From: Antedon mediterranea
Lineage: Eukaryota; Echinodermata; Crinoidea; Comatulida; Antedonidae
Assembly (NCBI RefSeq): GCF_964355755.1
Contig: NC_092679.1
Span: 21,483,432-21,547,431 of the forward strand
Reading direction: 5' to 3'
DNA length: 64,000 nt
Shown here: positions 1-64,000 of the stretch, in pieces
Layout: each line of letters starts with the position of its first letter
Position numbering within the stretch: position 1 is the stretch's first letter
Program-made: the position numbers and the translations under genes
The notes under the pieces: model-generated
Told to the model about the DNA's origin: nothing
What the model saw: the letters and a program-made list of their open reading frames with translations, nothing else
Databases searched by the model: none

Positions 1-84
1 CAGTTCTGTATACAATTTTCCATTGTTTAACAAAACTGCGAATGTGAATGAAGCTTTACTCTGATCTTTCTCTCCTGTATACAG

Positions 85-2842
85 ATGTAGTATGCAGTGA
101 CTCGTACATGACAGTGTACTTGGACGCTTCACTTGATAACAGTGAGAACGCACGTTTCCTGGACACCACATGTCGAGCCAAAGGATACGTGTATCGTAAC
201 GGCATTAAGTATATCTATCTTTACACTCGATATGACCAGTGTCAAACATCAATGACGGTAAATATACTAATAACGTATTCTGTAGCCAACTGTTTAATAT
301 GAAATGCAATGTGTCAATTTGACAAAGCATATTTCATGTTTTAATTTAAGCTCCTTGTGCGAGTATTACGTTTATAAACCTCTGTCTTCACTTATCAAAC
401 TTGATGTGACAAACAACTATGATCTGTCCATTATGGACATGATGATGTCATCACTAACATATTTGGGCATATCACTACCATATTTGAGTATACATCACAC
501 TTTTTTTTGTAAAACTAGTTTGATAGTGAATACAGAGCTTTTTTCTTTTTTCTTTAACTTAAAAGTAAGTGTTAAAAGTGGAACTTGTTTTTCTTCAGTC
601 GACCCTAAATACAACAACCTACCATAACGAAGTTATCATAGCCGAAAACAGTACAATGATTACAAGAGAAGACGTCATTCACATTAACGTTAAGTGTGAG
701 CTTGAAAATAACGGCCGATCTTCAGTTGATTTCAAACCAGAGGACGACGAGACACTAGTTTCACACAAACGAGGATATGACAACTTCACGTTTCATATGG
801 AGCTTTATACCGACGAAAGTTACTCTACACTCTATCCTCGCCAGCAGTATCCCTTAGAGTATGATCTCGGTAGCAGGTTATACGCTGGTGCAAGCGTGCA
901 GACGTTCAGCAATGATATAATCGTATTTCTTGACACTTGCTACGCGACACCTAATCCTGACCCAGATGCTGAACCAAAACATGAACTGATCAAAAACAGG
1001 TATAGCTTTAGTTTCACTTCAATAAAAGATCTCATAAATTTGTTTAAGGCCGCAAAAATAACAAGTTTTAACAGTCTTTAGGCCTAGTTAAAAAAAACAT
1101 CTTTAAAAGGCATATCACTTGCTGATACACTTCTCCCGCGTCTTCTGGTGGACTCCAAAATGGAGAGATCTCCATTCCTTCCTATCCTGCATCAATGTCT
1201 ATTAGGCCTAACAGTATTTCCTTAGCAGTCTATACCCTGTATTCTTGATCCACATTAATGTCAAGCTGCTTTTCCACTTGATATGTTCGAAACCCAACAC
1301 AAACCTTCTCTTTCTAATATAAGTAGTTAATACACTCTGTCATATGTGCCTTCCAACTGAAATTTCATACTTTCATTATAAAAAATTGTCAAAATTTACG
1401 AAAATAAACAAACAAAATACAAAGAAGAGAAGCTACCAAAACCACCACCGTCCTAGTGGGTCTAACAAACAGTTTCTCCTAACCAAACCCATCAATACAA
1501 ACTAGAACTAAGTTCATTTAAAAAATGGATACAATGTAAAATGTATTCACAGTACACCATAAGGATCTTACTCCCTACTTATGCCCGTTTATGCATACGT
1601 CATTCATAAATTACTCACGCATAACGGAGTATAACTAGCGCCATCACATCATTATTGTGGATTTCTTTTTTTTTGCCTGCACATCACCTCATTCCCTACC
1701 ATAACAATGACAGAATGCGCAACAGAAAATACACTATATAATTTTCTTTTGCTTTTTCTTCTAGCTGCGGCGTGGACGAAACTGTTGGTTTTGCCGGTCA
1801 AGTTTCTAAAAACACCGCACGCGTTTTCTTTTCCTTTAACACCTTTGTGTTTAACAACGATTTATCTACGGTAAGAAGTCTCTTTTAAGCTCTGCCTACA
1901 CTATCAAACTTTATGTAACAACAAAATGTGATGTGTCCATATATCGACATGATGTCATATTATTTCCATATTTGAGCATATAACTATCATATTTGGGCAC
2001 ATCACACTTTTTTTTGTTAAACTAGTTTGATAGTGTGGACAGAGCTTTATTTTGTAAAACAGGAATGACATTTACTTTAGAAGAAGATTGTAGAACACCC
2101 AAAAAATAATTTCTTTTTCGGGAAATATTAAATTATTTTTATTGTATCGACAAAATCCAATCGATGATTTTTGTGTATTGTTTTGTCAGGTGTTTATTCA
2201 TTGTGATTTGTCAATTTGCAACAAAACTGATTGGAGGTGTCATAGAGACTGTAACCAACGACAACGACGTGACGTCAGTATGCCCAAAAAATTGTCCAAT
2301 AGTGTACCGGTAGTTGTTGGACCGGTGATAATGAAACGAGCCGACGAGAGCCAGAAAGTCAATTTGGATACAAAAGGTACAATTGTGGTTTACGAATTAC
2401 ATCATCAGAATTACAAATCATATTAGATTTCAATGGTTTCAGAAAATATTCCTGAAATACTGAAATGTTTATTAAAAGACCAACATTTATCGGAAAAGTA
2501 AAATTTTCGGAAAGTTCGAGGAAATGTATAATTTCACTCTTTCCTTGTTTAACTATAGTCATATTGATATTTCACGTATTGCCAAAACAATTTAATATTC
2601 GATTTCAAAAAAATTATTCGACGCGAGCGAATGTTTTATAGCGATAAGAAAATAAAATCAAACACTTGATCAATTACAGTATCCTTTTTTCAGAGCCAAC
2701 GTCAAGAACAGCATTTCCAGCGTTTTCATCTCTACTGTTTATCGTTAGTCTGGTGGTTCTAGTTGCAGGGATTGGCCAATGGATCACTGCTAAAATTAAC
2801 ACCAGAAATACATACCAACGACTTGAACATAACGAAATATAG
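85..2842 (+). CDS. ZP-domain membrane protein, 3' part (gene A)
   Basis: Last five exons of a ZP-domain protein whose 5' exons lie before the window. Exons by splice signals: 85-257, 599-999, 1765-1870, 2190-2376, 2694-2842 (stop TAG). Phases run 1-0, 0-2, 2-0, 0-1, the same as in genes B and C. Exons 1 and 2 give a ZP-N module with cysteines in VVCSDSYM, DTTCRAKG, YDQC and VKCEL. The rest gives ZP-C with cysteines in FLDTC, CGVDE and the cluster CDLSICNKTDWRC. An RQRR furin-type site follows in NQRQRRDV, then a transmembrane segment (LLFIVSLVVLVAGIGQWI) and a short cytoplasmic tail ending in NEI. Cleavage at RQRR normally releases ZP proteins for polymerisation into filaments. By eye the exons are about 95% identical to gene C, so the pair is recent or gene-converted. 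Family assignment is firm; the biological role (egg coat, epithelial or immune) is not visible. Confidence 0.85.
349..541. mobile_element. MITE, TATCAAACT family, degenerate copy
   Basis: Lies in the first visible intron of gene A. It runs from an AAGCTCC-like left end through TTATCAAACTTGATGTGAC to CTAGTTTGATAGTGAATACAGAGCTTT at the right, an imperfect inverted repeat. Gene C lacks it in the matching intron (168 bp against 341 bp), so it inserted after the A/C split or was lost from C. Confidence 0.6.
1082..1764 (+). other. Intron of gene A, no gene seen
   Basis: AT-rich intron between the ZP-N/ZP-C exon and the ZP-C exon. It aligns by eye with 31543-32372 in gene C (shared TTTATGCATACGTCAT and ATTATTGTGGATTTC blocks). 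No coding or RNA feature seen. Confidence 0.6.
1885..2049. mobile_element. MITE, CTACACTATCAAACT family
   Basis: About 165 bp with terminal inverted repeats: AAGCTCTGCCTACACTATC at the left and GATAGTGTGGACAGAGCTTT at the right. It sits in the same intron position as the copy at 32489 in gene C, so this insertion predates the A/C duplication. Confidence 0.75.
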
Positions 2843-3098
2843 ATCACGCTTATGAGCGAGAAAATCCTTAAAAATTTAACAATTTTAATTGTTTTCTTTT
2901 ATTTTTTGTTAGTAAAGTAGTAAGCAACAATGTCTAGTTACATGTATACTTAAATTATCACGACGTACATACAGTGTATTTTCAATCTGAAAATAAGTTC
3001 TAACTTTCTTCAATACAAAAGTGTAGTTGACAGTTGAACAAAAACCATTTTAAAGTAAATTATAAACGTGAACTTGTTTCCATCAAACTGAATGTGAA

Positions 3099-3112
3099 AA
3101 TAAACGAATAAA
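3099..3112 (+). terminator. Poly(A) signals of gene A
   Basis: Two AATAAA hexamers (3099-3104 and 3107-3112) lie about 260 bp after the stop. The same pair is kept after gene C at 33668-33681. Confidence 0.6.
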
Positions 3113-3315
3113 GAAATAATATAGTACTTATGTAATGTGTTGTATTTTCACGGGTTTGATTGTGTTTGTTGAATGATTTATTTATGGCCTCTTTACTTCA
3201 AATAAAATTTACTGCAGATGTGCATACTTCTCAGCATTTAATTAAACTATAATAGCAATAAAGTATTACTGTACAATCATGGAAGAACAATAACTCCACG
3301 GTACAATAACAAAAT

Positions 3316-3451
3316 CTTTCTTTGTCTACACTATCAAACTAGTTTTTTATGTGCCAAATATGGTAGTGATATGACATCATCATGTCCATAATGGGCACAT
3401 GACATATTTTGTTTGTCACATAAAGTTTGATAATGTAGACAACGCTTTAGA
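3316..3451. mobile_element. MITE, CTACACTATCAAACT family
   Basis: Short inverted-repeat element between genes A and B. Left end TGTCTACACTATCAAACTAG, right end AAAGTTTGATAATGTAGACA, with internal CATATGG-like blocks typical of the family in this window. Confidence 0.7.
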
Positions 3452-3891
3452 TTTGAGAACATTTGTAATTTCGTCGACATCTTTCAAAATGCCAAAGGCC
3501 CCGGAAGCAACGCGTTCTAGCGTCATTTGAGGCCATTTTAATCAGATTTAGGGTAGCCACTTTTTCCATTTTTTATAATACATAAATAAAATACTGCGTG
3601 CAAAAAACATTGCACGAGGTCCGATGCGCGATGACTGTGTCAATCTATTGTTCAATTTAACCTTTAAAGTTCTGTATTTGGGGGGGGGGGGGGAGGGCGT
3701 ACGTCGATACTACAGTACACGATGACGTAACGTGTCGGTAAACTTCGCCTGGAAAGTAACTACAGTCAATGGAACGTCGCGGTTTTCTAGGCGCTGAAGC
3801 TACGAAGTGAACGCGAACGATTTATACTGTATATTATATTCCCCGACGAAAAGTATCCGCGTTCCCCGACGGAGGGCGGGGGGTCTAGGCT
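3452..3891. other. Intergenic, no gene seen
   Basis: No coding sign. Holds a run of 14 G (3680-3693) and two TTCCCCGACG-like stretches. Nothing else recognised. Confidence 0.5.
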
Positions 3892-5325
3892 CACAGTGTA
3901 CAAGTTCCCGATCTGGATTGTGAGTTTTTATATGAGAATCCAGACCAATTTTAAAGTGGAAAGCCAAGTCGCCCTTGGTGCACTTGAAAGTTCTTTCCTA
4001 TTGCAAAGCTTCGTGTTTTCTGAATCTGTTTGCATGATAAAAAAACTCTTTCGGGCATTGACTGCATCATCTAGAGTATCTTCAGAAACTGGAGTATCTT
4101 CAGAAACTGGAGTATCTTCAAAAACTGGAATATATTCAATAACTCGAATATCTTCAACAACTGGATTATCTTCAGTAACTTCGGAAACTCCATTGTCACC
4201 ATGGAAATCACTGATGAACAATTTGAATCAAAGGTCTATGCAACAAGAGTCTTATTCAAGGTTTGATTTTTTTTCAAATAATTTATAACATTCTTTCTAA
4301 AAGCACGGACAAACACAAACGATACAAACACAGAAACTCTTTAACAACTCTTACAATTCGGGTATGTTTTCGACAAAGACGAACCAAGCGTAAATGATGA
4401 TGATGATGACGAGCAATTTGATTTGCCGGAACGGAACCGCGCCGCACTTTAACAGGCGTGAAATCATATATAACCGAAGGAAGACTGAAAGCCACAGTGA
4501 CTTTAACCATATTGCCTGCCATTATTGCCAATCGATATGCGCGTAACCGCCGCGTGAAAACAAAAAGCTTACGTTCAATTTGATTTGCCCGCGCCGGAAC
4601 GGAACCCAGCCGCAACAGGTGTGAAATACCCTTTAGTGCGACACCCTGTCCTTGTATGTAGGGGACACTGAATTTTAACAAGATAATAATGTAAGCAATA
4701 TATTCTATGATGCATCGTACCATCGTACAATACATTATACAACATTTTTATGAAGCAATACTAATACTAACTAACTTAGATACTCACAATTTCCACTGCC
4801 AAAAACTGCTTAACGACGAGGAGACGACGAGTTCCATACACGTTCAGATGTGAGCCTTGCCGAGAGTTTCAATCCGCGATACTACGCGCTCACACCAGTC
4901 CATCGGTTTGTAACTGAACTACAACAATACGAGCATCAAGGTTCTACCAATATAATATTGGTAGAACCTTGATGCTCGTATTGTTGTAGTTCAGTTACAA
5001 ACCGATGTTTTACAGTTAGTTGCGTGAAATGCACACTGCGCTCCACACGCTACATAGCCTACCACGCGCAATTGGCTGGGGGAGTCATGACTCGACATAC
5101 CACGCTAGACGTGCCTTCTTCCCAGCTGGAAAGCGATTTCTCATACATAATTATGCAAATATTACCGCTGCAGCGATACGTTGTATGTGGCCCTATTATT
5201 AGCGCCCTAGAGAGGGCACGCTACCAAACTAAAGTTTTGTAGGTGATTGAAGTATCTTCAAAAACTGGAGCATCTTCAATAACCGGAGTATCTTCAGAAA
5301 TTTCACTTATTTCCAGAGCTACATA
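3892..5325 (-). pseudogene. Broken C2H2 zinc-finger terminal exon
   Basis: Minus-strand relic of the zinc-finger exon at 35095-37112. 3892-4066 matches 35652-35820 (two finger repeats with base changes and frameshifts). It then jumps directly to the VSEDTPVSEDT-type hexapeptide repeat (4067-4195), matching 36290 onward, so about 465 bp holding several fingers are deleted. A further matching piece (GAGTATCTTCAGAAATTTC and flank, 5247-5325) matches 36536-36580. Between 4260 and 5245 foreign sequence, including a 107-bp palindrome, is inserted. No reading frame spans it, so it is non-functional as a finger protein. The source could be this locus or an unseen third paralogue. Confidence 0.75.
4901..5007. 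repeat. 107-bp perfect palindrome
   Basis: Two 53-nt arms are exact reverse complements around one unpaired base at 4954. The outer ends are CATCGGTTTG and its complement. It would form a very stable cruciform or hairpin. It lies in sequence inserted into the zinc-finger pseudogene and may be the end or core of a foldback element. Confidence 0.9.
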
Positions 5326-5631
5326 ATAATAATAATGTTTAATGTTCAAATGTTTTAATAGTGCTGTAATGATATTGAAATGGTATTCGATAGACATTGT
5401 ATAACACTAGGCACTACACTTAATATGGTTCCCCCTAAAGCCAAAATGTAAAAATAATGAGGAACTCACTCAAATTTGCCGGCGCTCATGTATGGAACGA
5501 TCTACCGCAAGAAGTTAAAAAATCATCTACTTATTTAAATTTAAAATAAAATTATTAACAAAAAATGCCAAGGCAAATCTTCACTATTTCAACATTTTGT
5601 TGTTTTTGAATAATTGTATTTAGGGATTCAT

Positions 5632-6040
5632 TTTATAATAATAATAATAATACCACATTTATATAGCGTCCTTTTCATGAGTAATCATGCTCAAAGGCGC
5701 TTTACAAGGATTATTACCCCAGTATTTGTTGGGATCAAACAAACGTGGACGTTGGACTACCGATCGTTAGACCTAGGTTCGAATCCAACTCTCGCCGCAT
5801 TGCTTGTATCCGTAGGCAAGATACTTTACTTACGTTGCCTCTCTCCACCCAGGTGTATAAATGGGTACCCAGTTAGATCTAGACACAACTTTGCGCTGGT
5901 TACCGGCTGCATTATGGGAGTATGTTTTCGTACGTGTTTGATCCCAACAAATACTGGGGTAATAATCCTTGTAAAGCGCCTTTGAGCATGATTACTCATG
6001 AAAAGGGCGCTATATAAATGTGGTATTATTATTATAATAA
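5632..6040. mobile_element. Foldback element with SINE-like core
   Basis: About 105-bp inverted repeats (5632-5740 and 5935-6040) share ACCACATTTATATAGCG, GCTCAAAGGCGCTTTAC and ATTACCCCAGTATTTG blocks and end in ATAATA runs. The middle carries a tRNA-like B box (GGTTCGAATCC) followed by CTCTCTCCACCCAGGTGTAT, which resembles a tRNA-derived SINE. Whether the SINE inserted into the foldback, or the unit moves as one, cannot be told from one copy. Confidence 0.7.
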
Positions 6041-6506
6041 ATTGACTTTATAAATTATTTTTATTGCCACTGTGACCATCCATGGTTAGGTCAATTATAT
6101 TGTATTCATTTTGCCTTTTGTTCTTTCCCATCCTCCTCTTTCAGTGAAGATACTGGAAAAATAAAATGTCTGGAGAAAGTACAGTACCATCAAATGAAAA
6201 TGAACCTGAATGAATTTGTTTCTTATTAAAATACCTTTACCTAACTTGTGAAAAATTTAGGCAAAGGGTGAATTCCACCAGGTGTTGAATACCACTCAAA
6301 ATAAACCGTATCACTCCGTCAAATATAGACTTCCGTGTTCATTATCATTATTAGTATTAAATAATAAATAATATATCTGATCTAAAATAATTAACAGGTT
6401 GTTATTCTCATAAGATAACATGATATGGTTGACAGGTATGCGTGACTTAATTTTATCAACAAATTCGAATCTGTCACGAAATATTGCAAACCAACAACCT
6501 TTAACA
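6041..6506. other. Upstream region of gene B, no gene seen
   Basis: AT-rich sequence before the gene B promoter. No coding pattern or repeat recognised. Confidence 0.45.
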
Positions 6507-6513
6507 TATAAAT
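6507..6513 (+). promoter_or_regulatory. TATA box of gene B
   Basis: TATAAAT lies 66 bp before the ATG at 6573. Gene C has TATATAA at almost the same spacing (65 bp), which supports both as core promoters. An upstream non-coding exon joined at TTTACAG|C just before the ATG is an alternative. Confidence 0.45.
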
Positions 6514-6572
6514 TGAGGAGGCATAGCACATCTCATTCATGTTTTCTGTGTCTTTAAAATTGTCTTTACAGC

Positions 6573-9500
6573 ATGACAGCGGAAAAGTTGTACAGCCGGT
6601 TTCTTTGCCTTTACTCTGTTTACTTTGGAATAGGTAAGCTATAGTTTATTATTAAGCACCGGTATATTAATGTAAACTCAAAGTTTAGAACGCAGTAAAC
6701 TCAACGTTTAGAATGCAGTAAACTTAACTTTTAGAACGCAGTAAACTTAACATTTAGAACGCAGTAAACTCAACGTTTAGAACGCAGTAAACTCAACGTT
6801 TAGAACGCAGTAAACTCAATGTTTAGAACGCAGTAAACACAATGTTTAGAACGCAGTAAACTCAACGTTTAGAACGCAGTAAACTCAACGTTTAGAACGC
6901 AGTAAACTCAACGTTTAAAACGCAGTAAACTCAACGTTTAGAACGCAGTAAACTCAACGTTTAGAACGCAGTAAACTCAATGTTTAGAACGCAGTAAACA
7001 CAATGTTTAGAACGCAGTAAACTCAACGTTTAAAACGCAGTAAACTCAACGTTTAGAACGCAGTAAACTCAATGTTTAGAACGCAGTAAACTCAACGTTT
7101 AAAACGCAGTAAACTCAACGTTTAGAACGCAGTAAACTCAACGTTTAGAACGCAGTAAACACAATGTTTAGAACGCAGTAAACTCAACGTTTAGAACGCA
7201 GTAAACTCAACGTTTAGAACGCAGTAAACTCAATGTTTAGAACGCAGTAAACACAATGTTTAGAACGCAGTAAACTTAACATTTAGAACGCAGTAAACTC
7301 AACGTTTAAAACGCAGTAAACTCAACGTTTAGAACGCAGTAAACTCAACGTTTAGAACGCAGTAAACTCAAAGTTTAAAACGCAGTAAACTCAACGTTTA
7401 GAACGCAGTAAACTCAACGTTTAGAACGCAGTAAACTCAATGTTTAGAACGCAGTAAACACAATGTTTAGAACGCAGTAAACTCAACGTTTAGAACGCAG
7501 TAAACACAATGTTTAGAACGCAGTAAACTTAACATTTAGAACGCAGTAAACTCAACGTTTAGAACGCAGTAAACTCAACGTTTAGAACGCAGTAAACTCA
7601 ATGTTTAGAACGCAGTAAACACAATGTTTAGAACGCAGTAAACTCAACGTTTAGAACGCAGTAAACACAATGTTTAGAACGCAGTAAACTTAACATTTAG
7701 AACGCAGTAAACTCAACGTTTAAAACGCAGTAAACTCAACGTTTAGAACGCAGTAAACTCAACGTTTAGAACGCAGTAAACTCAAAGTTTAAAACGCAGT
7801 AAACTCAACGTTTAGAACGCAGTAAACTCAACGTTTAGAACGCAGTAAACTCAACGTTTAAAACGCAGTAAACACAATGTTTAGAACGCAGTAAACTCAA
7901 CGTTTAGAACGCAGTAAACTCAACGTATAGAACGCAGTAAACTCAACGTTTAGAACGCAGTAAACTCAACGTTTAGAACGCAGTAAACTCAACGTTTAGA
8001 ACGCAGTAAACACAACGTTTAGAACGCAGTAAACACAACGTTTAGAACGCAGTAAACTCAACGTTTAGAACGCAGTAAACTCAACGTTTAGAACGCAGTA
8101 AACTCAACGTTTAGAACGCAGTAAACTCAACGTTTAAAACGCAGTAAACTCAACGTTTAGAACGCAGTAAACTCAACGTTTAGAACGCAGTAAACTCAAA
8201 GTTTAAAACGCAGTAAACACAATGTTTAGAACGCAGTAAACTCAACGTTTAGAACGCAGTAAACTCAACGTTTAGAACGCAGTAAACTCAACGTTTAGAA
8301 CGCAGTAAACTCAACGTTTAGAACGCAGTAAACTCAACGTTTAGAACGCAGTAAACTCAACGTTTAGAACGCAGTAAACTCAACGTTTAAAACGCAGTAA
8401 ACTCAAAGTTTAAAACGCAGTAAACACAATGTTTAGAACGCAGTAAACTCAACGTTTAGAACGCAGTAAACTCAACGTTTAGAACGCAGTAAACTCAACG
8501 TTTAGAACGCAGTAAACTCAACGTTTAGAACGCAGTAAACACAACGTTTAGAACGCAGTAAACTCAACGTTTAGAACGCAGTAAACTCAACGTTTAGAAC
8601 GCAGTAAACTCAACGTTTAGAACGCAGTAAACTCAACGTTTAGAACGCAGTAAACTCAACGTTTAGAACGCAGTAAACTCAACGTTTAGAACGCAGTAAA
8701 CTCAACGTTTAGAACGCAGTAAACTCAACGTTTAGAACGCAGTAAACTCAACGTTTAGAACGCAGTAAACTCAACGTTTAGAACGCAGTAAACTCAACGT
8801 TTAGAACGCAGTAAACTCAACGTTTAAAACGCAGTAAACTCAAAGTTTAAAACGCAGTAAACACAATGTTTAGAACGCAGTAAACTCAACGTTTAGAACG
8901 CAGTAAACTCAACGTTTAGAACGCAGTAAACTCAACGTTTAGAACGCAGTAAACTCAACGTTTAGAACGCAGTAAACACAACGTTTAGAACGCAGTAAAC
9001 TCAACGTTTAGAACGCAGTAAACTCAACGTTTAGAACGCAGCAAACTCAACGTTTAGAACGCAGTAAACTCAACGTTTAAAACGCAGTAAACTCAAAGTT
9101 TAAAACGCAGTAAACACAATGTTTAGAACGCAGTAAACTCAACGTTTAGAACGCAGTAAACTCAACGTTTAAAACGCAGTAAACTCAACGTTTAGAACGC
9201 AGTAAACTCAACGTTTAAAACGCAGTAAACTCAACGTTTAGAACGCAGTAAACTCAACGTTTAAAACGCAGTAAACTCAAAGTTTAAAACGCAGTAAACA
9301 CAATGTTTAGAACGCAGTAAACTCAACGTATAGAACGCAGTAAACTCAACGTTTAGAACGCAGTAAACTCAACGTTTAGAACGCAGTAAACTCAACGTTT
9401 AGAACGCAGTAAACTCAACGTTTAGAACGCAGTAAACACAACGTTTAGAACGCAGTAAACTCAACGTTTAGAACGCAGTAAACTCAACGTTTAGAACGCA

Positions 9501-12500
9501 GTAAACTCAACGTGTAGAACGCAGTAAACTCAACGTTTAGAACGCAGTAAACTCAACGTTTAGAACGCAGTAAACTCAACGTTTAGAACGCAGTAAACTC
9601 AACGTTTAGAACGCAGTAAACTCAACGTTTAGAACGCAGTAAACTCAACGTTTAGAACGCAGTAAACTCAACGTTTAGAACGCAGTAAACTCAACGTTTA
9701 GAACGCAGTAAACTCAACGTTTAGAACGCAGCAAACTCAACGTTTAGAACGCAGTAAACTCAACGTTTAGAACGCAGTAAACACAATGTTTAGAACGCAG
9801 TAAACTCAACGTTTAAAACGCAGTAAACTCAACGTTTAGAACGCAGTAAACTCAAAGTTTAAAACGCAGTAAACACAACGTTTAGAACGCAGTAAACTCA
9901 ACGTTTAGAACGCAGTAAATTCAACGTTTAGAACGCAGTAAACTCAACGTTTAGAACGCAGTAATCTCATACGAACTTTATGTTCACAATAATAATATGG
10001 TAATGATCTTCATATGTATTAGGTCTCCTAGTTTTCTCTTTTAAATTTTATTTTTTTAAATTTTCTAACGATCTTGTTGAAAAGTGCTCTCTTGTTTTTT
10101 GTATGTATAGTTACTGCTGGCATACAAACAGATTTCCAGTCTGGATTTGATGGCTGGCATCAAGACAACGTTTATACTGATGACTTCGACTGGTCACGAC
10201 TAAATGGTTCTACGTCATCTATAGACACAGGACCAACAAATGGTCATTCAGGATATGGAGGTAAGTTACCGTAGTAGTGCTAACAAGGTTTAAAGTTTAA
10301 ACCATTGCTAACCGGGGAAGCCTAACTCCGAAAAAGTAGGCCTATAGTGTACGGATTACAAATTAGTTTGCAAAAATGAAACTTGATATTTACTTTGATT
10401 CAACGCAATAGGCACAACGCAAGCGAATTGACCAAATCACAACCAACAGTATGATCCATCTCCTTCTAAATTACTTGCGACGCGCTGACGTCCTTATGTT
10501 GTATCCAATTAATTTGTTTGGATAGGGATTACTAATTCGTTTCTAAATATTATTTTGTTTTTACAGTATTTATTACTGTAGTAGTACAAAGATTTACAAA
10601 ATATACCAAAAGTTGTTGGCCTCTCTTTCAAATGAAATTTATTTTACATTTTACTTTATTCATTTCTAAATATGAAGAGGATTATTATGTTTATATCGAA
10701 ACATCATCTCCAATAAGTAATGGGATGTCGGCTCGCCTAATAAGTCCTTCGCTACCACAAGAAAAAAATCAAACCTTATCATTTTACTACCACATGTACG
10801 GAGATACAATGGGAACACTCAACGTTTACAAAACATCAAACGTGGGTGACGAACTGTTATGGTCAAGAAATGGTAACCAAGGAAACTCGTGGCTGTATTC
10901 TGGATATATACAGTTCTCACACAGTGGATATGGAGACAACTATATCGTATTCAAAGGCATTGCAGGAAGTTCATATACTGGTGACATTGCAATTGATGAT
11001 ATTGACATTAGTGGTAAGCACAGGTGTTAAAATGTATGTTTATATTATGTAATAACTGCTGTAGTGGAACCCCTTAAAGCCTGTTTCCCTGTCGACGTTA
11101 TTCGATGCTATCGTTAACAATAATCGGCGATCTTATACGTAAACATTGAAATGTTAAAGATTTACAGGAAAGGGTACTCGCTATCGTTATCATTTCAACT
11201 TGATCGTTTTCAAACGATCGTCGTTGAACTGTTAACGATCAACGACAATCGCCGATTATTGTTAACGATAACGTTAAGTGACACCTTCGGGACACTCACA
11301 ATTGGCGCAATCGTTTATTGAGGGCGTCCCATGGATAAGATTGAACAGTAGAGTTGAAATCAATCAATCGTTTCGCGTGGAATTTTCCCTTTTATAAAGG
11401 GTGTACTAAACCTACTACTAAAATAATGATGATTGAAGCTGTAGTTTCTGAACACATTTTTACAAAAATCCAGTTTTACTGAAATAAACACCAAAATACG
11501 GTACTGCATTTGGTTGTCTTTTACACAAAAAGAATCGATTAACTTGAATACTTTTTTTTAAATACTAACAATAAAATACAATAATAATAATTCATCTATA
11601 TATAATCTCATTTTCTCATGTATAGAAATTCGTTAAAGCTACAATAGCAACACCCTTTTAAAAATAAACACATACACATTCATGCTAAAGAGTGGCCCAA
11701 ATCAAACTAAGTGTAATTTAATAAATAAAATTTAATTAAGGGAATGTCTTTCAGTTTTCTAGGAAATAAAAAAGAACAATTATTTTTGTTTTATTTATAG
11801 CTCTTACAGATGATCTTCCGTCTACTACAGAAAGTCATATATCCACAGGTAATTTGTTATTGAAAAATCACGTACTGTTTGTTTGTACCATATGCCTAAT
11901 TTACAAATTAAATATAGTCTCTCATGTTTTAGGTTCCAACAGCTAATAGTCCAGTATGAAATGTAGCGATATGATTAGTTGCATTTTTTTTTGCTATATT
12001 TGGTAAAAATTGGATATGTTGTCGAATACACATCACTGAATCCAAAAAGTATTTGCTCCATTTTTTTTTCATACGCAAGGGGGGTTGGCAGCCATTTTAA
12101 AATTGCCGCCATTTTGGACAAAATATTGTAAGTATATGGCATTAAAAGATGTTATCGAGATAGAAATTCAATCATAAAAGTAACAATAAATGTTCAAATA
12201 ATATTTCACATCATTTTTGTAACTGAACAAGCCAAAATGGCCGCCATTATGCCCAAAATGGCTGCCATTTTATCCAATATGGCCATCATTTTATATAAAA
12301 TGGCGACATATATCAATCAAATATTTCTTTCAACTTTTATTCACATATATTTGGTAAAAATTAGATATGTTGTAGAATAGACATCACTGAATCCAAAAAG
12401 TATTTGCTCCATTTTTTTTTCATATTCAAGGAGGATTGGCAGCCATTTAAAAATGGCCCCAATTTTAGACAAAATTGTTTCAAACATTGTAAGTTTATGA

Positions 12501-15500
12501 CATTTAAAGATGTTATCGAGATAGAAATTCAATCATAAAAGTAACAATAAATGTTCAAATAATATTTCATATTTGTGTAACAGAAAAAGCCAAAATGGCA
12601 GACATTTCAACCAAAATGGCCGCCATTTTATCCAACATGGCCGCCATTTTTATCTGAAATGGCTACATAATCAAATACATAGGCTATAACAAACATAATG
12701 ATATTTGTGTTTAATTACTTTAATTATTCGTCGTCATTTTAGCCATCACTATCACTGTCCGAATCGGATGTAGACAACAATGGTCATATGTTGATTTGAT
12801 TTGAATTCATTTGGAAAATCATCATAAAAAATACATACAAAGTGATAACATAAATTACGGACATTACAAATAATACATTTATAAAAGATTTTCCAGGATA
12901 GCCCAAAAAGCTTATCAGCTTATTTCCATTGGGATCCTTTACAATCTAAAATAAAAACATTACAAAATATTGCATTAAACACGTAAATATAACAAAAACA
13001 ATAATATAAAAAACAAGTTAAATTAAAGACTATGATTGACTTATATAGTTATTTGGTAGAACAGAAATGTGATTTAACATTTTTCTTAAAATTAAATTTG
13101 TTTTCTATTTGCTGAATGGAAAGAGGTAGGTTATTCCATGCCTTTATGCCTGTATAATAAAACGTAGATATTTGACTATCAGATTTAGGAACTGAAAATC
13201 CATTGACCTTACTTCTAGTCATATAATTAATGGTGGTTAGATGAAACTCTTTTAAACTTTTCAGTTAAATAAGGTACTGATTTTCCATAAAAAATCTTAT
13301 GAACATGATTAAGTTTGAGTTGGCAAATTCTATCCTCTAGACATAATTGACCGATTTGGTTCAGTTCGTCTTTACCAATATGTGCATGATCATTTTTATT
13401 TAATATAAACCTAGCAACTTTATTTTGACTGGTTTGAAGTCTTTTATTCACGTCTGCTTCGCATTTACACATCTCGGTACATTATAGATCCATATATTGG
13501 CCTGGAGATGTGCACGTAGTATGTGCTGGTGCAACACTCCAGAAGTTGGTGGCAATTTTTCCACACCTTGATTATTTGGCAGTGTTTTGAACCGCTGACA
13601 CCCTTTTAGTTCCAAGAAGACTGCACAGAAACTTCTCGCATCCTGCCTTCCCATTGAAAGATGGCATATTGTCTTTTCCGAGTTTGACTAGAGCTTCTAT
13701 GATGTGAGGAGGTGACTTCATATACAATCTTAAAAGCTGTTTTTTTCCTGTGACCCGTAACACCACATCCAGTGATAGCATAGAAACCTGGTAGTCCGGC
13801 TGCCTTTTCTGGTCCAAGGTGATCGTATATTGGTTGAAGAGTAATTTTTCTTCCTGTTTCAGCTGTGCCTGAGTGTTAAAATTCCAGTATTTTCCCCCAA
13901 CTGTTGTAGGCGCCTTAGAATTAAAACAAACCAGTCGGTATCTTGCGTGAAGAAGTCGACTTCATTTCCTGGTGTAGATGCTATTTCAATGCCATGAGGG
14001 ATCATTAGTGTGTCTACCTCTTCTTGGGTGTTCACGTGACTGTTACAATAGGATGATTAATATCACCTCAGCCTGTGAATCGCTATCTCATCATCGATGG
14101 AATGGCAGTTGTTCAAACTCTTATGAATGTTCAGACTTTTACCACCTGCAAAGATTTTGTGGAGGCATTTGTAGCCTGCATAGATTCTCTACTTAACAAA
14201 TACATTTATGTTGGTGGACGTGTTGTCTTTGACAATTATGAGAAGACACTTTCGCTTAAAGACGATATCCGATATCAATCATCTCCTCCTAACATTGTGG
14301 AAATTATTGTGGAAGATTCCACACTGATTAAAAACAAAGCAATATTCTTGTCAAGCAACACGACAAAAGATCAACTCACAATTTATCTTGCCGACAAATC
14401 AGTACGAAATTGTAAACATCCTATTGTAACAGTCATGCGACAAGATGAACACAAACACACCTGAACATTCCCCAACAACACCTGTGAGCACCCAAAGAAG
14501 AGGTAGATATACTAATGATCCCTCATGGTATTGAAGTAGCATCTACACCAGGAAATGAAGTCGACTTATTTGTTTTAATTTTAAGGCGCCTACAACAGTT
14601 AGGGGAAAATTCTGGTATTTTAACAGGCACAGCTGAAACAAGAAGAATTGCTCTTTAATCAATATACGATCCCCTTGGACCGGAAAAGGCAGCCAAACTA
14701 CCAGGTTTCCATGCTATCACTGGATGTACACAGGAAAAAACAGCTTTTAAGATGTATATGAAGTCATCTCCTCACATCATAGAAGCGTTAGTCAAACTCG
14801 GAGAAGACAATGTGCCATCTTTCAATGTGAAGGCAGGATGCGAGGAGTTTCTGTGCGGTCTTATTGAAACTAAAAGGGTGTCAGCCAAAGATTCATCAAC
14901 CCTGAGATGGAAACGGTTCAAAACACTGCCAAATAATCAAGGTGTGGAAAAATTGCCACCAACGTCTGGAGCGTTGCACCAGCACATACTACGTGCACAT
15001 CTCCAGGCCAATATATATGGAGCCATGTAACTATTGACCCAATAATTCCCGATCCATGCCAAAACTTGGCTGGTTTATAGAGAACGGTAAACTAAGACCA
15101 GTATTATACGAGAAGCAAACTGCTCCAGAAGCAGTTGTGGAGCTAATACGGTGTTCATGTTTAAGTACATGTTCCCATAATACATGCACGTGCAAGAAAA
15201 ACAATCTACAATATACCGAGATGTGTAAATGCGAAACAGACGAGAATAACTGTCACAATATATGACCATTGTTGTCTACATCCGATTCGGACAGTGATAG
15301 TGATAACGAAAGTGACGACAAATAAGTAAAGTAATTAAACACAAATATTATTATGTTGTTATGTTGGTTCCTTTATAGCCCATATATTTAATCAAAGTTA
15401 AAGAAAAAACAATTTTATTATGTGGCCATTTCAGATAAAAATGGCGGCCATGTTGGATAAAATGGCGACCATTTTGGTTGAAATGTCAGCCATTGTTCTG

Positions 15501-18500
15501 TTACACAAATGATGTGAAATATTATTTGAACATTTATTGTTACTTATATGACTGAATTTCCATCTCGATAAAACATCTTTTAATGCCATAAACTTACAAT
15601 ATTTAAAAAAAATTTGTCAAAAATGGCGACCAATTTGAAATTGCTGCCAACCCCCCTTGCCTATAAACACAAAATGGAGAAAATACTTTTTGGATTCAGT
15701 GATGTCTATTCTACAACATATCCAATTGTAAATATAGGTGAATAAAAAAATATTTGATTGATATATGTGGCAATTTTAGATAAAATGGTAGCCATATTGG
15801 CTAAAATGACAGCCATTTTGGGCATAATGGCGGCCATTTTGACTTGTTCAGTTACAAATATGATGTGAAATATTATTTAAACATTTATTGTTACTTTTAT
15901 GATTGAATTTCTATCTTGATAACATGTTTTAATGTCATAAACTTACAATATTTGAAACAATTTTGTCCAAAATGGCGGCCATTTTGAAATGGCTGCCAAT
16001 CCCCCTTGCGTATGAAAAAAAAAATGGAGCAAATACTTTTTGGATTCAGTGATGTCTATTCTACAACATATCTAATTTTTACCAAATATATGTGAATAAA
16101 AGTTTTAAAAAATATTTGATTGATATATGTGGCCATTTTAGATAAAATGGTGGCCATGTTGGATAAAATGGCAGCCATTTTGGGCATAATGGCGGCCATT
16201 TTGGCTTGTTCAGTTACAAAAATGATGTGAAATATTATGTGAACATTTATTGTTACTTTTATGATTGAATTTCTATCTCGATAACATCTTTTAATGCCAT
16301 ATACTTACAATATTTTGTCCAAAATGGCGGCCATTTTGAAATGGCTGCCAACACCCCTTGCGTATGAAAAAAAAAATGGAGCAAATACTTTTTGGATTCA
16401 GTGATGTCTATTCTACAACATATCCAAATTTTATGAAATATAGCAAAAAAAAATGCAACTTTCCAAAATATCCTAGACTATAATCTTCTTTAGCTATTCT
16501 ACAAATAAAGGCCAATTCAGACAGCTTCGTACGACGAGGCCCAACGAAACGTCTTGACTCGTCGGTGTTTTTTAGGTCGTCGGGAGAACATTATATTAAA
16601 CATAATTATTTAAAGATGTATTGTCCCCCAAAAACATGAAAATGAAGATTAACTAAATCAGACTTTGAATAGGTTAATTTGTAGTTTTAATAAAGTTAAT
16701 CCCTTCCGTGAAAAAAAAAAAAAAATGTTTTCTCATATAAAATGACAAAATAAATGGTCAAATTCAACCAAAACCCATTGGCTGGCAGCCAATTTGACTA
16801 TATTTTGCTTTAAATTCCTTTTTTTTTCAGGTAAATACATTTTTTTTGGATTAAATTTTTTTTCAAAGTGGATAACTATTACGGTATGTGATAATAAAAT
16901 GGCATATTAAAAAAAAAAATGTTTTTAATAAATTGTTCAGGGGGACAATACATCTTTAACTTTCTCTTCGTACGACGCTGTTTGAGTTTGCCTATATTAT
17001 GTGCCCCACTCTATACTTTAAATCTCAATAAAGTCCTTCAAATATCATATTTTTCTTATGAAATCATGCACTGATACCCTGACCTAAATTGCGTTTTGCT
17101 GTTATAACTAAATTATTACGATATTGAAATTACAAACATAGATATGTCGTTGACTACAATGTTGGAATATACAGATTTACCCATGACACAACCAAATATG
17201 GAAACTACGGCGGGTAAGTTTTAACCAAACTATTAAGCTATGTCAAGATAATAACATAAACACTCAATACATAGTAAAGAATAATATACTAACATAAAAT
17301 ATGTTTTTTCTCGATAGCTTATTTGCAACTACACACTGAACAATTTCTTTGTGGTGATGAAAACCAAGTTATATCATCGCCTGGATATCCAAACCAATAT
17401 GGAAACAACCAAAACATCAACTGGACATTTACTACTCACGTTGGAAGTTTGCTCTCTGTTGAATTCTACGATTTCTATCTTGAGGGATGTTGTGATTATG
17501 TGACTATTTACAGTGATGGAGACATGATTGGTAGATTCAGTGGTTCCAGTACACCACCAAAAACAATATCTACCAATAACACAATAACGGTTGTTTTCAG
17601 TACAGATGGTAGTGTGGTGGAGAAAGGATTTAAGGCTGAAGTATCTGTGTACCCGGAAGGTCAAGGTAGAGTTGATTATTATAATAATAATGAATGTTTA
17701 TGAAAGCAATGAAGATGATTTATATTCAACCATGTAGTTAGACAAATTCAACGGTTTACCAAAGCATTTGCCATCGTTGTAAATACTGAGATTGGAAACA
17801 ACTGATGTTTAGCCGATTTTCATGCTATATCTTGTTCAGCTGAACAAAACATCCTGTAGTATCGTGCAACTCACTGGCAGAAGAACATTGACAACGCTTT
17901 TGAAGAAGAAGGCTAGAATGTCAAGAGAGGTTATTTAGATGAAGGTTGCTGTCAGAAGACATGATAATGCAGGATGTTTATTGTCGCTAAACACGATACC
18001 GCTTGCGCATCAGGTGGTTTCTAAACAACTCTTTTGGACTGACAACGTTTATCATTATCCATGTTTTTTTTTCCTTTCCTCATCAGATGGCGAATGTTCT
18101 AACTTCAACGAAGGATTTTCTGACTGGGCTAACGTTGGTCCTAATAAGTGGTACCGGTCCTCCCAACGATATGTTAGCTATGAAGATCTAGGCAGCCGTT
18201 ACTCGGGATCAGGTAAAATATACTACGATTGATTCAATCATAATAAAAACCACACATAAACCGTATAAAAGTGAAGAATTGAATTGAACTCAATGTTCTA
18301 TCTTTTACTTTAATAAAGGAAGAAACCTATGAATGAAAACAAAACAAACAAACATAATAACGGCACATTCACTATTCTATTTGGTGTTCAATCATTACAT
18401 AAATGAGAGAAACAAACATGGAGCTTATGAATACAATATTACGTCACAGTTATTATATTTGCAATTGCCATACACTATTTCTATTTGATTTCAGATTATT

Positions 18501-21500
18501 ACATAAATGTGAGATGCAGTTATGGGGAAAGCGGAAACAAACATGGATATCTTAGTAATCACAATATACCAGAAAGTTGGAACCAAGCCTGTCTTCGATT
18601 TAACTATTATATGAGTGGATATTCAAGCCAACAGATCGATATATATCATTATTTTAACTATTATGATTCAGAAATTTTGTTTAGAGATTATGACGATTTC
18701 AGTCAAAAATGGAAGTCAAAAAGTATCGATTTCATTAGTAATAACTCCTCATTGACAATTTATGGTAGAGCCAATGGCGGTTATTACGATACAGAGATGG
18801 TTGCCATCGATGATATTTATATTAGTAAAGGAGCATGCTCCGAATATCCAGGTAAGTTATTAATATTGTTCATATTTACAATAGTGCAATTTATGGATGT
18901 TGCATGCGATTTTGATAATTAATATTTCCAAAGTAGAAATATATATTATTTATATAAACCATTAAAGATGTATTGTCCCCCAAAAACATAAAAAATGAAG
19001 ATTTATAAAATCAGACTTTGAATAGGCCATTTTGTAGTTTTAACAAACTTAATCACTTCCGTAGGAAAAAAAACCTGAATAACTAATATTTTCACTAATA
19101 AAATGAAAAAAAACCCGGTTAAATTTAACCAAAAACATATTGGCTGCCAGCCAATTTGACTATGTTTTGCTTTAAATTACAGTTTTTTTTAGGTAAAATA
19201 TTTTTTTTTCGATCCAATTTTTGGTAAAAGTGAATAACTATTATGTGGCATTAAAATGGCATATTCAAAAAAAATTAAAAAAAAATATTTTTTCAGGGGA
19301 ACAATACATCATTAAGGTATTTGTCACAAATTTCTCAATGAACAGATCAAACTTCTCCTTAAGAGTAAGAATTTCTAACAATATCGCCTAGTAATTGACT
19401 TCAAATTTCAACATTTGGTAGATGTAGTTATATAGGCACCTGCACCAACAAGTATAATTTAAATAAAAACACGTTTCTTGATTTCTAAAATGTTGCGTGA
19501 TTTAATCTTAAATGTGAAAGTAGACACCATTCGTATATTGTATTCAATGGATTCTCCTTGCCATTCTTCGAATAATTTTTTAATCGTACACGCATTTCCC
19601 TATAGATATACTACAGACTACAGCATCTCCTGAAAGAAGTACACAGTATCTAACCACATTTGAAGAAATTAGAACAACTGGTATGTAACTATTTTTTCAA
19701 AACGTATAAATAAAAAATGTATAATATGTACAAATGTTTGCTCATCATTCCCCCTTTCAGTTACCATCATTCATATTTAGCCTACACTCTTTCTCCTACA
19801 GAAATATCACCAACTACAGCCTCTCCCACAACTCAGCTTATTGTTACAACCCCTGAATGGATACAAACTGGTGAGTAATAAAACATGTCATTTATTTTGT
19901 TAAATTATTCTGCAGAGAACCTTATTATGATGAGTGGATATGTGTGACAGTGTGTATGAGTACACCGGGGTCTCAGAAGATTTACAAGTTCTTTAAATCG
20001 CACATGACTGAGATATGATGTACACTGGACCTACAACCACGTCAAGTGATCCAAGAAGCACCATGGAGCGAGTGAGCGCGCCTCGAACCCTTGCCGAACA
20101 AATGTGCTGTGCAATAATTCATACGGTACTTTTCTTTTCAGATGTTGTATGCAGTAATTCATACATGACAGTTTACCTTGATGCGGCTTCGCTTGAAAGT
20201 AATAGCACCGCACACTTTATCGACCCGATGTGTGGCACGATGGGATACACGTATCGTAACGGCATGTATTGGCTGTATTTATATACTAGATACGATCAAT
20301 GTCAAACCACTATGAAGGTACGCCTACTGTACAAAAGATCATAAATGTTACATTAAATAAAACAGTGACAAAATATTCCCACAATAAAACTCTTTGGTAC
20401 ATTTAAATCCAGGATTTTTTCTCTTGTTTGTTCTTAGAACAATTCACAAATTTTGTAATTTTTCTTTTTATCACGATGTAAAATCTTTCTTTGTGCTTTA
20501 TTTTTAGTCGACATTGGCTTCAACAACTTACAAAAATCAGGTAATTGTATCAAATGAAGGGGTTTCCACGATTTATAGGAAAGATGACAGTCGCATAACC
20601 GTCGAATGTGACCTAAAAAATACAGGTCACTCATCCGTTAGTTTTGATACATTGGGAACCGAAAAAGATTACCTAAAACGCGAACACGATAACTTTACTT
20701 TCGCAATGGAGCTGTACACAGACAGCAGTTATTCTACCCCATACCCGAGTTGGCAGTATCCGATCACATTGGAACTTGGAAGTAAAGTGTTTGTTGGTGC
20801 GAGTGTGAAGACTTTTAGTAATGATATGGTTCTGTTTGTCGATTCTTGCAAAGCCACACCAAACCCAGACCCTGATGCTCAGCCTAACTATGATATAATT
20901 AAAAACAGGTAGGCATAATATCAAAAATAATAATAATGCTTTGCACAGTAAATAGGATGAATTTAAAGCGTTTTTTTGGTTTTAAGTGATTCTACCTGGT
21001 TATCAATGGTTTAGAATAATTTTCATTTTGTTTATAATAAGTTGAATGGTTGTATTGACTAAATGTTTAGCTTCCACGGCAAAACAATAATAAAGTTGGA
21101 TCTTTGTTTTGTTTGCCAATTGTACACAACCGATTTCCTTTCTACTGACTCATATGAATATTTTCAGACTGCATTACCCAAAACAACCCTTATAAATGCC
21201 ACACGTGCCACACATGCGCACAGTGTCACGGTATTTACGTACCTATAGATAAAGTAGAAATGTCTACTTTGAAGCAGTAACAATTACTTCAGAGTTACTT
21301 AACAAAGTCATTTTAGATGGATGTATAGGCTAATACATGAATAAACCTTTTCTATCTTCTCTAGTTGTGATACAGACTCGACGGTTAGCTTTGACGGAAA
21401 ATCAACAGACGGAGATTTTTCCCGGGCGTTCTTTTCGTTTGAAACTTTTGGCTTCAACGGCGAACACTCAACGGTATAAATAAAATACAACTAATTATAG

Positions 21501-22215
21501 AGTTAATTTTAATATAATTAATTAATAAAATTTCTCCGGATACAATAAGTATGAAATGTAATCATGCACTTTTCATAGTAAGCTATTTGACGTTCTTCTT
21601 TTTGTTTCTAAATTAATATAGATTTTTGTTCATTGTCAACTTTCCATTTGCAATGAGAGTGACTGGAGATGCTCTAGGAACTGTAACCAACGACAACGCC
21701 GTGACGTCACACTACCCAATAAATTGTCTGACAGCATTTCGATTGAACTTGGACCTTTGGTGCTGAAAAGTCAAGATGCGAGCTCGAACATTTTACTTGA
21801 CGCTAAAGGTATACAATAATTTATTTACCTTTTTTTTAATGTCCTAAATACGATAATTGTAGGCTTAAAATTAGAATTTTTTTTTCTTTTGGGAAATAAA
21901 AACCGGAAAATGTTTAAGAATCAATAAACAACATTCAGATTTATATTTCACTATTTTCCTTTTTACATATACAATTCAATACTTTTTAATAAATAAAAAA
22001 TACATTTGTCAAAAATTTTGTAAATGATTTGTAATTATCTTTATTATTTATTTTCAGAGTCAACATCAACTGACGAATTCCAATCTTTTCCATCGATTTT
22101 GTTGATTGCTCTAAGTCTTGTTGTCATGGCAATAGGATGCAGCCTTTGGGTTATGGGCAGGAAAAATGACAAGACGTCTTACCAGAAACTGGAAAATCAC
22201 GTGGAAGAGATGTGA
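6573..22215 (+). CDS. MAM-CUB-MAM-ZP membrane protein (gene B)
   Basis: Complete 15-exon gene, about 890 residues. Exons: 6573-6633, 10111-10260, 10678-11013, 11801-11848, 17142-17213, 17318-17665, 18087-18212, 18495-18851, 19606-19680, 19802-19870, 20142-20317, 20508-20908, 21365-21473, 21622-21808, 22058-22215. Signal peptide 1-25 (FLCLYSVYFGIVTAG), split by intron 1 with matching phase. MAM 26-182 (FDWSRLNGST, TGPTNGHSG, GDIAIDDI), lacking the usual cysteines. Thr-rich linkers 183-222. CUB 228-335 (CGDENQVISSPGYPNQYGN). MAM-like 340-497. Thr-rich linkers 500-547. ZP 548 to about 800. RQRR 800-803. TM about 850-873. Exons up to the ZP module are all phase 1-1, typical of shuffled extracellular domains. 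Linker exons 11801-11848 and 17142-17213 have no counterpart in gene C. Likely an extracellular filament or surface protein; ligand unknown. The exon 3 acceptor (AAATATGAAG) is weak, and exon 1 is 3.5 kb from exon 2 across a satellite. Confidence 0.82.
6671..9970. repeat. 23-bp minisatellite, about 143 units
   Basis: Uninterrupted tandem array filling most of intron 1 of gene B. The core TAAACTCAACGTTTA has arms TAAAC/GTTTA around a 5-nt loop, followed by GAACGCAG. The marker variant ACTCAAAG occurs at 6676, 8194, 8401, 8838, 9091, 9275 and 9850, always an exact multiple of 23 apart, and the final degenerate unit at 9965 is 143 x 23 from the first, so there is no net indel. Common variants are CACAATG, CTTAACAT and TTTAAAAC. 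Early units are mixed, while later units are more uniform. Confidence 0.97.
11077..11285. mobile_element. MITE with about 55-bp inverted repeats
   Basis: In intron 3 of gene B. ATCGTTAACAATAATCGGCG near the left returns as CGCCGATTATTGTTAACGAT near the right. Left end AAAGCCTGTTTCCC, right end GTGACACC. No transposase inside. Target duplication not clear. Confidence 0.7.
12860..13450 (-). pseudogene. LINE reverse transcriptase 3' fragment
   Basis: Minus-strand remnant of a non-LTR retrotransposon RT C-terminus. It reads QNKVARFILNKNDHAHIG, LCLEDRICQLKLNHVHKIFY, PYLTEKF and then TGIKAWNNLPLSI in frame-shifted blocks. These match the pattern (QNKAARFI..., R..QLKL.H..KI, YTG...WN.LP) seen at the end of jockey/CR1-type RTs. 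It lies only in the left arm of the palindromic transposon, so it inserted after the arms formed. Its AT-rich tail (12810-12900) resembles 44160-44300. Confidence 0.7.
13448..13990 (-). pseudogene. Inverted copy of transposon-associated ORF
   Basis: Minus-strand mirror of 14500-15240, with blocks such as SPPHIIEALVKLGKDN and a terminal LPPTSGVLHQHILRAHLQAN. It is split over frames with stops. It belongs to the same uncharacterised mobile-element protein family as the right arm and is non-functional here. Confidence 0.65.
14075..15265 (+). pseudogene. Degenerate transposon-associated ORF
   Basis: Plus-strand remains of one long protein. The N-terminal block (14087-14462) has LIIDGMAVVQTLMN, VGGRVVFDNYEKTLSLKDD and VEDSTLIKNKAIFLSSN. 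The next blocks are PHGIEVASTPGNEVDL, PGFHAITGC, SPHIIEALVKLGEDNVPSF and LPPTSGALHQHILRAHLQAN. The last is PEAVVELIRCSCLSTCSHNT followed by a CTCKKNN...CKC cysteine tail. I recognise this order from an uncharacterised protein family that recurs near repeats in invertebrate genomes; the function is unknown to me. At least two frameshifts and in-frame stops (for example after RRIAL) make it a pseudogene. It is the only candidate for the protein that once moved this element. Confidence 0.6.
16509..16993. mobile_element. AAGGCCAATT-type MITE carrying a nested MITE
   Basis: Outer inverted repeats AAGGCCAATTCAGACAGC...TCGTACGACGA and TCTTCGTACGACGCTG...GTTTGCCT. A second, unrelated MITE (16609-16959) is inserted inside it. 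In intron 4 of gene B. Confidence 0.7.
16609..16959. mobile_element. MITE, TTAAAGATGTATTGTCCCC family (copy 1)
   Basis: Terminal inverted repeat TTAAAGATGTATTGTCCCC with its complement ending in ATCTTTAA. The interior has GGCTGGCAGCCAATTTGAC and poly-A/T tracts. Other copies lie at 18962-19315 and 57762-58071 (inverted). Eroded relics are at about 44042-44140 and 58691-58770. Confidence 0.8.
17666..18086 (+). other. Intron 6 of gene B, no other feature seen
   Basis: Separates the CUB exon from the MAM-like exons. Only the splice signals are recognised. Confidence 0.5.
18962..19315. mobile_element. MITE, TTAAAGATGTATTGTCCCC family (copy 2)
   Basis: Intron 8 of gene B, same orientation as copy 1 and full length. 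The right end has drifted to GGAACAATACATCATTAA. Confidence 0.8.
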
Positions 22216-22339
22216 AGCAAGAAGCTTTACTTTAGATTAAATTAGAAATGCTTACATTAATTAGATTCTACTGTTTGGCTTATTCTGTTCTGTTTCCAAA
22301 ATGTTATTTCAACCAATACAGTATACCAACTTCAAATTA

Positions 22340-22912
22340 TGTCGTTTAAATTAAATTAATTAAATTAATTAAAAAACACTTACAAAGTCTATTTAAAATT
22401 AATATCAATAAAGTTGTTTTGTTTCTTTAGTTTGGTGTAGTTTCTTTCTGAATTATATTAAAATATTTACGTATTTGGAAAAACTATTTATGAATTACAT
22501 GCCTTATGTTTACATAAGTCGTGTCATGATCGTCGTTTAAATTAAATTATTAATCGTGAAATCATATAAAACAGTTACAAAGTATATTTAAAATTAATAT
22601 CAATAAAGTTGTTTTGTTTCTTTAGTTTGGTGTAGTTTCTTTCTGAATTATATTAAAATATTTACGTATTTGGAAAAACTATTTATGAATTACATGCCTT
22701 ATGTTTACATAAGTCGTGTCATGATCGTCGTTTAAATTAAATTATTAATCGTGAAATCATATAAAACAGTTACAAAGTATATTTAAAATTAATATCAATA
22801 AAGTTGTTTTGTTTCTTTAGTTTGGTGTAGTTTCTTTCTGAATTATATTAAAATATTTACGTATTTGGAAAAAACTATTTATGAATTACATGCCTTATGT
22901 TTACATATCTAT
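22340..22912 (+). repeat. 195-bp tandem triplication with poly(A) signals
   Basis: Three tandem units downstream of gene B, starting at 22340, 22532 and 22727. Each contains ATCAATAAAGTTGTTTTG, so the AATAAA hexamer occurs at 22407, 22602 and 22797, exactly 195 bp apart. These are the likely 3' end signals of gene B. The last two units are almost identical, which points to very recent duplication. Confidence 0.9.
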
Positions 22913-23034
22913 TTTCCCAAATGTATTCATTATTTATAGTTTTTAAATTATTGCCCAAATAAAAATATTTTTCTGATCTAATAATCTTGTGTAATTATTT
23001 ACGTTAGTTGAAAAATGTTGACATTGGAAATATA

Positions 23035-23520
23035 GAAGATGATGAGGAAGATGTTGATGGCGATGTTGATATAAATAAATAAGATTATTGTTGTTGGAAA
23101 TGATAAGAGGTTCTGATAACTTCAACTTTATGTTGATTATGATTATGCTAATGATATAATGTTGATGAAATGTTAATTACTTATTATGGATTACTGGCGA
23201 CGACGAGGTGGTTGTGTCGATATTGATTAAAATGAAAAGCCTAATGATATAATGTTGATGAAATCTTAATTATCATGAAAGTGAATCAATTGAATGATGA
23301 TAATGTTGATGATTAAAATGTCTGCTGATGAAATGTAAATAGTTATTATGGGCGTGTTACTGATTACGAAAATGAAGATTTGATGATGATTAAACTGTTA
23401 AATTTAGTAAGTTACGATGGTGGTGATGATGACTAAAACGTAACCTTCTTGATGGTATAATGATGATTAGATGTAATGAATTTGTTGGCGACGATGATGA
23501 AACTGTTGATTAAAATGGTA
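23035..23520. repeat. GATGATG/GTTGATG low-complexity tract
   Basis: Degenerate trinucleotide-rich sequence (GATGATGATG, GTTGATGA) between genes B and C. No gene seen. Confidence 0.6.
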
Positions 23521-23869
23521 ACACTGTTTATAAATATTGATAATTTTTTTTTTCTTTTAACCTTTTCTTTTTTCTTTTGTGGGTTTCCCACTTTAATTTC
23601 ATCGTCATTAACATTGTTTCATTCATTATGATTTTTACATTTATACATCTAATTTATCATAATTACATAATTACAGTATTCGGTTTGCTACATGCTACAA
23701 ACCATAACCAAACTATTTGCAGTATAGGAATGTAGAAAACATGTACCAATTCGTTTAACCTTTATGTTATACAATTGTTGTATTCTTTTGTTTTGACCTG
23801 AAAAATGGAAATAAAAACCAAAGCTGAAATAGACAGTAGAAAACACCACCTGCAGTGAATCTTGGGAAA

Positions 23870-24260
23870 GAACTTATAACACAAGAATCTCCTGTTCGTC
23901 CGAAGCGCGTAACAATTTCGAAAGGCATTGTGGGATAGAATAGAGCTATGGGTGGCGCCATTGTGAGCCATGGAGTAGGGCGCCCGCATCAAATTAGAAA
24001 GTCAAAATCATAGAGGGGATCTGCTAATGCTCTAGGGGGGATAGAGTAATTGACTGAGGAGTAGGGCGCCCGCATCAAATTAGAAAGTCAAAATCATAGA
24101 GGGGATCTGCTAATACTCTAGGGGGGGGGGGGGGTAGAGTAATTGACTTCCTAGTTTGGAGGGGGCGCTGCTCCATGCAGTTTGGCCTTTTAAGCCTGTA
24201 CTTCCGATACTGTGTTTTGAATGCAAATTGAAGAACAGGAGATTCTTGTGTTATAAGTTC
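23870..24260. repeat. 28-bp inverted repeats around an 86-bp duplication
   Basis: 23870-23897 is the exact reverse complement of 24233-24260 (ends GAACTTATAACACAAG and CTTGTGTTATAAGTTC). Between them a block starting GTAGGGCGCCCGCATC occurs twice in tandem (23975 and 24061), each followed by CTCTAGGGGGG. Could be a degraded TIR element. Function unknown. Confidence 0.75.
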
Positions 24261-24399
24261 TTTGATCTTGGGCAGATTGAAAGATTTTTTTCCAAATGAT
24301 CGTAAAATCAAAACGGTACTGGGTATGACCAAATAGCGTTCATGTTCCCAACTAGTAAGAATACCTGATGAAGAAGCCAATATGTGGAGACTGTAGAAT

Positions 24400-26059
24400 G
24401 AAACCGAGAATTTAGTTGATATAAGTTATGAATGTTTTATTAGGATACAATTGTACGATGTATGTATGTATATATTAATACTTTGCAGTTGTGGTGTTAC
24501 GTTTGAATAATTGTGTACAGTATAACAATTCATTCAATTATACAAACTTTCAGTAACTCTTATCAATAAAAAAAACTGTTAGTATTAAATTTTATGAGAT
24601 TAAATATACATAAGGAAGAAAAGCAAAGATATTATGGAGCGGCTATTCCAGAATATACAATATCAAGTTTTGTACTTTACGCGATATCGTGTCAATGTCG
24701 AGCGGCCACAGCCTGCACTGTTTCACAATTTGAAGTCTTTTTTATTTAAAAATTGAAAAGGGGGTATAGGCTATCATGTACAGTAGGTCGGTGACCCAAG
24801 GGGCATCTGATCTGTAATACCTTAATTTCAAATCATATTATTTACGAAGTACAATAAATAGCAGAACTATACTGTATAATCTATCGTTCATTATCACAAG
24901 ATTAGAACTGATAATATATCAAAGAAATAAACAAAATATATTGTTTATATTATATAGTGCATCATAAACAATAAAGCCATAAGGTAAGGAGAACTTAACA
25001 TGTGTTTTATTTCATTGATTAGGTAAGAAACCTAATTAAACTGAAGATTGCTAGATCGACCGTGATAGTCAGTCTGCACGCTATTTGATAGTATTTGATA
25101 ACGGGAATTCTAAACACGCATGGTGACGAAATAACTTTTAAAACAATACTTGGCAAAATACAAATGCCGACAGATCGCGTGCGATTTAATATTTCGGCCG
25201 ATATTGAAGATACTGATTACTAGATTAATTTAATATTATGACGTCACCAATATATCGATTTCCTGAAAAATGGCATGTTGTCTGGTATTATACTTTTGAG
25301 ATATTACTGTTAGGTAGAACAATTACATTATTAGTGAGCAGAACATGATGCTCATCCATATACATTAAAAATGAATAGAAATTTTTCAAATTCGGGTGAA
25401 CTATAACAAATTGCAGATGTTTTAAGTACTGTATTTTCACACGAAACAAAAGTTTAAAAACAAGTTTCCAATCTCCTCTTTATATTTCCATATAATTCTG
25501 TACTAACAATAATACTATTAAACGTCGTACTATGCGTAGGCCTAATTCCGACAAAATGTTGTTATTACCATATTTATAAAAATTAATGACTGTTTGTGAA
25601 CAGGAATGCAAGACCTAGTATTACTTTATATCGTTCAAAATGACGTAGCAATATTTGAGTTTGAATCACTTAATTTTCTTACTCTGTACTTGGGTATAGA
25701 AACAAATATTAATCATGACATTTAAAAAAAAAGAAAGCTTACAGTATATTCTTAAACAACATTATGAGAGGAAAGATTTCCCAACTAACAAATCAAACCA
25801 ATCAAGTAGGCCTATGTGTAAAGTATATAAGTATAACATAGAAGAGGACAATTTAATAAATGAAGAGCCAACAACATCGAGGCAACTAAAAGACAAGCTG
25901 GTATAAAATGAAAACAAAGGTAAAATATACAAATGACGAAGAAGTCTGTCTGTCCATCAATGCAAGAATGTTAACAGTTAGATATGAGTTAATAAATAAA
26001 ACTATCAGCTGAAAGAAATATCATTGTCAACATATGGTCGTTCTCATGGATACTCAGTC
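24400..26059. other. Intergenic between genes B and C, no gene seen
   Basis: AT-rich sequence with no splice-linked coding pattern, RNA gene or clear repeat that I can support. Confidence 0.5.
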
Positions 26060-26066
26060 TATATAA
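26060..26066 (+). promoter_or_regulatory. TATA box of gene C
   Basis: TATATAA, 65 bp before the ATG at 26125. Gene B has a TATA box at the same spacing. Transcription would start near 26090. Confidence 0.55.
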
Positions 26067-26124
26067 CAAGGCTTAAACAGTAAATGATAATATACAATTC
26101 CTCTTTGTAACTGGCTGTTTCAAG

Positions 26125-29100
26125 ATGAGGGCGACAGGCATTGCTATCCTGTGCTTTTACTTTCTGTGCATTAAATCAGGTAGTCAATAATTATTATTAC
26201 TATTCATTTTGTAAATACATGCAGTGTATTAACTTTTTAAATTAAATTTTGTTCTGTTAAGTTACGATACAACTTAACTCAATGGGACTATAAAAAAAGT
26301 AATTCTATAAACTATATAAATAAGGTCATTTAATGACAGCAGCATAACAGTAGTGCGGTACCTAAAATGCAAAACACCAAGATACGGTATTGATACGAAT
26401 TGTTAAAGACAAAAGTAAGTCGCCTGTCTCTTCAATACTGATAAGATAGTATGTTAATGTCAGTGTTGTTGCTATATAATACATTTGATAGCCCAATACA
26501 AAATATATCATTGTATATGAACTGTAAAGGCCAATTTACACAGCCGAGCAAAACGGTAAGCGGTATTCCGTAAACGAAAATCAACTATACTGTATATATA
26601 TATCATATCATTTCTTATGACCATTGTACACAAAGCGGAAATATCTGCTCTGCGGTATGATACAGATTTCACATGGGACAAGCTATGCGCTATTCCGCAT
26701 ACCGTTACTGTCTGTCTGTGTAAATTGCCCTTGTGATGAGTAGCCGTGTATTTCACAAACCTACACAAGCCGATTCTCGAACGGTATCGTGTCAATAAAC
26801 AGCATCTGCACTGCAGTGTCGCATCTGCTGACGACAACAACAAAAGAAGGGGAGACTGCTACTGTATATACAGTATCTCAATGGGATGAAGCTGCCAAAA
26901 CTACACACCTTTTATTGTCGTTAGACATCCGCCCGTGATCCGGAGAAACCTGGGTCATAGGTATGAAATCATGAAAATATTCTAATTATGTTTTGTTGGT
27001 TTTTCCAGTTAAGGCTGATATAAAAACAGATTTCCAGTCTGGCTTTGATGGTTGGACTCAAGAATATGGTGATGATAATTTTGATTGGACACGGACGTAC
27101 GGTTCTACACCATCATCTAACACGGGGCCATCAAACGGACATTCAGGATTTTCATGTAAGTTAAAATCATGATGTGTCTTGAAAGTCTACGCTTCCAATC
27201 TAGTGTGTCTTTAAATCCCGTAATTCCATATAATTCTTATGTACTAACAATATTATTTATTAAACTAATATAATTAATATTAGCGCAATTATTACAATAT
27301 TCTATAATTAAAAATATACCACACTTATAATGAACTACCGATATACAAAACTACAATTTACCAATCATGTTTTATGATAGATATAGATATATATAAGTCT
27401 CTATGCGCTAGACAATAAAGTGGAAAACAAAAAAGAAGAGTATAAAAAGACCAAAACACCAACCTAGCACCCAAACCAGAGTATGGGGATACACCATCAC
27501 CGCTAACTGGGGATCAGTGTGTGAGAACCCGAGTTAGCATCGGTTAAGTCTTGATCTTTTCATGGATTCGGTGCCTCCTAGCCTAACAATAGGCAAGAAA
27601 GGTGAACAAACAAAAGCAAAACGAGAAAAGAAAACCAACATCGTAGATTATCCAAAATATACAATTTGCTGCTATATTTAATAACATCACATTTAATCCA
27701 GGCAACCAGTTGTTGACCTAATGATATATATACTGTACTGTATATCCAAAGGCAAATTATTGATAAATGACAATTCTGTGGGTAGCAGTGGCTGGAGCTC
27801 AATGAAGATACAAAATACAATAACTAAAAAGCTAAATCAAAACGATAAAGTAAAACATCCAGAACTATTGGTAGAGCTTTCGGCCAACACTAGCCCTTCA
27901 TCAGTGCAAGTGAGAGTAGGCGCTACTTTAGACAGAATTGAGAACATAAATCAGACAAGTGCTGCCTAGGTAGACTGGAATAAAAGAAATAAAAACAAAG
28001 GAGGCATAGGCTAATGATATATATAGTTATTTATTGTACAAGGCTAAAACAAACGTTCTCATTTATTTGCTTTTACATAGCTGATTATTACGTCTATATT
28101 GAAACTTCATCCGTGAGTAATGGAGAGTCAGCTCGTTTAAGAAGTCCTCTTCTCTCAAAACAAGAGAAAACGTTAGAATTCTACTATAATATGTATGGAT
28201 CTGCTATCGGAAGCCTCAAGATTTACAAAAGATCAAATTCGGGTGACGAAATATTATGGTCAAAATATGGCAATCAAGGAAGTTCTTGGAAATTGGCGCA
28301 CGTGGAATTTGAATATTCTGGCAACGGAAACAACTACATCATCTTTGAGGCTATTGCGACAGGTTCATACGAAGGTGATATTGCAGTTGATGACATCCAT
28401 ATTATTAGTGGTATGTATTAGTTACAGTTCTACTATACTAAATATGTCCCTTCTTAAGAGTGGGCAAAGAGGTCACATGATTGAAATTAACACACTTCAT
28501 TCCGGAAAGCAGTTTAGCAGGAGAGAAGTCAGTTACTACTCTAGACCCTATTATTACTATTTTGGTTTACTTCATTTTATCCTATGTTTCACACAAAATC
28601 GAATTTTATCTTTTATATCTTCTTACCAATACAAAGATATACATCACACCATTTTAAATATTTTACAGAACCCATACCAAGAGAAAGATTCATTTGTGGT
28701 AATGAATCTCAAGTGCTCACCTCACCTGGATACCCAAACGATTATGACAACAACGAGACCATGAGCTGGTCGTTTCGTACTCATCCTGGTCGTATTCTTG
28801 CCGTTGATTTTAACACATTCGATGTAGAGAAATTCTACGATTATGTGTACATTTTCGATGGCGAAGAAAAAATTGGCACTTACACTGGTTCCCGTCTACC
28901 ACCAGTAACGGTTTCTTCAAATAATACAATAACTATTGTTTTTGAAACCGACAAAAGTACATCATCTAAAGGGTTTCAAGCTGAAATATTTGTCTACCCA
29001 GAAGCTCCAGGTAATAGTGGCGCATATAAGGGTTGGGTGCGGGATGCGTAATTGTCCCTAAAGCTTGGTTCCCACTAGAACGTAACGCAAGGACGTAAAC

Positions 29101-32100
29101 GCAACGCAAGCGTTTTAACCAATGACAAGCAAAGTTATAGACAGTTAGCAATCACAAGCGAATAAGCCATCGCTTGTGATTGGTCAATTCACTTGCGTTG
29201 CGTTACGTCCTTGCGTTGCGTCGCTAGTAGGAACCACGCTTAAATAACGCTCATGCAAATTGTTAGCTAGTCGTGATATTCGAAGGGTTTCACGCGCCAA
29301 ATTTACATGCAATATTCAATATTTTACTTGTTATTTTTTCCGATCGTGTTTTCTAAATTCTGAATTCTGTGGGTATACCTTACAGGAATTTTTAAAAAAA
29401 GGTAAATAAATAGCCGACACGAGTACGTATGTATATTAGCCTGTCACACAACCATAGCTTGTGTAACATTTATCAATAGCGGAGTAAATTCGAGTTCTAA
29501 AAAACGCTCAATCTTCTTTTAAAGTTGTGTTTGGATGGAAGCTTCAATTTGTGTGTATCTTTCTTTGGCAGATGGTATTTGTTCTAACTTTAATGATGGA
29601 TGGTGTGGTTGGACTTCCGCCGATAGTTACAATCAATGGACACACTCGTCACAGAGAACCTCTTCGGTAAACAGATACAACCGTTACCCAGGTTAGCATG
29701 TGATTGAAGTACTCATTACGTGACCAAAAATATGATGTTAAAGCATTGACAAATTTGGTTATAGTTTAGCATCCGTTACTGTCTCCTCTGGGTAATTCGG
29801 TGACTAATAACCCTGTAAAAGACTGCTGCCCGGGTACGCTGATGATCACTGCCTATACTAGGTTACTCGATTAGCTTGGTGACCTCTGTCCTAATAACTT
29901 GATGACTGTCGCCCGTATAACTTCGTGACTGCTGCCCGTGTAACTTGGCGACTGCTGCCCAGGTAACGTGATTTCAAACAAAATGGTGACTGCTAACCGG
30001 CTGTCAGTTAACTTTACAAGACCAGGTACCATTGTGATCTGCCGATTGACCGAGTAATTTTAATTTTTTTTTCAGATGATTATTTTGTATATGTAGAATC
30101 AACGTCTTCTAGTTCCAAATATGGATACCTTAACAGCCCAGTAATGCCAAGTGAATGGAATGAGGCGTGCCTACGATTATACTACTATATGAGTGGAAAT
30201 TTAAATCAATATATACGTATTAACCACTACTATTACAATTATTACTCATCAAGTTTAACAACCATTTACGACGATAACAGTGCTACATGGAAGTACATTA
30301 GTTTAGCATTTAACAACAGTGGCAGTTCGTATGTGCAGTTATTTGGAAGAGCATACTATTACAACATAGTTGCTGTCGATGATATTTATATAAGTAAAGG
30401 GCCGTGTTCGGATACTAAAGGTAGTAAATTTTGTTAGTATATTCTTCTTTTGAGTCCTACCATCATCCATGCTTAACCACCTCCCCATTCTCAATCGGTA
30501 TGGTGTAAATTTATTCCATTTTCCTCATTATCAGCAGTGTTATCACCTCCTTTCCTATCAAAAATTACTGTACAACTTGTTTCTCCTTTCATTTTATAAT
30601 ATTATAACTTCTGGGAACACCGTATTATATTTATGAATATTATTTCTTATAGTAATATCACCAAGTAAAACGCCAGAAATTGATTTTGAAGCAAAAACTG
30701 GTAAGTTGTTTATACATAACTGGAGACTGCACAATGTTTGGAAATGGCTTACAGCACTATTTCTGTATTTCATTTTTCGACTCCTTTTATGTTTATACAG
30801 ATGTAGTATGCAGTGACTCGTACATGACAGTGTACTTGGACGCTTCGCTTGATAACAGTGAGAACGCACGTTTTCTGGACACCACATGTCGAGCTAAAGG
30901 ATACGTGTATCGTAACGGCATGAAGTATATCTATCTTTACACTCGGTATGACCAGTGTCAAACATCATTGAAGGTAAATAATGAAACTATTGTATGTGGT
31001 GTAACCTTTCTCTTTTAACTATCAGGACTTCTCAACTTGCGAGATAGCTATGACATGCATTTGGAGGCACTACTGTGTCCATGTGAATTGTTACAACAAA
31101 TAAAATAAATATTAATGACGTGTGATGATGTTTTCTTTTAGTCTACTTTAAATTCAACAACTTACTCCAACAAAATCATTGTAGCAGAAAACAGTTCGAT
31201 GATTACAAGAGACGACGTGATTGAGATTAACATTGAATGCGAACTTGACAATAAAGGCCAATCTTCAGTTGCATTTAAGCATGACGACAAGGAGGTACAT
31301 CTTTCACACAAACGAGGATATGACAACTTCACATTTCATATGGAGCTTTATACCGATGAAAGTTACTCTACACTCTATCCTCGTCAGCAGTATCCCATAG
31401 AGTATGACCTCGGTAGCAGGTTATACGCTGGTGCAAGCGTGCAGACGTTCAGCAATGATATAATCGTTTTTCTTGATACTTGCTACGCGACACCTAATCC
31501 TGACCGGGATTCTGAACCAAAACATGAACTGATCAAAAACAGGTAGCCTATAGCTTTAGTTTTTCTTCAATAAAATATCTCATAATGTGTTCAAGGCCGC
31601 AAAAAGTTCTAAAAGTATTTAGTTAAAAATAATCTTAGGAGAAAAAAGGCATATCACTTGCTGACACACTTCCCCAGCGTCTTCTGACGGCCTCCAAAAT
31701 GTAGGGATCTTCATTCCTTCCTATCATGCGTTTATGTATAGCCTGTATTATTGATCCATATTAATGTCCACGCTGCTCTTCCACTTGATATTTTGTTCTG
31801 GATCAGCCACCATCTCTGACACTACTTTTCCTTCGCAGTGCCCAGCACAAACTTTGTGTTTCTTGTTGTTGTTGATACACTCTGTAGCCAGGTGCCTTTT
31901 AACTGACATTTATGACTTGTTTAAAACGAAAATAAGAAAACAGTGCATTAACGTCTTGGTGGGTCTTTTTCCTAACCAAACACATCAATACAAACTAGAA
32001 CTAAGTTGCTGCAGTATACATTTAAAAATGCATACAGTGTAAAATGATACATCTAAAGAGGTAACAAATCGGATTAGTTTTGATGTGGAAAGTACAAAAC

Positions 32101-33422
32101 AACAACAATCATCTAAATTCGTACTTCATTTACATATCTGTGGCCTGTTACATAGCATGAAGCATTATCGTATATTCAAAGTGCACCACCATGAGTAAGG
32201 ATCTTATTTATGCCCTTTTATGCATACGTCATCCACTCACGCATAACGGAGTGTAACTATCGCCATCACAACATTATTGTGGATTTCCTTTTTTTTGCAT
32301 GCACATCACTTACCTCAGACAGAATACGCAAAAGAAAATATACCTTACAATTTCTTTTACTTTTTCTTCTAGCTGCGGCATAGACGAAACTGTTAATTTT
32401 GCCGGTCAAGTTTCTAAAAACACCGCACGCGTTTTCTTTTCCTTTAACACCTTTGTGTTCAACGATTTATCTAAGGTAAGAGATGTCTTAAGCTCTGTCT
32501 ACACTATCAAACTTTATGTAACAACAAAAATGTGATGTGCCCATATATGGTGATGTCATATTACTTCCATATTTGAGCATATAACTACCATATTTGGGCA
32601 CATCACACTTTTTTGTCAAACTAGTTTGATAGTGTGGAAAGAGCTTTATTTTGTAAAACAGGAATGACATTTACTTTAGAGGAAGATTGTAGAACACACA
32701 AAATAACATTTCTTTTTCGGGAAATATTAAATTATTTTTATTGTATCGACAAAATCCAATCGATGATTTCTAAATGTTTATTGTTTTGGGTTTTTTTTCA
32801 GGTGTTTATTCATTGCGATTTGTCAATTTGCAACAAAACTGATTGGAGGTGTCATAGAGACTGTTACCAACGACAACGACGTGACGTCAGTATGCCCAAA
32901 AAATTATCCAATAGTGTACCGGTAGTTGTTGGACCAGTAATAATGAAACAAGCAGACGAGAGCCAGAAAGTCAATTTGGATACAAAGGGTACTGACGAAT
33001 TACATCATCAGAATTACAAATAATATTAGATTTCAATGGTTTCAGAAAACATTCCTGAAATACTTAAATGTATATGAGAAGATATTAATTGGAAGAGTAA
33101 ATTTTAGGAAAGAGGAAAAGTTCAAGGAAAAGTATAATTTCACTCTTTCCTGGATTTACTATAGTTATATTTATATTTCAAGTTTGCCAAAACAACTTAT
33201 TTGATTTCAAAAAAATTATTTGACGCGAGCGAATTTTTTATAGCGATAAGATATCAATTATCCTTTCTTTCAGAGCCAACATCAAGAACAACATTTCCAG
33301 AGTTTTCAGTTCTACTGTTTATCGTTAGTCTGGTGGTTCTAGTTGCAGGGATTGGCCAATGGATCACTGCTAAAATTAGCACCAGAAATCCATACCAACG
33401 ACTTGAACATAACAAAATATAG
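26125..33422 (+). CDS. MAM-CUB-MAM-ZP membrane protein (gene C)
   Basis: Complete 12-exon gene, about 799 residues. Exons: 26125-26179, 27009-27155, 28081-28410, 28669-29010, 29572-29691, 30076-30420, 30653-30700, 30801-30973, 31142-31542, 32373-32475, 32802-32988, 33274-33422. Signal peptide MRATGIAILCFYFLCIKS. MAM 24-177 (FQSGFDGWTQEYGDDNFDW, GDIAVDDI). CUB 183-291 (CGNESQVLTSPGYPNDYDN). MAM-like 292-446 (CSNFNDGWCGW, VAVDDIYISKGPC). A single 16-residue linker. ZP 463 to about 710. RQRR 712-715. TM about 762-785, ending in HNKI. Exons before the ZP module are phase 1-1. The ZP half is nearly identical to gene A, whereas B is more divergent. Compared with B it lacks two linker exons between MAM and CUB and one before ZP. 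Likely a furin-processed, self-assembling surface protein. All junctions are GT-AG and keep frame. Confidence 0.85.
26527..26732. mobile_element. AAGGCCAATT-type MITE
   Basis: Intron 1 of gene C. Left AAGGCCAATTTACACAG...CGGTAAGCGGTATTCCG, right CATACCGTTACTG...CTGTGTAAATTGCCCTT. Shares its outermost 12 bases with the elements at 16509 and 57352, but the interior differs. Confidence 0.7.
27156..28080 (+). other. Intron 2 of gene C with retroelement-like debris
   Basis: 925-bp intron. The stretch 27740-27970 looks like a piece of a mobile element and contains the hammerhead-like core described separately. No coding sequence of its own is supported. Confidence 0.4.
27874..27910 (-). other. Hammerhead-ribozyme-like core
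   Basis: On the minus strand CTGATGA (27904-27898) is followed by a short stem GGCTA/TGGCC around a GTGT loop, then GAAA (27881-27878). This is the conserved catalytic box order of hammerhead ribozymes, which occur in Penelope-like elements and retrozymes. I could not build convincing stems I and III, so activity is unproven. Confidence 0.4.
29061..29242. mobile_element. MITE, AAGCTTGGTTCCCAC ends
   Basis: Intron 4 of gene C. Left AAGCTTGGTTCCCACTAG and right CTAGTAGGAACCACGCTT, with an inner inverted repeat of GCAACGCAAG-type blocks (GTAACGCAAGGACGTAA). No coding capacity. Confidence 0.75.
29880..29985. repeat. Degenerate tandem repeat, about 25 bp
   Basis: Intron 5 of gene C. Units of the type TGACTGCTGCCCGTGTAACT repeat several times with mismatches, and fainter copies extend to about 29770. 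Confidence 0.5.
32489..32648. mobile_element. MITE, CTACACTATCAAACT family
   Basis: Orthologous to the copy at 1885-2049 in gene A, at the same intron position. Left AAGCTCTGTCTACACTATC, right GATAGTGTGGAAAGAGCTTT. Confidence 0.75.
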
Positions 33423-33667
33423 ATCACGCTTATGAGCGAGAAAATCCTTAAAAATTGAACAATCTTAATTGTTTCTTTTGCTTTTTGTTAGTACAGTAGT
33501 AAGCACCAATTTCTAGTACAGTACATGTATATTTAAATATACAGTGTATTTTTAATCTGAAAACGAGTTTAACCTTCTTCAATGCAAAAGTGTAGTTGAC
33601 AGTTGGACAACACCACTTTTAAAGTTAATTATAAACGTGAACTTGTTTCCATCAAACTGAATGTGAA

Positions 33668-33681
33668 AATAAACGAATAAA
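33668..33681 (+). terminator. Poly(A) signals of gene C
   Basis: Two AATAAA hexamers (33668-33673 and 33676-33681) about 250 bp after the stop, matching gene A. Confidence 0.6.
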
Positions 33682-33888
33682 GGAAAAATATAGTAATGTG
33701 TTGTATTTTAGTTTCACGGGTTTGATTGTGTTTGTTGAACGGTTTATTTCTGGCCTCTTTACTTCAAATAAACTTTACTGCAGATGTGCATACTTCTCAA
33801 CATTTATTTAAACTATAACAGCATTCAAGTACAGTATTACTGTACAACCATGGAGGAATAATAACTGCATGGTACAATAACAAAATCT

Positions 33889-34025
33889 TTAAGCTCTGTC
33901 AAACTTATATGACAAAAAAGGTGATGTGCCCAAATATAGTAGTAATATGCCAAAATATGGTAGTGATATGTCCATATATGGGCACATCACATTTGTTTGT
34001 CACATAAAGTGTGGAAAGAGCTTTA
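33889..34025. mobile_element. MITE, CTACACTATCAAACT family, eroded
   Basis: Downstream of gene C in the position equivalent to the element at 3316 after gene A. Ends TTAAGCTCTGTC and GGAAAGAGCTTTAGA. Parts of both TIRs are missing. Confidence 0.6.
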
Positions 34026-35094
34026 GATTGTATAACATTTGTAATTTCATTAATTGATTAATAATTATCAAAATATCATTTGCGACATTTGTACACAAAC
34101 AAATACAACCCATTTACACTTATTTTAAGTGCTATCGTCTATTAAAGCTTCTGAGGATTTAGGCCTCGCGGTACCAAACTGGTAATTTATATTTACAGTT
34201 TTTATTTTTTCCAATGGAAGATACTTTTGTACTCTTGAACTTCTCGTAATTATGTTACTAAAGAAGTATCAATCTATATAAAGTTGAAGAGTCGTCAGCA
34301 AGAAGAGATAGTGACTATTATCAGAAAATGGCAGCTACACAAAAAGTACATTACTTGTATACATTTGTTAATACAGTTATTTGAAAGCTGGATTACAAAC
34401 ATGACGACTTAGAAAAAGATGACGATGACTAAAAGTAAAGTTGTTGGATTGACTAAATCAATCACTTTACTTTTGGATTAAACGATTACTCGTTTAATAC
34501 ACATCTGGATTAAACACATCAAGTTACTTTTAGCTATTCTTAGAGGTTTCAATCCGAGCATATTAAAAAATTAATTAGCGAACATCAAGCCAGCATTGTC
34601 CACGTACGATTCTGACTGGAATACTAATTATTGTATAGCAAGTTTTTTATTTGAATTTTATAAATGATAATAAAATCATTTTGGAAAAGAAGCCAAGGAC
34701 TACAATGATAAAGTTGCTGCATGTACAGTTTACTGTAATATTAAATCATTTAAAAATGAAGAAACTTATTTGTATAAATGCGATATTTAGGTTTTAATCC
34801 ATGCCTATTTTGAACTATTGCAAACTTCCTACATTGTGTAGGCCTACGTACGAAATCTTACATTATACACGTGCGCTTCTGATTGGCATAACGACTGCAA
34901 TAGCATTTTTTGGGTAGGGGATGGAGAGGTGTCGACCTGAATCCAACTCTCAAAATATGGGCTCTTCGAATTAACACTCGCTTAAAAACTTATTCTTATC
35001 CAATATTTCTTGACAAAAAAAGCTGTCAATTAACATGTGTGTATAAGAAACAAAACTATTTACAGTGCAAGTGTAATTTCAATGTGAAAGCTAC
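34026..35094. other. Intergenic, 3' flank of the zinc-finger locus
   Basis: Between convergent genes. Holds a hairpin AAAAGTAAAGT/ACTTTACTTTT near 34430-34475 and, on the minus strand, AATAAA at 34651-34646, a possible poly(A) signal for the exon ending at 35095. Nothing else recognised. Confidence 0.45.
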
Positions 35095-37112
35095 TCACAT
35101 AATTTCAATGGTTGATTCAATGTCCAGCGATAGACAAGCTTGGATAGCATCCGAAATAATGTTATTTTGGGCTGGAACTTGGTCTTGCTTACACGTAGGT
35201 ACCTCTAAGGTAGTTTCATACTGAACGTCCTCACTCATTACTACCGTATGCAACTTCTTCTTGTGTTTTTTCAACTGTTCAATATACGAGAAAGATTGGG
35301 CGCAAATCTCACAGGAATATGGAGTTTCACCAGTATGTATTCGTCTATGCTTCATCATGTTATCCTTAAACGCAAACAACCGTCCACAAACATCACACAT
35401 GTGCTTTTGTTCTCCTTTATGCCACTCAACATGCCGTTTCAAATGGCCCTTCTCTCGGAAATTCTTACCGCACAGCTCACATTGGTACGGTTTAACATCT
35501 GTGTGTGTTGCTTCGTGGCGCTTTCTTGTCGACATCTTTCCAAACTTCACACCACACACACTGCATGGATGAGATTTCTGTTTCTGATGGACTTGCCGGA
35601 TGTGAGTGGTTAAAGTTCCTTTGGATTTGAATGATTTCTGGCAGAGGTCACAGTGCACAAGTTCCCGATCTGGATTGTGAGTCTTCATATGAGAATCCAG
35701 ACCACTTTTAAAGTGGAACGCCAAGTCGCACTTGGTGCACTTGAAAGTTCTTTCCTGGTGCAAAGCCTCGTGTTTTCTGCATTTGTTTGCATGATAAAAC
35801 TCTTTCGGGCATTGACTGCACTTAAAGCGAGTTTCTTGTGTATGAACAGTCATGTGACGTTTCAGGGTACCAGGTGTAGAGAAGGTTTTATGGCACAAAG
35901 AACACATCTCAGGAGCTGAATGTGCCTTCTCATGATATTCAAGCAAGTAGACATTTTTCAGACTCTTGCCACAAATAGAGCAAATGTATTTTTGCAGGCT
36001 ACGAGCTCGATGCCTTTCAACATGTTCAAGCAACATGCTCTGATTGTAGAAAACTTTGTTGCATGTTGAACAGTGAACTGTTGCATCTACTTTATGCACT
36101 TTAGTCATGTGGTCCTTAAAATCTGGTCCATATACTTGATCAGAGCAAACTTGACATGGATACGATCGTTTGGTCTTGGGGAATTCGTTGTTACCACTTC
36201 CTTTTGGACGTCCTCTTTTAGGCAAAGAAGACTTGTCTAGGATGATTTTACCGCCTTCAGAACTTTTAATGACAGCGACACCACCATCTAGAGTATCTTC
36301 AGAAACTGGAATATCTTCAGAAACTGGAGTATCTTCAGAAACTGTAATATCTCCAGAAACTAGAGTATCTCCAGTAACTGGAGTATCTCCAGTAACTGGA
36401 GTATCTCCAGTAATTGGAATATCTCCACTAACAAGAGTATCTTCGGGAACTGGAGCATCTCCATTAACTGAAGTATCTTCCTTAACTGGAATATCTTTAG
36501 TAACTTTTGCATCTTCAATAACTGGAGTATCTTCAGTAACCGGAGCATCTTCAGCAATTTCACTTATTTCCAGAGCTGCATTACCATCAGAACCATCAAC
36601 TTCCATATCACTACCAGGATCTTCTGTCATAGCAGGGCTTTCTTTTGTTTCGTCCAAAGCAACCATTTCTTTGTTTTGTTTACTTATGTCACGTATTTGT
36701 TTTGGACAATCCCTGTTCAAAACCTCATCATATCCATACTTTGCACGCAACCTTTTTGATTGAAATTTGCGATCAGATTTCTTCATACTGACCTTAAAAC
36801 TACCAAATGAATCTTGTTTTCTATTTTGTGAACGATTCTTGCGTTTAGGTTGTTTTACTTGTTTAATAGCAGGAGTTTCAGTAAGAGGCGTTGGTTGTGG
36901 AGAATGCTTTGTAATAAAATGTATGTCAAAATCCCAAGGAGTCGCAAAAATTTCTTTACATTCTTTGCAGGGTATTTCTTCAGATTTACAGTCTTCTCCA
37001 AATTCTGAATATTCATCATCCTCATGGTAATCTTCCTCATCACCGACATCTTCATAGACTAAAACATTTAATTCTGGTGGATTTTCATCTACACTGTCCT
37101 CTAAAGCTACAT
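35095..37112 (-). CDS. C2H2 zinc-finger protein, terminal exon D
   Basis: One long exon on the minus strand from an acceptor at 37112 (TTTATCACCAG|AT) to TGA at 35095, about 671 residues. The frame is open upstream of the ATG at 36786, so that ATG need not be the start. Order: acidic N-terminus; one degenerate finger (CKECKEIFATPWDFDIHFIT); basic KRKNRSQNRK; 14 or more hexapeptide repeats of the type PVSEDT/PVTGDT (36290-36560); an AT-hook-like KRGRPKGSG; then 11 consecutive C2H2 fingers (for example YICSICGKSLKN, HMCDVCGRLFAF); ending SLDIESTIEIM. Probably a nuclear DNA-binding regulator. It is a tandem paralogue of exon E just upstream and begins in the same phase (1), so it may be an alternative last exon of the same gene. 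No exon of its own is visible between 37113 and 37592. Confidence 0.85.
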
Positions 37113-37340
37113 CTGGTGATAAATGATAATAAATGATTTAGTCTGATGAGCAAGTCTGTATACAGTTTCTTCAAAAAAGCAATTTATTTTTATTTTTATG
37201 GTGATTGTTCACAGCAATTTATACTTACACAACCCAATAAAAAAAAAAGATGACCTTAATTGATCTATTATTCTACTTTTCGATTGTATCATTTTATGTA
37301 CTGTACTTACAGAATAAATAAAAGGATAGGTGATCCATAA

Positions 37341-37346
37341 TTTATT
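37341..37346 (-). terminator. Poly(A) signal after exon E
   Basis: TTTATT on the plus strand (AATAAA on the minus), about 250 bp after the stop of exon E and before exon D. If used, it separates the two terminal exons into different transcripts. Confidence 0.45.
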
Positions 37347-37592
37347 TCATCCATTGCATGGTTTGAAAGCCTTAACTATTTTTAGAAGCAAGCATTCATT
37401 AATTACATAATATGTTGTTTATACAGCATTGACTCTTATATCTGTACACATTTGTATAATCCAGTTTATCTTTAAATACAAGTGTCCTTTTCTCAGCAGT
37501 TACATACATTCCATAAACCAGTTTCATATTTTGCCAATCATAGTGAAGATCACGAGACAATCCTTTTATGCTGTAAAAATAAAATTGGAAGC

Positions 37593-40500
37593 TTAGAGAA
37601 CATCAATGGTTGATTCAATGTCTAAAGAGAGAACTGCTTTAACAGTTTCAGCAAGACTAGTAGATGCCAGAGCCTGATCTGAATAGGTTACCAAGCTTAT
37701 TCCAGATTCCTTATCACTGCCATCATTACCTTTGTGAGATATCTGTTTATGTTTCTTCAACTGTCCAACATATGAAAACGCTTGGCTACATAACTCGCAT
37801 GAATACGGTTTTTCACCCGTGTGAATTCGTCTATGCTTAAGCATATTCTCCTTAAATGCAAATAACTTCCCGCAAATATCACAAATGTGTTTTCGCTCTC
37901 CTTTATGCCACTCTAAGTGGCGCTTAAACCCCTTCTCGCGAAATCTTTTACCACAAATCTGACACTGAAATGGTTTCTCATCCGAATGAGTTGCCTCATG
38001 TTGCTTTCTTGTACATGTCTTTGCAAATTTTTTACCGCATATAGAGCAGGGGTGGATTTTCTTTTTCTCATGTACTTGTTTGATATGTGCTTCTAAATTG
38101 CTTTTAGATTTAAAAAACTTTTTGCAGATATCACAGTGTAATAGTTCACGATTTGGATCGTGTGTTACCATGTGAGAATCTAGACCATGTTGAAAATGGA
38201 AAGCAAGATCACATTTGGAGCACTTGTATGTTCTTTCTTCATGCGATGCCTCATGGAGTTTACATTTGTGCAAATGGTAAAATTTCTTTGAGCAATGTTT
38301 GCATTCGAAGCGCGTTTCCTTTGTATGTTCTATCGCCATATGATTTTTCAGACGCCCAACTGTTGAAAATGACTTTTGACACAAAGAACACTTCTCTGGT
38401 TTGGAATGGGTGTTTTCATGCTCTTTAAGTGTGTAGCAATTTTTTAACTCCTTACCGCATATGGAGCATAAATACTGTTTCTGGTTGTGAATTCTATGTC
38501 TTTCAACATGTTCGAGGAACATTTCTAGATTGTAAAACACTCTATTACATGTTGAGCAGGGCATTTCTGAATTTACTTGATGTTCTTTTTCCATGTGAAT
38601 CTTAATATCGGAGACTACTATTTGTTCCGAGCATATTTGGCAGCTATAGGTTTTATTTCTTTTAATTCCAATGCTACCACAAGGACGCCCTCTCCTGCGC
38701 GTACTTTCTGTGACATTATTAATTTCATTTGCTTCAGAAATATCAATATCAACTTTTTGTTTCTTTCTCAAACCAAAAGTACTTTTTGAACGCCCTCTTT
38801 TTGTAGGTACACATAGTTCAGAATCAGCAGTATCTTCAGCAATTGTGGATTCAGTACTATTATCTTTTTGAACTACAGTTCCATCAGTATTTCTTAAACC
38901 AGAAGTAGCTTTTGGACGCCCTCTTTTCTTAGGTGCACGTTTATCAGTCACTTCAGAAACAGACGATTTTTCTGCAATACTGAGTATAGTACTAGTATCT
39001 CCTTCAACTACAGTGGCATGAGTAATTGTAGCACCTTTATTATTGTTGGAAGTTAACTCTGTAGCATAAGCAATGGAAGATTTGTTATCACCAGTGTCTC
39101 CAGCATTTTCTGTAGAAATACCAGTAGTAATTGTAACCTCTTTATTATTGTCAGAGGTTAAATCTGTAGAATCAACAGTAGAATCTTTGTTATCAATTGT
39201 AATATCTTTATTGCTATCAGAGTTGAAAACTGTAGAATTAAAGTCTCCTGCATTTTCTGTAGCAATATCAGTAGTATTTGTAAAATATTTATTACTTTCA
39301 GAGTTTAAATCTGTAGAATCCACAGTAGCATCTTCATTATCTTCAGTGTCTCCAGCAATAATTGTAACATCTTCATTATATTTAGAGTTTCTAACAAATT
39401 CTGTAGCACAACCAATAGTTCCAGATGTTTTATTGTCATTTTCAACAAATCCTGTAGCATTACATGTATCTTTGGTAACTTCTTCATTTTTGTCAGAGGT
39501 TCCAATCAATTCTTCATTACTACTGACCGTTAAATCAGCAACTCTTTTAGCACATGCGTTACTTACATTGTATAATTGCTCAGAACAACTTTTATTCAGA
39601 CAATGCTTTTCTAATAACCTTTTTGACTTGAATTTACCGTCTGACTTGATTATACCCACTTCAGGTGACTTTTTTCTTTCTTTCCTCTGCAGGGTTTTGT
39701 TTTTTTGCTTTTTATTTTTCCTCTCTTTAGCGATAGGTTTTGGTTCCGGTGTGTGCTTGGTATATAAATGCATGTCATATTCCCATGGTGAGGTAAATGT
39801 TTCTTCACATCCTTTGCAGGAAAATTGTTTACTTGCTGTATGTTTGTCACTCAAGGAATCAAATTCTTCTTTGTCTTTTTCATTGTTGTCTTCTTCATCA
39901 CTCGGATTGTAATCCCCATCATTGTCATTGCCTTGATCATTGTCATCATTATCATTGTCCTGATCATTGTCATCATTATCATTATTATTCTTAGCAATGA
40001 CATCAGTTGATTTTTCAGAGCATGAGCCTGTCACGATATTTGATTCTTTTTCCCCTGTTGATAAAATAGAATGGAGCTATAGTTTGCATTTGTGTAGACA
40101 TTGCTAAAAATAACTCAAACTGTTATTTCGCATACAGAAGTAAGCAAATACTAAATTTTTTTTTTTTTGTGTTCCTCTTTTTAAAAAGAATCATATTTAT
40201 TACAAACTACAGCTCCATTCTATATCCAACAACAAGAAATATATTTTTGATAACTCGCAAATGTAATGCTACTATAATGCTTGGTTCACATAAACATTTG
40301 CACCCTAAAGGCTTCCAAACCATGCAAAAGAATTATAAGACTGTATGTTTTCTAGTTCTTGTTTACCCTTAATCTCAATCTACATACTGTAGTTGTCAAG
40401 AGACAATTAAATTACTTTGCTTTAACTGGCACATTTATCAATTTTCAAATTTAATTCCAAAGACATACAGTACCTTCATTTTCAGATGTTCCTTCTTTAT

Positions 40501-41944
40501 TTTCACCTTAGAAAAAAAGACAATAATATTGTGTCACTTACTTTGTCAACAAGTTAAAAAAAACAAGTATAAAACAAGTTCTTTCTGCCTAATATAAAGC
40601 TCTGTCTACACTATCAAACTAGTTTGACAAAAAAAGGGTGATGTTCCCAAACATAGCAGTGATATGACATAAAGTTTGATAGTGTAGACAGAGCCTAAGG
40701 CCTACACTTTGAAAGTGTTAGTGTAAACTCCACTCTACACCCCCAGATTTTGAACAGATTAGCATACAACACTGATCTGGATATATGCAAAAGTTACACA
40801 TCACTGGTTTTGAGCATTTTTACAGTACCTCCAGTAACAATGAAACAACATTTTTTTAAACGGTAGCGACAAATGTGTACTAACTTGTTTCCTCCTCCGC
40901 ATCTTCTGACTTCTGGGCCTGTTCACTTTTCATTGATGATGATGGCTTCTCAACTAACTCAACAGTGATGGCATCAACGTAGCAAAGGAATCTCACAAAT
41001 GCAACAATATCTATAAAATAGGAAGAGACAGCTTTCACAGTTTAACTAGAAACTTGTTAACGTTAATTAGCCAGCCTACAATTCATTGTTTAGAATAACA
41101 AAATTTGTGCAGAGTATTCTGTTTAATTTTTAATTTCTCAATCCTTTCGTCCTTTTAATCTCTCAGTTTTTAAACATTTATTTTGTCATTTTATCTATTG
41201 AAAACATAATTTTGTTTTCATTAAAACTACAAACCTATTTAAAGTCTGATTTAATCAATCTTCAGTTTCATTTTAAATTGACAGTTTTTATTCTCAAATC
41301 TAGAAAAAAACTTAAAATTATTGCAATGTACAAAAAAAGAAAGATTGAATGGGATACCAATATAAGCATTAATGCTTAAAACATGTAACCCTAAACAAGT
41401 AAACATTTACAATACAAAATGACTATTTATTAATTATATTTTTCCCTATTTCTTTTTTCAGTGGCTTTGGGAATAAGACAAAATAAATAAAGCCCTCTAC
41501 TTGCAAAATATAGCACATCCTCTATTTTAATTTTTCCACCAAATAGACTAGAGTAAAGTAAGGATGGATGATTACAATCAGTAATTTTATTCAAGAACAT
41601 AGGATACATTATGCTCAAATTAATTAATAATGTGTAGGCCTAGTCCTAGCTCAAAATGGGCAATCAAGTTAATTTAAAAATGTTTTTTCTGAACATTTTA
41701 AGGATGCATGAGAAATAACAACGCATGATGAGACATAACAGTGGCGGGTGTAGCATCACAAAAATACAGACGTATATTTCTGGAATTCATGGGAATTGTT
41801 AACATCTGAGTACCTTCTTACCAATATCAGATACAGTCTGTATCGTTGCTCTAAACAGAAGGTCTTGAGCTGTTTGTTGAAACTTCTCATACAGCTCTGA
41901 TGCATGTCCTACTTTTAATGTCTTCTTCCAAAAATCAATGCAAT
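37593..41944 (-). CDS. C2H2 zinc-finger protein E with shared 5' exons
   Basis: Minus strand. Exons in transcript order: 41944-41822, 41010-40885, 40506-40474 (33 nt) and 40054-37593 (stop). All join in phase 1 with GT-AG borders. The start codon is not in these exons; a further 5' exon may be 45459-45246. The small exons encode helical CIDFWKKTLKVGHASELYEK and IVAFVRFLCYVDAITVELVE followed by an acidic Glu/Ser stretch. The last exon encodes Asp/Asn-rich DNDDNDQ repeats, one lone finger (CKGCEETFTSPWEYDMH), a long Thr/Ser/Asn-rich spacer with TELTSDNNKEVTI-like repeats, three AT-hook-like motifs (KKRGRPKA, KRGRSKST, RRRGRPCG), then 11 C2H2 fingers and SLDIESTIDVL. The terminal exon's first ATG-like triplet at 40034 is GTG, so it does not start there. 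Likely a nuclear regulator; target unknown. Confidence 0.82.
40599..40698. mobile_element. MITE, CTACACTATCAAACT family, short
   Basis: About 100 bp, nearly perfect palindromic ends: AGCTCTGTCTACACTATC and GATAGTGTAGACAGAGCC. Intron of the zinc-finger gene. Confidence 0.8.
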
Positions 41945-43502
41945 CTAAAAAAATAAAAAGATAATCTTTCAGTTTAGGTAGGCCTTATACTTATTTATTG
42001 TTAGCCTAGCTATAGTGTTTACCTTTGAGGCCTACAACCCAGGTGAGGGATATTTTTACTCTCTACCCCTACCAGCCTACAGTATATCAATAACAGTAGC
42101 TAAGGCCTAGTAGTAGGCCTAGGAATATCCACAGTCTATGTAATAAATGGCGTAGGCCTACATTTTATGTACTCATATTCTAATAAATTTAACTCAGTGA
42201 GTAATAAATGTGTATTAATACATTACAGTATTATTTACTAATAAATGCTGTAGATAGTACATCCATCATGATCCTAACTTTCAACCAGTATTTTTTCCTA
42301 CTTAAAGACACCTTTCCTACGTTTTTTAGATCTAATTTAAGATCACAAACTATATTTAATGTAAAAATAATACTATATGGTCCTATTGCAATAACTTTTT
42401 TCGTCTTTAAATGGTTAAAAATGTGAAAAATAAGTTGCAGGATTTAGCTTTTTTTATTATTTATGTTTTAGTTTTTAGGCTAGTTAGGGACGTACTGTAG
42501 GGGGACACAATTAATCAAGCTCTAGTTTTTATGTGTTTCCTTTTCATCTTTATTTTATGTTCTCATATATTGTTGTATATTTTCATGATTGATGATGAAT
42601 AAAGAATATTTGAATTTGAATTTAATTCTAATAATTATAGAGGCCCGCTATGAATCCCAAAATGCATTGCGCGCGGATTTATATTTTTGTTTTTCTTCTG
42701 TATTTCACCCACTTTTCGATCGATCGTGAGGCCAAAACAAATGGAAGACTTTTCAGCAAAAATACCGGGTTTTCCCCAATTTGTATCAACAGAGTCTGGC
42801 AAAAATAGAAAGACAATTAATGCAGCAACTATACAACGTCAGGCTAGGTATATAGCTAGCGTACAATGTTTACCAGCTAGGCCTACAAAACTAAGCCTAG
42901 CTAGGCTAGGCCTAAAGACCGTCCACGAGAGGTCATTCGCCGCGAGCTACTTAATAGGTAGTGCATTGTTTCTCACTTTTTATATAGGCCTAGTTAGGGG
43001 CCTATAGGCCTAGTTAGGGGCCTATAGGCCTAGTTAGGGGCCTATAGGCCTAGGCCTATGTATTATTTTTACAAAACGTCACAAATTGTAGGGAAGGTGT
43101 CTTTATACTTGCTGGTTACCTAGCTAGGACAGTCAGTTTATTTAGTATCAGGTGTCAGGCCTACACAGTACTAACTAAACTAGGCCTAGTAGAAAGAATC
43201 TGTTTACTGTATATAGCCTAGCCTAGGCCTATGTTGGGAGTGGAATATGTATGTAGTATGGCCCGGGCGCGGGCCCGATCGTCGTCAGTCACACACACAC
43301 ACACATGACGGTAAATTTATCGGATCACAGAAGAAACTTGACTTTGTTAAAGTAAAACCCACCTAGCTTCTTAATCTTACTCTGTAACCTAGGCTGGGCC
43401 CTCGACTGCCCACCTCCACCACCGGACAATAACGTCTGCTGCGTGCATGTTATATTATTATTGTTGATAGTGTTGTATGCATGCTCGAGCGCTCGGCGGC
43501 CC
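41945..43502. other. Intron or intergenic, no gene seen
   Basis: AT-rich, dense in TAGGCCTA-type palindromes. A LINE-like tail (TGAATAAAGAATATTTGAAT, near 42590) and the 20-bp repeat at 42984 are the only recognisable parts. A possible plus-strand first exon at 42738 was rejected. Confidence 0.4.
42984..43043. repeat. Three 20-bp tandem repeats
   Basis: Three exact copies of ATAGGCCTAGTTAGGGGCCT in a region dense in TAGGCCTA motifs. Confidence 0.9.
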
Positions 43503-45116
43503 GCGATTTTTTTTTCCGTACGAGAGTTCCTCCATCGGTTCGTTTCGGACTCAATCGACTCTCTTCGGTATTCGGTAAAGTCAGCTCACTGATGCGTGAC
43601 AACATAATACAATTTACATTTACAAACCGCGAGCTAATACTTTCACAGGCTCTCATAATAGTAAAATGAATCTACACTAATACGAGTTTTGATGACATTA
43701 ATTAATAATACTAGGCCTACTTAGTAATTACATTAAGAACCCAATAGCATATTGAAGATATTTAGGTCTACGACCCAATAATAGGTCGTATCAGATATTA
43801 TTTGTTGAAGTTGAACGACCTTTTGTCACGAACGAAAGGCTCTTTTCTTATCGTTTATGGTATTGTAGCTAGCCCATGGCTAGCCTAGCCAAGCTTGTGT
43901 AAGCCTATGCAAGGTATTACTTTTGAATTTAAAATGATTATGTACAGTAGGAATTCCTATGCACAGTGTATGTTTTTTATACCTTTTAAAATAATATTAT
44001 TAAATTAATATTTATATTGTAAGGTAATGGAAATTTTACGTTAAAGGTGTACGTATTAATTATCCCCAATCTTGAAAAATAAAGATTTCAGACTTTTAAT
44101 ATAGGCAATTTTGGAGTTTTAATTAAGTTATAGGCCTATAACTAATATTATTGTTTATTATGTGTATATGTAATTTGGAAAATCATAAAAAATACATGCA
44201 AAGTAAAAAACATTCAATTACGGTACTGACACGACTGCAATAGTACAAATACTAGTACAAATACATTTAATAATAACACATTTTCCAGGAAGCTTATAAT
44301 TATATGTGATACTATCATCTTGTCATGAAGATCGGTTTTCTGTATTCCATATTCTTGATTTTATTTTTTTTATTATGGTTTCTGAAATAAATAAAAAAAA
44401 AAATTGTTCATTTTAATTCAAAATTTCCACCGGCCAAGATATCAATAATGATTAAATTAACACAATATTAAACGCTTTATAAGCAAGCATGTTTCTATAC
44501 ATACAACTTACATGTTACTAGGCCTATAGGCTATATGTATACAATTTTTCAATTGTTACCTTTAAAAACCTGAAGAAAATTGTAATTTTCTTGATAAAAA
44601 CATCTGTTAGTGTTACTTCTGTAAATATAATTTCTAACCTACTACTTGATCATTTTATTAAAATAAAAAATAGTACTGTAGATGGAAATGTACTACATTG
44701 AAGCACACGTACCATGGAGTAACTCCATGCACGTACGTAGGGCTAGGCTAGCTAGGCCTTGCTTGTGACGACCAACAAACAAAGTGCTGCTGCTGTGTGT
44801 TACTGTTTGTGAATCTGATGGTACATACATTGGTTTGTGGCTGCCTATACAGTATTATATTATTAAAATTCTAGGCCTATTATTATTATTACAATGACGT
44901 TCAGTACTACTATTAATATTTATTATTATATTTACAGTGAGTATAGTATTAGGCCTCTAGTCTAGTATGTATAAATCTGTCACTCGTGCAAAAAAGCTGC
45001 TCACGTTTTGTCTTGTGGTTGCTGTCACGCATCAGTGAGCATCGGTGGCTTACCGAAGAGTCGATTGAGTCCGAAACGAACCGATGGAGGAACTCTCGTA
45101 CGGAAAAAAAAATCGC
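43503..45116. mobile_element. Non-autonomous MULE-like element
   Basis: About 95-bp inverted repeats: GCGATTTTTTTTTCCGTACG at 43503 and its complement ending at 45116, both running inward to CACTGATGCGTGACA. The flanks CGGCGGCCC (43494-43502) and CGGCGGCGG (45117-45125) agree at 7 of 9 bases, as a decayed 9-bp target duplication. The terminal bases resemble those of the complete MULE at 45680. The 1.4-kb interior has no transposase and contains MITE and LINE-tail debris (44042-44300). Confidence 0.7.
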
Positions 45117-45245
45117 CGGCGGCGGGAAGGCTCAGCAGAAAGTATGGAATACCTTGCTGGGCCACACTCTTTATTCGATCAAAGTGAAAAGACGTTATTC
45201 TAGTTTTTTTAAACAAGCAAACTTAATTTTTCAAACAAACTTTAC

Positions 45246-45459
45246 CTTTATCCTTTGGAATAATTCTATTATCTGATGCTGAAAGTGGATCAGACACTGG
45301 CAACGTAAAAATGGTCATAATCTCTTGATAAATCAAGAAGAATTCTGCATTAAAATTATAACGGATGCTGGCGGTTATGGCGTCCAATAGCAAAAAGAAA
45401 GCCGTTATAGTTGCCAGGCTGCTGATTAATTTTACCCTATTGGTTGTGGAGGTCTTTTT
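45246..45459 (-). CDS. Candidate 5' exon of the zinc-finger gene
   Basis: Minus-strand open block between an acceptor (ACATTTTAG|AAAAAG at 45459) and a donor (GATAAAG|GTAAAG at 45246), 214 nt, starting in phase 0 and ending in phase 1. It reads VKLISSLATITAFFLLLDAI, then YNFNAEFFLIYQEIMTIF and SDPLSASDNRIIPKDK. Phase 1 matches the exon at 41944, and the DAIT motif recurs in YVDAITVE of exon 41010-40885, so it may be an earlier exon of that gene with the 1.6-kb element lying in the intron. It could instead belong to a different gene. No start codon assigned. Confidence 0.35.
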
Positions 45460-45911
45460 CTAAAATGTAAAAAAAAGTTTAATTAGGAGGTGAGGTGGTG
45501 TATCTAAAAAGCATAAATTAATTTGTTTAAATTTTAAAAATCAGATCATTATCATAGGCCGTGTAACTCAGAATGTTGTTTATTATTAATAGGACGTATG
45601 GTCTATTTTTCAATTTTTTAATGATGAATTAAACTTCGCGTTATTCCAAGGATTGTTCCCTGGTTATCCCACCCCGGCCGCGAAATTTTTTTTACTCGTC
45701 ATATAAGGCCGATTTAGCAGAAGTCAATAGAGGGCGCGCTCCATCGCTCATGAATATTTATTAGAAAGTGTTACTCAAAACTTGCATACATTAAAACTTT
45801 CGCGCTAGCAGCTAGCTGTCGATACGCGGCGATGATACGACGATGATGATAGGATCGTCGCCTTTTCCACTCTCTACTTCTTGCTTCCATCTCTCTCTCC
45901 TCCTAGCAGCC

Positions 45912-48900
45912 ATGGATATCACAGCTTGTGATGTCCATAACTGTAGTGATATTGATGATGCACTGAAGGTAAGAGAGTAGGCCTATGTCGTATGATAACA
46001 ATAACATTAACTAGCCTAGAATTTAATTCGTCACTTTGACGAATTATAGGTGATCATTTTTTATAATTTTAATGACATTTAATTTTTAAAAACGATGAAT
46101 GTACGTTAAAATACGATCGCAAAATGTTGATAATCCGATGACCTGACTAAAATGCATACGATTTAGCTTCCTAGCCTAGACCTAGCCTAGGCCTACTCCT
46201 AGGCCTAGTGCTGAGTTTTACCTAGTATTATGTCTCATATACTGAGCTGTAGATACTGTAAATACAGAAGGAAGGAAGGGATGAAGCATAGGTCTATCCT
46301 ACTAGGCATAGGCTAGTTAATTGGTTAAATATTAATTAGGCCTAGGGATGCCTACTACTACTAGTTAGGCCTCTAGTGAGTACTAGGCTAGGCCTACACT
46401 AGCTAGTCCCCTAACTCTAGGCCTAGTAGTAGTAGTAGGTAGGCATAGGCTATAGGCTAATTAATAATAGGCCTAGTAATACAATATTAATTTGAACATA
46501 CTGTACAGACTGTGACAATACAATGTAAAATAATATAGGCCTAATTGCCTAGGCCTATATTGTACAGTTGTAGATAGACGCCTATGCCTAATTTGATTTA
46601 GATATGTGTACGTTACTGTTATTTTATATTATTATAATTTAGGCCTAAATTTAAAAGCATTAAAAAATTGATTGTGCATTTAGATGAACATTTTCTATCA
46701 TGGTTGTGCATTTGTTAAAGCTTTTATAGTGATTTTTAAAAAAATGTTTTAAATTGAAACTAAACATACTCTTATCTTTTAGGACATTCTTCCTGAAGAT
46801 TATGTTTACCTAGTGTGTGGGTATACTAGCAATGAGACAGGTGGCTATACTGCAGATTTGAGACTTAATATCTCAACAAAAAATGAAGCAGATATGTGGT
46901 TGACTTCTTTCACCAACAAGACCAAAACCACTCTAAGGATTCGCAGATTGTATCTTTCGGGTAAGAAGAACATCCATAAGGTTTACTTGAGATGTCATCA
47001 CAATACGTTCCCAAGGAACAGCTTAGCTAATGAAAAGAGTGGTTCTAAAAACACTGATTGTCCGGCCAGCATGGTGATTACTGTAAAGCGAGAGGTGACC
47101 AACCGAAAGAGCAGGTAAATTCTGATAAAATGAGATTAAATTGTTAGAATAAAAGAGAAGTAAACTTTACGAAATAATGATATTTTATTACCACCTTTGC
47201 TTCTCCCACAATAAGTATGGCATTATGAAATAGTACGACCCAAAGGCGACATTTTTAGGGGGTGGCATTATGTGTGGGTGGCACTAATTGACATCCGTTC
47301 ATCATGGGGTCACTCCTAAAAAGAATTACAGTCGGTAGGGGTGGGGGTTAATTCATACCTAAACAAAAAAACTTTATTAATGTTACAAAACACAGAAGAC
47401 ACTTCAATAAGAGATACTATTTTAAAAAATTCTGATGAATAGAATTACATTTATTTGCAAAATTCCTTCAATACTACAAAAACTGGAAAACTGGAAAACC
47501 AAAAAGTTTGTAATTACCATTTTCCCGACTTGGATATAAGATCAACCCAAACATGAAATCTCATCTGTTTTAAGGTGTGGCTCATTTTATGTGAAAATGA
47601 CTCAAACATTGGGGTTTGGGGTTAATAATAGATAATTATGAAAAAAAAAACACAAAAAAGAATGTTCTGGATAACCAAACACATACATTATTATTTTAAA
47701 CATTTAATCCACAATAATTTTACCACATTACTGTATTGTACTTGAAAGTAAATGTCATTGTCTTACCATTAATTTAAGGATATCTTTTTTCTATAGATCT
47801 TCAGATACTCACTTGCACAACTTCCCAATGATGGTTCATTTGAGTTACAACCACAATCATCCGATCCTCTGTGCTGACACTCTAAGACACAGAGATGTTT
47901 CAGATATAGTAACAAAGAAGTTTGTGGATATGTTCAAAACAGGTCATTCACCATCGACCGCTCTTCTAGCACATAAACATGACCTTGAAGAGGAGCATAC
48001 TGATGACTACGTTGTAGTTGCTGCTGACCGAGCAGAATGTCCTGATCAGCAATGGTGCTACCGGTAAGTAGCCATCGTGAAGTGTATCAATATGTTCGTT
48101 CGTATGTTAAAGTTAAATAATTTTGTAAAATATGGTTATTACACATTAGTGTATTATTAATGAAACTATTTTAGCAATACAATTTGCTCCCATCATTGGA
48201 TACTGTAATTTTATATTTATATCAGGTTGTACTACAAGATATTCAAAGAAAGCTATGGAGAACCTGATGGTGAAGCAATGCTCAGAGACCTTGAAGCAAA
48301 AATTCAGCAAGTGTGTTCAACGCATAATGAAGAAGTTGCCAAGATAAAGCGAGTTGGAGAAAATGTGGTCGTTGCCATATGTACACCTTTGATGAAACGT
48401 GTCCACAGATATGTACGACAGAGTGGTGAACTTGCTTTTATTGATTCATCGGGCGGAGTAGACCGTCATGGCTGTCGTGTTTTTGTAATTCTTACACATA
48501 GCTGTGCCGGTGGCCTACCGTTGGGCTTACTTATCACCACGTCGGAAACTGAAGAGGTCATTACAGAAGGCCTAACTCTTCTTAAGGACATTTTACCGCC
48601 TGTTGCCTTTTATGGTAAGTTAGGCCCAGCTGTCTTTATGACAGATGACTGTGAGGCCGAGAGGAAAGCCCTAAGTAATGTATTCCCAGGGTCTTCACGT
48701 GTTCTGTGTGCGTTCCACATATTGCAGGCTATGTGGAGATACCTGTGGGACACAAAACACAGGGTAAAAAAGGAAGATAGACCACGATTATTAGGCGCGG
48801 TCAAGGCAATGCTGTATGCATCTACTGAGGCTCAGCTACATGTCTTTTATGAGGATTTGGTTGGTGATGATAGTTCAAAGACCTATCCACAATTTATAGA

Positions 48901-50122
48901 CCACGTAACTAAATTGTATGACAGACGCGAGATGTGGGCTTTGTGTTATCGAAACGAGCTACCAATGCGTTCAAATAACACCAACAATTACTGCGAGGCT
49001 GCAATGAGAATTTTGAAGGACCATATTTTCCAACGTACTAAGGCCTTTAACATGGTTCAGCTTTTTGATTTTCTCCTGACGAGAGTTGAAGTTCACTATG
49101 AAAGACGACTTATAGATGTTGCAAACAATAGGTTGGGTAAGGCGATTTCCGCAAGATATGCTTCAGTGAGTGGCTGGCAGCTCCTTAAAGAGGATATTAT
49201 CCAAACAGGTGACAACTCATTTGAGGTACCATCTCAAAATTCAGAAGGAGTAACGTACAACGTTAATATTGAGGCAGCATCATGCTCGTGTGTTGTTGGC
49301 AGAAATGGTGGGCCTTGCAAGCATCAACACATTGTTTCGAAGCATTACGGCATACATACCATCAACACTAGTCCTGTGAACAGTCCAACCCTAAGAAGAA
49401 TGTTTTACACCATTGCCACTGGATACGAGATGCATAAGGATTGGTTTTTATCTTTGAAATCTAACGAAAGTGAAGAATCACACATACAGTGCATCGCAAT
49501 GCATCACGAACAGGCTCATTCTTCGACTGATGTGGAAGCCCATCCTTCGACTGACATAGACACTCTTTCTTTGACTGATATGGATGCTCATCCTTCGACT
49601 GACGAGAACACTCATCCTTCGACTGACGAGAACACTCATACTTCGACTGACGAGAACACTCATCCTTTGACTACTGTAGATGAAATGCCTGTACAACAAG
49701 GACAGCATGATGAACAAGCACTACTATTCATACACCTCCTAAAGGAAAAGGAACAGCAACATCCCGATATTTTCCGTGATGCAATATCCTGTTTCTTTGA
49801 TAGTGTGAACAAAATTAAGACAGACGCCGCACTGGTTTCAGCCCTGCATACATTCGGCAAATATTCTGGTGAGAGTCTGATGAAAAAGCGCCCAAGAAGG
49901 TTGGGAAAAATCATTGGTGTACAACCTACAGCTGTGGCTCGTAGAAAATCATCTCTTGGTGGGCGAAGGTCTCTTGGATCTGGGCGTCCACTAAAACAAA
50001 TACAGGTAAATAGCAATCCAAAGCTTATGCCAAAGAAAAAAATAAGGAGGGCTCCTCACAAACTTTCAACCTGTGTAAAAACAAATATTTCATTGGGAAA
50101 AACCCATTCAATGAAAAAGTAA
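45912..50122 (+). CDS. MULE transposase
   Basis: Four exons: 45912-45968, 46783-47114, 47797-48063, 48226-50122; 850 residues with no frameshift. The start MDITACDVHNCSD lies 230 bp inside the left TIR. The N-terminus (about 20-180) has a WRKY/GCM1- or FAR1-like zinc finger: cysteines in LRCHHNT and TDCPASM, histidines in LSYNHNHPI. The MULE catalytic domain follows, with Asp about 292 in AFIDSSGG, Asp about 359/360 in FMTDDCEAE, the family-typical CAFH at about 380, and a candidate Glu about 476 in NNYCEAAM. A SWIM zinc finger CSC...CKH lies at about 572-585. Next come 8-residue repeats (HPSTDENT, THPSTDEN; 24-bp units at 49500-49680) and a basic, probably nuclear-targeting tail (RRLGK, ARRKSS, GRRS). 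It would cut and paste the element by its TIRs. Poly(A) signal at 50311. Confidence 0.9.
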
Positions 50123-50310
50123 GCATTAGAGATTTTTCGCAGTCAGTGACAGTGATGCATGATACAGTACATAGGGCCTAGGTGCTTTAATAACAGTGAA
50201 GTTATACTTATTACATAATTATAAATAACAGTGAAACATGGGCCTATTGTTTAATATTAGTTTAATACCTGGTGGCGACATTTTTTAAAAAAGTCTTTAT
50301 ATTATTGTTT

Positions 50311-50316
50311 AATAAA
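50311..50316 (+). terminator. Poly(A) signal of the MULE transposase
   Basis: AATAAA 189 bp after the stop; a second lies near 50410. Confidence 0.5.
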
Positions 50317-50399
50317 TAATAAAACGTGTATTCATCCATGTTTGGGAATTTTTACAATTTGTTTAGATAGTACAAGTAAATCTTTTGGAAAATAGCCGA

Positions 50400-51170
50400 T
50401 TATGCACAGATGTTTTAAATAAAGTTAAGTAAAAACTCTGGATATACGGTACTGTACATTAATATCACCTGCTGTATTGAGTTTTGTTTTAACTTAAAGT
50501 GACGATCTATTTAAAACAAACATGGTTCCATGTATCTTGAATAAAATATATGAAAACGTTCACTGCCATCACTTGATATTTTGTTACTGGTTTATTTGAT
50601 TTATACATTTCTTATTTCACATTATGCAGACACGTATCATATCATCTGGGGTGGGGGTGCAAGGGTACGATCGCACCCCTCCCCCTAATTTTTTATTTAT
50701 AGAAGAAAAAAAAACACCCGGAAATAAAACTACTATGCCACAACCATCATCATGGACCGAAAATATCAGAGAAGGCGTGATTACAAACGCAGTTTCAAAC
50801 TGTTAAATGGATTAGTTGAAGAAATGTCATAATGCTCAAATAAAATGTACCTGAGATTGGTATGATGTAGGCCTAGGCTATACTGTAAAAGGGTAAAATC
50901 AATGTTAAAACCTCCTTGGTAAAAGCATGGAGTAAAACCTTCTTGGGTGTTACAGTATCATCATAAATATTATTTTATTATACCACCATATACATATTAC
51001 AGTATTAATTAAATGTAGTTATTGCTGCTTGCATGAATTGCTTTCATTGTAGGCCTATTTTATCAGCAGTAAAAAAAGAACATTGTATGTAGCTGCATGA
51101 CAGCGAGTAAAAATTGGGAAAGCAATAATTCTTCACTGCTCTGCTTGCTTGCTTGTGACCGCTGGCGCTG
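50400..51170. other. 3' non-coding part of the MULE
   Basis: Between the transposase and the right TIR. No second gene is supported. Confidence 0.5.
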
Positions 51171-51538
51171 AATTTAAATATTCATGAGCGATGGAGCGCG
51201 CCCTCTATTGACTTCTGCTAAATCGGCCTTATATGACGAGTAAAAAAAATTTCGCACCCCGGCCCTGTGCATTACCACGGGACACAATTAGGCTTTTTAA
51301 TTTCCGTGTTCAATGTATCGGCCTACTAATTATTTTCTGATCAGAGTGTAGGCTACAGTTCCATTTTTTAGTATCCTTTAAATCGTCTTGATTCCTATGT
51401 TATATGCCTACATCTATATAAAATGATGTATGCCAATGTCTAATGTTATGTATTAGCATTTCAAAAACATCACAGGGATCCGTGATTATGATTTTAATCC
51501 TGTTATCCAATAATTCAAAATTTCTCTACTATGATACG

Positions 51539-52722
51539 TACGGAAGCCCGTTCGGGCCACAAGATAACTATATTTTAAAAGCTGTTATCTGGCGGCCGCC
51601 ACTTAATTATCTGGCGGCCGCCACTTAATTATCTGGCGGCCGCCACTTAATTATCTGGCGGCCGCCACTTAATAATTAGTATATGTCCCGTCACGTGACA
51701 TGTACGTGCATTGGATCAGAGGCGATGTTGCATATGGAACGACATCGCTGCCTCCGGCAGCAAACTTTAATTCTATTCGGCTCTTTTACAACCATTACGT
51801 TCGGCTCTTTTAGCATTCGGCGCATTTTTATTCGGCCCATTTACCATATTTACGATTAAAGATGTGTTGAATAACCTAGAATTAATTCATCTTTTTACAA
51901 ATTTTGAGAGAGAAAGGGTAAATTATTATTGTTAAAAGTTAGGCTGACACTAGACTATAGGTCTAGCTAGCCTAGGCCATAAATCAAACCTTTTCTCTTT
52001 CAAAATAGTCAATAAGGTGGGACAATTGCAAGTTCTCTAACACATTAATCATGTCAATAAAATGATTAGTCATATTGAAACAGCCTTCAAATTCATTTAA
52101 TTCAGCCAACCAAACACTCTACATGCTGCATCTATATGTTTTGTAAACTTTTCATAGACTCATTTCCAGCCGTTGATTTTCTTCCATTTGACCCCATGTA
52201 AAAGGTTAGAATTTAATTGCGCCGTATAAAAAAATCAAAAAGAGCCGAACGTAATGGTAAATGGGCCGAATAAAAAAGAGCCGAATGCTGAAAGAGCCGA
52301 ACGTAATGGTAAATGAGCCGAATAGAAATGCGCCGAATGGTAAAAGAGCCGAATAGAATTAAAGTTTGCTGCCGGAGGCAGCGATGTCGTTCCATATGCA
52401 ACATCGCCTCTGATCCAATGCACGTACATGTCACGTGACGGGACATGTACTAATTATTAAGTGGCGGCCACCAGATAATTAAGTGGCGGCCGCCAGATAA
52501 TTAAGTGGCGTCCGCCAGATAATTAAGTGGCGGCCGCCAGATAATTAGGTGGCGGCCGCCAGATAATCAAGTGGCGGCCGCCAGATAATTAAATGGCTGC
52601 CGCCAGATAATTAAGTGGCGGCCGCCAGATAATTAAGTGGCGGCCGCCAGATAATTAAGTGGCGGCCGCCAGATAACAGCTTTTAAAATATAGTTATCTT
52701 GTGGCCCGAACGGGCTTCCGTA
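51539..52722. mobile_element. Foldback transposon with GGCGGCCGCC arrays
   Basis: Inverted arms start TACGGAAGCCCGTTCGGGCC and end with the complement. Each arm holds a 22-bp tandem array with the palindrome GGCGGCCGCC: about 4 units at 51590-51672 and about 10 at 52456-52677. Inside these is a second long inverted block (51680-51850 against 52250-52445) containing CGTCACGTGACATGTACGTG, GCCTCCGGCAGC and repeated TTCGGCTCTTTTA motifs. No coding sequence. Target duplication unclear (GATACG left, GATATG right). Confidence 0.85.
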
Positions 52723-52995
52723 GATATGCGATGTTTTGGTACCTAATTAAATGTTTAAAAATCGTATATTTTAGGCCTACAAGTGATAGGCCTACAAATA
52801 AAAGCCAATTCTTATAATAATCAATCAATCATACTGAAGTCCTAATAAAATACAATTTCAGCATAATAATGGATATATATATATATATGGATTGCCTGTG
52901 AAACTGGGTGAGTGGGGAACACAGGCTTTAATTCACAGTGATTAGGTTCGCTTTTGTGTCCCATGCCAGCTCACTCAGTTGGTTCTATTGTTTTT

Positions 52996-53638
52996 AGTCG
53001 CGTGGACGCGACTCAGTTCACTATGTCGGTCGGTCGGTCGGTCTGTCTGTCTGTCGGTCCGGTATCACTATGCGTTTTATCGCTTTCTGACCTTATCTTG
53101 ATATCAGTTTAATCTAGCTAAGTCAATTTTTCACAGTATATTCGTTATGGCCAGGAATCGATGTGGTTATGTTTTCACGGTGCGCAATAAAAAATTACGC
53201 GGTCTACGCACGATTTAACGAAATCACGTTTGTAATCATATCTTCACAACCATGAATCACAATTAAATAAAATTTGGTACTCATAAATTCCAGGGCATAA
53301 ATGGCATCATATGGCAATACAATTACGTGCGAAATTTATTTTCGATGAAATAACAATTTTAAGCATATACAAAATTGCCATGAGTGCGCAGATTTTTGCG
53401 CGCGCACTGCGCGTTAAATGTTTTTGCGCACTCTTTTTGCCTGATTTCTGTTTTCTTGACTTACTTTTCAACTCGAAATTACGTTATACGAGCACGTCAA
53501 AAGTGACAGGCTACGCACGTGTAAATTAAAAAAATATAAATGTTTTTAAACATTTCAACATTTTTAAACATGTTCAGTAATTTCGGTCAGTTGGTAGGTT
53601 GGTCGGTCGGTCGGTAAACACTAATGAGCACGCGACTA
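52996..53638. mobile_element. TIR element with GGTC repeats
   Basis: Ends TAGTCGCGTG and CACGCGACTA are inverted. The left end also forms AGTCGCGTGGACGCGACT. (GGTC)n/(TGTC)n tracts follow at about 53027-53060 and recur near 53590-53610. With the adjacent LINE-like tail to 53725, the block is absent at the matching site before the second transporter copy, so it inserted after that duplication or was lost there. Confidence 0.65.
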
Positions 53639-54147
53639 CAGCCATCTATATGGCCTTGTTTTGTATATCGTGTTCTTCATGTATTTTATATTTGGCAATA
53701 AAAGAATAAGAATAAGAATAGGAATAATTTTTTATTAACATTAAAATGATTGTCCAGCCTATTCAGAAACTTTTCAAGGTACGGTCAAAAGACTCCCTGA
53801 CCACACCCACCACTGGACCTTTCCTGCTACGTGCCTCTTAGGCCTACTTGTTGTGATGAGCCACGGCATTTTAGGCATAATCAAATTATCGTGCACATGT
53901 GACTTTTTATAGTGCAGCCATATATTTATAAATTACATTATTATCTCCATTGTGCGCTTCAAATACTGTATTGTATTGTGAAAATTCTTTGCATATGAAA
54001 AGGCCCTGAATATATTCAAATATTCAATGTGTAGAAGTATAGGCTATTCCATTTCACTTAGCCCATTTGGTAACACCTCTCAGCTGCCTACAGACCTTAA
54101 CTAATTTTGTGTTTCGTGCTGTACCATAATATACGAAAAATCAGAAA

Positions 54148-57100
54148 ATGTGGAACTCAATGTCGTCATCGTATGATGTCATACAATCTGAGCTTTCGAT
54201 TAACTTAGATATTTTACCTTTTAAGATCTTTTTCGCTTTTTTCTATGGCGGTTTATCTGGAATCGTTACTTTTTCGGGATTATACTACAAAGAGATCGGA
54301 CTCCAGGCCCATGAGATCGGCTTTATATCTGGGGTTAGGCATGCTTGTGCTATTGTAATTTTACCTTTAATCGGCCCAATCACAGATTTGAAAAACTACA
54401 GAAGGGCATTCTTAATGGTCTTTATAGTCATGTTCGCTTGTGCTTCTACTCCTGTTGGGTTTGTTCCTAAGCCAGAAAGTTGCTGCAAGTCTACGTCAAA
54501 TGTGTCAAACGTCACCACAACATCTTGTTATAAGATAAGGCCTAACGATGATGGAGACTCATGTTGCAGGCTTACTTTGTCCAATAATGACCCACAAGAG
54601 CTCGGATACATTCAGTCTGATGTTTTGAAGGTGTTTATCGTTATTTGTGTTCTTAATGGTTTAGGAGAGTTAAGCTGGATGCCAATTCGTATAATCGGTG
54701 ACGTATCTTTATCCCAAGCTCTTGGTAGTCACAGTGACCGCTATGGAACGTCAAAGGTGTTTGGATCGATTGGAAGTGCTATTTTGTAAGTTTCCGTATA
54801 AAATATCTTTATTGTTTAATATATACAATTATTTTCTTTTACTGTCACCGATGTACTTTTCCAATGGTAGAATAGGGTTTAACGAGTATATTACTTCTAC
54901 ACATTAATAAATAAATGTAGGTTACAATTCAGATATTGAAAACTGGTAATTTTATAATTGAAAAAAAAGGCATATATAAATAATTATTTACATAATTTAA
55001 AGTAAATTTAAATGTCACTATTGAGAAAAAAAACATAATGGACCTGGAAGGGACTATAGACAAAGCAACCGTTTATGGATGCTGAAACAAACCATGTGAC
55101 AAATTCCCACAATCCTCCAATAGTGTTATTTATCAAGCATCTTTTATATTCTATGTAGGCGCACCTATTCTATTTTTTATAATTAAAATATTCGATTTCT
55201 GTACAGTACATTATTTGTTGGGTACTTCATTGACCTGAAAACTATTACCACCAAACAATGTGGAATTGAAGTTCAACAACACAACTATTCGTACATCTAC
55301 ATATCAAATGCAGTGCTTATGTTTCTTTCGCTATTAACCGTAGCGTGTTGTTTAAAGGTAACCGTACATAATAAATAATAACAATTATTACGATGAAATA
55401 CTAAATTACTGGTTTTTGTTGTTTTACAAGCAATAGAAATACATGCACTATTAATAAATGGCAACATTATTGCTTTTCCAGCAGAACCAATACCCGATAG
55501 TTACCGTTTCCTGGCCTTCAACATTTCAAATTTATATATTTCAAAAATGGCTTAGGTGTGGGATTCAAACCTCCGTCTTCTCACTGGCAGTGCAAGCATA
55601 CCATTTATACCACATCTATACATGCAGACGGCCATACCACATACAGCCTTAACACTTTGAAACACCGGTTCTCGTCAGATCACCGAAGTTAAGCAACGTT
55701 GGGCCTAGTTAGAGCTTGGATGGGAGACCGTCTAGAAATACCGGGTGCTGTGTATGGAGCGGGGGTCCCATTAGGCATTTGAAATCAGCACTGCTGACTC
55801 TCTAGTATCTGCCTCAGACGTATTGGCTTATGCCTCTCCTCTGGTTAAGGTGGGCACTGGACGAGAGAAGCCCTTGGTCAATGTTGGGACCAGCCAAAGG
55901 TGCTTTAAACAGTCCTGACTTAGTCATCATTCAGATGAATGAAGTCGGCCATATAAAAAAAGTACATGCAGTTCAAATTGTTACCAACACTCTTATTATA
56001 CGTTATCTGTATTATTATATGTCACCAATAGTTGAATGGCGAAGAAGAAGACGAAGATGAAGAGAACAGTAAGCGTACACATTCCTGGAAATATTACTTT
56101 ACTCCGTTTCTGAAGTTCAATTTCTTCAAACTCTATGTTATATCATTTTTGTTTGGAACACTAAAAGCTTCCTCTTTGAATACGTTTGCCTATATCCACT
56201 TACGCGAAGTAGGTGAGTACCATTCAAAGAGTTTCAATAGATTGTAGGCTAGTATTCTCTACCATAATTGTCTTTTCTACAGATGGCATTAGGTAAATCT
56301 TAACTGGCTTGACTTGAAAAAACGTGTGCTTGTATTTCAGTGACTTGCAACAGTTAAGAAGTAAACGCCTAACAGAGGCCACGTCTACTTCAATTCAATT
56401 TTATTTTCATAAGAGAGACTAAGTAACAAAGATTCTGATTGGTCGTCTTTCAGGTGGAAGTAACTTTCTAATAGGAGCCGCATCATCCATTGGCCCTGTT
56501 TTTGGAATTTTGTCTGGATTTGCTTCCACGTTTCTGATTCGTCAATTTAAACATTATCTACTTTGTGCGACTTTTGCGGCATCAGCATTTGTGATGTTTA
56601 TGTATAGCTTGCTAGATAGAGCGAACTGGCTGGTACTTATAGCTGCTATATTACAAGGTAGGCCTAGACCTTAATTACCACATATCTTTGATGAATGCTT
56701 GTCTCTAATACTCCCATTACTCTGCAGCGCAAATCTTTCCTTTATCTGTTCAATCCTATTCTAAATTGTTTTAATATTGTTTGTTTTTTCACCCTTCATA
56801 ACCTTATGTCAAAAATCGTGTGAAAAAAGGTAGGGTAGAGAGCGTTCTTTCTGTCTTGAAAATTGCCAAATACGGCGGCTCTCCGAGAGACTCTTTGGTC
56901 ATTTTTAGAAAACGTCCCTGTATTTCATGAACGTCATCCAAAGCGTCTATGGTGTACCACACATTGCTTAGGGGCGAATTCAAGAAAATGTGAGAAGAGA
57001 CGTATTTGTATTGATTGATTTATTTTTCACATTTTTTTTCTATATTTTAGGAGCAGCTCTAGTGATCGAATGGAACGTCTGTGTGTTTTTAATGCGACAA

Positions 57101-58285
57101 ATAATAGCTGACAACCAAGCAGGGGCAGTGTACAGCATCATGACTCTGACGTCAAAGATTGGTAAGCTGATCTCATCAGTTTTCGCCGGATATCTCTACT
57201 CTACGTTTGGCCCTGTTTGGCTTTTCCGAATCTTTGCATTCATTGCTGTTTTAAGTATTATCATATCTTGTGTAAGTACAGTCAGTATACTAATTAATTA
57301 TACTAATTAATTAGTCAGTATACTAATTTTTCAAGACATTATGTAGGTCTTAAGGCCAATTTACTAGGACGATAACGATCGACGATAAATAGACAAATAT
57401 TCATTTTCATACATTAAAAAAAGAAATGGAACTATATAGAATAACCATCTATGCTTCCTTTGATAAAAGTGATATTTTCACACGTCCAATGAAATGACGT
57501 CATGATCAAGAGCAATAATATCATGACAATACAACTATTGTATTGTTTTTATTTATCATGGCGTGATGGAAATTTAAAAAATATTATTTTGATCAAAGAC
57601 AGCATAAATGAATATCCTATAGTTCTAGAACGAAAACCTTTCTAATTTCCTAAAAATGCATGCTTATATATTTATCTTCGATCGTTATCGAGTGTAAATG
57701 GACCTTTCTATATCCCCTTTACAAAACCGTTTCTTTGAAGTAAGTTGCCAAACCGTTTAAGTTAAAGATATATTGTCCCCCTGAAAAAATAATTATTTAA
57801 ATTTTTTGTTGTTGAATATGCCATTTTAATGTCATATAACAGTTGTCCACTTTGACCAAAACTTAGATAAAAAATAGTCAAATTGGCTGCCAGCCAATGG
57901 ATTTTTGGTTGAATTTAACCATTTACTTTGTCATTTTATAAGGGAAAACATTTTGTTATCGTTTTTTTCTATGGAAGTGATTAACTAAAAAAAATAAAAT
58001 AAAATAACGTATTAAAAGTCTGATTTAATTAATCTTCATTTTTCATGTTTTTGGGGACAATACATCTTTAAGTATCTAACTATCAGTCACGGTGGCTACT
58101 TAAACATTAGAGGAAGTTAATTACACTGATGTTGGTGATGGGGCTGATGACCTTAAATGATAATAGACTAAACAAACAATGTTTCCCTTAATTGTTTTTA
58201 TTTTTAGATGAGCACTGCGTCAATTTCATATGTGAGCATAGATGAAGACAAAGAAGAAACGAATAAAATTAAAAATAGTTTTTAA
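54148..58285 (+). CDS. MFSD6-like major facilitator transporter, copy 1
   Basis: Six exons: 54148-54785, 55207-55357, 56032-56212, 56454-56657, 57051-57271, 58208-58285; 490 residues. An in-frame TAA lies just before the ATG. Integral membrane protein of the MFS_1-like/MFSD6 type: TM1 FKIFFAFFYGG and GLYYKEIGLQAHEIGFISGV, TM2 ACAIVILPLIGPITDL, TM3 MVFIVMFACAS, then a Cys-rich loop (SCCK, DSCCRL) with two N-glycosylation sites (NVSNVT). Helices continue in every later exon (LYVISFLFGTL, FLIGAASSIGPVFGILSGF, LVIEWNVCVF). An acidic cytoplasmic loop (GEEEDEDEEN) sits between the halves. The short tail ends KNSF. Shorter than vertebrate MFSD6, close to MFSD6L. Substrate unknown. Poly(A) signal at 58391. 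It was duplicated in tandem about 5.26 kb downstream. Confidence 0.82.
55626..55757 (+). repeat. 5S rRNA-derived repeat (SINE3-like)
   Basis: In intron 2 of the transporter gene. It carries the 5S signatures GGCCATACCAC, ACACCGGTTCTCGTC, GATCACCGAAGTTAAGCAAC, CTTGGATGGGAGACCG and ATACCGGGTGCTGT, so the internal RNA polymerase III boxes are recognisable. About 15 extra bases after CCATACCAC and mismatched ends rule out a normal 5S gene. Downstream sequence (GGTCCCATTAGGCATTTG) is shared with the copy at 60628. tRNA-like GGATTCAAACC (a complemented B box) lies just upstream. Confidence 0.75.
57352..57706. mobile_element. AAGGCCAATT-type MITE
   Basis: Intron 5 of the transporter. Left AAGGCCAATTTACTAGGAC with CGATAACGATCG; right CGATCGTTATCG with GTGTAAATGGACCTT. 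Same outer bases as 16509 and 26527. Confidence 0.7.
57762..58071. mobile_element. MITE, TTAAAGATGTATTGTCCCC family (copy 3)
   Basis: Inverted relative to copies 1 and 2. Left end TTAAAGATATATTGTCCCCC, right end GGGACAATACATCTTTAA, with the conserved GGCTGCCAGCCAATGG block inside. Confidence 0.8.
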
Positions 58286-58390
58286 TATTGTTTGATCACT
58301 GTAAGTTACTTTATTTAAACGTTCATATCTTTTTGATACCTATTACTTTATATTTAAGTGATTTGTGTTATGGTTGTATTTTTTGAAATG

Positions 58391-58396
58391 AATAAA
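58391..58396 (+). terminator. Poly(A) signal of transporter copy 1
   Basis: AATAAA 106 bp after the stop codon. Confidence 0.55.
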
Positions 58397-58419
58397 AAAA
58401 AATGAAAAAAAAAAAAAAA

Positions 58420-58984
58420 ATTAAATTAAAAAGGATGCACATACAGAGGTGACCCGCCTAATAAGCCAATCCACTCAGACCATGAAGTAATAATAATGCT
58501 CAGACTAATATTAGATTTTTTTTATAAGGCCTAAACACACATTGTGTCCTGTTGTTATCCATCTCCCATATTTTTGAAAATAATACAAAATAGTTTATAA
58601 TTGTTTCATCTTTAGAATGTCAGTATTTTTACTGAAAAAAATCCAGATTGTGTCCACATATCGTATGTTATATTCTCCTATTTTGTTTAAGATGTATTTG
58701 TGCTCCAAAAACTTGAACAATTAAGATTAATAAAATCATATTTTGAATAGGCTATTTTGTAGTTTTAATTATATTTTATTCTGCGTCTTTAGGCACATGC
58801 GAAGGATTATCAATAATACATTAGCCCTAATCAACACTCTATTATCATTATAAGTGGTTCCCCTGGCACACGGGATGTGAACCAGTACACCGGTGTAATC
58901 CTTATTCGTCTCTAATGATGAACTGTGTACAATACAAACGCTAGTCAATCAGTCAGTCTTAATCAAATACAATTTCAGCATAAT
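58420..58984. other. Intergenic between transporter copies
   Basis: Contains an eroded MITE of the TTAAAGATG family (about 58691-58770). Otherwise nothing recognised. Confidence 0.5.
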
Positions 58985-59406
58985 CTTTTTTTTTATTAAC
59001 ATTAAAATGATTGTCCAGCCTGTTCAGAAACTTTTCAAGGTACGGTCAAAAGACTCCCTGACCACACCCACCACTGGACCTTTCCTGCTACGTGCCTCTT
59101 AGGCCTACTTGTTGTGATGAGCCACGGCATTTTAGGCTTAACCAAATTATTGTGGTGACTTTTTATAGTGCAGCCATATATTTATAAATGGCCGTATGTA
59201 TTACATTATCTCCATTGTGTGCGCTTTAAATACTGTATTGTATTGTGAAAACTCTTTGCATATGAAAAGGCCTGAATATAATATTCAAATATTCGATGTG
59301 TAGAAGTAGGCTATTCTATTTCACTTTAGCTAATTTGGTAACACCTCTCAGCCTACAGACCTTAACTAATTGTGTGTTTCGTGCTGTATATACGCAAAGT
59401 CAGAAA
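58985..59406 (+). repeat. Duplicated upstream region of the transporter
   Basis: Near-identical to 53736-54147, for example CATTAAAATGATTGTCCAGC and GACTCCCTGACCACACCCAC. Marks the start of the tandem copy. The promoter of both genes should lie here; no clear TATA box chosen. Confidence 0.8.
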
Positions 59407-61728
59407 ATGTGGAATTCGATGTCTTCATCGTATGATGTCATACAATCTGAGTTGTCGATTAACTTTGATATTTTACCTTTTAAGATCTTTTTCGCTTTTT
59501 TCTACAGCGGTTTATATGGAATCTTTACTTTTTCGGGATTATACTACAAAGAGATCGGACTCCAGGCCCATGAGATCGGCTTTATATCTGGGGTTAGGCA
59601 TGCTTGTGCTATTGTAATTTTACCTTTAATCGGCCCAATCACAGATTTGAAAAACTACAGAAGGGCTATCTTAATTGTCTTTATAGTCACGTTCGCTTGT
59701 GCTTCTACTCCTGTTGGATTTGTCCCGAAGCCAGAAAGTTGCTGCAAGTCTACGTCAAATGTGTCAAACGTCACTACATCTTGTTATGAGATTAATAACG
59801 ATGATGGAGACTCATGTTGCAGGCTTACTTTGTCCAATAATGACCAACAAGAGTTCGGATACATTCAGTCTGATGTTTTGAAGGTGTTTATCGTTATTTG
59901 TGTTCTCAATGGTTTAGGAGAGTTAAGCTGGATGCCAATTCGTATAATCGGTGACGTATGTTTATTCCAAGCTCTTGGGAGTCACAGTGACCGCTATGGA
60001 ACGACAAAGGTGTTTGGAGCGATTGGAAGTGCTATTTTGTAAGTTTCCGTATAAAATATCTTTATTGTTTAATATATACAATTATTTTCTTTTACTGCCA
60101 CCGATGTACTTTTCCAATGGTAGAATAGGTTTTAACGGGTAGGTCTATACTACTTTTACTCATATATTGAAAACTGGTGATTTTAAAATTGAAATAAAAA
60201 GGCATATATAAATAATTATTTACATAATTTAAAGTAAATTTAAATGTCACTATTGATTGACCTGAAAACTATTACCACCAAACAATGTGGAATTGAAGTT
60301 CAACAACACAACTATTCGTACATCTACATATCAAATGCAGTGCTTATGTTTCTTTCGCTATTAACCGTAGCGTTTTGTTTAAAGGTAGGCCTAACCGTAC
60401 ATAATAAATACGATTACAATGAAACATGAAATACTAAATTAGCTGGTTTTTGTTGTTTTACAAGCAATAGAAATACCAGTTTAGCCATATGCACTGAATA
60501 AATGGCAACATTATTGCTTTTCCAGCAGAACCAATCTGGCCTTCAAAATTTCCAATTTATATATTTCATAAATGGCCTAGGTGGGATTCAAACCTCCGTC
60601 TTCTCACGGCAGTGCAAGTATACCGTTACCAAAGTTAAGCAACGTTGGGCCCGGTCGCGTTCCGTCTAGAAATACCGGGTGCTGTTTATGGAGCTGGGGT
60701 CCCATTAGGCATTTGAAATCAGCACTGCTGATTCTTATGGTAGCTCATGCATCTAGTATCTGCCTCAGGTTACCAACACTCTTATTATACGTTATCTTTA
60801 TTACTATATTATAATGTCACCAATAGTTGAATGGCGAAGAAGAAGATGGAGAGAAAAGTAAGCGTACGCATTCCTGGAAATATTATTTGACTCCGTTTTT
60901 GAAGTTCAATTTCTTCAAACTCTATGTTATATCATTTTTGTTTGGAACACTAAAAACTTCCTCTTTGAATACGTTTGCCTTTATCTACTTACGCGAAGTA
61001 GGTGAGTACCATTCAAAGAGTTTCGATAGATTGTAGGCTAGTAGTATTCTCTAACCATCATTTTGTAATTATGTTGCGCGTATGTTGCGCGCGTTGTCTT
61101 TGGCATCATGACAACTTTTCTACAACTGTCATATTATCATGGTTGATCTCTTATCATTGCAAGATAGTGGTGGTCTAGTGACAGAGTTAACATGCCTTGA
61201 ATACACTTGTACTTGTATTGTATATACAATAATAATGAATGAATGAATCTCAATAACTTGCAATATGTATCTAATGAAAGTATGAAACTTTAAATGAACA
61301 CAATCATGGTTGACTCCGTGGTTAACAAATTCAACTCATAAAACAATGTATACCTTCTGGCACACTTTACCAAGCGTGCATTCTGGATGGAGAGGCCACG
61401 TAGTAGCAAAGATTGTATATACAATATACGGCGCTATACAATCTTTGTTAGTAGTACTTCTTTGACTTTTGAGTTACATATGACTAAGCGTTCGTAACAA
61501 AGATTCTGATTGGTCGTCTTTCAGGTGGAAGTAACTTTCTAATAGGAGCCGCATCATCCATTGGCACTGCTTTTGGAATTCTTTCTGGATTTGCTTCCAC
61601 ATTTCTGATTCGTCAATTTAAACATTATCTACTTTTTGCGACATTTGCGGCATCAGCATGTGTGATGTTTATGTATAGCTTGATGGATAGATTGAACTGG
61701 CTGGTACTTATAGCTGCTATATTGCAAG
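59407..61728 (+). pseudogene. MFSD6-like transporter, copy 2, probably broken
   Basis: Matches copy 1 over exon 1 (59407-60038, two codons shorter), part of exon 2 (about 60255-60386), exon 3 (60827-61001) and exon 4 (61525-61728). In front of exon 2, about 200 bp are deleted compared with 55037-55235: the sequence jumps from TTAAATGTCACTATTG to ATTGACCTGAAAAC. This removes the 3' splice site and about 22 coding bases (residues TLFVGYF). Exon 1 ends in phase 2 and exon 3 begins in phase 0, so skipping exon 2 shifts the frame. Counterparts of exons 5 and 6 are not found before the window end, where retroelements take over. The reading frames themselves are otherwise open, so the loss is recent, or an unseen acceptor rescues it. 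Confidence 0.65.
60628..60692 (+). repeat. 5S-derived repeat, deleted copy
   Basis: Same insertion as 55626-55757, inherited by duplication. Keeps AAAGTTAAGCAACGTTGGGC and AATACCGGGTGCTGT but has lost the 5' part and the GGATGGGAGACCG box. Confidence 0.7.
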
Positions 61729-61919
61729 GTAGGCCTAGACCTGTACCACATCCCTTTGATGAATTCTTGTCTCTACAGTAACACTCCCATTACTCTGCAG
61801 CGCAAATCTTTCCTTTTCCTGTTCAATCCCATTCTACATTGTTTGTTTTTAATATTGTTTGTTTATTCACCCTTCATAACATTATGTCAGAATAGATGAC
61901 AAATTTCGTTTTTGTAAAA

Positions 61920-61990
61920 GCACAAGTTAACGGAGTACTTACTCGAACGTTTCGATCTCTATCAGAGATCCTTCTCAACTGACTGCGGAG
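61920..61990 (-). other. Hammerhead-like stem in the Penelope terminal repeat
   Basis: On the minus strand a 7-bp stem GATCTCT/AGAGATC with loop GAT is followed by GAAACG and preceded by TTGAGAAG where a hammerhead would have CTGATGA. Penelope terminal repeats often carry hammerhead motifs; this one looks degenerate. Confidence 0.35.
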
Positions 61991-62094
61991 TGTTAATGCA
62001 GCTTGGTCATTCTTGACGTCATCTGTTGATGACGTCGTACGCCTCCGGTTGTAGGTTGGAGGTTGTGCGGGGCTCGGCCAGGTGATGTGTCTAT

Positions 62095-62137
<43 letters not shown>

Positions 62138-62145
62138 TTTCCTTT
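62095..62145. repeat. (TTTA)n microsatellite
   Basis: About 12 tandem TTTA/ATTT units forming the 3' tail of the LINE fragment. Confidence 0.9.
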
Positions 62146-62805
62146 ATTGCGTAACACATCCAAATGCCAACTTCAAGTCAATGGCTACCAGATGTCTCTG
62201 TGAGACGGTTATTTGAACCAGTACCAGTACCAGCATCAAGTAAGCAATGATGAAGTTGACATAAATATAATAGTAAATATGTAAACACATAGTATAACAC
62301 AGTCCAAACAAGTAATACTAAAATATATCATAGTCCACAAATCAGACTTTCAATGGCCATCATAGTACATCCAGTAACACAAACCAATAGAGGTTCACAA
62401 TTTGCTTATCATAACTCAGTTACTGATCATTCACCAATCATTAAAAACTCCGTGGAAAGTAATGAAGTTTTTTGTGCGTTGTGTCCGGACTTTGGGGAGG
62501 GTGAACGATCTAACGCGTCGGAGCTGATGGTTGTGTGTGGGAGGTTTAGGTAAGAGAGAGTGTAATATATGATCTTCTTTTTTCATTTTATCAAAGAATT
62601 TTCTTGACAACTTCTCGCGGCGTTCAGATAGAGTGATGATGTTAAGGTATCTGCGGGTATCAGCATACGAGGTACCATCGGGGCATATTATGTTACACGC
62701 TCTTCTTTGGACATGTTCGATTTGGTCAGATTGTGCTTTGGATAAACTCGGGGACCAAACAGCACAGGCATATTCGAGAACTGGTCGTATCACTGCTTGA
62801 TAGTA
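62095..62805 (-). mobile_element. LINE 3' fragment inserted in the Penelope element
   Basis: 5'-truncated non-LTR retrotransposon reading YYQAVIRPVLEYACAVWSPS, KAQSDQIEHVQRRACNI and SERREKLSRKFF (RT C-terminus of the jockey/CR1 kind). A (TAAA)n tail on the minus strand follows (plus-strand TTTA repeats, 62095-62145). It separates LSHLYNDLI from the C-terminus of the Penelope ORF. Confidence 0.8.
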
Positions 62806-63959
62806 TCAAATCATTGTACAAATGCGAGAGTTCGTGGGCTCCAGTGTCCCGGTTCATGGTCTTCTCCTTATTTCTCCTTATATGTAATGATTCTCTAATC
62901 TGTCTGTCTTTGCGTTTAGGCTCTTTGGTTAAGGTGGTAGCCTCCCAGTTTGGTACATGATTGTGTTTTATGACATGTTCTGTAATGGCAGATTTGTGTA
63001 TGATCGAAGATGTGGATGTTCTGGAGGCCCTAGTCATTACTCCCCCCGTGTTTGTTGTAACATCTTTTTTGTGATCATTAATTCGTGTTTGTAATGCCCT
63101 CCCTGTTTCCCCAATGTAAACTTGTGGAGAGTTGCGGCAGGTGACTTCGTAGATTACTCCACATGTATCCATCTTCTCGATTTTATCTTTTGGGTGGACG
63201 AGGCTATTCTTGATTTTATTTTGGGGTAGGAAATAGGTTCCGACATTGTGATAGGAGAGAGTGCGTCGTATTCTTTCTGCCATTTCTTTTACGTAGGGGA
63301 TTCCTATGCTACCTCGCATCTTGATCTTTTCCTTCTGTGGTTCGTGTCCTTTGTTCTTTTTTCTTTTTCGATTTTCCATAACTCTCTGGAAGGACACTCT
63401 GGATACTGGCAGTTGTGTAACGCTTTCTTGATGTTATCCATCTCAACTTTCCTCAAATCCATATCTCCCACTACCTTCTCAGCTCTGTCCACAAGCGTGT
63501 TTATAAGCCCCAGTTTGTGTTCGAGTGGATGATGTGAGTTGAAATGTAAATATTGGTCCGTGTGAGTGGGCTTCCGATAAACTGAGGTGGTAACTGTTCC
63601 ATTGTCATTGAGTGTGATGAGCATGTCCAGGAAAGGTATTGTGGTATTGTGTTGTTTGTCATCGATTCTGTGGTGAACTTGATATTGTCAGTTATATCGA
63701 TGTTATTAAGATGTGTGTTAAATGTATGTACTGTACCTATGGGGATGATAGCTAATACATCATCAACGTATCGTTTCCAATACACAGGCTTGATGTTAGT
63801 GGGTGCCGTGTTTATGGCTTGATGTTCGAGCCACTCTAGATACAAGTTCGCCAATATAGGACTTATTGGGCTTCCCATAGCAATGCCTTGTATTTGCCTA
63901 TAAATGTTACCATTGAACGAGAAATAGGTTTTGTTCACAATTAAACCGAGGAGCTCCAT
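62726..63959 (-). pseudogene. Penelope RT and GIY-YIG ORF, frameshifted
   Basis: Coding remnant in three overlapping frames: 63959-63501 (RT with the palm YVDD), 63624-63304 (thumb region, FNSHHPLEHKLGLINTLVDR) and 63397-62726 (linker and GIY-YIG with Y, G and the catalytic R in TGRALQTR). Two frameshifts and the LINE insertion abolish a full-length product. Confidence 0.8.
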
Positions 63960-64000
63960 TAGATGACGTCAAGAATGACCAAGCTGCATTAACACTCCGC

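Follow-up and report, generated by a model that had tools for sequence, protein, structure and literature searches.

A palindromic element in the crinoid Antedon mediterranea, very probably a non-autonomous derivative of AcademX-like transposons

The palindrome described here is very probably a non-autonomous, AcademX-like transposon derivative that arose when the 3' end of an autonomous element was duplicated in inverted orientation, and that is mobilised in trans. It lies in a 64,000-nucleotide window, by which we mean the whole stretch analysed (C10:21483432-21547431, within a genome of 354 Mb). The borders of aligned copies, where unrelated flanks start, place the element at 11947-16480 (4,534 bp; Table 1). 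A preliminary description made from the letters of this stretch had recognised the palindrome, which exceeds chance expectation, but had set its limits at 11979-16460; the copies add 32 bp on the left and 20 bp on the right.

The element starts with TAGTCCAGTATG at 11947 and finishes with ATATCCTAGACTA at 16480. Its outermost bases are TAGTC...GACTA, and the left and right tips diverge past the first ~11 bases. Searching the genome with patterns for the two tips returned 15 left-end and 20 right-end matches, and the reversed control patterns matched nowhere. The genome holds at least 12 near-full copies of the palindrome (97-99% identical, median pairwise divergence 1.4%), spread over seven contigs (C1, C5, C6, C7, C10 and C11, with a partial copy on C4) and set in differing flanks. 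Matching 3-bp duplications were found at seven of the eight testable insertions (TAA in the window, AAA in L040, TGA in L041, CAG in L042, TTA in both L043 and L046, and TGT in L049), the single mismatch being L039, where the right tip is damaged (GACCA). L046, L047 and L048 (C10:13.75-13.93 Mb) have a common flank and are segmental duplicates, counted here as one insertion duplicated along with its chromosome segment. For the window copy, a search with the joined flanks independently gives a 3-bp overlap at the junction; it found no paralogous empty site, matching only the occupied site and an unrelated short repeat of the right flank. The shared tips and 3-bp duplications bear out the earlier suggestion of a mobile element with linked termini. 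That the palindrome is instead an assembly artefact, or a local and non-mobile inverted duplication of the chromosome, is exceedingly improbable: palindromes are readily mis-assembled and three C10 copies do share a flank, but the copies as a whole lie on seven contigs in different flanks with matching 3-bp duplications.

The arms consist of nested inverted repeats, 82-98% complementary, which run inward from 11977/16460 to 13950-14028/14492-14570 and so agree with the palindromic arms first proposed. For the subterminal repeats, the count given in that proposal (two in the left arm, three in the right) was confirmed; they are units of ~351-362 bp rich in AAAATGGC and GCCATTTT. There are 24 occurrences of AAAATGGC inside the element (5.3/kb) and 8 in the remaining window (0.13/kb), making it ~40 times denser within the palindrome. 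As an inverted copy, the left arm extends to right-arm position 14413, and the junction lies at 14059/14060. A fragment encoded by the 12793-13443 insert of this arm resembles the C-terminus of a non-LTR retrotransposon (LINE) reverse transcriptase; the same fragment has no match in Pfam.

Table 1. Features of the palindrome and of two intact relatives. Positions are those of the window unless a contig is given.
Feature	Position	Strand	Size or identity	Basis or remark
Entire palindromic element	11947..16480	.	4534 bp	start of unrelated flanks in copies
Left target-site duplication TAA	11944..11946	.		copy-alignment boundary; = 16481-16483
Right target-site duplication TAA	16481..16483	.		copy-alignment boundary; flank search
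Left tip TAGTCCAGTATGAAATGTAGCGATATGATT, left-end-specific	11947..11976	+		conserved in copies
Right tip, minus-strand reading TAGTCTAGGATATTTTGGAA	16461..16480	-		aligned copies, pattern search
Left outer arm, pair of subterminal units (~351 bp) containing AAAATGGC/GCCATTTT repeats	11977..12690	+		
Right outer arm, three subterminal units (~351-362 bp)	15412..16460	-		
Left inner arm, inverted transposase 3' coding region, insert-interrupted	12692..14059	-		inner boundary 14059 pairs with 14413
Left-arm insert	12793..13443	-	651 bp	missing from older sister element L063 (empty site there)
Single-copy spacer between arms	14060..14412	+	353 bp	holds nuclease-like domain start (LIIDGMAVV...FDNYEKTLSLK)
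Right inner arm, transposase 3' coding region, frame broken	14413..15357	+		
Inverted arm pair	11977-12069/16368-16460		95%	
Inverted arm pair	12061-12420/16016-16375		97%	
Inverted arm pair	12692-12793/15256-15357		92%	
Inverted arm pair	13492-13594/14914-15016		98%	
Inverted arm pair	13594-13726/14753-14885		92%	
Inverted arm pair	13950-14028/14492-14570		92%	
ORF fragment 1, nuclease-like domain start	14057..14464	+	135 aa	similar to intact ORFs
ORF fragment 2, EEADT motif region	14488..14658	+	56 aa	
ORF fragment 3, ITGC...LPPTSGALHQHILRAH	14659..15030	+	123 aa	
ORF fragment 4, Cys-rich CXC-like tail	15038..15265	+	75 aa	
L051 element	C8:16436259-16443368		7,110 bp	duplication TAC/TAC
L054 element	C8:1302563-1309720		7,158 bp	duplication TCT/TCT

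Other repeats and coding sequences occur elsewhere in the window. A 23-bp satellite (GTAAACTCAACGTTTAGAACGCA, ~143 copies with 95% matches) occupies 6672-9969 and coincides with a strong AT skew. At 51585-51673 and 52456-52676, ~0.8 kb apart, a 22-bp GC-palindromic unit forms two arrays that face each other (four copies of TTATCTGGCGGCCGCCACTTAA and ten of its reverse complement); they may mark the ends of a further element that carries iterated subterminal repeats. On the forward strand there is a 637-aa ORF with a MULE transposase domain (48209-50122; Pfam E 8e-8), and also a tandem duplicate of MFS-type transporter exons (54130-54789 and 59266-60042), the first of which matches Pfam MFS_1_like. 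On the reverse strand, reverse transcriptase (sub-threshold) and GIY-YIG ORFs adjoin one another at 62726-63968, as in Penelope-like elements.

Mutually matching coding pieces lie on opposite strands of the palindrome, as expected from the initial report of one broken ORF in both arms, and the peptides singled out there (LIIDGMAVV, VVFDNYEKTLSLKD, LPPTSGALHQHILRAH and a CTCKKNN tail) are all found in the translations. The possibility that the protein is a transposase was also raised at that stage, and it is indeed transposase-derived, being homologous to the C-terminal third, and only that third, of intact relatives of ~1,550 aa. None of the broken ORF pieces had a significant match in Pfam. 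In ten palindrome copies, with both strands considered, the longest stop-to-stop frame measures 129-142 aa, and none of the copies examined can encode the enzyme, its catalytic half being absent and the frames broken. With the catalytic middle lost in this way, movement of the palindrome must depend on an enzyme supplied from elsewhere. The same facts bear on whether it could be a palindromic transposon that is autonomous, belongs to an unknown superfamily and is moved by the protein of its own broken ORF. Such an origin would sit well with a protein that lies within the element and is carried by its copies, but it is very unlikely given a frame broken in every examined copy, the missing catalytic half, and intact homologues that reside in 7.1-kb elements with a non-palindromic coding region.

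These homologues were reached by searching the same genome with the broken ORF pieces, which led to distant relatives that have long open frames. The best of these are L051 and L054 (98.4% DNA identity; the L054 ORF has 1,547 aa), L055 (1,524 aa) and L066 (1,555 aa), all at ~40% protein identity or less to the palindrome arms. Comparison of L051 with L054 gives the element ends as TAGACAGGTTCC... and ...GAACTTGTCTA; these tips resemble those of the palindrome (TAG..C) and the 3-bp duplications are perfect. The ends of L051 carry inverted subterminal repeats of 525 bp, 93% identical and situated ~43 and 33 bp inside the tips, while the short tips themselves match each other only in part. Because this layout follows the plan of the palindrome's outer arms, subterminal outer arms are probably an ordinary feature of the transposon family, and what is unusual in the palindrome is only its inner arms, i.e. 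the inverted copies of coding sequence. The preliminary description held that intact homologues found always outside such palindromes would speak against its proposal; this is the situation for the homologues examined, yet mobility is not refuted, because the palindromes themselves carry target duplications. A second AcademX-like family (L052/L053) is also present, whose right tip, TAGTGGAGTCTGTTAGGGATATTTTGG on the reverse strand, has 45 matches in the genome. A search of viral contigs found no relatives.

Profile-profile comparison (hhalign) aligned the C-terminal third of the relatives with FEN1/RAD27/MjFEN/EXO1 over the entire domain (probability 92.7%, E 4.2e-7). The reference profile comprised four FEN/EXO1 sequences, of which FEN1, EXO1 and MjFEN are identical to PDB chains; a profile of this kind was required, FEN1 as a single sequence giving no significant match to the family profile. 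Prokaryote contigs, searched with FEN1 for sequences to add to the control profile, yielded none. An earlier version with six sequences scored 50.3, compared with at most 19.7 for 60 column-shuffled controls. Seven acidic residues (D1087, D1144, E1285, D1287, D1308, D1310 and D1367 in L054 numbering) are invariant in seven of seven diverse relatives and follow the order and context of FEN1/XPG (IDG/IDA, VFD, EEAD/SEAEA, DTD/EDMD and GCD/GSD). Judged by these alignments, the C-terminal third of the relatives is a FEN1/XPG-type nuclease domain, of which the palindrome itself holds broken remains only. In most members the domain is followed by a CXC-like Cys-rich tail, and the sole match of the family profile among PDB sequences is a weak one between this tail and the LIN-54 CXC domain (E 0.026). 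The central region contains conserved D491/D494, D658 and E899 (L054 numbering), plausibly a candidate DDE core, and is overlapped by a sub-threshold Pfam match to DUF6589 (best E 5.4e-4, in L066). Helicases are absent from the Pfam matches of the intact proteins.

AcademX is a lineage of Academ DNA transposons (Kapitonov & Jurka 2010; Kojima 2020, as described in PMC10045372). It makes target duplications of 3-4 bp and AcademH makes duplications of 9-10 bp, a difference tied to the encoded nuclease or helicase, respectively (Kojima; PMC10045372). Duplications of 3 bp, within the AcademX range, were found in seven palindrome insertions and in both the L051 and L054 copies, and the intact relatives combine the nuclease with a large transposase; neither the longer duplications nor the helicase of AcademH was observed. 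Taking the published description (nuclease plus 3-bp duplication) as the standard, the protein family fits an AcademX-like placement. Two earlier views give way to this one: the family need no longer be called uncharacterised, its intact homologues being ~1,550-aa transposases with a FEN1/XPG-like nuclease, and the system does not appear to be new, since nuclease, 3-bp duplications and TAG..C tips fit AcademX as published. The palindrome, likened to Academ by description, differs from AcademX proper as a non-coding derivative with inverted transposase fragments. Academ elements are reported to be amplified in bivalves, where consensus elements average 5.6 kb (PMC10294476).

The copies of the palindrome have tips and target duplications in common without an intact transposase, as is the case for non-autonomous derivatives. 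Like MITEs and internally deleted non-autonomous DNA transposons, it would be moved in trans and has conserved tips without coding capacity, whereas its size of 4.5 kb and its inner palindromic arms of coding origin set it apart. Galileo, a P-superfamily transposon of Drosophila, likewise has long, variable, Foldback-like inverted repeats and mostly non-autonomous copies, and the 3' end of its transposase ORF has been recruited into long inverted repeats with tandem units within (PMC4168063). Membership of Galileo or the P superfamily was rejected on the basis of 3-bp rather than 7-bp duplications and a protein of another family; the recruited ORF piece is, moreover, 69 bp in a D. willistoni copy and roughly 0.9 kb here. 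The palindrome thus resembles Galileo only in the manner of inverted-repeat extension.

The history of the palindrome can be partly read from its relatives. L063 (C9:16053633-16055918, 2,286 bp) has the same tips, is 74-93% identical to the palindrome in pieces, lacks both the centre (13634-14448) and the 651-bp insert, and is an older sister of the palindrome. Divergence between the coding arms is mostly about 8%, set against copies that are 1.4% apart, so the palindrome would have arisen well before its spread, unless the arms evolve unusually fast. In a decayed copy at C7:11222000-11238000, whose left end was not located, the transposase middle region is joined to DNA 93.7% identical to window 14062-14188, which indicates that the palindrome's subfamily has had a full-length member; the genome yielded no intact autonomous element bearing the exact tips of the palindrome. 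This join also argues against capture, i.e. that another superfamily, for example a MULE, took up a gene fragment and made it palindromic. Long inverted repeats are known in MULEs and Foldback elements, but here the coding fragment is of transposase origin and in the C7 copy adjoins that same middle region, and the 3-bp duplications and TAG tips are common to the palindrome and the intact transposase-bearing elements, which leaves capture with very little probability.

An origin from an autonomous AcademX-like element would proceed as follows. The 3' end of a full-length element, comprising the transposase C-terminal third and the right subterminal repeats, would have been duplicated in inverted orientation around the 353-bp spacer, likely when excision was followed by faulty gap repair or template switching, to give a near-palindrome retaining one tip specific to the left end and one specific to the right. 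A transposase produced from another genomic site, presumably that of a relative, would then recognise the tips and probably also the AAAATGGC/GCCATTTT subterminal repeats, which are probably its binding sites, and would excise the element and reinsert it at 3-bp target sites.

The inverted coding copies could also have a function of their own. In maize, Mu killer represses MuDR through hairpin-type silencing, and a transcript of the palindrome could likewise form a long dsRNA of the transposase 3' region, with small RNAs that repress AcademX-like elements. The inner arms, with blocks of ~90-98% complementarity that span hundreds of bases and a 353-bp loop between them, are suited to such a hairpin. 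The intact relatives, however, have ~40% protein identity or less, so that these RNAs would hardly match them and only close, decayed copies would be targetable; silencing would, in addition, complement mobility rather than replace it. We therefore regard a mobile silencing hairpin as very unlikely, if a little less so than the other alternatives. If true, it would make the palindrome a non-autonomous parasite that disseminates a repressor of the very family that is its source and that moves it.

As a probable trans-mobilised derivative the palindrome is ordinary in kind, 3'-end recruitment being known from Galileo, and instructive as an example: it documents inverted-repeat extension by recruitment of a transposase 3' end outside that Drosophila element. 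The repeat-associated animal proteins bearing LPPTSGALHQHILRAH and a CXC-like tail, so far listed as 'uncharacterised', would become AcademX-like transposases with a FEN1/XPG-type nuclease, an assignment that would help to annotate many such gene models. The intact 7.1-kb elements offer a practical starting point for studying the role of the nuclease domain in transposition.
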